From Phycisphaerae bacterium (GTDB lineage Bacteria; Planctomycetota; Phycisphaerae; Tepidisphaerales; Tepidisphaeraceae), in the NCBI GenBank assembly GCA_025936175.1, contig JAICTV010000019.1, positions 1 to 41,403 of the forward strand: DNA of 41,403 nt, given 5' to 3'. Position numbers and translations under genes: made by a program. The first letter of the stretch is position 1. Every line of letters begins with the position of its first letter. Below are positions 1-41,403 of the stretch, one piece after another. The notes under the pieces were generated by a model. The model was not told the DNA's origin. It saw nothing but the letters and a program-made list of their open reading frames with translations, and did not search any database.

Positions 1-645
1 GGGATCGAAATCGGCGGCGGAGGAGATGCCGACGCCGGCGGCGATCTGCCGGACGACCGCGTGATCGGTGTAATCCGGCGGCGTGCCTTCGCCGCTGAGG
101 TGCACGACGATCGCCTGCAGCGCCGGCGTGACCGCGCAGGCGTACACGTCCTTCTTGAGCAGCATCTCGCCGCCCATCCCGCGCAGCCTCACGCCCGGCA
201 CCGCGCGCACGACCGTGACGGCGATGCCCGGCATGTTGCCGACCGGCATCGGCGAAACGCTCGCAGCGTCCGACTCATCCGCGTCGCTCAAGTCGGGAAC
301 ACTGACGCCGAAGCGGTCGGCGAGATACGCCTGCGGCGACATCGGACGATCCAGCGAGTCGGCGTAGATGCGAACGGTCCGGCCGGGGCCGTCGGCCTTT
401 CCTTCGGCGGCTTGCGCGATCAGGCGCGGGTCGGAATCGCCGCGCGGCTTGGCACGCCATTTTTCCGGCAGCCGCACCGACACGTTGCCGGAGGAAATCG
501 TCTGCGCGGACAGCTTTATTTCGCCGGCGCTGCGCCGCGTGCGCGCGACGACCGCCGCCAGCGCGATCGTGCAGGCCAGAATGCCCCACATGATCGACTG
601 CATGACCATGCGTCGCGCCGGGGTGTATTCGTGCGGCCTGGGCAT
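1..645 (-). CDS. Membrane-anchored protein of unknown function, 3' truncated
   Basis: The reading frame starts with ATG at 645 and runs open for 215 codons off the left edge, so the C-terminus is missing. The N-terminus has basic residues followed by one hydrophobic stretch (about residues 16-34, with the run ILACTIALAAVV), which suggests a signal anchor with the rest outside the cytoplasm. The visible outer part has no motif I recognise. It is rich in acidic and small residues, with a segment near residues 115-130 that is strongly Asp/Ser rich. Codon use (GC at third positions) fits a real gene, while the other frames here are Arg-rich shadows. It is separated from the ligase on the other strand by an 8-bp repeat array. 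Function unknown; moderately sure that it is coding. Confidence 0.7.
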   Translation of the reverse strand, partial: MPRPHEYTPARRMVMQSIMWGILACTIALAAVVARTRRSAGEIKLSAQTISSGNVSVRLPEKWRAKPRGDSDPRLIAQAAEGKADGPGRTVRIYADSLDRPMSPQAYLADRFGVSVPDLSDADESDAASVSPMPVGNMPGIAVTVVRAVPGVRLRGMGGEMLLKKDVYACAVTPALQAIVVHLSGEGTPPDYTDHAVVRQIAAGVGISSAADFDP

Positions 646-681
646 CGGGATTGCAGATTCTATTGGGCGAGGAGGAATCGG

Positions 682-802
682 GCCATTGAGTCATCGGGTC
701 ATTGAGTCATTGAAAGACAGCCGGACGCCGGCTTTTCTTCAATGGCTCAATGGCTCAATGGCTCAATGGCTCAATGGCTCAATGGCTCAATGGCTCAATG
801 CC
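682..802. repeat. Inverted arrays of an 8-bp tandem repeat
   Basis: Seven perfect head-to-tail copies of AATGGCTC fill 741-796, with a partial eighth after them. On the left, 682-713 holds four looser 8-bp units of the form G(T/C)CATTGA (one is GTCATCGG), which are the reverse complement type of the same unit. Between them, 719-733 is a small hairpin, AGCCGG-ACG-CCGGCT, followed by T-rich sequence. The whole block can fold as one long imperfect hairpin between two divergent genes. Because 8 is not a multiple of 3, the array reads through in all frames; it is open in the ligase frame and invites a false upstream start. Confidence 0.85.
719..739 (+). terminator. Hairpin with T-rich tail inside the repeat block
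   Basis: A 6-bp perfect GC-rich stem (719-724 with 728-733, loop ACG) is followed by TTTCTT. The shape is that of a Rho-independent terminator on the + strand, but no + strand gene lies upstream of it in the window. It may simply be the tip of the larger inverted repeat. Confidence 0.3.
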
Positions 803-819
803 TAGAATCGACCGTGTCC

Positions 820-2526
820 ATGGCCAGTTTCGTCGACTTCACCCGCGTCATGGACGCCGCGGCCGCGACCAGCAAGAAGCTTCAGAAGTACGCAATCCTT
901 GCCGAGTTCTTCCGGCAGTTGGACGAGGACGATCTGCGCCTCGCCGTCCGCTTTGCGGCGGGCCGACCGTTCGCGGCGACCGACGAGCGCGTGCTCGCGG
1001 TTGGCGGCGCGATCGTCAGCGATGTGGTGCTGGATCTGCTCCAGGTCGATCCGCACACGTACTCGAAGACCGTGATCGCCAGCGGCGAGATCGGCGAGGC
1101 GCTGGCGAAACTGTGGAAGGCGCCGGCAAGCGATCACGAATCGTTGACGCTGCATGATCTGTGCGACTGCTTCACCGATCTGGCGTCGATCGGAAACGTC
1201 CAGCACAAACGCGAGATCCTTCGGGATGCCTTCTCGCGCTGCACCGACCCGCGTGAGGCCGCTTACCTCGCCAAGATCATCTTCGGCGACATGCGCACCG
1301 GCGTACAGGAAGGCGTGCTGCACTTCGCCATCGCCGAGGCGTTCTCGCGCGAGGGCAAAGCCGTTCAGCGCGCCCAACTGCTCGTGGGCGATCTCGGTGA
1401 AGTCGCCGTGCTCGCAAAACGCGATGCGCTGGCGTCGGCGACGTTCCGCCTGTTCCACCCCATTCAGTTCATGCTCGCCACCGCGCAGGAAACCGCTCAA
1501 GACGCCGTCGGAACGATGGAAGGCCGGACCTTCTATGCCGAGGACAAGCTCGACGGCATCCGCGCGCAGGTTCACAAGCACGGCGACCGGATCGCTATTT
1601 ACACGCGCACAATGGACCGCACCGACGAGAGTTTTCCCGACGTCGTCGAAGCGATCCGCGAACTGCCCGGCGATTTCCTTCTCGATGGCGAGATCGTCCC
1701 TTTCCGCGACGGCAAGGTGCTCCCCTTCGCGCACATCCAAAAGCGCCTGGGCCGAAAGGTGCTCTCTCAAAAGATCATGCGCGAGAACCCCGCATCGTTC
1801 ATCGCCTTCGACGTCCTCTATCGCGATGGCGAGCTGCTGATGGACAAGCCGCTGCGCGAACGCCGCGCGGCGCTGGAGACAATCGGCGTGATGACGACGA
1901 CGCTCACGCCCGTCGCCACGGCTGAGGATATCGACAAAGCCTTTTGCACCGCGCGCGACTGCCGCAACGAGGGACTCGTGCTCAAAGATCCGGAATCGAG
2001 CTACTCGCCCGGCCGGCGGGGGCAGGCGTGGCTCAAGCTCAAGACGCACCTGCCGACGTTCGACTGCGTCGTCACTTACGCCGAGACCGGCCACGGCAAA
2101 CGCCGCAACAGCTTGAGCGATTACACCTTCGCCGTCTGGGACCGCGAGCCGGCCGAAGAAGGCGCGCGGCTCGTCAACGTCGGCAAAGCCTACAGCGGCG
2201 TGACCGACGAGGAGATCGCGCAGCTCACGGAGCTGTTCACCAGGCTGACGATCGCCGACAACGGCTACCGCCGGCAGGTCGAGCCGAAGATCGTGCTGGA
2301 GATCGCGTGCGATCAGATCCAGAAATCCGCCCGCCACGCCAGCGGCTACGCCCTGCGCTTCCCGCGCATCAAGCGCGTCCGCTGGGACAAGCGTCCGGAG
2401 GAGGCGGATCGACTCTCGCGCGTGATCGAAGTGTACGAGAGCGCCGCCAACTTCGGCCGCACCGAACCGATCGTCACCGCTGAAGAGCCGACGTTATTCG
2501 ATCACACCGGCCGCCAGGCGAACTGA
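820..2526 (+). CDS. lig: ATP-dependent DNA ligase
   Basis: 568 residues. This is an ATP-dependent DNA ligase of the archaeal/bacterial type that seals nicks through a ligase-AMP intermediate in the cytoplasm. The N-terminal helical DNA-binding domain covers about residues 1-200. The adenylation domain follows with motif I EDKLDGIR, whose Lys243 is the expected AMP acceptor, then FLLDGEIVPF (motif III region), EGLVLKDP (motif IV) and WLKLK (motif V). An OB-fold domain fills the C-terminus. I chose ATG 820, which begins MASFVDFTRV, a normal ligase N-terminus. The frame is open back to 742, but only through the 8-bp repeat array (MAQWLNGS repeated). GTG 814 is another option. No clear ribosome site is seen. 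It stands alone, with tRNA-Arg behind it. Confidence 0.93.
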   Translation: MASFVDFTRVMDAAAATSKKLQKYAILAEFFRQLDEDDLRLAVRFAAGRPFAATDERVLAVGGAIVSDVVLDLLQVDPHTYSKTVIASGEIGEALAKLWKAPASDHESLTLHDLCDCFTDLASIGNVQHKREILRDAFSRCTDPREAAYLAKIIFGDMRTGVQEGVLHFAIAEAFSREGKAVQRAQLLVGDLGEVAVLAKRDALASATFRLFHPIQFMLATAQETAQDAVGTMEGRTFYAEDKLDGIRAQVHKHGDRIAIYTRTMDRTDESFPDVVEAIRELPGDFLLDGEIVPFRDGKVLPFAHIQKRLGRKVLSQKIMRENPASFIAFDVLYRDGELLMDKPLRERRAALETIGVMTTTLTPVATAEDIDKAFCTARDCRNEGLVLKDPESSYSPGRRGQAWLKLKTHLPTFDCVVTYAETGHGKRRNSLSDYTFAVWDREPAEEGARLVNVGKAYSGVTDEEIAQLTELFTRLTIADNGYRRQVEPKIVLEIACDQIQKSARHASGYALRFPRIKRVRWDKRPEEADRLSRVIEVYESAANFGRTEPIVTAEEPTLFDHTGRQAN

Positions 2527-2548
2527 GGCGGCGCGTCGATCGTATTCC

Positions 2549-2577
2549 TTGACAGTCGCAGCTCCCGCGGTAACGAT
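2549..2577 (+). promoter_or_regulatory. Probable promoter of tRNA-Arg
   Basis: A consensus TTGACA at 2549-2554 is followed after 16 bp by a weak -10-like TAACGAT at 2571. It sits about 25 bp before the tRNA. The -35 box is perfect and the -10 box is poor, so this is a plausible but unproven promoter. Confidence 0.4.
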
Positions 2578-2602
2578 TACCCGCTCGCTACAAAGCAAGC
2601 AC

Positions 2603-2676
<74 letters not shown>

Positions 2677-2687
2677 TTTTTCCCACT

Positions 2688-4439
2688 TCATTTCGCTGGC
2701 AGGTCCGAGATCGACACCGCCGGTTGACGCTGCGCGGTTGAGGGCGTGTAAGGCGTCGTCGTGCCGGCGGCGCGGTCGGCGGACCAATGGGCGATCCAGC
2801 GCATCTGCGAATCGGATTCGGCGTCCGAGATCGACCTCAGCCGCTCGGCGGAGCCCGCGTGACCGAGATTGCCCAGGGCTTTGATCGCTTCGAACTTCGT
2901 CATCTTCGATTCTTCCTGTGAGCCATAGATGCCCAGCAGGTTGAAGCCGATCGGACGCTGCGAAACATCCGTCAGCATGCCGACGGCAAACGCCGATGCG
3001 GCGCGGAGTTGCGACGGGCATGAGCCGGGATCGAGCCCGAGGATGCGGATCGCCTCGGTCAGCGCCGGCGTGTAATGCAGACGGGCACAGGCGATCATCG
3101 CGTTCGATGTCGCCCGCGCCATGTCATCCCGCTGCGGACGCTGGAGCGCGTTGACCGAATCCGGCGCGGGCTTGATCAGCGCCATCAATGAATCGCCCGC
3201 GCGGGCGTCGCCGATGAGTCCGAGCGACTCCGCCGCCTGTGCAACCACAGGCCAGTCGGTCTGCTTCGGGTCCTGCGCGTTCCACTTCAGCAGCGCGACG
3301 TGCTGCTCGAACGCGGCCGCGCTCTTCAGGCAGCCGAGAATGAAAGAGGCGTCTTCGCGGCGACGCGGATTGGCGTCGGCGAGCAGCTTCACGGCGGCGT
3401 CGATCGTCGCCTGCTTGATCGCGGCGTCGGCAGGATGTGCGAGTGCATCACGCGCCGTCGCGTGGAGCGGAGCGTAATCTTCGCCGAGCTGCGCGAGCAG
3501 TGCGACGAGCGCCACCGTCGACTCCACCGGCGTGAGCACGCGGGCGGCGGCCTCGCGCACCGTGAGATCGGCGTCCTTGAGCATCTCGATCGCGCGCGAC
3601 TGTCGCGTCACATCGTCGGCTAACTTCCCCATCGCGATGACCGCTTCGCGGCGAACGCTCGGATGCGCGTCCGCGAGAAGCTTGATCACCGCCGCGGCCT
3701 GCGATTTGTCGCCGATCTCCCCGAGCGCCCGCAGTGCGGCGGAGCGGTCGCGGACTTCACCGCTCAGCAACGGCACGATCGCCGACGACGACTCTGGTGA
3801 CTTGAGCCGTCCCAGCGCGAGCGCGGCGTCGGCTCTCCGCGCCGGCGGGAGGGTCGCGATTTTCCCCGCGATCGCGCTCGCGTGCTGCGGCGTCCACGCC
3901 GCCTGCAATCCGGCGGCGACGACCTGTAGATCAGAATCGGCCAGCGCGCGATCGATCGCCGCCGTCGATGTCGCGTTTGCCCGCGCCAGCTTCGCCGCCG
4001 ACAGCACCGCCTCGCGGCGGACACTCGCATCAGAATCGGCCAGCAGCTTTTCCACCGCGTCTCTCAGTGACGGCTCGTCCGCGATTTCACCAGCCGATCG
4101 CGCTCCCTGCGCGCGGATCTCCGCCGACGGGTCCTTCATCGCATCGATCAGGTATCGCGCGGCCGCCGGCAGTCCGGTCTCGCCCAGCTCCGCGACGTAT
4201 TGCGACCGCACCCACGTCGGCGCGTCCTGTCGCTGCGACGCGACGCCGAGCAGCTCCGCCGTGCGCGGGACGTGCGCGTTGACGACGACCACCGGCGGAA
4301 AGATCAACCCCCCGGTCCCGAAATCCAGCGTTTGCGGCGCGGGCTGCGTCGACTGCGCCAGCGCCAAGCCCGCGAGGGGGAATGCCGCGAGCAGCATGAG
4401 CGTGCGGCGAAGTTGTTTCACCATCGCGGTCATCGTCAT
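2688..4439 (-). CDS. Exported HEAT-repeat protein
   Basis: 583 residues. A signal peptide covers residues 1-28 (hydrophobic core LMLLAAFPLAGLALA, likely cleavage at ALA-Q). From about residue 60 the protein consists of repeated paired helices with the spacing and Asp/Val/Arg pattern of HEAT (PBS-lyase type) repeats, for example DADLTVREAAARVL and DAHPSVRREAVIAMGKLAD, so it is probably a periplasmic scaffold for protein contacts. The start is ATG 4439, whose ATGA overlaps the TGA stop of the ABC permease, so the two genes are translationally coupled. Open frame exists upstream of 4439 but runs inside the permease gene. It is the last gene of the ABC operon and probably supports the transporter. 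No catalytic motif is seen. Confidence 0.85.
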   Translation of the reverse strand: MTMTAMVKQLRRTLMLLAAFPLAGLALAQSTQPAPQTLDFGTGGLIFPPVVVVNAHVPRTAELLGVASQRQDAPTWVRSQYVAELGETGLPAAARYLIDAMKDPSAEIRAQGARSAGEIADEPSLRDAVEKLLADSDASVRREAVLSAAKLARANATSTAAIDRALADSDLQVVAAGLQAAWTPQHASAIAGKIATLPPARRADAALALGRLKSPESSSAIVPLLSGEVRDRSAALRALGEIGDKSQAAAVIKLLADAHPSVRREAVIAMGKLADDVTRQSRAIEMLKDADLTVREAAARVLTPVESTVALVALLAQLGEDYAPLHATARDALAHPADAAIKQATIDAAVKLLADANPRRREDASFILGCLKSAAAFEQHVALLKWNAQDPKQTDWPVVAQAAESLGLIGDARAGDSLMALIKPAPDSVNALQRPQRDDMARATSNAMIACARLHYTPALTEAIRILGLDPGSCPSQLRAASAFAVGMLTDVSQRPIGFNLLGIYGSQEESKMTKFEAIKALGNLGHAGSAERLRSISDAESDSQMRWIAHWSADRAAGTTTPYTPSTAQRQPAVSISDLPAK

Positions 4440-6127
4440 CCCTGCCGCAGCAGCGCGTTCAGTCGCGACCACGACAGCCCAAGCATCGCCGCGCACGCGG
4501 CGCCGAACGTCCACAGGTGCATCGCATAAAGATCGCGCACCGGCTCCCATCCGCCCGGCAGCTCATTGAGCGCGACGACGAGGGGACTCAAAAAGCCGAG
4601 GTGCGCCGCGACGCGGTCCGAAAGCTGCTGCCCCGCCGCCAGCCATGCGAACATCGGCAGGATCACTACGCCCGCGACGATGAGGTACGCCGTCACCGTC
4701 GCCCGCGCGGTATTGGCGATGAAGCACGAGCACGTCAGCCCGATCATGCAGCAGAGCAGCACCGCGATCAGCACCACCGGCACGATCCGCGTCAGGTAGA
4801 GCACATACGAAGGGTTGACGACGCACAGCGCCCCGTATGCCGGCACCAGCGCGATCACCGGAAGCAGCGCGGGGACGAGCGACGGGACCAGTTTGCCGAG
4901 GAAGATCTCTCCGCCGCGGCGCGGCGTCAGGCGCAGCAGCTCCCACGTGCCGTTCTCGATCTCGCTGCTGACCGCGGCGCTGGTCAGGCTTGGCGAGACC
5001 AGCGCGACCATCCCGACCTGCAGCGCGATGACGACCTGCGCGACGTACCGGAGCAGATCGCCCTGCTCGACCCCGCCGTACAGGCTCATCACCGCCAGGC
5101 CCAGCGACAGCACCAGGCAGACGTAGAACGTGCGGATGATCCATCGCCCGCTGCGCAGCCCGCCGGTGCGCCGCTCCTTGGTGATCAGCGGGTTCCATGA
5201 TCCGAACGGTTTGGGGGTCTTCTTCGGATCGATCAGGAAGAGCAGCTTGCGCGCGAGCGTGCGCTCGCCCTCGCTGGCGCCAACCGCGCCGAAGCCTTCC
5301 GATGACGACGGCGCGCGGCTGAGCTTCGCAACGAGCAGCGCGAAGCAGCCGGCGATCACGATCGCAGCCAGCGGCAGAAACACTTGCCAGATCGGCATCA
5401 TCCCGCGGTCCGCCGAGGAGAAATTCGACTGCGGCTGAAGCAGCGACAGCGCCGCCGCCACCGGCGAGAGCGCCCGCGCATAGTGTAGAAGTTGGGCGGT
5501 CATTCCCGATGCGTTGTCGAGCATGATCGCCGCGGGGACGAGCAGCCCGCCGCAGAGGATCAGCACGACGGCGTACGAGATCACCAGCGCCGATGCGCTT
5601 TGCTTGCTCCACGCGGAGATCGCGAGCGAGACGATGGCGAGGAAGACCGCGGTGATCAGAAGGATCACGTACGCCCAAAGCAGATCGCCCCCGCGCACGT
5701 CGCCGCGCCAGTTCAGCAGCGCGAGAAACGGCAGCGCCATCACCAGCAGCAGCAGCGGATACCCGACGGCGACGGCGACCTTGCCGGCGATGATTTCCAT
5801 CGGCTTGAGCCGCGACGCGTAGAGCATCTCGAGCGTGTTCTGCTCGCGCTCACCGGAGACCGCGACGGCGGCGACGCCGGGGACAAAGAGGAGCAGCAGG
5901 ACGATCTGCCCGAGCGTCAGGCCGAGGAGGAATTTGTCCGCCGTCCGCGCGGTCGATTGCGCGGTCGCGGCCGCGACGCTCACGCTCCCGCCCAGCACGC
6001 CCTCCTGCGGCCACGATCCCAGCACCATCACCGCCAGCACAATCACGAACGCCAGTTGCACCGCCGCGACGCGCTTGAGCCGCAGCAGGGCGAGGAGATC
6101 TTTTTGCAGGACGGCATTCATCGTCAT
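4436..6127 (-). CDS. ABC-2 type permease, two permease domains fused in tandem
   Basis: 563 residues, about twice the length of a single ABC-2 permease. The N-terminal half has a first membrane helix near residues 18-36, the cytoplasmic elbow SGEREQNTLEMLYASRLKP and a block of helices. The C-terminal half (from about residue 290) repeats the plan, with the matching elbow SSEIENGTWELLRLTPRRG. One polypeptide therefore supplies both membrane halves of the exporter, powered by the ATPase encoded just before it. I start at ATG 6127 (MTMNAVLQKD). The frame stays open a little further upstream, but only through a palindromic AT-rich repeat. The stop overlaps the start of the HEAT gene (ATGA). The transported substrate is unknown. 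Confidence 0.88.
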   Translation of the reverse strand: MTMNAVLQKDLLALLRLKRVAAVQLAFVIVLAVMVLGSWPQEGVLGGSVSVAAATAQSTARTADKFLLGLTLGQIVLLLLFVPGVAAVAVSGEREQNTLEMLYASRLKPMEIIAGKVAVAVGYPLLLLVMALPFLALLNWRGDVRGGDLLWAYVILLITAVFLAIVSLAISAWSKQSASALVISYAVVLILCGGLLVPAAIMLDNASGMTAQLLHYARALSPVAAALSLLQPQSNFSSADRGMMPIWQVFLPLAAIVIAGCFALLVAKLSRAPSSSEGFGAVGASEGERTLARKLLFLIDPKKTPKPFGSWNPLITKERRTGGLRSGRWIIRTFYVCLVLSLGLAVMSLYGGVEQGDLLRYVAQVVIALQVGMVALVSPSLTSAAVSSEIENGTWELLRLTPRRGGEIFLGKLVPSLVPALLPVIALVPAYGALCVVNPSYVLYLTRIVPVVLIAVLLCCMIGLTCSCFIANTARATVTAYLIVAGVVILPMFAWLAAGQQLSDRVAAHLGFLSPLVVALNELPGGWEPVRDLYAMHLWTFGAACAAMLGLSWSRLNALLRQG

Positions 6128-6189
6128 TTGCGATTTGCAATTTGCGATTTGCAATTGATTCAATCGCAAATTGCAAATCGCAAATTGAA
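6126..6189. repeat. AT-rich inverted and direct repeat between ATPase and permease genes
   Basis: Positions 6138-6156 form a 19-bp perfect inverted match to 6169-6187, with a 12-bp loop. The arms are built of repeated GATTTGCAATT units, so direct copies are present as well. The block is much more AT-rich than the flanking genes. It fills the whole gap between the stop of the ABC ATPase (6197) and the start of the permease (6127), so the operon transcript would carry a stable hairpin just before the permease start. Confidence 0.85.
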
Positions 6190-6196
6190 AACGCCC

Positions 6197-7138
6197 TTAC
6201 TTAGTCAGGCTCATAAACACGTCTTCCAGATCCGCCGGCACCTCGGCGTAATTCACCACCGGGATGCGCGCCTTCAGGAGCGACAGCAGCGCGTTCGCCA
6301 GTTGCGTCTCATCCGCCTGCACCTCGTAGCGCAGCACGCCGTTGTCGCTCGCCACCGGCGTCCATTCGCCCGGCGCTTGCTTGAGAACATCCGCGGCTTT
6401 CTGCTTGTCGCCTAGGACATGGATCTCCATCAGCCGGCGCTGACGCACCGTTCGCAGCACTTCTTTCACCGGCGCGGCGACGACCAGTTTCCCGCTGCTC
6501 AAAATCCCGACGGTGTCGCACACGTCCGCCAGCTCCGGCAGGATGTGACTGCTCACCAGCACCGCTTTGCCCAGGTCCGCCAGCCCGCGCAGCAACTGTC
6601 GCATCTGCACGCGCGCGCGCGGGTCGATCGTCGCCGCCGGCTCATCGAGGATGATCACCTGCGGGTCGTGCAGCAGCGTCTTGGCGATGCCGACGCGCTG
6701 CTTCATCCCGCGCGACAGTGCGCCCATCAGCTTGTCGCGGAACTCCATCGCGTTGGCGATCGTGAGACAGCGATCGATCCGCTCCTTCCGCTCCTTCTTC
6801 GGCACGCGATACGCGGCGGCGAAGAAGTCGAGATACTCCCACACGCGCAGCGTCGGATAGACGCCGAAGTTGTCCGGGAGATAACCGACCACCTGCTTGA
6901 TCGCGTCCTTGTCGCCGGTGACGTCCTTGCCGTCGATCACGGCGCGGCCGGAGGTCGGATCGAGCAGACCCGCAAGGATGCGGAAGGTCGTGGTCTTGCC
7001 CGCGCCGTTGGGCCCGATGTAGCCGAACACTTCGCCGCGATGCACCGTGAGATCGAGATGATCGAGCGCGGTCTGCGTGCCGTAGGTCTTGGTCAAAGCC
7101 TCGGTCTTGAGGATCGGTTTGGAAAGATCGACTGGCAT
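6197..7138 (-). CDS. ABC transporter ATP-binding protein
   Basis: 313 residues, the usual size for an ABC-2 exporter ATPase. Walker A GPNGAGKT lies at residues 42-49, the signature LSRGMKQR at 141-148, Walker B VIILDEP at 161-167 and the switch His in VSSHIL near 198. The C-terminal 100 residues form the accessory domain typical of the drug/Nat-type export ATPases. It hydrolyses ATP to drive the double permease encoded downstream. Start is ATG 7138 (MPVDLSKPILKTEAL); the open frame further upstream is Arg-rich and non-coding in character. It is the second gene of the operon, after the large membrane protein and before the permease. Confidence 0.93.
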   Translation of the reverse strand: MPVDLSKPILKTEALTKTYGTQTALDHLDLTVHRGEVFGYIGPNGAGKTTTFRILAGLLDPTSGRAVIDGKDVTGDKDAIKQVVGYLPDNFGVYPTLRVWEYLDFFAAAYRVPKKERKERIDRCLTIANAMEFRDKLMGALSRGMKQRVGIAKTLLHDPQVIILDEPAATIDPRARVQMRQLLRGLADLGKAVLVSSHILPELADVCDTVGILSSGKLVVAAPVKEVLRTVRQRRLMEIHVLGDKQKAADVLKQAPGEWTPVASDNGVLRYEVQADETQLANALLSLLKARIPVVNYAEVPADLEDVFMSLTK

Positions 7139-7224
7139 GGGTGTCCGATGTCTATGAGTCCTGGTTATTTCCCGCGCGGCGGGCACAACATGCGTGACCG
7201 CGCAAACCAGAGGTCGAACATGCG

Positions 7225-9789
7225 TTATTTCTCCCCCGGCGTTTCCGACGGCTTGGGCGGCGGATCGAGCACGATGGCTTTGGGGGGCGCGATCGCCTCG
7301 GCCTTCATCGCCATCGCAACGTCCTTGATCTGCCACGGCGTGGCGCTGGCGCCGCCCGCGCCCTGCGCGCTGCTCGCGACCTGCAACATCAGCCACGCGC
7401 GCCCGTCGGCATCGTAATCGTTCGCGGCACAATCAAAACTGACGCGGCGCAGACCGACTTCGCGCTTCCATTCCCCGATCACGTCGCCGCGGTAGTTGAG
7501 CATCGCCTTGCCGTCACGGCACTGCGCTTTTCGCACCGTCATCCTGTGCCCGGGCAGCGAGACGCGCATCTCCAGCGTGACGCTCGACGGCCGCACGCGA
7601 CCGATCGCCGACGGCGCGGCGAAACCGATCAGCCACTCGCCCTCTTCCTGCGACGGCAGCAACTCCCCCGCCGCCGAGTCGTAAGCGAGCTTGCCGGTGA
7701 CGATATTCGTCAGCCCGGCGGGGATGGAGACGATCGTGCCCGGCTTGGGCGCTTCGATCCGCAGCGGCGTGCGGATCATTACCATCGATTTTCGTTCGGT
7801 CGCCTGCTCCGTGCCGAGCTGCACCAACTCCGCATCCTTCATCGCCGCCAGCCAGCCGATCAGCATCGGCGCGGGCTCGGATTGATCGATCGAAATCGTG
7901 CGCATGGCGGGCGCGAGCGATGCCGCCAGCACGAGCGAGCGTCGCTTGGACAGCTCCGACGCGATCGCGCCGCCCGCGCCGCCGGCGTAGTCGCCGCGCT
8001 CGTTCAGGTGAAGCGACGCGATCGCGCTGCGGCCGGCGGGAACGTCCGCGATCGCGAGCGCGCGGTGCGCGATCGAAACGAGCGACGCTTCGAGCTTTTG
8101 GCCGAGCGCGTTGTCAATTTCGAGCGAGAGTCCGTCGGGACCGAAGCGGCCGACGGCGGTCAGGCGCACGTTCGGATCGAGCGGCGCTTCGGCCTCCCAC
8201 ACGCGATCGATTCGCGAGGTCGCAATGCCCGCCTTGTCGACGGCGAAAGGTTCCTGGCGGATGGTCGGCCGATTCGAGGAATCCGACACCGCCGGCCGAA
8301 GCGTCGCGCGCTCGTCGGCCATCTTCAGCGCCGCGTCCGGCAGATCCCTGCCCGCAAAGGCGACGATTTCGCGCGATAAGCCGCCGCCGTCCGGCGCGAC
8401 GTCGACGATCGCAAGGCTCGCCGACTGTAGCGGCTGATCGCCCGCACTTCGCCGGCTGGTCGCCCCCATGACCAGCACGAGCCCCGACAGCGCGACCGCC
8501 CCGCCGACCGAAGCCGCGAACGCCCGCGGCCGCCGCGCTCCGCGAAACAGTGTCTGCACGGCAAAAATCATGAGCACGTAAACGCCCGTCACCGCCGCCG
8601 CCAGGCTCCACGGCGCGACTTTGCGCCCGATCATCGACGAAAGAATCGAAATCCGCGCCGCGCCGAGCTGCGTGCGATTCCATTCCCACTGCGGCTCGTC
8701 CAGCGCGAAGAGTTTTTCCCAGAGCTTGATCGCGCGCGGCTGCGACAGGTCCAGGCCGTTGAGCGGGAAGCTCGTGAAGATCACTTGCCCGAGCCCGAGA
8801 TGCCTGGCGGCGACGTGAACGTAGTCGTGACTGCGCAGGAGCGCATCGGCGCCATTCGCGCCGATCGCTTCGGCGATCATCGATGGTTTGCGGAGGTTGA
8901 CGCCGACACCGGTTTCGTCCTCGACCAGCCTTGCCCGCCGCGCGCCGACGCGGTGGACGGGAAGAAACGGCTCGATCCAGCCTGTCTCATTCGACCAAAG
9001 CGGACGCGGGAGCAGGACGATGCCGCCGCCACGCAGGTAGTTCAGCAGCCCCTCGCGCTGCGCCAGGTCGAGCGCGTCGGGATCGACGTCCTGGAGCACG
9101 ACCGCGCGCACGGACGCGAGACCCTGCGGGTCGCGACTCAGTGCATCGGGAGCGATCGTCGCGACCGTCAGTGGGATGTCCGTCTTCTCCGTCAGCGTCG
9201 AGGCGAGCGCTTCGACGTCGGATTCGTCCGCGGCGTCCGCGTCCGCGTCCGCGTTCGCGCGGCCGCTGACCAGAAGGACGATCTGCCCGCGCTCTTCCTC
9301 TCCCTGCACGCCCGCCTTGGCCGAGAGCGGCAGTCCCATGATCGGCGTGCGCGAGAGGGTCGCGCCGTCGGCGGCGCGGAACTCGGCTGTGCTCAGCGGC
9401 GGAACTTCGATCTGCTTCTTCGATGACGAGCTGGTCTCGAGTCGCGGAAAGTAAGCGGCGACGTGAAGTCGAACGAGTGACCTAGGCGGAACATGAACCG
9501 GCAGGCGCATCGTCGCCGGCGGCGATGAAAACGAAACGGACGCGGCGCCGGTGCTCCCACCCACCGGAAGCACCGCCGCGCCGTCGACCGCTTGATCAGA
9601 CTCGTTTCGGATCTCCAGCCGCACCGGCTGCCAGACGCTCGGGCGGTAGTTCGGCGTCAGCTCCAGCACGCCGGTCATCGTCACCGGCTGCGCGTTCGCG
9701 GCCGATGCCGACGTCACGATGACGATCAACAGCGCGGCGACAGTCTTGGTGATGATCGAGACGACGGGGGCAGCGCGGGTTGAGGACAT
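7225..9789 (-). CDS. Large exported membrane protein of the ABC-2 operon
   Basis: 854 residues. A signal peptide covers residues 1-33 (core TKTVAALLIVIVTSA, cleavage at ANA-Q). A beta-rich extracytoplasmic region follows, with a segment near residue 250 (NYLRGGGIVLLPRPLW) resembling the GATase-I-like fold found in many planctomycete membrane proteins. Two membrane helices lie near residues 393-415 and 425-447, and a second outer region follows. No catalytic triad can be assigned. The start is ATG 9789 (MSSTRAAPVV), chosen because the signal peptide begins right after it. As first gene of a four-gene operon with ATPase, permease and HEAT protein, it is probably the extracytoplasmic partner of the exporter, an arrangement that recalls the Gld-type ABC systems (inference). 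Function otherwise unknown. Confidence 0.75.
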   Translation of the reverse strand: MSSTRAAPVVSIITKTVAALLIVIVTSASAANAQPVTMTGVLELTPNYRPSVWQPVRLEIRNESDQAVDGAAVLPVGGSTGAASVSFSSPPATMRLPVHVPPRSLVRLHVAAYFPRLETSSSSKKQIEVPPLSTAEFRAADGATLSRTPIMGLPLSAKAGVQGEEERGQIVLLVSGRANADADADAADESDVEALASTLTEKTDIPLTVATIAPDALSRDPQGLASVRAVVLQDVDPDALDLAQREGLLNYLRGGGIVLLPRPLWSNETGWIEPFLPVHRVGARRARLVEDETGVGVNLRKPSMIAEAIGANGADALLRSHDYVHVAARHLGLGQVIFTSFPLNGLDLSQPRAIKLWEKLFALDEPQWEWNRTQLGAARISILSSMIGRKVAPWSLAAAVTGVYVLMIFAVQTLFRGARRPRAFAASVGGAVALSGLVLVMGATSRRSAGDQPLQSASLAIVDVAPDGGGLSREIVAFAGRDLPDAALKMADERATLRPAVSDSSNRPTIRQEPFAVDKAGIATSRIDRVWEAEAPLDPNVRLTAVGRFGPDGLSLEIDNALGQKLEASLVSIAHRALAIADVPAGRSAIASLHLNERGDYAGGAGGAIASELSKRRSLVLAASLAPAMRTISIDQSEPAPMLIGWLAAMKDAELVQLGTEQATERKSMVMIRTPLRIEAPKPGTIVSIPAGLTNIVTGKLAYDSAAGELLPSQEEGEWLIGFAAPSAIGRVRPSSVTLEMRVSLPGHRMTVRKAQCRDGKAMLNYRGDVIGEWKREVGLRRVSFDCAANDYDADGRAWLMLQVASSAQGAGGASATPWQIKDVAMAMKAEAIAPPKAIVLDPPPKPSETPGEK

Positions 9790-9857
9790 GGCGCGGGCAA
9801 TCGAAAATCTTAATCGCGATGCGGACCGATTCGCCGCGCCTGATTTATCGCATGCGT

Positions 9858-10355
9858 CTACGGCTGCACGAGCTTGGCGGGCCTGCCGCTCGCGTCCTTC
9901 ACCTGGCCCTGCAGGCGGGTGATGGTCGTGTCGTCGGCGATGTCCCACGCCTTATCGGCTGCGGCGGCAGGCTTGACCTGCAGGCCGCGCTCTTCGATCG
10001 AGCGGCGGGTCGAGCCGTCGGCATCCTTGGACGGGTTGTACGCCGCCATGTCGCGCTTGCCCGCGTCCGTGAAGCGATAGACCAGGCCGACGAACTGCTT
10101 GCCGGAGGGGTCGGTAAAGACGTCGCAGCGCAGCGCCTGTTTTCCGTTGTGATCGAACGGCGGGATCTTGTTGATATCGTCCTTGAAGAACGACTTGCCG
10201 CCGTCGTCGGTGTAGAAGGCCGTCTTGGCCACCGGCGCCGCCGCGCCGTTCTCCCGCCCGCCAACGAGTTGATACCCCAGCGCGACGGCGGCGATCAGCA
10301 GGACCGCGGCAGCGACGCCGAATCCGTACTTCTTCTTTTCGTCACTCGCTGCCAT
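9858..10355 (-). CDS. Small single-pass membrane protein next to a pseudopilin
   Basis: 165 residues. A short basic N-terminus (ASDEKKKYG) is followed by one membrane helix (residues 11-29) and a soluble outer domain of about 130 residues with no motif I recognise; the region ALRCDVFTDPSGKQFVGLVY is well-formed beta-strand-like sequence. Start is ATG 10355, preceded at good distance by GGAGG (10363-10367), which rules out the longer open frame up to 10388. It lies 49 bp after the pseudopilin gene on the same strand and is probably co-transcribed, so it may be an accessory part of a type II secretion or pilus-like machine (inference). Confidence 0.75.
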   Translation of the reverse strand: MAASDEKKKYGFGVAAAVLLIAAVALGYQLVGGRENGAAAPVAKTAFYTDDGGKSFFKDDINKIPPFDHNGKQALRCDVFTDPSGKQFVGLVYRFTDAGKRDMAAYNPSKDADGSTRRSIEERGLQVKPAAAADKAWDIADDTTITRLQGQVKDASGRPAKLVQP

Positions 10356-10404
10356 CGCGGTCCTCCAAGCCACTCGCGGTAAACGCACACGGTCGCGTTT
10401 CGGA

Positions 10405-11358
10405 CTAGTAGACGGTGTTCGGCAGCTTGTCGCCGTGATCCCACCACTTGACCCAGTTCTCGTTGCTCAGCGCGTTGCCATTGAGGCCAAAGGCGGCGCG
10501 GTGGTACTCCTGGCTGTACTCGACGTGCCCGTCGCCAAAGAGGTAGTTGCCGCCGTTGACGCCGTCCTTATCGACCGACTTCGTGCTGCCGTGGCGGATG
10601 GTGACCTGCGAGATCGTCAGCACGCCGCTCTTCACCTTCGACGGGAAGTAGATCGCCGCGTCAGCCGTGCCCGCCGCGAAGCTCTCGGCGACCATGATCT
10701 TGCCCTGCTTGAGGTAGGAGAACTTCACGAACTGCGGGAGGCGGAAGAAGCCGTAGAACGGAGGCGGCGTGGTCTTGTCGCGGGCGATGCTGGGGGTGCC
10801 GTCGGCGAGCTTGGTGGGCGCGGCCTCGATGTTCATGCGGTAGTGGAGCGCGAAGTCCCACGGATACGCGCTGCCGGACTTGCGGAACTCCGACGGGCAG
10901 CGGAAGACGCCGGCTTCGGCGGTGGGATAGTTGGTCGCGTAGCTGCCGGGCAGGACGCCGCCGGGCGACGCACCGGGCCTGCCCTGGTCACGCGCCGGGC
11001 CCTTGATGTAGCCCTTGGACCACATCACGTCCATGAAGCTCCAGAAGGAGATCGCCGGGCTGGGCGCCGGGGACGGCACGCCGTATTCGACGGGCGCGCC
11101 CGTATCCGCCGGAGGCACCGCGCCGCCGTTCTCGTTGCAGTACATTCGCAGCGCGATGCCGATCTGGCGCATGTTGCTGGCGCACTGGACGGTGTTGGCC
11201 GATTCGCGGGCGCGGCTGAGCGCCGGGAGGAGGATCGAGATGAGGATCGCGATGATCCCGATGACGACCAGCAGTTCGACAAGAGTGAATCCACTCTTGC
11301 TCACTGCAGGCAACTCGACGAGCGTAACCGCCGTCTGCTTTCGTGGTGACTTGCCCAT
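10405..11358 (-). CDS. Type II secretion pseudopilin-like protein (H-X9-DG group)
   Basis: 317 residues. The prepilin signal has cleavage expected between Gly23 and Phe24, mature start [16 protein letters not shown] with Glu5 at residue 28, and one membrane/assembly helix. The outer domain ends with a [11 protein letters not shown] block, the DG-containing end of the planctomycete H-X9-DG motif. The upstream His in IRHGS is followed by a longer spacer than usual. The N-terminus holds a second partial prepilin-like motif (TLVELP, residues 12-17) before the true one. ATG 11358 is chosen because it gives a short leader. A strong promoter lies about 110 bp upstream. Such proteins are abundant in planctomycetes; what they assemble is mostly unknown. 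Confidence 0.88.
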
Positions 11359-11677
11359 GACCTGACTCCCATCTCCGCCAAGCGGGCGGCACGCGTAGAG
11401 CGCTTTGAAGACGTGACCCGTTCTCACCTATCGTCCAGCAACGACTTGCCCGATCAATTACTCGACGCGTTTATAATAAATATGCGACCCATCTTGTCAA
11501 GAACATTTCTTAGATGTAGGGCTTGACGCGGCGGGCCCAACGTTATCCGTTGTCAGACCTTGCTTAGTGCTTGATAATTCTTCCGCGTTATATTAAATCG
11601 GACGCCACGCCACCCCGGCGTGACAGCTTGTGCTTCTATCCAGACTTGCCGAACCGTGCTTGCATACGGAGCCGAAC
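11359..11677. other. Intergenic region between divergent genes, 319 bp
   Basis: It holds the promoter of the pseudopilin gene (11470-11500, - strand) and an AT-rich stretch at 11565-11600. That stretch has TTGATA (11571) and TATATT (11589) on the + strand, but the 12-bp spacing is too short for a normal sigma-70 promoter, so the promoter of the nitrilase operon could not be fixed. No small gene or RNA structure was recognised here. Confidence 0.6.
11470..11500 (-). promoter_or_regulatory. Sigma-70 type promoter of the pseudopilin gene
   Basis: On the - strand TTGACA (11495-11500) is a perfect -35 box. A -10 box can be TATTAT (11473-11478, 16-bp spacer) or TATAAA (11470-11475, 19-bp spacer). 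The transcript would start near 11464, about 105 bp before the pseudopilin ATG at 11358. Confidence 0.6.
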
Positions 11678-12952
11678 ATGTGGAGGTTCATCTTGCCCGC
11701 TTTTCTCGCCACAACCATGATTGCTGGGGCCGTGAATGCGGATTCCAACGCCGAAACAGATGGCTGGCGGTTCGTGCCGGTGCGCGCGGAGACGGCGTGC
11801 CGCCCCGCCGTTCGCCGTGACGGCGGCGCGGTGGGATTGGTCATCACGGGCAACGGCGAGGCGACCTGCGACGGGCGGTGGGTAAAGCAGGTCACGCTGC
11901 CGCAGGCGCAGCACGTGAATTTCAGCGCGCGAATTCACGCCAGCAACGTCGAGATGATCAGCCGCAACGTCGTCGCGGCGATCGTGTGGCTCGATGAAGC
12001 GGGCAAGGAAGTCGGCAACGCGGATTTCGCGACGACGACCGTCCCGCCCGATGCGAACGGCTGGCGGCAGATCAATGACGCTTTTGCGGTTTCGGCAAAG
12101 GCGAAGCAGGCGCGGATCGAGCTTCGGATGCGCTGGTCGTCGCAGGGCGAAGTCGAGTGGCGCGATGCCGAGCTGAAGGCCGGACCGGCGCCCGCGGCGC
12201 GGATCGTGAAGATCGCCTCGGTGAACCATCGGCCGCGCGGCACCAAGTCGATTCAGGAAAACCTCGATCAATTCGCCAAGTACATCGACGAAGCCGGCGC
12301 GAGCCAGGCGGACATCGTCTGCCTCCCGGAAGGCATCACCGTCATCGGCCGCGGGAGCGATTACGTCGGCGCTTCGGAAACGATTCCGGGCCCGTCGACC
12401 AAATTTCTCGGCAAGGCCGCGGCGCGAAATCACATCAACATCGTCGCCGGCATTTACGAGCGCGAGGGCAAAGCCGTTTACAACACGGCCGTCCTCATCG
12501 GGCGGGATGGAAAGCTGGTCGGCAAGTACCGCAAGATTTGTCTCCCCGCCGGCGAGAGTGACGGCGGCCTCGCACCGGGCAGCGACTGTCCGGTCTTCGA
12601 CACCGACTTCGGCAAGATCGGGATGATGATCTGCTGGGACGTCTCGTATCCCGAGATCGCGCGCGAGCTGGCCCATCGCGGCGCCGAGATCATCTTCATG
12701 CCGATCTGGGGCGGAAACGAGACGCTGTGCAAAGCCCGCGCGATCGAAAACCAGATTCCGCTGGTCATCAGTAGTTACGACCTTCGCAGCGCCGTTTATG
12801 ATCAGGCCGGCGAAGCCAGGGCCCAGGCCAAGGACGCTTCCTCCTGCGTGGTGTACGCAGAGCTCAATTTAGCCGAGCCGATGAACTGGAAGTGGACGGG
12901 CAACTGGCGTTCGCGCATCTGGCTGGAAGGCCCGGTGCGAAAGGACCCGTAG
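11678..12952 (+). CDS. Exported carbon-nitrogen hydrolase (nitrilase superfamily) with N-terminal beta-sandwich
   Basis: 424 residues, longer than the usual 260-300 of the family. A signal peptide covers about residues 1-21 (MWRFILPAFLATTMIAGAVNA). Residues 25-170 form a beta-rich domain like a carbohydrate-binding jelly roll. The C-terminal half is a nitrilase-fold amidase with Glu218 in LPEG, Lys286 in KYRKICLP and Cys319 in MICWDVSYPE, the full Glu-Lys-Cys triad. The family cleaves C-N bonds of amides, nitriles or carbamoyl groups; the substrate here is unknown. Start is ATG 11678, with GGAG a few bases upstream; it places the signal peptide at the N-terminus. It is the first gene of the operon; its stop lies 3 bp before the next start. 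Confidence 0.88.
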   Translation: MWRFILPAFLATTMIAGAVNADSNAETDGWRFVPVRAETACRPAVRRDGGAVGLVITGNGEATCDGRWVKQVTLPQAQHVNFSARIHASNVEMISRNVVAAIVWLDEAGKEVGNADFATTTVPPDANGWRQINDAFAVSAKAKQARIELRMRWSSQGEVEWRDAELKAGPAPAARIVKIASVNHRPRGTKSIQENLDQFAKYIDEAGASQADIVCLPEGITVIGRGSDYVGASETIPGPSTKFLGKAAARNHINIVAGIYEREGKAVYNTAVLIGRDGKLVGKYRKICLPAGESDGGLAPGSDCPVFDTDFGKIGMMICWDVSYPEIARELAHRGAEIIFMPIWGGNETLCKARAIENQIPLVISSYDLRSAVYDQAGEARAQAKDASSCVVYAELNLAEPMNWKWTGNWRSRIWLEGPVRKDP

Positions 12953-12955
12953 AAG

Positions 12956-15400
12956 ATGATGAACCGTGTCGTTGTCGTTTTTCTCGCCGCGCTCGCGTGT
13001 GCGGCATCCCCTCTCGTCGTCGCGCAAACGACTCAACCCGCGCCGATCGCGCCCGCCGCGCCCAGCTCACCGCCCGCGTCGCAGCTTCAGGCGAATGTGC
13101 TGCTCGACGGCGGGCAGGTCGTTCTGCCCAACGCGTGGAAGATCTCTCCCGCCGGCAAGGCGACGAAACTGCCGGGCGACATGCCCGAGCGCATGATCTT
13201 CGTCGGCGGCGGGAAATATCTGCTGGTCAACACCGGCGGGTACAACGATCACGGCATCGCCGTCCTCGACGCGACGACCGGTCAGCTCCTGCACTTCGTC
13301 AAAGTCCCGCGCACGTTCGTCGGGATGTGCGCGGACGCCAACGGCGAGACGATCTACCTCTCCGGCGGCCGCACGATGAACAAGGCGGACGAAAAGGAAG
13401 GCGCCGCCGTCCGTCGATTTCATTTCGGCGACGGACATCTCACCGAAGAATCGCCGCTGGCGATCCAGGGGCTCGATTGGAAGAAGAGCTACATCGGCGG
13501 GCTGGCGATGTCGTCCGATGGCGCGCTCTTCGTCGCGAACCTGCACGATGACTGCGTCTATCGCGTCAAGCCCGAGAGCGGCGCGGTGACGGCGACGGCG
13601 AAGGTCGGCTATCGCCCCTGCTCGATCGCGCTTTCGCTCGACGGCAAGACGCTCGCGGTCGCGAACTGGGGCGACGCCAGCGTGAGCCTGGTCGATCCGC
13701 AGACGATGAAGGAGCGATCGCGCGTCAAAGTCGGCAGCCACCCGGCGGATTTGCTCTGGCGAAGCGACGGCCGGCTCTTCGTCGCCGACGCTGGAGCGAA
13801 CACCGTCAGCGTGATCGCCGGCACGCGCGTGATCGAGACGATCCGCACGTCGCTCGAACCGAAGGCGCCGATCGGATCGACGCCGATCGCGCTCGCCAGC
13901 AGCGGCGACAAGCTCTACATCGCCAACGCCGACAACAACAACGTGGCGGTGGTCGATGTCGAAGAGCGAAACGAATCGCGCGTGCTCGGCTTCATCCCCA
14001 CCGGCTGGTATCCCAGCGCGCTGGCCGCCTCCGGCGACGGCAAGACGCTCTACATCGGCACCGCCAAGGGCATGACCTTCGCGCCCAACGCGAAGGATCG
14101 AAAATTCATCGGCACGATCCTCACCGGTCACGTCTCTCTGGTCGACGCGCCCGACGAGAAGCAGCTCAGCACGTACACGCGGCAGGTGCTGAACAACACG
14201 CCGGCGGCGAAGAAGCCGGCGGAGCTGACGGCGGACGAACGCCGCATGTACGACCAGACCTTCTCGCGCATCAAGCACGTGCTCTACATCATCAAGGAGA
14301 ACCGGACGTACGATCAGGTGTTCGGCGACATCCCCGAAGGCAACGGCGAGGCGAAGCTGGCGATGTTCGGCCAGCGCATTACGCCCAACGCGCATAAGAT
14401 GGCCCGGCAGTGGGTGCTGCTCGACAACCTGTATTGCAACGGCGAAGTCTCGCAGGACGGACACGTCTGGTGCGACGGCGCGTACGCGAGCGATTTCACG
14501 GTCAAGGCGTGGGAGCAGCGCTACAGCGGACGGCTTCAGCCGGACGCGGACGACCGCCTGACGCGTTCGCCCGGCGGATACATCTGGGACCAGGCGATCG
14601 CGCACGGGCTGACGTTCCGCACGTACGGCGAGCGCGAGGCCTTCGTCGCCTCGCCGGAGACCGCGCCGCAGGTGAAGAACGACCGCATGCGATCCGAATG
14701 GGTCTCGAAAGAGTGGTCTGTTCTGAACAACAAAGCGGGTCGCGATTACGATCTGGCCGAGATCTTCATCAAGGAACTCCGCGAGGGCGAAAGATCAGGC
14801 AACTGGCCGAACCTGATGACGATGTCGCTCAACGAAAACCACACGCACGGGCTGTATCCCGGCGCCAACACGCCCGAGGCGTGCGTCGGATCGAACGATC
14901 TGGGGCTGGGAAAAATCGTCGAGGCGGTCACCCACTCAAAATTCTGGCCGACCACCGCGATCTTCGTCATCGAGGACGATGCGCAGAACGGGCACGATCA
15001 CGTGGACGCGCATCGAACGTGCGGCCTGGTGATCTCCCCCTACACGCGTCGGCACGTCGTCGACAGCACGATGTACACGACCGCTTCGTACCTGCGCACC
15101 ATGGAGTTGATGCTGAAACTCCCGCCGATGACGCAGTTCGATGCGGCGGCGACGCCGATGGTGAACGGCTTTCAGCACGAGGCGGACCTGACGCCGTATG
15201 ACGCGGTTCCGGTACACGTCGATCTGGCGGCGAAGAATCCGGAGAAAGGCGAGGGGGCCAAGGCGTCGCTTGAGCTGGATTTTTCCGAGATCGACGCGGC
15301 GAACGCCGACGCGGCGAAGTTCAACACGATCTTGTGGAATCACTTTTTCCCGGGCGCGCCGGAGCCGGCGCCGGTGCGGAGCATGGTCTTAGTGCGCTGA
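12956..15400 (+). CDS. Exported YncE-like beta-propeller / alkaline phosphatase-fold phosphoesterase
   Basis: 814 residues. A signal peptide covers residues 1-23 (cleavage at VVA-Q). Residues 50-410 carry repeated YVTN-type propeller blades, for example SIALSLDGKTLAVANWGDASVSLVD and PIALASSGDKLYIANADNNNVAVVDV in the same register. From about residue 440 a phosphoesterase domain begins with HVLYIIKENRTYDQVFGD, where the Asn/Arg/Thr region marks the active site of this family, and runs to VIEDDAQNGHDHVDAHR near residue 671. Proteins with this two-part plan are known as bifunctional YncE/alkaline phosphatase family proteins; the substrate is generally unknown. ATG 12956 lies 3 bp after the nitrilase stop; ATG 12959 is an equal alternative. 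Confidence 0.9.
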   Translation: MMNRVVVVFLAALACAASPLVVAQTTQPAPIAPAAPSSPPASQLQANVLLDGGQVVLPNAWKISPAGKATKLPGDMPERMIFVGGGKYLLVNTGGYNDHGIAVLDATTGQLLHFVKVPRTFVGMCADANGETIYLSGGRTMNKADEKEGAAVRRFHFGDGHLTEESPLAIQGLDWKKSYIGGLAMSSDGALFVANLHDDCVYRVKPESGAVTATAKVGYRPCSIALSLDGKTLAVANWGDASVSLVDPQTMKERSRVKVGSHPADLLWRSDGRLFVADAGANTVSVIAGTRVIETIRTSLEPKAPIGSTPIALASSGDKLYIANADNNNVAVVDVEERNESRVLGFIPTGWYPSALAASGDGKTLYIGTAKGMTFAPNAKDRKFIGTILTGHVSLVDAPDEKQLSTYTRQVLNNTPAAKKPAELTADERRMYDQTFSRIKHVLYIIKENRTYDQVFGDIPEGNGEAKLAMFGQRITPNAHKMARQWVLLDNLYCNGEVSQDGHVWCDGAYASDFTVKAWEQRYSGRLQPDADDRLTRSPGGYIWDQAIAHGLTFRTYGEREAFVASPETAPQVKNDRMRSEWVSKEWSVLNNKAGRDYDLAEIFIKELREGERSGNWPNLMTMSLNENHTHGLYPGANTPEACVGSNDLGLGKIVEAVTHSKFWPTTAIFVIEDDAQNGHDHVDAHRTCGLVISPYTRRHVVDSTMYTTASYLRTMELMLKLPPMTQFDAAATPMVNGFQHEADLTPYDAVPVHVDLAAKNPEKGEGAKASLELDFSEIDAANADAAKFNTILWNHFFPGAPEPAPVRSMVLVR

Positions 15401-15411
15401 TTTGAAACGTA

Positions 15412-15471
15412 GCATGGCCGTCTCGGCCATGCATTTCCCCGCGGGAGAGGGCATGGCCGAGACGGCCATGC
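15412..15471. repeat. Palindromic repeat element, GCATGGCCG family, copy 1
   Basis: Two 21-bp arms (15412-15432 and 15451-15471) are exact reverse complements of each other, and each arm is itself a near-palindrome (GCATGGCCG, 3-bp loop, CGGCCATGC). The loop between arms is 18 bp. It lies just behind the phosphoesterase stop and reads in frame into the SIS gene. Copy 2 of the same family is at 22756-22822. Confidence 0.9.
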
Positions 15472-15479
15472 GACGAAGG

Positions 15480-16259
15480 ATGGGCGAAGCTCACGACAAC
15501 TCCGCTGCCGGCATCGACGCCTACTTCCGCGCCCTCGCGGAGCTGAGCGCGCGCGTGCTGGAGACACAGCGCGCGATGATGGAGCAGGTCGCCGCGCGGA
15601 TGGCCGAGACGATTCTCGCCGGCGCGCGGATCTTCGTCTTCGGCACCGGGCACTCGCACATGCTCGCCGAAGAGGGCTATGCGCGGGCCGGCGGATTGAT
15701 GTCGGTCGTGCCGATCTTCTACACCGCGCTGATGCTGCACGAGAGCATCCCGCTGGAGGCGAAGATCGAGCGCGTGCCGGGACTCGCCGCCGATCTGCTC
15801 GATCGATCCGGCGTCAAGGCGGGCGAGATGCTCTTCGTCTACTCCAACAGCGGCGTGAACCACCTGCCGGTGGAGATGGCGATCGAGGCAAAAAAACGCG
15901 GCGTGATTACCGTCACCGTCGGCTCGATCGCGTTCGCCAAGGTCGCGCCGCTCTCGCGCATCGGCAAACGACTGGCCGACGTGTGCGACTTCGCGATCGA
16001 CAACGGCGGCGTGCCGGGCGACGGCGTCATTGACGTGCCGGGCAACCAGTGGAAAGTCGGCCCCACCTCCACCGTCATCGGCGCGACGATCTGGAACGCG
16101 CTGGTCGTCGAAACCACTCGCCGAATCCAGGCGGCCAGGGGCGATGCGCCGCTCGCCGTCAGCTTCAACATGCCCGGCTACCAGAAGTGGGCCGAGGCGC
16201 AGGAACAGAAAAAGGCGGCGGGGAACGAGGCCTTCAGGCTGGCGCCGAGTCACCTATGA
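15480..16259 (+). CDS. SIS-domain phosphosugar-binding protein (UPF0309-like)
   Basis: 259 residues from ATG 15480. An N-terminal helix (residues 8-40) is followed by a sugar isomerase (SIS) fold: FVFGTGHSHMLAEEGYARAGG is the phosphosugar-binding loop region and FVYSNSGVNHLPVEMA the second Ser/Gly-rich loop. The family binds phosphorylated sugars or amino sugars in the cytoplasm. The start is uncertain: the frame is open upstream through the palindromic element, and ATG 15453 inside the element has a better ribosome site (GGGAGAGG) than ATG 15480. Its ATGA stop overlaps the start of the ROK kinase, which suggests that kinase and SIS protein act on the same sugar phosphate. Confidence 0.85.
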   Translation: MGEAHDNSAAGIDAYFRALAELSARVLETQRAMMEQVAARMAETILAGARIFVFGTGHSHMLAEEGYARAGGLMSVVPIFYTALMLHESIPLEAKIERVPGLAADLLDRSGVKAGEMLFVYSNSGVNHLPVEMAIEAKKRGVITVTVGSIAFAKVAPLSRIGKRLADVCDFAIDNGGVPGDGVIDVPGNQWKVGPTSTVIGATIWNALVVETTRRIQAARGDAPLAVSFNMPGYQKWAEAQEQKKAAGNEAFRLAPSHL

Positions 16260-17443
16260 ACGACGATGGCGCGCTGGCGATCGGCGTCGATCTGGGGGCG
16301 ACGAAGATCGCGACGGCGCTGGTCGCGCGGGACGGGCGAGTCGTGGCGGCGCGGACAACGGCGACGCAGGCCGGCGACGGCGCGGCAGCCGTCTGCGATC
16401 GCATCGCGTCGGAAATCTTCGCACTGATCAAACAATCGCCGGCGAAGGTGATCGGCATCGGCGTCGGCTCGCCCGGCGCAATCGATCGGGAGCGCGGCAT
16501 CGTCCGCGGCGCGGTGAACCTGGGGTGGTATGAAGTGCCGCTCGGCGATGAGCTGCGCCGGCGCGTTGTACACCGAGCGCCCGCGAACTCCACGGCCAGC
16601 GCACGATGTCATCCCGAGGTACTCCGAGGGATCTCGCAGGCCAGTTGCGTCCGAGATCCCTCAGAGTACCTCGGGATGACAGTCGCTGCGGCTCATGTTG
16701 CAGGTGAGGATGATGGCGATCTCCCCGTCATCATCGACACCGACGCCAACGCCAACGCCGTCGGCGAAGGGATGTTCGGCTCCGCCGTCGGCTGCGACAG
16801 CTACGTGCTGTTCACGATCGGCTCCGGACTCGGCGCCGGCGTCGTCAGCGGCGGACGGCTGGTCACCGGCGGCAGCGAGGGGATCGCCGCGAACCTCGGA
16901 CATTACGCGCTCGACCCGGAACACGGCCGCGCGTGCGCGTGCGGGCATCACGGGTGCGCCGAGACGATCGTGTCCGGACCGGCGCTGGCGGCGAGCACGG
17001 GCGCGGCGTCGGCGGACTCGGTCGTCGCGGAGGCTCGGAATGGCGACACCGCAGCGCGGACCGCGATCCGAGCGATGGCGCGGGCGCTCGGGCACGTCGC
17101 CGCCGTCGCGGCGGCCGTCGTCGATCCGCAGGTCATCGTCATCGGCGGCGGGCTCGGCGCCGCCGCGTTCGATCTGCTGGTGCCACCAGCGCAAACTGAA
17201 ATGTACCGGCGGTTGCCGACGAGCTTCACCGGCCGCATCGCGTTCCGCCGCGCGGGATTGAGCAGCCCCGCGATCGGCGCGGCGAGCCTCATCTTCTCAC
17301 GCCTCGATCCGCGCCAGGCGCGCGCAGGGGCGAGACTTGTCTCGCCCTCTTCCGGCGCCGGAAACACGGGCGACACAAGTGTCGCCCCTGGCGGCGCAAC
17401 GGACTCTCTAAGCCCGAACATCTCCGCGGACGAACGACCATGA
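16256..17443 (+). CDS. ROK-family sugar kinase with two in-frame palindromic insertions
   Basis: 395 residues against 300-320 usual. The phosphate-binding motif DLGATK is at residues 12-17. The catalytic Asp is D163 in DTDANANAVGE (family form NDAN). His216 of NLGH and the Cys cluster C227, C229, C234 of CACGHHGC form the ROK zinc site. The protein should phosphorylate a hexose or amino sugar with ATP. Residues 118-142 are encoded by a 75-bp palindromic element, and the tail after about residue 350 contains another (residues 357-378). Both keep the frame. The insert at 118-142 sits in the loop between the helix after PLGDELRRR and the strand LPVIID, so activity may survive. Starts and stops overlap both neighbours by ATGA. 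Confidence 0.88.
   Translation: MNDDGALAIGVDLGATKIATALVARDGRVVAARTTATQAGDGAAAVCDRIASEIFALIKQSPAKVIGIGVGSPGAIDRERGIVRGAVNLGWYEVPLGDELRRRVVHRAPANSTASARCHPEVLRGISQASCVRDPSEYLGMTVAAAHVAGEDDGDLPVIIDTDANANAVGEGMFGSAVGCDSYVLFTIGSGLGAGVVSGGRLVTGGSEGIAANLGHYALDPEHGRACACGHHGCAETIVSGPALAASTGAASADSVVAEARNGDTAARTAIRAMARALGHVAAVAAAVVDPQVIVIGGGLGAAAFDLLVPPAQTEMYRRLPTSFTGRIAFRRAGLSSPAIGAASLIFSRLDPRQARAGARLVSPSSGAGNTGDTSVAPGGATDSLSPNISADERP
16607..16681. repeat. Palindromic repeat element, GAGGTACTC family, inside the ROK kinase gene
   Basis: Two 30-bp arms (16607-16636 and 16652-16681) are reverse complements with one mismatch, around a 15-bp loop. Total 75 bp, exactly 25 codons, with no stop in the gene's frame. 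The core GAGGTACTCCGA also occurs at 21264-21290 and, inverted, at 21126-21152. Confidence 0.92.
17325..17390. repeat. Palindromic repeat element, CAGGGGCGA family, copy 1, in the ROK kinase tail
   Basis: CAGGGGCGA at 17325 pairs with TCGCCCCTG at 17382-17390. Each half contains its own small palindrome: GGGCGAGA/TCTCGCCC on the left and GGGCGACAC/GTGTCGCCC on the right. The 66 bp equal 22 codons and stay in frame. A second copy lies at 40560-40641. Confidence 0.85.
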
Positions 17444-18447
17444 GCAAGCGCAAATCCATCCTTTTCACCGGCAAGGATCAGGTGCAGGTCGTCGACGAGG
17501 AAAAGCTGCCGTCACCCGCCGCGGGCGAAATCCACGTGCGGACGACGCGCACGCTGATCAGCACCGGCACCGAATCGATCGTCCTGGGCCGAAAGTTCTC
17601 TCCGGGCACGCATTACGACAACTGGGTCAAGTATCCGTTTCGCCCCGGCTACTCGCACGTCGGCGTGGTCGGGGCGGTCGGCGAAGGCGTGAACGAATTC
17701 CGCGCCGGCGATCGCGTCGCAACGCGCGGCTCGCACTCCTCGCAGGTCATCGTGAAGGCGATCCACGCCGTGAAGATTCCCGATCGAGTGAGCGACGATG
17801 ACGCGGCGTGGACGGCGCTGGGAAAGATCGCGCAGGTCGGCGTGCGCGCGGCTGAGCACCGCATGGGCGACGCCGTCGTCGTCATCGGCCTCGGTCTGGT
17901 CGGACAGCTCGTCGTGCAGTATGTCCGGCTGATGGGGGCGAGCGAGGTGATCGCGATCGATCCGGCCGAGAAGCGGCTGGCGATGGCGAAATCGCACGGG
18001 GCGACCGCCACACTCGCTCGGCCGGTCGCGGAGACACTCGATGAGGTGAAGCGCATCACGCGCGACCGCGGGGCGCGCATCGTCTACGACGTGACCGGTC
18101 ATCACGCCGTGTTTCCCGAAGCGCTCAAGCTGGTTGCCGACCACGGCCGGCTCGTGCTGCTCGGCGACACGGGGACGCCCGAGCTTCAGCACCTCACGCC
18201 CGACGTAATCCGCCGCGGGCTCACGATCGTCGGCGCGCATGATCGTCATGCGCCGGCCGATCCGACGCCCGGCATCGAGTGGGACGCGCGGCGGGTGTTC
18301 GAGCTGTTCCTGAACTACCTCGCGCGCGGGCAGATGCGCGTGAGCGATCTCGTCACGCACCGGTTCAAACCGGATCAGGCGGCGGACGCGTACGCGATGC
18401 TCGAACGCGAGCGCGAGCGGGCGATGGGCGTGATCTTCGAGTGGTGA
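17440..18447 (+). CDS. Zinc-type MDR dehydrogenase (alcohol/sorbitol dehydrogenase superfamily)
   Basis: 335 residues. The GroES-like N-terminal domain includes GYSHVGVVGAVGEGVNEFRAGDRV, and the Rossmann domain has the nucleotide loop GLGLVGQ near residue 150, with the acidic end of the next strand (AIDPAEK) suggesting NAD(H). The usual catalytic zinc Cys is absent: the loop reads ISTGTES where a Cys would be, so it may be a zinc-independent member of the medium-chain family. It probably oxidises a sugar or sugar alcohol in the cytoplasm. ATG 17440 overlaps the kinase stop (ATGA), which means tight coupling. Confidence 0.85.
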   Translation: MSKRKSILFTGKDQVQVVDEEKLPSPAAGEIHVRTTRTLISTGTESIVLGRKFSPGTHYDNWVKYPFRPGYSHVGVVGAVGEGVNEFRAGDRVATRGSHSSQVIVKAIHAVKIPDRVSDDDAAWTALGKIAQVGVRAAEHRMGDAVVVIGLGLVGQLVVQYVRLMGASEVIAIDPAEKRLAMAKSHGATATLARPVAETLDEVKRITRDRGARIVYDVTGHHAVFPEALKLVADHGRLVLLGDTGTPELQHLTPDVIRRGLTIVGAHDRHAPADPTPGIEWDARRVFELFLNYLARGQMRVSDLVTHRFKPDQAADAYAMLERERERAMGVIFEW

Positions 18448-18545
18448 AGTGACTGCGCCGTCGCGCCAGCGCGATTTGGCGCGCGGACAAGGGACGAGCA
18501 GGCCTTATCATTTTCGCACGGCGTCGCGGCCCGCGACGCGACCAC

Positions 18546-18891
18546 GGAGGCATCTATGGCAGACAAACCCGCTTCGACAACTTCAGCGGCCCCCGTGCCG
18601 GTGGCCGAGCTCGTGCAGTATCAGGAAGGTTCGGTCGTCAGCCGCGAGGTCCTCAAGCGTCCGACGGGAACGGTGACCGTCTTCGCCTTCGCCGCCGGAC
18701 AGGGGCTCAGCGAGCACACGGCGCCGTTTGACGCGCTGGTTCACGTGGTGGACGGCGAAGCGCAGGTCACGATCGGCGGCTCATCGATGACCGTCACGGC
18801 CGGTCAGGTCGTCGTCATGCCGGCCAACGTTCCGCACGCCCTGCACGCCGAGAAATCGTTCAAGATGATGCTGATCATGATTCGTTCGTGA
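18546..18891 (+). CDS. Small cupin-domain protein
   Basis: 111 residues coded from ATG 18556; the span includes the ribosome site GGAGG at 18546-18550. A single cupin barrel: EHTAPFDALVHVVDGEAQVTI is cupin motif 1 (Glu/His of the metal site) and PANVPHALHAEKSFKMMLI is motif 2 with the second His. Such small cupins bind a metal and a small acid or sugar ligand; the exact reaction is unknown. It sits between the MDR dehydrogenase (108 bp gap) and the Hyi-like gene (13 bp gap), so it probably belongs to the same pathway. Confidence 0.85.
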
Positions 18892-18904
18892 AAGAGACAG
18901 CGGC

Positions 18905-19684
18905 ATGCGGCTCAAACAATCCTTCTGCCTGCCCTGCTTCGCAAAAAAAGACGAAGACTCCGCGCCGTTGATCCGCCAAGCCGCGAAGATCGGCTACGCC
19001 GCGGTCGAGATCTGGCATCGGGATGCATCGCTCGAGCGCATCGCGGCGATCGCGCGCGAGAACAGGCTGGCGCTGGCGAGCATGTGCGGCCACAAGGACT
19101 GGCGCAACGGCTTGAACCGCCGCGAGAATCACGACCGCATCGAATCGGAGCTGCGCGCGTCGATCGACGTGGCAACGAAGCTCGGCATTCCCGGCCTGAT
19201 CTGCTTCAGCGGCCCGCGCGACGCGGACGTGCCGGCGGAAGAATCGATGAGCAACTGCGTCGCCGGCCTGCGGCGCGTCATGCCCTATGCGGAAGAAAAA
19301 AGCGTCACGATCAACATCGAGCTGCTCAACTCGCGCGTGGATCACATCGGCTACGAGTGCGACCGCACGCCGTGGGCGGTCGAGCTGTGCAAGCGCGTCA
19401 ACAGCCCGCGGTTTCGCATCCTCTACGACGTCTACCACGCACAGATCATGGAGGGGGACGTCATCCGCACGATCCGGAACAACCTGCAGTGGATCGGCCA
19501 CATTCACACCGCCGGCAACCCGGATCGGCACGATCTCGACGACGATCAGGAGCTGAACTACCGCGGCATCGCCCGCGCGATCGCGGCGGGCGGGTACGCC
19601 TGCTGCGTCGCGCACGAGTTCTTCCCGCGCGGGGATCCAATTGAAGCGCTGCGGCGGGCCTTCGAGTTATGCGACGTGAGCTGA
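18905..19684 (+). CDS. Hydroxypyruvate isomerase-like TIM-barrel protein
   Basis: 259 residues, the normal length of the Hyi family (xylose isomerase-like TIM barrel). Metal-binding residues fit: Glu139 in INIELLNS, Asp175 and His178 in LYDVYHAQ, the His pair in GHIHTAGNP (about 199-201) and Glu238 in AHEFFP. The family interconverts hydroxypyruvate with tartronate semialdehyde, or epimerises related keto-sugars, in the cytoplasm. No signal peptide. The genuine Hyi reaction cannot be separated from other epimerases by sequence alone. It is seventh in the operon, just before an enolase-superfamily gene; together they suggest sugar-acid breakdown. Confidence 0.85.
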   Translation: MRLKQSFCLPCFAKKDEDSAPLIRQAAKIGYAAVEIWHRDASLERIAAIARENRLALASMCGHKDWRNGLNRRENHDRIESELRASIDVATKLGIPGLICFSGPRDADVPAEESMSNCVAGLRRVMPYAEEKSVTINIELLNSRVDHIGYECDRTPWAVELCKRVNSPRFRILYDVYHAQIMEGDVIRTIRNNLQWIGHIHTAGNPDRHDLDDDQELNYRGIARAIAAGGYACCVAHEFFPRGDPIEALRRAFELCDVS

Positions 19685-19727
19685 GCGAAGGCGAGGCGTG
19701 ACGGCGACGCCGCGGTAGGATGATTCC

Positions 19728-20990
19728 ATGCCCACCTCACGCCGCCGGTTTCTGCAAAGCGCCGCCGCGGTCGCCGCGGCTTCCTCCGCAGCCGTTTCGC
19801 TCGGCGCACCGGCGCTGACGACCCGATCGGTGTCGAAGGAAGAGCTGGATCGCATTCTCGATCAGCCGGTCTTGAAGACCGACTTCCTCGACAAGCCGGT
19901 CATCGTCGCGTCAATCCAACTGCTGCGCAACGGCAAGCAGTTCTTATTGCGCACGCGATCGACCGACGGCGTCGAGGCGATCACCGTGCCGAATTCCGAT
20001 CGGTTGAGCAACGTTTACCCGATGCTGCTCAATCAGATCATCCCGGCCTTCCTCGAAAAGGACGCGCGGACGCTCGAATCGCTGCTGTGGGACGTCTATC
20101 GCTCCAAGGACAACTACAAGTACTACGGCCTGGCCCTCTGGGTCGGCGTCGCCGCGGTGGAGATGGCGCTGCTCGAACTGATGGGCCAGACCGCGCAGCG
20201 GCCGCTGGCGGATTTCTTCGGCGGCGCGGTCCGCCGCGACATCCCGATCTACGTCGCCAGCGGCGTGCGCGGGAACAAGCCCGAGCAGGAGATCGAGCAC
20301 CTGCAACAAATCGTCGCCGACAGCGGCGCCAAAGCGCTCAAATTCCGTCTCGGCGGGCGAATGAATCGCAACGTCGATTCGCTCCCCGGCCGCACCGAAG
20401 CGCTCATCCCGCTCGTGCGCGAGACGTTCGGTGACGACTTCATCCTCTACGCCGACGCCAACAGCTCCTACGACGTGCCGAACGCGCTGCGCATCGGCCG
20501 CATGATGGAAGAGCACAAGTACGCGTTCTACGAAGAGCCGGTGGAGTTCGACGACATCTGGGGATGCAAGCGCGTTGCCGACGCGCTGTCGATCCCCATC
20601 GCCATGGGTGAGCAGGAGTTCTCGATGCGGCGGTTTCAGTGGTGCATCGAAAACCGCGCGATGGACATCATGCAGCCGGATCTGCACTACTTCGGCGGGT
20701 ACATCCGCTGCACGAAAGTGGCGCGGATGGCCGCCGCCGCGGGGATGACCGTTGTGCCGCACATGTCGGGCGGGAGCCTAGGCTATCTCGACGTCGTTCA
20801 CTTCGCGTCGTTCACGCCGAACACGGGGGCGTACATGGAGTTCAAGGGCAACGCCGCTCTGCCGGTGACGTGTGCGACGTCGCCGCTGAAGAGCATCAAC
20901 GGCGTCGTGCGCTGCCCGAGCGGGCCTGGGTTCGGGGTGACGATCGACCCGGCATACGTGAAGGCGGCGACGGTCGTCAGCGCCTCATGA
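19728..20990 (+). CDS. Tat-exported mandelate racemase/muconate lactonizing enzyme family protein
   Basis: 420 residues. The N-terminus SRRRFLQSAAAVAAASSAAV is a twin-arginine signal peptide, unusual for a family that is mostly cytoplasmic. The enolase-superfamily active site is complete: Lys205 (KFR variant of KxK), Asp243 in YADANSS, Glu270 in YEEPVEF and Glu295 in GEQEFS as metal ligands, and His345 in PHMSGG as the second acid/base. These enzymes abstract a proton next to a carboxylate and usually dehydrate or epimerise sugar acids. It ends the operon; about 400 bp with only palindromic repeats follow. Confidence 0.9.
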   Translation: MPTSRRRFLQSAAAVAAASSAAVSLGAPALTTRSVSKEELDRILDQPVLKTDFLDKPVIVASIQLLRNGKQFLLRTRSTDGVEAITVPNSDRLSNVYPMLLNQIIPAFLEKDARTLESLLWDVYRSKDNYKYYGLALWVGVAAVEMALLELMGQTAQRPLADFFGGAVRRDIPIYVASGVRGNKPEQEIEHLQQIVADSGAKALKFRLGGRMNRNVDSLPGRTEALIPLVRETFGDDFILYADANSSYDVPNALRIGRMMEEHKYAFYEEPVEFDDIWGCKRVADALSIPIAMGEQEFSMRRFQWCIENRAMDIMQPDLHYFGGYIRCTKVARMAAAAGMTVVPHMSGGSLGYLDVVHFASFTPNTGAYMEFKGNAALPVTCATSPLKSINGVVRCPSGPGFGVTIDPAYVKAATVVSAS

Positions 20991-21393
20991 AGCCCGGTCC
21001 CCGCGATGTCGTCGCAGACGTTCATCTACCCGCTCAATCCAACCTATCCCTCCCCCGAAGCGATGCGCTCATCCGTCCGCCTCCGCGACGACGGCTTCCA
21101 CTCGGCGATCGCGTTATCCGATTCGGATGCTTCGGAGTACCTCAGCATGACATCGCGCATCGCAATGTGCCGTGTTGAAGTTTGCCTCTACACGGCGAGA
21201 GGGAGCGCGGGCAGCGCTCGAAAGCGGTACGCGGCTCGAGTGTAGTGCGCGGGTCGACACTTATGTCATGCTGAGGTACTCCGAAGCATCTGCGTTCCAC
21301 GGTGAGCCGCTTCCGGTTCACGGCCAGACCCTTCGCGGAGTACCGCTCAGGATGACGGCCCCACCGACGCTGCAGGCGAACGCGCGCCGCTCT
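20991..21393. other. Gene-free region with GAGGTACTC-family palindromes
   Basis: No convincing gene is present; the longest open frame (21006-21245) has no known domain and runs through a repeat arm. The region separates convergent genes (enolase-superfamily + and MFS -). Three arms of the same repeat family lie at 21126-21152, 21264-21290 and 21331-21356. Confidence 0.7.
21126..21356. repeat. Cluster of three GAGGTACTC-family repeat arms
   Basis: 21126-21152 and 21264-21290 are perfect 27-bp reverse complements. 21331-21356 is an imperfect further inverted partner of 21264-21290. The core is the same as in the element inside the ROK kinase gene (16607-16681). The arms may act as folded 3' ends for the convergent transcripts. 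Confidence 0.85.
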
Positions 21394-22701
21394 CTAACCC
21401 TGCCCCGCCTCGACGCAGTCCCGGCGGAAGAACAGCGCCCACGCGATCAGCAACATCACGCCTGAGAACACGTACACGACCGACAGCCCGCCGAGCGTGA
21501 AACCCAGTCCCGTGTGCGACTTCATCGCGCCCATGATCAGCGGGGAAGTCGCGCCGACGAGGAAGGCGGAGCAGATCATCCCGCCCACCGCGCTCGATCG
21601 CAGCCGCGGCGGAATCACCTCGAACAGCGTCGCGTAGAGGTTCGATTCGTACACTCCCCGGAAGAGGCCGAAGACGCCCATGCCCAGGAAGCACATCGCC
21701 GGCGTCTTGCCGAAGCCCATCAGCGCGATGAAGGGCGCGCCGCAGAAGAGCGCGAGCATCTGCGCTTCGATGCGGATCGATCGCCGCCTGCGCGCGACGG
21801 CATCGGTGAAGCGGCCCGCCGCGAGGATGGCGATGAAGGCCGCGAAGTGGTGATAGAACATTGACGAGAAACCCGCCGACGTCTTGGACATCCCGAAGTT
21901 CTCCTGCAGGAACGTCGGCATCCAAGTCACGTAGCCGATGTCGACAAACGCCATGCCCGCGAAGGCAATCGCCAGGAGGAAGAAGGTGGGCTTTTTCCGC
22001 AGCTCGCGGAGGATTTGGGATAACGGAATCGCATCCGTACCGGCCCGGGAACGGGCCGGCTCTCCCTGGCCTTCGCGCGGGGTGTCTTTCAGGCGCCACG
22101 TGAGGATCAGGCCCAGCGCCATTCCGCCGATGCCGAAGAAGTAGAACGAGTGCCGCCAACTGTACGTCTGCGCGAGGTATCCGGTGATCGCGCCGCTGAC
22201 CACGACGCCGACGTAGAGCGCCGTCTGGTGGATCGACATCGCCAGCGCGCGCGTGCGGTGATGGAACTGCCCGATCAGCGACGTCGCCGAGGGGTAATAG
22301 AACGATTCGCCCGCGCCGGTCGCGAGGCTGCGCAGCACGATCAGCGAGACAAGGCCGCCCGCCCAGCCGGTGAACATCGTCGCGGCGCTCCAGAGGATCA
22401 GGCTGGCGGCGATGACCCACTTTCGCCGCAGGCGGTCGCCGAAGTAGCCGCCGAAGGGGACGAGCAGGCCGTAGGTCCAGTTGAAGACCGTCGCGACGAG
22501 TCCGAGCTGCGTCGCGGTGAGGTTCAGGTCGTGGCCGATGTCCGGGATGACGAAGCCGTAGAGCTGCTTGTCGGCGCGGTTGAAGAAGTAGGCGAACCAG
22601 AGGAGGGCGAGGAGTTCCCATTTGTAGGGGATCGCCGCGCGCGGTTGCGCCGGGCTCCCTGGCGCGTCCGATGAAGCGGCAGAGATGGATTCAGTCGTCA
22701 T
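21394..22701 (-). CDS. MFS transporter (ACS-like sugar acid / anion carrier)
   Basis: 435 residues with about 12 membrane helices. The first helix has LLALLWFAYFFNRADKQLYGF, where the loop with Asn-Arg-Ala-Asp and the downstream GGYFGDRLRRKW signature (MFS motif A) are typical of the anion:cation symporter group, which takes up hexuronates, galactonate or similar acids with protons. Start is ATG 22701; the first 25 residues are a cytoplasmic tail. It follows the two beta-helix genes on the same strand, 147 bp downstream of the second, with a palindromic element between. The substrate is probably a product of the secreted enzymes (inference). Confidence 0.88.
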   Translation of the reverse strand: MTTESISAASSDAPGSPAQPRAAIPYKWELLALLWFAYFFNRADKQLYGFVIPDIGHDLNLTATQLGLVATVFNWTYGLLVPFGGYFGDRLRRKWVIAASLILWSAATMFTGWAGGLVSLIVLRSLATGAGESFYYPSATSLIGQFHHRTRALAMSIHQTALYVGVVVSGAITGYLAQTYSWRHSFYFFGIGGMALGLILTWRLKDTPREGQGEPARSRAGTDAIPLSQILRELRKKPTFFLLAIAFAGMAFVDIGYVTWMPTFLQENFGMSKTSAGFSSMFYHHFAAFIAILAAGRFTDAVARRRRSIRIEAQMLALFCGAPFIALMGFGKTPAMCFLGMGVFGLFRGVYESNLYATLFEVIPPRLRSSAVGGMICSAFLVGATSPLIMGAMKSHTGLGFTLGGLSVVYVFSGVMLLIAWALFFRRDCVEAGQG

Positions 22702-22755
22702 AGCGCGCCCGATGTGCGACGTGGAGTCAACGTGCTCGACATGCCTGCTTTCGTA

Positions 22756-22822
22756 GCATGGCCGTCTCGGCCATGCCGTTGCCTATTCGGAAATCGTGAG
22801 GGCATGGGCGAGACGCCCATGC
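22756..22822. repeat. Palindromic repeat element, GCATGGCCG family, copy 2
   Basis: Arm one (22756-22776) is identical to that of copy 1 at 15412-15432. Arm two (22802-22822) is its reverse complement with two compensatory changes (GCATGGGCG...CGCCCATGC). Flanking bases CGTA and TACG extend the pairing. The loop between arms (22777-22801) differs from copy 1. It lies between the second beta-helix gene and the MFS gene. Confidence 0.9.
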
Positions 22823-22848
22823 TACGTAAATAGTGCCCGCACACAGCG

Positions 22849-25263
22849 CTACAGCGCCGCGCCTTGGGCGGGAAAGTTGGAGTCGATCAGGAAGTAGTCG
22901 TCGCCGTTGACGACGCCGTCGAGGTTGAAGTCGCCGTTGAGCCACCCGGCGCCGCCGCTCGGGAACGCCGAGTCGATCTGGAAGTAGTCGTCGCCGTTCA
23001 CCACGCCGTCCAGGTTCGCGTCGCCCGCGTAGGTGTACTTCACGATGACCGACGTCGCGTCGACCGCTTGACCGTCGAACAGCCCGGTCTGCGCGCCGGA
23101 GATGCCGAGCACGTCTGATGCTTCGGCGGCGGCGAGGGTGGTGAGCGAGTTGGGCGCCACCGCGGGAGTCTGGTTGGTGACGATGCCGTTGCCCGCGTAG
23201 TCGCCGTCGTGCCGGCCGGTCTGCAGCATCCCGAGCACGCCGGTGTACGCCGAGCCGTTCCACCCACCCAGCTTCGTCAAACCGGTGTAATCGAGGACGA
23301 GATCGTTGTCGGTGAGATTGAGCCGGCCCGCGACGGAGAGGGATTTGACGATGAGCAATTTGCTTCCGCCCGCCGACAGGGTCGCCCCGCCCGACACGTC
23401 GAGGCTCTTGAGGTGTTGCGAGGCGTTGAAGGTCATCGAAGCGCCTGCGGCGACGGTCGCGGTGACGTCGCGCCCGCTGGCGCCCAGATCGCTGCCGGCG
23501 GCAATCGACCCGCTGTTGACGTTGATCGTCAGCGGCGCCGTCGCTGCGCCGGCGCCGTTGGCGGCGATTGTGGTGATGCCGGTGAAGTTGATCGTCTCGC
23601 CGTCGTAGGTCGCGGTGACGCCGGTGCTGGTGACGGAAACGGTGACCGGCCGCGGCGCGTCGGCGGCGAAGGCGCCGTAGTTGACGTTGAGCGTCGAGCC
23701 GCTGACGGTGGCGAATTCCGCCGGCAGGAGAGAGGTGTCGGCGCCGAGGTCTTTGCCGTCGGTGCCGAGGTTGTGATACGGGCTGGAGGCCAGCAGCGCG
23801 TAGTTGTGATTCGCCGGATCGACAAACCCGACCGCCGCCAGGTTGGCCGGGAAATAGGTCACCCGCGTGGTGTACTTGTACCCGTTGGGCCCGGCGATCA
23901 GCGCGTTTTTGGTGATGCGGCCGGGGGCATTGGTCGGGTCGTCGTTGTAGTACGCGGTGAAGGTCGGATCGCCCGTCCCGGACGGGCTGCGGAAGCCGTA
24001 GAGGCTGTGGTAGGCGATGTTGTTGGTGAAGCGGAAGTTGGTTGCCGGATAGGTGCTGTTCGAGGTGTCGGTCTCGACCGTCGTGTAGCCGTTCATGAAC
24101 GTGTTGTGGTCGAGGGTGACGTCCTTGGGACCCTGGGTGACGTAGATGTTGAAGACATTGCTGCCCCAGGGGGTGCCGATGTCTTCGAAGAGGTTGTTCG
24201 ACACGGTGATGCGCCGAACCAGTCCGCCGGGATCGGGCGTGGTGGCGGCGTAGTCGCGGCCCTGGAACGTAAGCGCCCCGGCGGCGTGGCGGACGATGTT
24301 GTTGCGGAAGGTGATGTCCTCGGTGACGTTCGTGTGCACGCCGTTGTTCACCGAGGCGTCGTAGTCCCCGAGCTTGAACAGGATCGCGACGCCGGTCTGA
24401 CCCGAAACCCAGTCGTTCTCGAAGATGTTGTCTTCGATGGTGAAGTGGCTGCCCTGCTTGAGCTCGAAGAGGTTCTTCACCGTCGGCGTGTAGCCGTGCG
24501 AGCCGTCCTTCCAGTAGAGCGGCTTGAGAAAATGGTTGCCGCGGATGACGACGTTGGTGGCGACGGTCGGCATGTAGTTGGTCGCCCCGCCGAACAGGAT
24601 GTTCTCGCCCGCGCCTTCGAGGTGGTTGTTGATGATGTTGTACGGCCCCGTCCCGTTCCATCCCGCGATGGCGTTGGAGTCGCTGCCTTCGTGGATGTTC
24701 TCGATGTAGCTGTTGGTGACGTCGACGTTGGTGGCGTGCAGGCCGATCGCTCGGCGTATCTGCGCCGACTCCACGTTCGGATGCATGTAGCAGCGGTCGA
24801 TGGTAATGTCGTGCGGCTCCTGCGCCACGGTGCTCTGCTGCGCCTGATAGGTCGAGCCGATCTCCACCAGCGTCACCAGATCGCTGTTGTTCGCCGGGCC
24901 GACGAACTCGACGCCCACGAACTTGTAGTTGTTCGCGACGTTGCCGTTGGTATCGACCACCGGCACGTTCGAGCCTTGCGACTGGAGCCTGGGCATGTTG
25001 ACCGCGTCCGCCGGGCTGACGCGCACGCCGGCGGCGGGCAGCGACGCGAGGTTCGACGACTGGATCGTGATGTACCCGCTGCCGGTGGTCTTGGCCTTGA
25101 GCGTGAACTCGCCGGTGTAAGTGGTGCCGGCCTGCAGGACGATCGTGTCGCCGAGCTGCGCGTTGGTGATCGCGGTCTTGAGGCTCGCGCCGTCGGTGGG
25201 GTTGAAGACCGTCAGGAGCTGGCGGGGTTCGAGTGATTCTATGAGGGAACGCTGGTTCTTCAT
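22849..25263 (-). CDS. Exported parallel beta-helix protein with dockerin-like C-terminus
   Basis: 804 residues. The N-terminus has the planctomycete LEPR-XLL motif (LEPRQLL, residues 11-17), a likely export/sorting signal. Residues 20-480 are right-handed parallel beta-helix coils with many Asn/Gly-rich turns, as in polysaccharide lyases and related glycan-binding proteins. A beta-rich module follows, then two EF-hand-like calcium loops (DANLDGVVNGDDYF and DFNLDGVVNGDDYF) as in type I dockerins, with no PEP-CTERM tail. No lyase active site could be assigned, so the activity is unknown. It is paralogous to the next gene. Start is ATG 25263 (MKNQRSLIESLEPRQ). Confidence 0.87.
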   Translation of the reverse strand: MKNQRSLIESLEPRQLLTVFNPTDGASLKTAITNAQLGDTIVLQAGTTYTGEFTLKAKTTGSGYITIQSSNLASLPAAGVRVSPADAVNMPRLQSQGSNVPVVDTNGNVANNYKFVGVEFVGPANNSDLVTLVEIGSTYQAQQSTVAQEPHDITIDRCYMHPNVESAQIRRAIGLHATNVDVTNSYIENIHEGSDSNAIAGWNGTGPYNIINNHLEGAGENILFGGATNYMPTVATNVVIRGNHFLKPLYWKDGSHGYTPTVKNLFELKQGSHFTIEDNIFENDWVSGQTGVAILFKLGDYDASVNNGVHTNVTEDITFRNNIVRHAAGALTFQGRDYAATTPDPGGLVRRITVSNNLFEDIGTPWGSNVFNIYVTQGPKDVTLDHNTFMNGYTTVETDTSNSTYPATNFRFTNNIAYHSLYGFRSPSGTGDPTFTAYYNDDPTNAPGRITKNALIAGPNGYKYTTRVTYFPANLAAVGFVDPANHNYALLASSPYHNLGTDGKDLGADTSLLPAEFATVSGSTLNVNYGAFAADAPRPVTVSVTSTGVTATYDGETINFTGITTIAANGAGAATAPLTINVNSGSIAAGSDLGASGRDVTATVAAGASMTFNASQHLKSLDVSGGATLSAGGSKLLIVKSLSVAGRLNLTDNDLVLDYTGLTKLGGWNGSAYTGVLGMLQTGRHDGDYAGNGIVTNQTPAVAPNSLTTLAAAEASDVLGISGAQTGLFDGQAVDATSVIVKYTYAGDANLDGVVNGDDYFQIDSAFPSGGAGWLNGDFNLDGVVNGDDYFLIDSNFPAQGAAL

Positions 25264-25281
25264 CGAAGGTGCATCCGTTTG

Positions 25282-25310
25282 AAAAAAACGCCTGCCGCTA
25301 AAGCGGCAAG
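25282..25310 (-). terminator. Intrinsic terminator overlapping the stop codon of the upstream beta-helix gene
   Basis: On the - strand an 8-bp GC-rich stem (25303-25310 with 25291-25298, one G-T pair, loop TTTA) is followed after CG by seven T residues (25282-25288). The stem contains part of the TAG stop (25298-25300) of the upstream gene. It has classic Rho-independent form and would end or reduce transcription between the two paralogs. Confidence 0.8.
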
Positions 25311-27865
25311 CCTTGCGAGGAGAAGTTCGAGTCGATCAGGAAATAATCGTCCCCGTTGATGACTCCGTCGTAGTTGAAGTCACCCGGCGCGTAGCCGTGC
25401 AACGCCTGAGGGAACGCCGAGTCGATCTGGAAGTAATCGTCACCGTTGATCGTGCCGTCAAGGTTGGCGTCGCCGGCGTAGGTGTACTTGATGATGACGG
25501 CGGTGGCGTCGAGCGTCTCGGAGCCGTAGAGCGCGGTCGAGGAACCGGAGATGCCCAGCACGTCGCTCGCCTCGTCGATCCCGAGCGTCGTGAGCGAGTT
25601 CGGGCTGACGGCGGCGGACATGGTGGTGATGATGCCGTTGCCGGTGTAGTCGCCCCCGTGGTTTCCCGTGGCAAGCAGGCCCGTGACGCCCGTATAGGCC
25701 GAGCCGTTGAAGCTCCCGATCGGCGAAGCGCCGGTGTAATCGAGGATCAAATCATTGTCGGTGAGGTTGAGCTTCCCGGCGGCAGCGAGTGCCGTCGTGC
25801 GGATTATCTTGTTGCCCCCCGCCGAGAGCGTCGCGTTGCCATCAACGCTGAGGCTGCGGAGGTGCTGGCTGGCGTTGAAGATTGCGGTCCCGGACGCGGC
25901 AACGTACACCGCGACGCGCTGGAGCGGGAGCAGGCTGCGCGATCCGCTGCCGCCCGCCAGATCGTTCGCGACGGCGTAGCTGCCGGAGTCGACTTCGACC
26001 AGGTCGTTCCCCCCGCTGATCTCGTACGCCAGCGGCGAGGATTGCAGGCTTCCGTTGATCTGCAAGCGATCGTCCGCGGTCGAATCCCGGGCCGTGACCG
26101 CGGTCACGCCGCCGAAGGTGAGCGTCGATGCGCCCTCGGCGACGACGATGTTCGTGCCGCTGGTGGTGAGCACGATCGGCGTCGCGGTGCCGTCGAAGCG
26201 CGTGTAAAGCGTCGAGCCGGCCTTGAACGCGAACGGCCACGTGCCGCCGATCGCCGCGTAGGTGAAGCCGTTGATCGTGTCGATGTTGGCGCCGACGTCG
26301 GTGCCGTCGGTGGCGGCGTTGTGATACGGGCTGGCCGCGGTGAGGTGATAATCGCCGTTGGCCATGTCGACGAACCCCACCGCCGTCCACGTGGAGGGGA
26401 AATAGTTGCCCGGATGATTCTTGTAGCTGTTCGACGGCCCGCCCATCATCACGTTCTTGGTGAACGTTCCCCCGCCGTTGCTGTCGAAGTAGTTGGTGAT
26501 CGTGTTGTCGCCCGTCCCGTACTCGCTGCTGAACACGCCGTAGGTGTTGTGCGCGACGATGTTGTTCTGGTAGATGAAGTTCGCGATCGGATACTGCGGC
26601 GTATCGACGATGATCGGCGTGCGGCTGTTGTTGATCGTGTTGTGGCTGAACGTCACATCGATCGGCCCCTGCGTCATGTACAGGACATTGCCCCCGATCA
26701 GGTTCGGGTCGGACCACGTCGCCCACGGGTTCTTGTTGATGTCGTCGAAGAGGTTGTTGGCGACGGTGATGCGGCGGACCAGGCCCGCGGGGCTGTTGTT
26801 CGTGTAGTCGCGGCCCTGAATCGTCATGGCGCCGGCGGCGTGGCGGACGATGTTGTTGCGGAAGGTGATGTCTTGGGTCACCTGCCACGGACGAGCGGCG
26901 TTGTACTGATCCAGCTTGAACAAGATCGCCACGCCGCTCTGCGCGGCGGTCCAGCAGTTCTCGAAGACGTTGCCTTCGATCAGCACCCGCCGGCCCATCT
27001 TCAGCTCGAACAGGTTCTTCACCTGCGCCCAGGTCCCCTGCCAGGAGAGCGGCTTATAGAAATGGTTGCCGCGGATGACGATATCGCTCGGCACCACGCC
27101 GGGGATGTACGCGCCCGAGCCGCCGAAGAGGATGTTTTCGCTCGCGGCGTCGAGCTCGTTGTTGAGGATGTTGTACGGCCCCGCGCCGTTCGATCCGCCG
27201 ATCGCCTGGCTGTCGCCCGAGCCGACGTCGTGGATCTCCGAGATGCAGCAGTTGGTGATGTCGGTCGCGCCGGCGTTGAGCGCGATGCCGCGGCGGAGGT
27301 GCTGCGTCGAGGTGTTGTTGGTCGTGTCGGTGATGTTCGCGTGGATGTAGCAGCGGTCGATCACGAAGTCGTGCGGCATCATCGTGATCGTGTTCTGGAT
27401 CGAATCGGTCGTGCCCAGCTCGATCAGGTTGACCAGATCCGAATTGTTCGCCGGGCCGACGACTTCGCAGCCGAGGATCTTGTAGTGATCCGCCCCGATC
27501 GCCGCGCCGTACTCGGCGCGAATGGCCGGCACGTTGCTCCCGGCGCTGACGATCTTCGGCATGTTCGCCGCATCGGCCGGCGAGACGCGCTTGCCGACCG
27601 GGAGCGAGGCCAGGTTCGACGACTGGATCGTGATCCACCCGCTGCCGGTGGTCTTGTGCTTCATCACGAAGTTGCCGGTGTACGTGGTGCCGGCGTTCAA
27701 GGTGATCGTGTCGCCGAGCTGGGCGTTCGCCAGGGCGGTGGTGAATCCCGCTCCATCGACCGGATTGAAGGTCGTCAGCAACTGACGTCCCTCCAACGAC
27801 TCGACGACCGAGCGGACAGAACCGGCGAGGGAGCGACGGGTGCGTATCGATGGTGTGCGACTCAT
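25298..27865 (-). CDS. Exported parallel beta-helix protein with dockerin-like C-terminus (paralog)
   Basis: 855 residues. The N-terminus carries the variant LEGRQLL (residues 24-30) of the LEPR-XLL motif after a longer basic leader. The first 120 residues closely match the downstream gene (FNPVDGAGF, NAQLGDTI, TTGSGWITIQSSNLASLP). A long beta-helix follows, then the shared C-terminal module and two calcium loops (DANLDGTINGDDYF, DFNYDGVINGDDYF). It is probably an extracellular glycan-degrading or glycan-binding protein; no catalytic residues can be named. ATG 27865 is the start; no clear Shine-Dalgarno. A promoter with TATAAT lies about 80 bp upstream and overlaps that of the divergent MFS gene. 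A terminator overlaps its stop. Confidence 0.87.
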   Translation of the reverse strand: MSRTPSIRTRRSLAGSVRSVVESLEGRQLLTTFNPVDGAGFTTALANAQLGDTITLNAGTTYTGNFVMKHKTTGSGWITIQSSNLASLPVGKRVSPADAANMPKIVSAGSNVPAIRAEYGAAIGADHYKILGCEVVGPANNSDLVNLIELGTTDSIQNTITMMPHDFVIDRCYIHANITDTTNNTSTQHLRRGIALNAGATDITNCCISEIHDVGSGDSQAIGGSNGAGPYNILNNELDAASENILFGGSGAYIPGVVPSDIVIRGNHFYKPLSWQGTWAQVKNLFELKMGRRVLIEGNVFENCWTAAQSGVAILFKLDQYNAARPWQVTQDITFRNNIVRHAAGAMTIQGRDYTNNSPAGLVRRITVANNLFDDINKNPWATWSDPNLIGGNVLYMTQGPIDVTFSHNTINNSRTPIIVDTPQYPIANFIYQNNIVAHNTYGVFSSEYGTGDNTITNYFDSNGGGTFTKNVMMGGPSNSYKNHPGNYFPSTWTAVGFVDMANGDYHLTAASPYHNAATDGTDVGANIDTINGFTYAAIGGTWPFAFKAGSTLYTRFDGTATPIVLTTSGTNIVVAEGASTLTFGGVTAVTARDSTADDRLQINGSLQSSPLAYEISGGNDLVEVDSGSYAVANDLAGGSGSRSLLPLQRVAVYVAASGTAIFNASQHLRSLSVDGNATLSAGGNKIIRTTALAAAGKLNLTDNDLILDYTGASPIGSFNGSAYTGVTGLLATGNHGGDYTGNGIITTMSAAVSPNSLTTLGIDEASDVLGISGSSTALYGSETLDATAVIIKYTYAGDANLDGTINGDDYFQIDSAFPQALHGYAPGDFNYDGVINGDDYFLIDSNFSSQGLPL

Positions 27866-27921
27866 TTATTACGTCGGCGTATAGGAATGCCTCGCGACGG
27901 AGGCGGGAGATCAACCAGTTC

Positions 27922-27973
27922 TTGTGGTTGTACCCTCCAGTTATTATATTGCAATAGAATAATTGCATTGCAA
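27922..27973. promoter_or_regulatory. Overlapping divergent promoters and inverted repeat
   Basis: On + the boxes TTGTGG (27922-27927) and TATATT (27945-27950) are 17 bp apart, pointing at the MFS gene. On - the perfect -10 TATAAT (27943-27948), with TTGCAA (27968-27973) 19 bp upstream, points at the beta-helix gene. The two -10 boxes overlap, so the polymerases would compete. An inverted repeat TTGCAAT (27949-27955) / ATTGCAA (27967-27973) could be an operator. Confidence 0.6.
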
Positions 27974-28010
27974 ACGAAAACCGGGGTCTCCGCAGCAGGT
28001 GGACCGTATA

Positions 28011-29564
28011 GTGAACGCCTTGGACTTGGCCGACGAAAAGCGTTCCGCGCCGGCCCCCGGCCCCGCCGCTGAGCCCGCCGACCCGCCGCGCGGACTTTCC
28101 GCCTGGCTGCGGGAATCCAAGCCCTCCTTCCGCGTCGGCACGCTCACCTACACCCGCCTGGGCCTCTTCCTCATGTTCGTCTGGCTCCTCTGGGGAGACC
28201 TCGTCTGGACGATCATGGAGAACGTCTTTCCCAACTCCATGCCGCTCCAGCTCGATCGCCTCGGCGTGCCGAAGGAGTGGATCGGCTACATCATGGGAAC
28301 CGCCGCCGCGGTCATCAACATGACCTTCGTCCCGGTCATCAGCTTCCGCTCCGACCGGACGCGCACGCGCTGGGGCCGGCGGCTGCCTTACCTGATCGTC
28401 ACCACGCCCTTCGTCTGCATCTTCCTCGCCTCGCTCGGCTTCACCGACGACATCGGCGCGTGGCTTGGTTCATCGCCGCTCGCCGCGAAGCTGCACATCT
28501 CGCCGATGACGCTGATCGTCGTCACGATCGGCATGCTCATCCTGCTCTTCAACGTCTTCAACGTCTTCGTCAACTCGATCTACTGGTACCTCTTCCGCGA
28601 CGTGGTGCCCAGCGAATACCTCGGCCGGTTCATGGCGGCGTTTCGCATGGTGGCGGCGCTGGGGTTGATGTTCTGGAACGGCGTGCTGTACGGACGGATC
28701 GAGCAGTACACGCGATCGATCTATGTCGGCACGTCGCTGATCTACCTCTTCGGCTTCGGGCTCATGTGCCTGATGGTGAAGGAGGGCAAATACCCGCCGC
28801 CGGAAGATTACGCCAAGCAGGAACCTTTCTTCCGCAAGATCTGGCACGCGATCGAGACCTACGCGCGCGAGTGCTTCGTCAGCCCGCTGTTCGTCCTCTT
28901 CTACGTGTCGCAGGCGCTGGTCTGGGCGGGGCAGGCGTGCAACATCTACAAGCAGCTCTTCTACATCCGCCACCTAGGCTTCTCGACCGCCGAGATGGGC
29001 AAGGTCAACGCGCTCCTCGGTCCGATCATCCTGCTGGTGCAGTTTCCGATGGGCTGGCTCGTGGACAAGGTCCATCCGATGCGCGCGTACGTGGTCGCGA
29101 TGACCGCGTCGCTGCCGATGCTCTTCGCCGGCTATTTTCTCCGCGACTACGCCGTCCTCGGCTACACCTTCAGCGCGCTGAGCCTGTGGATCACGATCAC
29201 CACGATCCAGATGCCGACGCAGCAGCTTCGTGAAGCCTCGGAAGTCCCGCTGATGATGCGGCTGTTTCCCATCAAGCAGTTCGGCCAGTTCAGCTCCGCC
29301 AACGCGATGCTCCGCCATTTCGCGATGATCATTGGCTCCATCGCAGGAGCCACGTTCATCGGCTGGACCAACCGCAAGTACGGTCAGTTCGGAAACGCGC
29401 ACGCGTTCCTCTGGCACGGCTGGTTCCAAACCGCCGGCGTGATTCTGCTGTGGATCGTTTACTTCATGTGGCGGCGTGCCGGCGCGGACAACTTCAAATA
29501 CGAAGTCCCCGAAGCGGACGCGATGCGGCGGGGATTCGAGGTGATCGAGCGCGACGGCGGGTGA
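28011..29564 (+). CDS. MFS transporter (GPH/SLC45-like)
   Basis: 517 residues from GTG 28011. About 12 membrane helices, with a proline-rich cytoplasmic N-terminus of about 40 residues (APAPGPAAEPADPP). The loop SFRSDRTRTRWGRRLPY after helix 2 is the characteristic D-x(3-4)-R-x-GRR/RxPY motif of the glycoside-pentoside-hexuronide and plant sucrose carrier groups. It probably imports an oligosaccharide or glycoside. Start: AGGTGG lies 8 bp before GTG 28011, and a good promoter with the transcript starting near 27957 fits it. An upstream in-frame GTG at 27999 and TTG at 27963 are less likely. Divergent from the beta-helix operon, sharing its regulatory region. Confidence 0.88.
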   Translation: MNALDLADEKRSAPAPGPAAEPADPPRGLSAWLRESKPSFRVGTLTYTRLGLFLMFVWLLWGDLVWTIMENVFPNSMPLQLDRLGVPKEWIGYIMGTAAAVINMTFVPVISFRSDRTRTRWGRRLPYLIVTTPFVCIFLASLGFTDDIGAWLGSSPLAAKLHISPMTLIVVTIGMLILLFNVFNVFVNSIYWYLFRDVVPSEYLGRFMAAFRMVAALGLMFWNGVLYGRIEQYTRSIYVGTSLIYLFGFGLMCLMVKEGKYPPPEDYAKQEPFFRKIWHAIETYARECFVSPLFVLFYVSQALVWAGQACNIYKQLFYIRHLGFSTAEMGKVNALLGPIILLVQFPMGWLVDKVHPMRAYVVAMTASLPMLFAGYFLRDYAVLGYTFSALSLWITITTIQMPTQQLREASEVPLMMRLFPIKQFGQFSSANAMLRHFAMIIGSIAGATFIGWTNRKYGQFGNAHAFLWHGWFQTAGVILLWIVYFMWRRAGADNFKYEVPEADAMRRGFEVIERDGG

Positions 29565-29636
29565 AGGAACTCGAAACGTCGGAGTAGACGCCGACGCACT
29601 GCCGTATATCGCGCCGATCTACCTGAGCGATGCCTG

Positions 29637-30521
29637 CTATTGCTGCCGATCAAACGTCTCCCAGATCCGACCGAGAGCAAACCAGTCCCCCGTGAACGTG
29701 TAGTTGTTCGTCGGCGGGACGGTGATGCCGATCGCGGCGAGGTCCTGCTGGAACATCTCGATCGGCACCCATTTGACGGCGTAGCTGGCGAACAGCACGT
29801 TCACGCCGCGCTTGTGCACGCCGTTGATCAGCCGCGTGTCCGCGAGCAGATCCGACAGCACCGCGCGACCTTTGAACACGCTCGCGCTGCGCAGCTTCGC
29901 CCCGAGCATCGTGCCCGTATTGAAGTAGACCGGCGGCTGCCAGTTGCTCGACGACGCCGTCGTCGGCGCCGTCCAGCGCAGCGTCTGCTCGTCGCCCACT
30001 TTCGAGGTCAACATCGCACGCGACGAATAGCCGACCTTCAGGCTGATCTGACTGCTCGGCCACGCCATCGCCTGCTCGTTGCTGACCGGCAGATTGATCC
30101 ACGGATTGCTGGGCGCGTTGAGCGAAAAACGCCAGTTGGTCGGCATGCTCGGGCAGTACCAGATCTGCTTATTGAAATCGCGATCCGACTTGATGATGCC
30201 GCTCGCGAAAAGATAGCCGAGCCCCACGGGTCCGTTCGTGAAGAACGACTTCTGCATGAACCAGATGACGTCCGTCCCCGGCGCGTACGTGTCGTACGAG
30301 ACGTAACCGAGCGGGAGAAAGTTGTTGTACGCCTGAGCGTACATCGCAGCGAACTGCCCGATCTGGCGGAGCTGGCTGGCGCACTTGATCTTGTTCGCCG
30401 CCTCACGGGCGCGGCTCAGTGTCGGCAGCAGAATGCCGACGAGGATCGCGATGATCCCGATGACGACGAGCAACTCGACCAGCGTGAAGCCCACTCGACG
30501 TCTTCGTTTGCCGCCGTTCAT
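29637..30521 (-). CDS. Pseudopilin-like protein with degenerate H-X9-DG motif
   Basis: 294 residues. The prepilin signal KRRRRVG is followed by [16 protein letters not shown]; cleavage is expected after Gly11, and mature Glu5 is residue 16. The outer domain ends with [17 protein letters not shown], which keeps the spacing of the H-X9-DG motif but has Ser-Tyr in place of Asp-Gly. ATG 30521 has AGGGGAG upstream. It is third in an operon with an esterase and the heparinase-like gene, only 12 bp after the latter, so its role may be linked to polysaccharide use (inference). Ends convergent with the MFS gene, with 72 bp between the two stops. Confidence 0.85.
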
Positions 30522-30533
30522 GATCGCTCTCCC

Positions 30534-32567
30534 CTATTTGGTCAACTCGATTCGAACGGCGCGAGCGGCGTTGACCGAAATGTTTTGATTCGGCTTCACC
30601 AGCGCGACCGCAAGATCACCCTGCCGCACGATCCATCCGGCAGCGGATTCTTCGAGCGTCGCTCGCGGTTCGTCCGGCGATTCGAGGTCGGCGGGAACGA
30701 GAAGCGAGAGGAACCGGCGGGATTTCCCCGTCCCGCCGGACACCTCCGCGCGCCACGCCCCAGGCGTGTGCGGCCCAACCATCGTGCGGCTGAGCGGATA
30801 ATTCGTCCCGTCCACTTCGAACTCGCGGCCTTCGCCGCCGATCTTTTCGATTTGCGCATCCGCCGGCAGCAGCACCGTCGCGGACAATCTCCCGCCGGCG
30901 TGCGCCGCGATGATACGGTTCGCCTCGATGCGCGGCTCGCTCATCGTGTGCAAGAGAAAACGCGGTTCGTACGCGAGTTGGGAGGGCGAGGCTCCCGCCG
31001 AGGCGGCATTTTCTTTCGACCGTGGATTCGGCTCGGCAGGCGCCTCGCCGTCCCCGTCCGCCAGCTCGATCTCGTCCAGCACCACGAGCGACACGCACGT
31101 CTTCCGCGGCCAATCGAGCACGAACGTGACGTGTCTCAGGAAACGCGTCACCTTCTCCCTGCGATAGCAGTTCGACGCGTCGCCGCAGACGTAACTCCAG
31201 CCGTTCCCTTCGCGATAGGAGATGACTTGGCCGTCGCGGAAGACCTCCGCGCCGATTTCTTCGTACGTGCGCCCCTGAAAATGCGGCTCGTTGATGAAGC
31301 GCTGTCCGCCGTCGTTGGCATACTGCTTTCCACGGCTGACCATCTTCTCGGCCGGATCGCGCACCACGATCGTGTTGTGCGCGATCGTGCGGATGTAATA
31401 GTTGTACCAGTGCGGCGTCTCGTACGCGTCGTACGCGCCGGAGTCGATCGCGAGATCGCCTTTGTGATAAATCGTGAAACTGTTCGCGTCGCGATGCCCG
31501 TGATTGTGCAAATAGGTTGGCGTGCACTTGAACGACGCGACGGTGCCCCGATCAAAATCCCCGCGCGCCACGACGACCCCCATCGGCCCGAAGTGCTTCG
31601 TCCGCGGCAACTGATCCGGCAGCCGCCGGGCTACGCCGGGCCGGTCCTCGAACAGCAGCGTCTCGGGTTCCTGTTCCTTCAGCTTGAACCGATCGACCCA
31701 CCACTGCGCGAGCCCGTCACGATACCGATGCGCGATCGCCGCCAGCGGGCGGAAATACTGCCCGTTCTCGAACACCGGGATCGCGCAGAAGTAATCGCCG
31801 AAGCGGATGAACGTCTCGTCCTCGCGCAGCGCGTACGTCCACCACTTGACGACGTTGGCGAACCACGCGTTCGGGCGGTACATCTCGATGCCGAGCCCCG
31901 CCTCGATCGCGTTGAAGATCCACGGGAACTCGCCGACATAGGTGGACGTGTAGGAAAAACTCTGCTGGAAGCAGTCCTGCTCGAGGAAGTGCCGATAGCA
32001 CGGCATCTGCTTTTCCCAGCGGCGGAGCATGTCGGCGACGAGCGGGACTGATTTTTCCCCGCCGTCGATCTCGTCGCCGATCGCGATGCCGGCCATCAGC
32101 ACGAACGGCATCTGGTTGATCGCGTGGCCGAGGAAGTAGCAGTCGGGCTCGATCTCGCCGCTGTCGTACAGCGCCTGCGAGTACGCGAGCGCCTTGAGTC
32201 CGACCTGGCGGCGAAGCTCCGACCCGAGCGGCTCGTGAAGATAGTCGTAAGCGGCAGCCAGTGCCTTGATGCGACGCGCGGCGGTGAAGTATTCGCCGCA
32301 CACGTCGAGCTGGAGCACTCGACGCAGCGCTTCGATCGCGACCTGCGCGTGCGCCGGATCCTGCGTCAGCAGATGAAGGAAGGAAAGCCGCCAGAGCGGT
32401 TCCGAGTAGTCCCCCCCATGGCTACCCGGAACCGGTCCGGCGGCCGCGAGGTCGAGCAGCGACTGGTACTGCTCCTTGTGCGTCGAAGCGGCGCGGCGTC
32501 GCAACGCCGGCACGTCATCCGGCCGGACGAGCACGCGCGGATGGCCTTGGCGAATCTTGAAGTCCAC
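30534..32567 (-). CDS. Heparinase II/III-like polysaccharide lyase-type protein with in-frame palindromic insertion
   Basis: 677 residues. The N-terminal half is an (alpha/alpha) toroid and the C-terminal half a beta-sandwich, as in heparinase II/III and alginate lyase families. Conserved stretches include NHGHRDANSFTIYH near residue 355 and YYIRTIAHNTIVV near 390-395, the signature of the family active-site region (Tyr and His). No signal peptide is seen, so it may act in the cytoplasm on oligosaccharides. Residues about 505-529 (GEAPAEP ... SAGASPS) come from a palindromic element and look like an in-frame insertion. Start is GTG 32567, with AGGA overlapping the esterase stop region 6 bp away. 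Confidence 0.87.
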   Translation of the reverse strand: MDFKIRQGHPRVLVRPDDVPALRRRAASTHKEQYQSLLDLAAAGPVPGSHGGDYSEPLWRLSFLHLLTQDPAHAQVAIEALRRVLQLDVCGEYFTAARRIKALAAAYDYLHEPLGSELRRQVGLKALAYSQALYDSGEIEPDCYFLGHAINQMPFVLMAGIAIGDEIDGGEKSVPLVADMLRRWEKQMPCYRHFLEQDCFQQSFSYTSTYVGEFPWIFNAIEAGLGIEMYRPNAWFANVVKWWTYALREDETFIRFGDYFCAIPVFENGQYFRPLAAIAHRYRDGLAQWWVDRFKLKEQEPETLLFEDRPGVARRLPDQLPRTKHFGPMGVVVARGDFDRGTVASFKCTPTYLHNHGHRDANSFTIYHKGDLAIDSGAYDAYETPHWYNYYIRTIAHNTIVVRDPAEKMVSRGKQYANDGGQRFINEPHFQGRTYEEIGAEVFRDGQVISYREGNGWSYVCGDASNCYRREKVTRFLRHVTFVLDWPRKTCVSLVVLDEIELADGDGEAPAEPNPRSKENAASAGASPSQLAYEPRFLLHTMSEPRIEANRIIAAHAGGRLSATVLLPADAQIEKIGGEGREFEVDGTNYPLSRTMVGPHTPGAWRAEVSGGTGKSRRFLSLLVPADLESPDEPRATLEESAAGWIVRQGDLAVALVKPNQNISVNAARAVRIELTK
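30981..31053. repeat. Palindromic repeat element, GGCGAGGC family, inside the heparinase-like gene
   Basis: The arms GGCGAGGCTCCCGCCGAGGC (30985-31004) and GGCTCGGCAGGCGCCTCGCC (31030-31049) are near reverse complements, about 25 bp apart. The reading frame of the lyase gene is kept through the element and encodes the Ala/Pro/Ser-rich peptide GEAPAEP ... SAGASPS. Confidence 0.8.
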
Positions 32568-32573
32568 CGCGGC

Positions 32574-33803
32574 TTATCCTTGTCGATCCGGGGCGCCGTC
32601 GCCATCGCCGGCCGGCGTGCTGTTGCTCCCGCCACCTCCGCCGACGCCAAACGGCGCCGCGTCGGTGGCGATCTCGCGGAGGATCGCGCGCGACGAGCGC
32701 TTCGCCGCCGCCGTCGTCACTTCGATCACGCGCCCGTCATCGGCGATCGTGGAGCCGCCCAGGTGCTTGCGGAAGAACGAAAGCGACTTGTTCCCGCCCC
32801 AGCGGTGCCCGCCTTCGAACAAGTCCAGCTCGAGATTTTCCCGCGCGCCCGCTGCCGTGTAGATCTTCTCGACCTCGCGCCAGCAGCTCATCGCCGAGTC
32901 GATCTTGAAGCACTCATCGAACGCGCCGATCTCGACGAGCAGCGGCCGCGGCGCGATCGCGCCGTGCAGGTCCGGCACGTCGCACAGGTCGTACAGCCCC
33001 GGCACGATCTGGCTGCCGCAGAAGTTCACATCCCGCATGCCGAAGTCGGCGAAGCGGTCGCTGTAGCAGATGATGTCGGTCGCCTTGATGCGCTCGTCGC
33101 AGATCGACATCCAGGTGGACATCGCCCCGCCGAAGCTCAGGCCCATCACCCCGATGCGGTTCGCATCGACGTAGGGCTGCTGGCAGAGCAAATCGATCGC
33201 GCAGCTTCCGTCGTGCACGTCCATCCCCAGTACCGTCTGACCGAGCACGGTGGCGCGCAGGTAGTGCAGGTCGCAGAGATCGCGTTTGTGCGGGTGCTGG
33301 CTGTCGACGTCGTGGAAGTGTGGCTTGCGCCGGTCATCCCGCTCGCCGAAGCCGCGCCAGTCGATCGCGATCACCGCGAAGCCCGCCTGCGCCATCTGCA
33401 GGCCGTAGTCGTAGTTGTGATTGACGATGTCCGTGACCGTGGGCGCGCTGGAGCGGTTGCCCATCACGGATTCTTTGCCGAAGGGCCCGTGCCCGTGACA
33501 CGCGAGGATGCCGGGGATCTTCTCGCCGCGATAACTCTCAGGACGGAAGAGATACGCGACGGCGGACAGCCCGTCTTCGACGTCGAAGAGGATGCGCTGC
33601 TTGACGACGCCTTCGTCGGTCCACTCGGCCTGGAGCTCGGGATTGAGCGGGACGCGGTGCGGGGGCTTGCCGAGCAGCGCGCGTAATTCGGCAACCAACT
33701 CGCGCTGCCAGCTTTGGAACTTCTGCCCGGCGTATCGCAGTCGCGGGGTGTGGCGCGCGGCGCGGTGGCGGAAATAGGCGTTGATGGAGAGATTTCGTGA
33801 CAT
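32574..33803 (-). CDS. Alpha/beta hydrolase (acetyl xylan esterase/dienelactone hydrolase-like)
   Basis: 409 residues. Alpha/beta hydrolase fold with the oxyanion region ACHGHGPFGKE, nucleophile Ser223 in GLSFGG, a catalytic Asp probably in EIGAFDECF and His333 in EGGHRWGG. The family hydrolyses esters such as acetyl groups on plant or algal polysaccharides. No signal peptide. The C-terminal tail is low-complexity (GGGGGSNSTPAGDGDG). I chose ATG 33803 (MSRNLSINAYFRHR); an upstream ATG at 33833 would add 10 residues. No strong ribosome site at either. It heads the operon with the heparinase-like gene and pseudopilin. Confidence 0.85.
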   Translation of the reverse strand: MSRNLSINAYFRHRAARHTPRLRYAGQKFQSWQRELVAELRALLGKPPHRVPLNPELQAEWTDEGVVKQRILFDVEDGLSAVAYLFRPESYRGEKIPGILACHGHGPFGKESVMGNRSSAPTVTDIVNHNYDYGLQMAQAGFAVIAIDWRGFGERDDRRKPHFHDVDSQHPHKRDLCDLHYLRATVLGQTVLGMDVHDGSCAIDLLCQQPYVDANRIGVMGLSFGGAMSTWMSICDERIKATDIICYSDRFADFGMRDVNFCGSQIVPGLYDLCDVPDLHGAIAPRPLLVEIGAFDECFKIDSAMSCWREVEKIYTAAGARENLELDLFEGGHRWGGNKSLSFFRKHLGGSTIADDGRVIEVTTAAAKRSSRAILREIATDAAPFGVGGGGGSNSTPAGDGDGAPDRQG

Positions 33804-33916
33804 CGTGTCGCTTTCGCGCGGCCGCGATTTCACGCCGCCGCAGTGTGCTCACACACCGGCGCGCGCTTCACGTCCGTGGCGCACGCGCGATCCCGACGCG
33901 CACAAAAGTCGGGGAC

Positions 33917-33947
33917 AGCGGCGGCCCCCACCGCGGGGGCCGCCGCT
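33917..33947 (-). terminator. Hairpin terminator behind the PATR/PEP-CTERM gene
   Basis: A 13-bp perfect stem (33917-33929 with 33935-33947) with a 5-bp loop lies about 50 bp after the stop at 33995. Read on the - strand, a CTTTTG run follows at short distance. The weak T run makes it a probable rather than classic intrinsic terminator. It also separates this gene from the esterase operon. Confidence 0.6.
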
Positions 33948-33994
33948 ATGAGAGAGAGCATCGTTTCCTCACCGCGTCGAGCCTGGCCAACAAC

Positions 33995-36868
33995 TTAGTT
34001 GGCGGCGGCGGCGCGGTTGCGGCGTCGGCGTCCGAGCAGGGCGGCGGCCGCCACGCCGACAAGTGCGATCGACGCGGGTTCCGGCACCGCCGTCACTCCG
34101 GCCAGGCCGCTGCTGGTCATCGAGATCGCCGCGCCCTGCGCCGCGAAGTTCGAGTCGATCAAGAAGTAGTCGTCGCCGTTAATGATGCCGTCGTAGTTGA
34201 AATCGCCGTTGAACCAGCCGTGAGAGCTCGCCGTCGCCGAGTCGATCTGGAAGTAGTCGTCACCGTTGACGACGCCGTCCAGGTTCGCGTCGCCGCCGTA
34301 GGTGTAAGCGACGAGCGTGTCGTTGGCGCCGACCGACTGCCCGCCGAACGTCGACGCGCCGATGTCGCTGTTGGAGACCACGCCGATGTTCGTCAGCGTG
34401 TTCCCGCCGGTCGCGTTCGACTGCGTGGTGACGATCCCGTTACCCGAGAAGTCGTTGTTGGGGGTGTAGCCGGCGGCGATGAGGCCCGTGACGTCGGTGT
34501 AGGCGCTGCCGTTCCAGGTGCCGACGCCCTGGGCGGTCAGGATTAGCTTGTTGTCGTCGATGTTGATGTTGCCGCTGCCGGTGACCGAGACGCTGCCGGT
34601 CTTGATGACGCGGTTGTTCGCGCCGTTGGACGGGATGGTCACCGTGCCGGTGCCGCTGACGGCGACGTTGGATGACGTCGTCAGGTTCGTGCCGAGCTTG
34701 AGCTCACCCTGGTTGACGTTGGTCGGGCCGGTGTAGGTGTTGGCGCCGTTGATCGTGAGGGTGCCGACGCCGGTCTTGGTGATCCCGCCGCCCACGTTGT
34801 TGGAGATGACGCCGGCGATGGTCGCCGTCTGCGCGGTGACCACGGTGGAGGCGGTGCCGAAGGGAACCTGCTGGTTCGCATAGTTCGAGCCGGCATTGGC
34901 GATGAGCTGGAAGACCGGCGCGACGGTGTAATCGGTGCCCGGGTTGGTGATCGTGATGCCGGTGACGGTGCCGGCGGCGTTGATCCGGGCGACGGCGGTC
35001 GCGCCCGTGCCGGTGGTGTCGCCGGCGCCGCGCGCGACCACGACGATCGGAGCCGAGCGGTACCCGGAGCCGCCGTTGGTGATCGTCGCGGCGGTGACGC
35101 CCTGCCCCGTCGGCGCGAGCAGCGCCTGGTTGATCGTGACGTTCTGCCCGTTGGTGTCGATCGTGCCGCCCTCGGAATACACGTAGGCGCCGTTGAGGCC
35201 CTCCATGTAATTGCCCGCATAGGGATAGGTCGGGTTGGCGACGGCGTCGTTGATCGCCTTCATCTGCAGGGTGCCGCCGTGGAAGTTCACCAGGCGGGTG
35301 GTGTTGGTGCCGAGCTGCGGGTTGTCACCGCCGGCGTGAACCTGACCGGTCTTCACCGTGCCGCCGATGTTGAGGATGCCCGTGACGCTGCCCGTGTGCG
35401 TGCCGTCGTTGGTCTGTGTGCTGTCGCCGATGATGATGCGGTCGGCGGCGACGATGCCGGAGTTGGCGGTGTTGAGGATCGCCGTGCTGGAGCTGGTATT
35501 GGTGTTGTGCGTGCGGGAGCCGATGATGATCTGTGATGCGGTGCCGGCGGTGACCTGGCTGGTCTGAAGGATGCCCGCGCCGGCGTCGCCGGCGCCGCCC
35601 TTGAGGCCCACGTTCACCTGCCCGACGATCGGGGTGACGTTGCCGGCGTTGTTGGTGGCGCCCAGGACCAGCGCCAGGGTCGGCGAGCTGGCCGAGCCCT
35701 GCACGTCGATGGTGCCGTTGTCGAAGCTGAGCATCCCCGCGCCGCCCCCGCTCGCGCTCGTGCCGGTGCTGCCTTCGCCGATGCGGGCGCGGCTGAAGTA
35801 ACCGGTGATCGATCCGTCGGACCCCGCGCTGGCGGAGGTCAGATCGATCACGCCGTACGTCTGGTGGCCGGTGCCGTTATTTCGCGCCATGCCGAAGCCG
35901 TTTCGGTTGCCGGCGTTGTCACCGATGTTGACAACCGGTCCCGCCAGCCCGGCGCGGAAGATCACCACGCCGCTGGAATCCTTCGTCCCGTCCTGGTCCG
36001 CGCCGACGGTGAAGTTGCCGGACAGGACAGTGTTGATGTTGTTGGTCTGCCCGAGGACGAGCAGGCTGCTGGCCTGGTTGCCCAGCGTCGCGACGTTGGA
36101 CTGTCCGCCGATGTTGAAGCGGTTGACGTTGATCGTCGTGTTGTCGCTGAGGATCAGCTTCCCCGAGACGGCGCCCTGGTCGGAGCTGGTGTTGCTGTTG
36201 CCGGTGCCGATGCCGATGCTGCTGAACGTGAAGCTCGGCGCGGTGCTGAACGTGAAGCTCGACAGCCCTGACAGGTCGAGCACCGCCCAGCTCTCGTTGT
36301 TGGTCGCGCTCACGCTCGGTTTGCCGGAGATCAGCATCGACAACGCGCCGCTGGCGCTGACCATGCTCAGCTTCCCGAGCGCGCCGGTGCCGACCCCGGA
36401 GCTGTTGATCTTCACATAGGTGCCGGTGGCGGTCGAAGCGGTGGCGGCGGTGGCGGGCATGACGAGCAGGCTCGCGTTGGCCGCGGTCGGCGGATTCGAC
36501 GTCGCCGCGATGTACGGGGAGAGCGTCATGCCGTTGTCGATCGACGTGACGTAGGCGTTGGTCGTGCCGTCGAAGCTGCTGTTGTCCTGCGTGTAGGAGA
36601 GCCGCTTGATGGTCGTGGTTGCCGCCGCGTCGACCGTGTTCGCGAGGTGCGCTTCGCCGCTGTCGTCGAAAGTGACGTTGTCGGTGCTGGTCGGCGCCAG
36701 GCCGGTGCCGGTCCAGTTGTTCGCGTTGCTCCACAGCGCGTCGCCGCCGCTTCCGTTCCACGTGACATCCGCTTGAACGAGCTGCGCCCCAGCGAGCAGT
36801 GAAGTCACCGCCGCCGTCGCCGTGATTAACGCCGCCGTCTTTCGCCGATTGCTTCGCACGCTTCGCAC
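33995..36868 (-). CDS. Exported PATR beta-strand repeat protein with dockerin-like loops and PEP-CTERM signal
   Basis: 957 residues. GTG 36868 is chosen because GAGGAG lies 5 bp upstream and a signal peptide follows (TAALITATAAVTSLLAGAQLVQA). The body is a long Gly/Asn/Thr-rich beta-solenoid with an autotransporter-associated strand repeat (GGGITKTGVGTLTINGANTYTG). Near the C-terminus are the calcium loops DANLDGVVNGDDYF and DFNYDGIINGDDYF, then VPEPASIALVGVAAAALLGRRRR, a complete PEP-CTERM signal (PEP motif, membrane helix, Arg cluster) cut by an exosortase. It is probably a cell-surface or matrix protein. The C-terminal module is shared with the two beta-helix proteins. The long open frame upstream of 36868 has no signal peptide and is rejected. 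Confidence 0.88.
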   Translation of the reverse strand: MRSVRSNRRKTAALITATAAVTSLLAGAQLVQADVTWNGSGGDALWSNANNWTGTGLAPTSTDNVTFDDSGEAHLANTVDAAATTTIKRLSYTQDNSSFDGTTNAYVTSIDNGMTLSPYIAATSNPPTAANASLLVMPATAATASTATGTYVKINSSGVGTGALGKLSMVSASGALSMLISGKPSVSATNNESWAVLDLSGLSSFTFSTAPSFTFSSIGIGTGNSNTSSDQGAVSGKLILSDNTTINVNRFNIGGQSNVATLGNQASSLLVLGQTNNINTVLSGNFTVGADQDGTKDSSGVVIFRAGLAGPVVNIGDNAGNRNGFGMARNNGTGHQTYGVIDLTSASAGSDGSITGYFSRARIGEGSTGTSASGGGAGMLSFDNGTIDVQGSASSPTLALVLGATNNAGNVTPIVGQVNVGLKGGAGDAGAGILQTSQVTAGTASQIIIGSRTHNTNTSSSTAILNTANSGIVAADRIIIGDSTQTNDGTHTGSVTGILNIGGTVKTGQVHAGGDNPQLGTNTTRLVNFHGGTLQMKAINDAVANPTYPYAGNYMEGLNGAYVYSEGGTIDTNGQNVTINQALLAPTGQGVTAATITNGGSGYRSAPIVVVARGAGDTTGTGATAVARINAAGTVTGITITNPGTDYTVAPVFQLIANAGSNYANQQVPFGTASTVVTAQTATIAGVISNNVGGGITKTGVGTLTINGANTYTGPTNVNQGELKLGTNLTTSSNVAVSGTGTVTIPSNGANNRVIKTGSVSVTGSGNINIDDNKLILTAQGVGTWNGSAYTDVTGLIAAGYTPNNDFSGNGIVTTQSNATGGNTLTNIGVVSNSDIGASTFGGQSVGANDTLVAYTYGGDANLDGVVNGDDYFQIDSATASSHGWFNGDFNYDGIINGDDYFLIDSNFAAQGAAISMTSSGLAGVTAVPEPASIALVGVAAAALLGRRRRNRAAAAN

Positions 36869-37207
36869 TTGCTCTCCTCGCTCCAGGGACTGGAGTCCGC
36901 TGATCTGCCCCACAACATCGACATGAAAAAGCCGCTTGCCCGCGGCCCGCCGCACACGCTGGGCGGAGTTGGTCGATCGGGAGAAATGTACCGTGATATT
37001 TTTATAAGGCAAGATAATAACTTTGTGGGTGCCGGCTTCAAAACCGCAACACATGAATGCATCGCGATTTACATCATGATAAGCGGCGATCGGATGGGTG
37101 TGGTCATTCCAGGTTTTTGACCGCGATTGGGACGATTATTACCAAGACAATCACTAATCGCCCGCCCGCCGTTGCTATTTAATAAGCGCGGTTATAGTAA
37201 GCCGCGC
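36869..37207. other. AT-rich intergenic region between divergent genes, 339 bp
   Basis: It holds the upstream regions of the PATR gene (-) and the DUF5107 gene (+). AT-rich patches are at 36985-37025 (with TATAAA/TTATAA on the - strand) and 37075-37200. On + strand a weak -10 TATAGT (37193) lies between arms GCGCGG (37186-37191) and CCGCGC (37202-37207) that touch the ATG. No small gene was found. Confidence 0.6.
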
Positions 37208-39253
37208 ATGAGCCGACTCACCCTTGAGCCCTACCTGATCCCCGCCGCCGAACTGGGGCGCGAAAATCCGCTCGCGCCGCTGCGCGCCTACGAGACCGCC
37301 AGCGCCGCCGGCGCGACCGCGCCCGACGGCGATTACCCCGACCGCGGCCGCGAAGACAGCATCCTCCCCTACCGCCTTCAAGATCAGTACGACCGTCGCC
37401 GCCAGCCGTGCGCTTTCAAAGCCGCCGTGCTGGAGAACAAGCACCTCCGCGCGACCTTCGCGCTCGATCTCGGCGGGCGGATGATGTCGCTGTTCGACAA
37501 GCGCGCGCGGCGCGAGCTGCTCTTCGTCAATCCCGTCTTCCAGCCCGCCAACTTCGCCGTGCGCGATGCGTGGTTCAGCGGCGGCGTGGAATGGAACATC
37601 TCGATCATCGGCCATTGCCCGCTCACGTGCTCGCCGCTCTTCACCGCGCGCGTGGTCGCGGAGGACGGCACGCAGGTCCTTCGGTTGTATGAGTGGGATC
37701 GCATCCGCCGCGTGCCGTTCCAGATTGATTGCTGGCTGAGCGACGATCTTCCCTTCCTCATGGCGCGCGTCCGCATCCGAAATCCGAACGACCACGCGAT
37801 CCCGATGTACTGGTGGTCGAACATCGGCGTGCCCGAGCGCGAAGACGTGCGCGTGCTCGGCCCGTCGAGCCAGGCGTATCGTCACGATTACGACGGCAAA
37901 CTGGTCGGACACGATGTGCCGTACTACGAGAACACCGACGTCACCTACACGACCAACCGCCGCTCGGCAGCCGATCTCTATTTCCGCATCCCGCAAGGCG
38001 GCCGGCCGTGGGTGACCGCGCTCGATCGCGAAGGCAAAGGCTTGATCCACTCATCCACCGATCGCCTGCGCGGCCGCAAGATGTTCAACATGGGAGTCGA
38101 TCCCGGCGGCCGGCGCTGGCAGGAGTTCCTCGCCGAGCCGGGCAAAGCCTATCTCGAAATCCAGGGCGGCCTCGCACCAACCCAGGGCGAGTACCTGACG
38201 ATGCCCGCCGGCGCCGAATGGTCGTGGCTCGAAGCCTACGGCCTGATGGAAGCCGACGCTGCCGTCGTTCATGGGAAAGACTGGACGGCCGCTTACGAGA
38301 CGGTCGAGCGCGAGCTCGAGCGTCGGCTCCCGCGCGCTCTGCTGGAACGCGAGCTGGCCAGAACCGCCGCCGCGATCGCCGATCGCGCGCCGGTCGAGCT
38401 GCTCCATCAAGGCTCCGGCTGGGGCGCGCTGGAAGGCGTGCGCCGCGAGCGCGCCGAGCAGCCGCCCTTCGCTTCATCCGCCGTGCCGTTCCCGCCCAGT
38501 TCGATCGGCGACGACCAGATGCCGTGGCTGGCGCTTCTGGAAAACGGCGCGCTTCCGCACCGCGCACCGGCGAGCGATCCCGGCTCACTCATGGTGCAAC
38601 CGGAATGGCGCGCGCTGCTCGAATCCGCCGTTCGCCAAGGCCGCGGCGATCACTGGCTCTCGTGGTATCACCTCGGCGTAATGCGTTACCGCGCCGGGGA
38701 CGTCGCGGGCGCGAAAAAGGCGTGGGAACAGTCGATCGCCAGGGAGCCGTCGGCCTGGGCATTTCGCGATCTGGCGGTCCTCCAGCGCGAAGCAGGCGAC
38801 GAATCCGCCGCCGCCGATCTCTGGCTCACCGCCGCGCGTCTTGCGCCCGATGTCGCGCCGCTGGCGATCGAGTGCGCCAAGTCGCTGCTGACCGCCGGGC
38901 GTTACAACGAAGTGATCATCTTCGCCGACGCGCGGCCCGACGCGGTGAAGCGACAGGGACGCATCCGCCTGCTCCGCGCCGTCGCCGCATTAAAACTCGG
39001 CGATCTCGAAACCGTCGCGAAGTACTTCGAAGGCGATCTCGACATCGCCAACATCCGCGAGAAGGAGACGGCGTTGTCGGACCTGTGGTTCGGTTATCAC
39101 GAGCAGCGGATCGCACGCGAGCGCGGCGGCGAGATCAAGATCGACGAAAGCCTGCGCCGGCTCGTGCGCAAGGAATTCCCCCCGCCCGTCCGCTTCGACT
39201 TCCGCTTGAACACCGAAATGGACCTGGAAGACGCAATCGCTAACCAGCGCTGA
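37208..39253 (+). CDS. DUF5107 domain protein with C-terminal TPR repeats
   Basis: 681 residues. The N-terminal half (to about residue 370) is a beta-rich fold resembling galactose mutarotase/DUF5107, with the block GGVEWNISIIGHCPLTCSPL conserved in that family. The C-terminal half is helical with TPR-type repeats (WYHLGVMRYRAGDVAGAKKAWEQSIAREP and following). The DUF5107 family is found near glycan-degradation genes; its activity is not known. Start is ATG 37208 (MSRLTLEPYLIPAAELG); the open frame upstream is not coding in character. No Shine-Dalgarno is present, as a small palindrome directly precedes the ATG. Its last 14 bp overlap the convergent ROK regulator. Confidence 0.85.
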   Translation: MSRLTLEPYLIPAAELGRENPLAPLRAYETASAAGATAPDGDYPDRGREDSILPYRLQDQYDRRRQPCAFKAAVLENKHLRATFALDLGGRMMSLFDKRARRELLFVNPVFQPANFAVRDAWFSGGVEWNISIIGHCPLTCSPLFTARVVAEDGTQVLRLYEWDRIRRVPFQIDCWLSDDLPFLMARVRIRNPNDHAIPMYWWSNIGVPEREDVRVLGPSSQAYRHDYDGKLVGHDVPYYENTDVTYTTNRRSAADLYFRIPQGGRPWVTALDREGKGLIHSSTDRLRGRKMFNMGVDPGGRRWQEFLAEPGKAYLEIQGGLAPTQGEYLTMPAGAEWSWLEAYGLMEADAAVVHGKDWTAAYETVERELERRLPRALLERELARTAAAIADRAPVELLHQGSGWGALEGVRRERAEQPPFASSAVPFPPSSIGDDQMPWLALLENGALPHRAPASDPGSLMVQPEWRALLESAVRQGRGDHWLSWYHLGVMRYRAGDVAGAKKAWEQSIAREPSAWAFRDLAVLQREAGDESAAADLWLTAARLAPDVAPLAIECAKSLLTAGRYNEVIIFADARPDAVKRQGRIRLLRAVAALKLGDLETVAKYFEGDLDIANIREKETALSDLWFGYHEQRIARERGGEIKIDESLRRLVRKEFPPPVRFDFRLNTEMDLEDAIANQR

Positions 39254-40499
39254 CGGGAGCGGCGCTCGCGCCGGCGGCGGACGCGGAAAGCGGATGCTCG
39301 GCGGTCTTTTGGTTCCACCCCTCGCGATACAAGCTCGCCAGCGCCAGCCAACCCGCCGCCTCAGCCGAGTGGCTGTTGGCGTGGTCCCACAGGTCGATGC
39401 GCACGCGCTTGACCAGCTCGGTCAGCAGCCGCGCGCGGATCGATCGCAGCAGCGCGTCCGAGAACTCCGGATACCGCGTCAATTCGCTCGACAGCACGAG
39501 CCGGTTCGGCCGGATGAAGTTCACCGCGTTCGCCAGCGCGGCGGAAAGATAATCCAGGATCTCCTCGATCGCCTTGTTTTCTGCGGCGCCGCCGTTAGTG
39601 AGATGCGGCGCGTCATCCACGCCGTAGCGCGAAGCGTGTTCCATCAGCGTGCCGTGCTGGATGCCGCGGCGGCGGAGGAACTCGGTGCTGACGATGCGCT
39701 CGATGCAGCCCGGATGGCCGCAGTAACACACGTCGGTGTCGATGAAGAAGCGCATGTGACCCAGCTCGTTTGCGCCGGTGACGCAGCCACGGTTGGGCCG
39801 GCCTTCGATCAGCAGCGCGCCGCCCATCTGTCCGTCGTTGATGCCCGCCAGCATCACGTCTTCGTCCGCCTCCGCCTGGTGCACCAGGAGCCACCACGCC
39901 GCCATCGCGTGCATGTTGTTTTCGAGGATGAGCGGCCGATCGCCCGCCAGATCGTACAGCGGCGCCAGCGCCACCGCCTCCGATGATTGGCCGGTGAAGC
40001 TCGAGCTGTACAGGATCGCGCGCTGCGCGGGATCGACGAAGCCCGTCACGCTCAATCCGATCGCCAGCGCCTGATCGGTCAGGCTCTCGCGCAACAGCGC
40101 CTGCGCCGCGGCGATGGTTTTCGAGGGATCGCTCGTGCTGCGCGACAGCGGCCGCCCGAGCAGATTCCCGCGAAGGCTCAGCCGCCCCGCTTCGACGCGA
40201 CCGGGACTGACCGCAAGCCCGACGACGTAGCGAACGGTCGGATCAATCTCCAGTGGAATGCGCGGCCGACCCGGACCGGCGACTTCACTCTGGCACTCGC
40301 GGACGATCCCCTGATGCATCAGATCCGCGACGTCGGTGCCCACGGCGTTGGGGTTCACGCCGGTGCGCCGGTGCAGCTCCCAGCGGCTCATGCGCCCGCC
40401 GCGCCACAGCAATCGCAAGATTTCGCGCTGCCGCGTGTCGATCGACACGGCCGCCGACCCCCCGCCATTCCCGTTCTTCGCCCGTTTCACCGCACGCAT
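39240..40499 (-). CDS. ROK-family transcriptional regulator (NagC/XylR type)
   Basis: 419 residues. A winged helix-turn-helix occupies residues 20-80 (DTRQREILRLLWRGGRMSRWELHRRTGVNPNAVGTDV). A ROK sugar-binding domain follows with the zinc motif CYCGHPGC and the GHM His in ANELGHM. The catalytic Asp of the kinase motif (NDAN) is replaced by Asn195 (ENNMHA), and the DLGATK-type phosphate motif is degenerate, so this is a sugar-sensing regulator rather than a kinase. It probably represses nearby carbohydrate genes until a sugar binds. A 19-bp palindrome lies just before its ATG (40499) and may be its own operator. Confidence 0.9.
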   Translation of the reverse strand: MRAVKRAKNGNGGGSAAVSIDTRQREILRLLWRGGRMSRWELHRRTGVNPNAVGTDVADLMHQGIVRECQSEVAGPGRPRIPLEIDPTVRYVVGLAVSPGRVEAGRLSLRGNLLGRPLSRSTSDPSKTIAAAQALLRESLTDQALAIGLSVTGFVDPAQRAILYSSSFTGQSSEAVALAPLYDLAGDRPLILENNMHAMAAWWLLVHQAEADEDVMLAGINDGQMGGALLIEGRPNRGCVTGANELGHMRFFIDTDVCYCGHPGCIERIVSTEFLRRRGIQHGTLMEHASRYGVDDAPHLTNGGAAENKAIEEILDYLSAALANAVNFIRPNRLVLSSELTRYPEFSDALLRSIRARLLTELVKRVRIDLWDHANSHSAEAAGWLALASLYREGWNQKTAEHPLSASAAGASAAPVSAG

Positions 40500-40511
40500 C
40501 CGTTCTCCAGC

Positions 40512-40530
40512 AACCGTTTGAGAAACGGTT
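40512..40530. promoter_or_regulatory. Candidate operator palindrome before the ROK regulator
   Basis: AACCGTTT (40512-40519) and AAACGGTT (40523-40530) form a perfect 8-bp inverted repeat with a 3-bp spacer, 13 bp upstream of the regulator's start codon. Size and symmetry fit a dimeric helix-turn-helix repressor site, so autoregulation is plausible; not proven. Confidence 0.5.
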
Positions 40531-40559
40531 CAGGCCGGCTCTGTCTCAACGATCCCCCG

Positions 40560-40641
40560 CAGGGGCGAGGCCTGCCTCGCCCGCGTTTGCAGGCCCGCGC
40601 ATTTCCCGCGAAATTCGAAGAGGGCGACGCAGGCATCGCCC
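40560..40641. repeat. Palindromic repeat element, CAGGGGCGA family, copy 2
   Basis: CAGGGGCGAGGC...GCCTCGCCC (40560-40582) and GGGCGA...TCGCCC (40622-40641) correspond to the two halves of copy 1 at 17325-17390, with a longer loop. It lies between the ROK regulator and the oxidoreductase gene, outside coding sequence. Confidence 0.75.
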
Positions 40642-40661
40642 GTAGCAAAATCCTACGAATC

Positions 40662-40700
40662 ACGGGGTTGAGACCGAGCCGTTCAGACCCCGTTGTTTTT
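40662..40700. terminator. Hairpin with T run between oxidoreductase and ROK regulator genes
   Basis: ACGGGGT (40662-40668) pairs with ACCCCGT (40687-40693) around an 18-bp loop, followed on the + strand by TGTTTTTA. On the - strand it lies just after the oxidoreductase stop (40724) but without a T run on that side, and TATAAA on that strand could be part of a promoter for the regulator. Role uncertain. Confidence 0.3.
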
Positions 40701-40723
40701 ATATTCTACGATAGCTATTAGCG

Positions 40724-41403
40724 CTAAACCACCGGCGGCGCTTGTCGCGACATGCGCGGCGACTCGTTCTCATCTTTCCCCCTCTCGCCCGAGCCCGCGC
40801 GGCAGCGTTCCAATGTCGCGATCGTCCGCCGCACGCTCTGCGGCGTGATCGCCAGCGCAGAATCGTCGCGAATCGAGCGGTAAAGATCCTCATGAAACTG
40901 CCGGTAATCGGCCTCCTCGCGAGAATCCTTACTCCAGCTGCGATGCTGCCACGGCAGATCTTCCCGGTTGAACCGCCGATTCGCGGCAGAGGGAATCTCG
41001 TCGGCGCGTCGCTCGGGAAGCTTGGAAAAGTCCACCCACTTCCACTCCAGCCGGTCGTGTGAGCCGCGCAATCCGCCGGCCGATCCCATCACGTGCCAGG
41101 TGTCCTGCGGATAGGCGCACGCGTTGGTGACCTCGACTTCGACGCTCGCCACGCGGGCCCCGGCGTGCGGCGAGCGGAGCAGGATCTTCACATGATCCTC
41201 CGCGTCGCCGGCGGCCAGCGCGTGCTGAAGATCCGCCGACACGAGCGGTTCCGCGCCGCCGTCGTCATCGCCGGCGAACAGTTGCAGCGCGAGATCGACC
41301 AGGTGCGCCCCGCCGTTGAACAGCGCCCCGCCGCCGAACGCGCGCACCGTCTGCCAATCCCACCTGCGCGCAAAGCGGTGCATCGTGATCTTCACCTGCA
41401 CGA
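40724..41403 (-). CDS. Gfo/Idh/MocA-family oxidoreductase, 5' truncated
   Basis: 226 codons are visible; the gene runs off the right edge, so the N-terminal Rossmann NAD(P)-binding domain is missing. The visible part is the C-terminal alpha/beta domain, including GGGALFNGGAHLVDLALQLF, the conserved His/Asp region of the active site in this family (substrate-binding His in GGAHLVD). Members oxidise or reduce sugars and inositols with NAD(P). The last 25 residues are basic and low in structure. It is encoded on the same strand as the ROK regulator, 224 bp upstream of it. Substrate not predictable. Confidence 0.88.
   Translation of the reverse strand, partial: VQVKITMHRFARRWDWQTVRAFGGGALFNGGAHLVDLALQLFAGDDDGGAEPLVSADLQHALAAGDAEDHVKILLRSPHAGARVASVEVEVTNACAYPQDTWHVMGSAGGLRGSHDRLEWKWVDFSKLPERRADEIPSAANRRFNREDLPWQHRSWSKDSREEADYRQFHEDLYRSIRDDSALAITPQSVRRTIATLERCRAGSGERGKDENESPRMSRQAPPVV

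Follow-up and report, generated by a model that had tools for sequence, protein, structure and literature searches.

The repeat inside the heparinase-like gene of the window (by which we mean the whole stretch analysed, 41,403 nucleotides of a Phycisphaerae contig) is very probably a copy of a REPIN moved by a RAYT transposase, whose copies surviving inside genes keep the reading frame and are nearly always entered through the peptide EGEAPAEP, and whose copy in the lyase gives rise to a disordered loop. The host gene (30534–32567, minus strand) encodes a protein of 677 residues that matches PF07940 (Hepar_II_III_C, E = 3.3e-16), and the best fold match of its model is heparinase II (2fut, E = 6.4e-28); as domain and fold are both present, we classify it as a heparinase II/III-type polysaccharide lyase. 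The element occupies positions 30980–31054, which is 75 nt or 25 codons, has GGGAG...CTCCC-type ends, and consists of a variable spacer enclosed by a pair of inverted REPs of 25 nt, GGGAGGGCGAGGCTCCYGCCGAGCC. The left arm, GGGAGGGCGAGGCTCCCGCCGAGGC (30980–31004, plus strand), differs from the genome consensus by one mismatch in its 20-nt core, and it is followed by a 25-nt spacer (31005–31029) and by the inverted right arm (31030–31054, minus strand), the reverse complement of GGGACGGCGAGGCGCCTGCCGAGCC, which is likewise 25 nt long and is the first arm to be read in the lyase gene, as DGEAPAEP. The copy is translated in frame as DGEAPAEPNPRSKENAASAGASPS, residues 505–530 of the protein (GEAPAEP...SAGASPS). 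The original prediction had placed a palindromic repeat in frame in this gene, which was confirmed, with its borders corrected from 30981–31053. As single-stranded DNA, the 75 nt folded with −25.5 kcal/mol (z = −3.8).

We searched the host genome assembly (5.53 Mb, 384 contigs, 86% complete) for further copies. With up to two mismatches over 25 nt there were 134 REP arms, compared to none for the reversed control, while exact half-elements numbered 90 (reversed pattern, 0) and half-elements with up to three mismatches 194 (reversed pattern, 10); 62 inverted doublets were present. The window alone showed no excess, with four arm matches against 2.46 expected from shuffles. Many copies stood at contig ends (e.g., C5, C45, C55, C168, C289, and C331), and the repeat has therefore probably broken the assembly, so that these copy numbers are lower bounds. 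From 77 retrieved regions, three of them around transposase genes, 80 copies were aligned, giving an element of 69–80 nt with the consensus GGGAGGGCGAGGCTCCYGCCGAGCCG, a spacer that differs from copy to copy, and the mirror image of the first part. Each REP consists of a GGGAG foot and an imperfect palindrome, GGCGAGGC-TCCY-GCCGAGCC, with the pattern GGC-GA-GGC-TCCY-GCC-GA-GCC. The copies had sharp borders at GGGAG, preceded by a slight preference for Y, and the foot was conserved at 88–95% per position, indicating that it is neither a GTAG nor a CGTC foot. No target-site duplication was found at the aligned copies, as expected for HUH/Y1 transposases. The doublet folded as one hairpin (z about −4), and a single arm folded no better than shuffled sequence. 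An Rfam search with the element returned a chance match only.

A candidate for the mobilising enzyme was found by tblastn with a transposase embedded in an isoleucyl-tRNA synthetase (IleRS) gene as the query. On contig C255 of the same genome (locus L113), the ORF 499–921 scores 83.3 bits (cut-off 80) with the NCBIfam model of the REP-associated tyrosine transposase (NF047646); PF01797 scored 14.5 bits on it, below the cut-off. This ORF is flanked by two copies of the element, 373–448 and 926–996, the first ending 50 nt before the ORF and the second beginning 5 nt past its stop codon. We infer that this RAYT most probably mobilises the element, and the REPIN, a small mobile element that is not autonomous and consists of a pair of inverted REP hairpins, would be moved as single-stranded DNA by a RAYT of the same genome. 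Y1 transposase genes on contigs C160, C378, and C261 were rejected as partners, as no intact element adjoins them. Y1_Tnp was present in 96 of 120 genomes of the class, and its correlation with the element is therefore uninformative. A RAYT of the L113 type was not found in another genome, G011, though the copy number there equals that of this genome.

To determine where the copies lie, gene context was called from 210 nt on each side with the element itself excluded, using codon models per genome or GC class whose frame accuracy was 0.9–1.0 (0.71 in the genome G126). In this genome 9 of 72 copies (about one in eight) lay in genes, compared to 56% of random placements (p = 3e-14), which is a depletion of about fourfold. 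The depletion was significant in five of six sets; in G126, with 12 of 36 copies in genes against 50% expected (p = 0.06), it was not. The element thus shows the features of a REPIN, being a dispersed, high-copy imperfect palindrome that forms an inverted doublet hairpin, lies mostly outside genes, and flanks a RAYT gene with the same REP.

The copies that do lie in genes were strongly biased in the frame in which they are entered. Both flanks shared one frame in all 17 in-gene doublets, 15 of which are entered in phase 2 (EGEAPAEP) and two as GRAR.PSR, so that the frame bias expected by the original prediction was borne out. One of the two, L096, was called in-gene by its flanks and was rejected as a true exception because it probably precedes the start of its gene; with it dropped, 15 of 16 gives p = 8e-7 against one third. 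The one clear exception is a copy in an RsmB-like gene (L381), entered in phase 0. Among in-gene single arms in the EGEAPAEP orientation, about 11 credible ones were in phase 2 and one (L424) in phase 0; four further loci (L106, L414, L159, and L216) were judged chance matches. In-gene copies of 70, 71, and 74 nt need one or two extra or missing bases to keep the frame, and those bases were not located. The exit frame was unbiased, at about 4:7:4 (SAGASPS 4, ARREPRPP 7, and L-RSLALP 4).

In the lyase, the segment of residues 505–530 was absent at the protein level from all 10 aligned homologs, the closest of which (L142) is 52–54% identical and the other nine more distant, so that the observation named beforehand as refuting, a peptide conserved in distant homologs, was not made. 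The insert stands between 'LDEIELA' and 'EPRFLLHT', where the homologs have a short turn. In an AlphaFold model built on a 10-sequence alignment, residues 507–529 had a pLDDT below 50 and lay between confident β-strands (492–502 and 534–541). The natural homolog L142 served as the insert-free comparison for folding, and in its model the strands 601–613 and 619–626 are joined by a turn of five residues; the structure prediction proposed as a check thus supports a loop. In the models, then, the lyase copy is a disordered loop of about 26 residues replacing a tight β-hairpin turn. The added floppy loop is probably harmless to the host protein, and the lyase with its insert is presumably still functional.

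The other hosts are unrelated to the lyase. A copy in MnmE lies within the G domain, in the loop that follows DVAG, and is absent from 24 MnmE orthologs, again an empty site at the protein level; no pair of one species yielded such a site in the DNA, and no copy was seen to move. Further copies were found in an AddB-like PD-(D/E)XK protein, a DUF4132 protein, a ThuA/HEAT protein, a second MnmE (L420), and GlnE (L222), and half-elements lie within IleRS, GlnRS/GluRS-type, and ProRS-type synthetases.

Several explanations of these inserts were compared. We infer that the entry-frame bias reflects selection on the peptide and not the choice of target. The copies would land in many places and most of those hitting genes would be lost, the survivors being those that keep the reading frame, nearly always with the 5ʹ arm read in the one frame that gives EGEAPAEP, an acidic peptide of Pro and Ala. 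Stop codons were rejected as the cause of the bias, since among copies in other genomes phase 0 was open in 114 of 130 and phase 2 in 112 of 130. The evenness of the exit peptides counts against selection on the peptide, as a general peptide filter might have biased the exit as well. That evenness also tells against the idea that GGGAG, or part of it, already stood in the gene and that its usual codon phase dictated the frame: because the element is symmetric, antisense targets should bias the exit frame, yet the exit is free. RAYT relatives do pick their cleavage sites through short foot sequences (PMC8266576), and 52% of GGGAG occurrences in coding DNA are in phase 2, above one third. The observed 15 of 16 exceeds even this preference (p = 5e-4 against 0.52), and with the preferred preceding Y the phase-2 expectation drops to 0.30, so we consider such target choice unlikely.

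That the inserts are adaptive, with REPINs supplying new loops by which host proteins are improved or regulated, appears less likely still. Essential translation genes are among the hosts, and the AddB-like nucleases of two species (L161 and L220), 66% identical as proteins, carry an insertion at the corresponding place. The identical arm of these two says nothing about constraint, being an ascertainment effect: it was an exact 26-mer that singled out both loci. The in-gene depletion, the unrelated hosts, and the loop that is disordered in the model all speak against a benefit. For the same reasons the function originally proposed, a source of protein loops, was too strong: a loop does appear in the model, but no benefit was seen. 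It is hardly conceivable that the segment belongs to the lyase family as an ordinary linker, rich in GC, whose likeness to the repeat is accidental; the arm on its own is unremarkable against window shuffles and folds no better than shuffled sequence, but at up to two mismatches the arms recur throughout the genome and never in the reversed control, both arms are present in the lyase copy, and the homologs lack the segment. The whole pattern fits a selfish element filtered by selection, whose insertions persist where the peptide is tolerated.

Other repeats were present in the window. A different palindromic repeat (16601–16681) lies in frame in a ROK-kinase ORF (16034–17440) as CHPEVLRGISQ...PSEYLGMT, and the ROK domain of this ORF was matched in two stretches split by the repeat. 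GTAG-type GCATGGCCG repeats at 15408–15475 and 22750–22794 reach into two ORFs at the N-terminus only, one with a SIS domain and one of the MFS type, and they may lie upstream of the true starts of both. Of the three repeat families said to alter proteins here, two are thus internal to their proteins (lyase and ROK kinase) and the third touches N-terminal ends at most. The 8-mer TCAATGGC forms a tandem array at 739–802.

REPs are often species- or strain-specific. Among 120 genomes sampled from the class, the arm occurred in seven, with at least 25 arms in four: this genome and G011 (134 each), G126 (77), and G077 (25). The exact 26-nt arm was also found in metagenome-assembled genomes (MAGs) of several Planctomycetota lineages, with classes taken from their labels. 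By MAG label alone, it further occurs in Hydrogenedentota, Armatimonadetes, Acidobacteria, and a deltaproteobacterium (L183, L198, L203, L217, and L224), which may reflect horizontal spread or mis-binning.

In several genomes of the class, RAYT-like transposases were themselves found in frame inside long ORFs. In this genome, a DinG-like helicase (L063, contig C191, 1–2634, plus strand) encloses a complete RAYT with GTAG-type REPs at both ends (insert about 1141–1851). RAYT cassettes lie in frame in IleRS (L303, genome G126), RarA (L435, G102), PurH (L442), and GcvPB (L456), and at one common site in two valyl-tRNA synthetases (ValRS; L440 and L445, G122 and G117); in ThiE (L446 and L451) the RAYT is at the C-terminus, and in DNA methylase-like proteins (L436 and L454) the cassette is inside or fused. 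By comparison with solved structures, the ValRS insert comprises about 255 residues and falls between 363 and 377 in 1gax; the RarA insert, of about 215 residues, falls between 220 and 239 in 3pvs. G117, G122, and G126 yielded no further gene for ValRS or IleRS. The RarA of this genome (L082, contig C74) carries a GTAG-tagged REPIN (GVSPMP...HGRDAHAT) in frame at the place corresponding to the L435 cassette. We tentatively suggest, at somewhat below even odds, that in this class of planctomycetes housekeeping genes receive in-frame insertions of REPs and of whole REPtrons (REP, transposase, and REP), which persist as unspliced, translated inserts. The cassettes are comparable to inteins in niche, with so far no sign of splicing.

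These results extend what has been described for related repeats. REPINs are inverted REP doublets that form hairpins at high copy number, mostly outside genes, together with a REP-flanked transposase gene (Bertels and Rainey 2011, PMC3116915). The present element has in common with them the inverted doublet hairpin, the high copy number, the extragenic leaning, and the flanked RAYT, but differs in its GGGAG foot, in an arm found, by MAG label, in several Planctomycetota classes and some other phyla, and in copies translated in a preferred frame. Intragenic REPs tagged with GTAG or CGTC have been described that code for 20–30 residues and are frequent in genes for DNA repair and tRNA-related functions (Di Nocera et al. 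2013, PMC3733652). Insertion in ORFs and the leaning to DNA-repair and tRNA genes are common to both, whereas the GGGAG tag and the entry-frame bias distinguish our element, the bias not being known from that study (PMC3733652). The RPEs are palindromic units of about 150 bp in frame in unrelated genes, encoding a recurrent peptide, with nearly half of them in ORFs (Ogata et al. 2000, 2002, reviewed in PMC10969869). Our element likewise is palindromic and inserts in frame in unrelated ORFs with a recurrent peptide, but its unit is about 70–80 nt, only about one in eight copies lies in genes, well below half, and a RAYT is associated. In the HuH superfamily, a survey of TnpA-REP subclasses set aside proteins longer than expected, taking them for gene fusions or faulty annotations (PMC6006769); the RAYT here matches the NCBIfam model of REP-associated tyrosine transposases, and the long ORFs seen here are housekeeping genes that a transposase cassette interrupts.

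In-frame REP insertion is thus already known from the Rickettsia RPEs and from Di Nocera et al. (2013). A full-text search of open-licence papers for GEAPAEP returned no paper. The element is a REP family new in itself but of a known type (REPIN and RAYT), partly RPE-like in behaviour; new besides the family are the entry-frame bias and the transposase cassettes in housekeeping genes, neither of which we found described in the open-licence literature. If the suggestion about the cassettes is true, the sole ValRS and IleRS of some genomes would be composites enclosing a transposase domain, the REP sequence would be constrained to keep one frame giving a harmless peptide, and mobile elements would have a new way of life as in-frame cassettes within tRNA synthetase genes present in one copy only. 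As for the REPIN, the in-gene copies show that a selfish repeat of bacteria can become part of the translated product of ordinary genes, with its frame strongly ruled, so that one codon phase allows one to predict what a REP does to a protein. These copies also amount to many insertion experiments made by nature, which point out the loops that tolerate extra residues in conserved enzymes, MnmE and GlnE among them.
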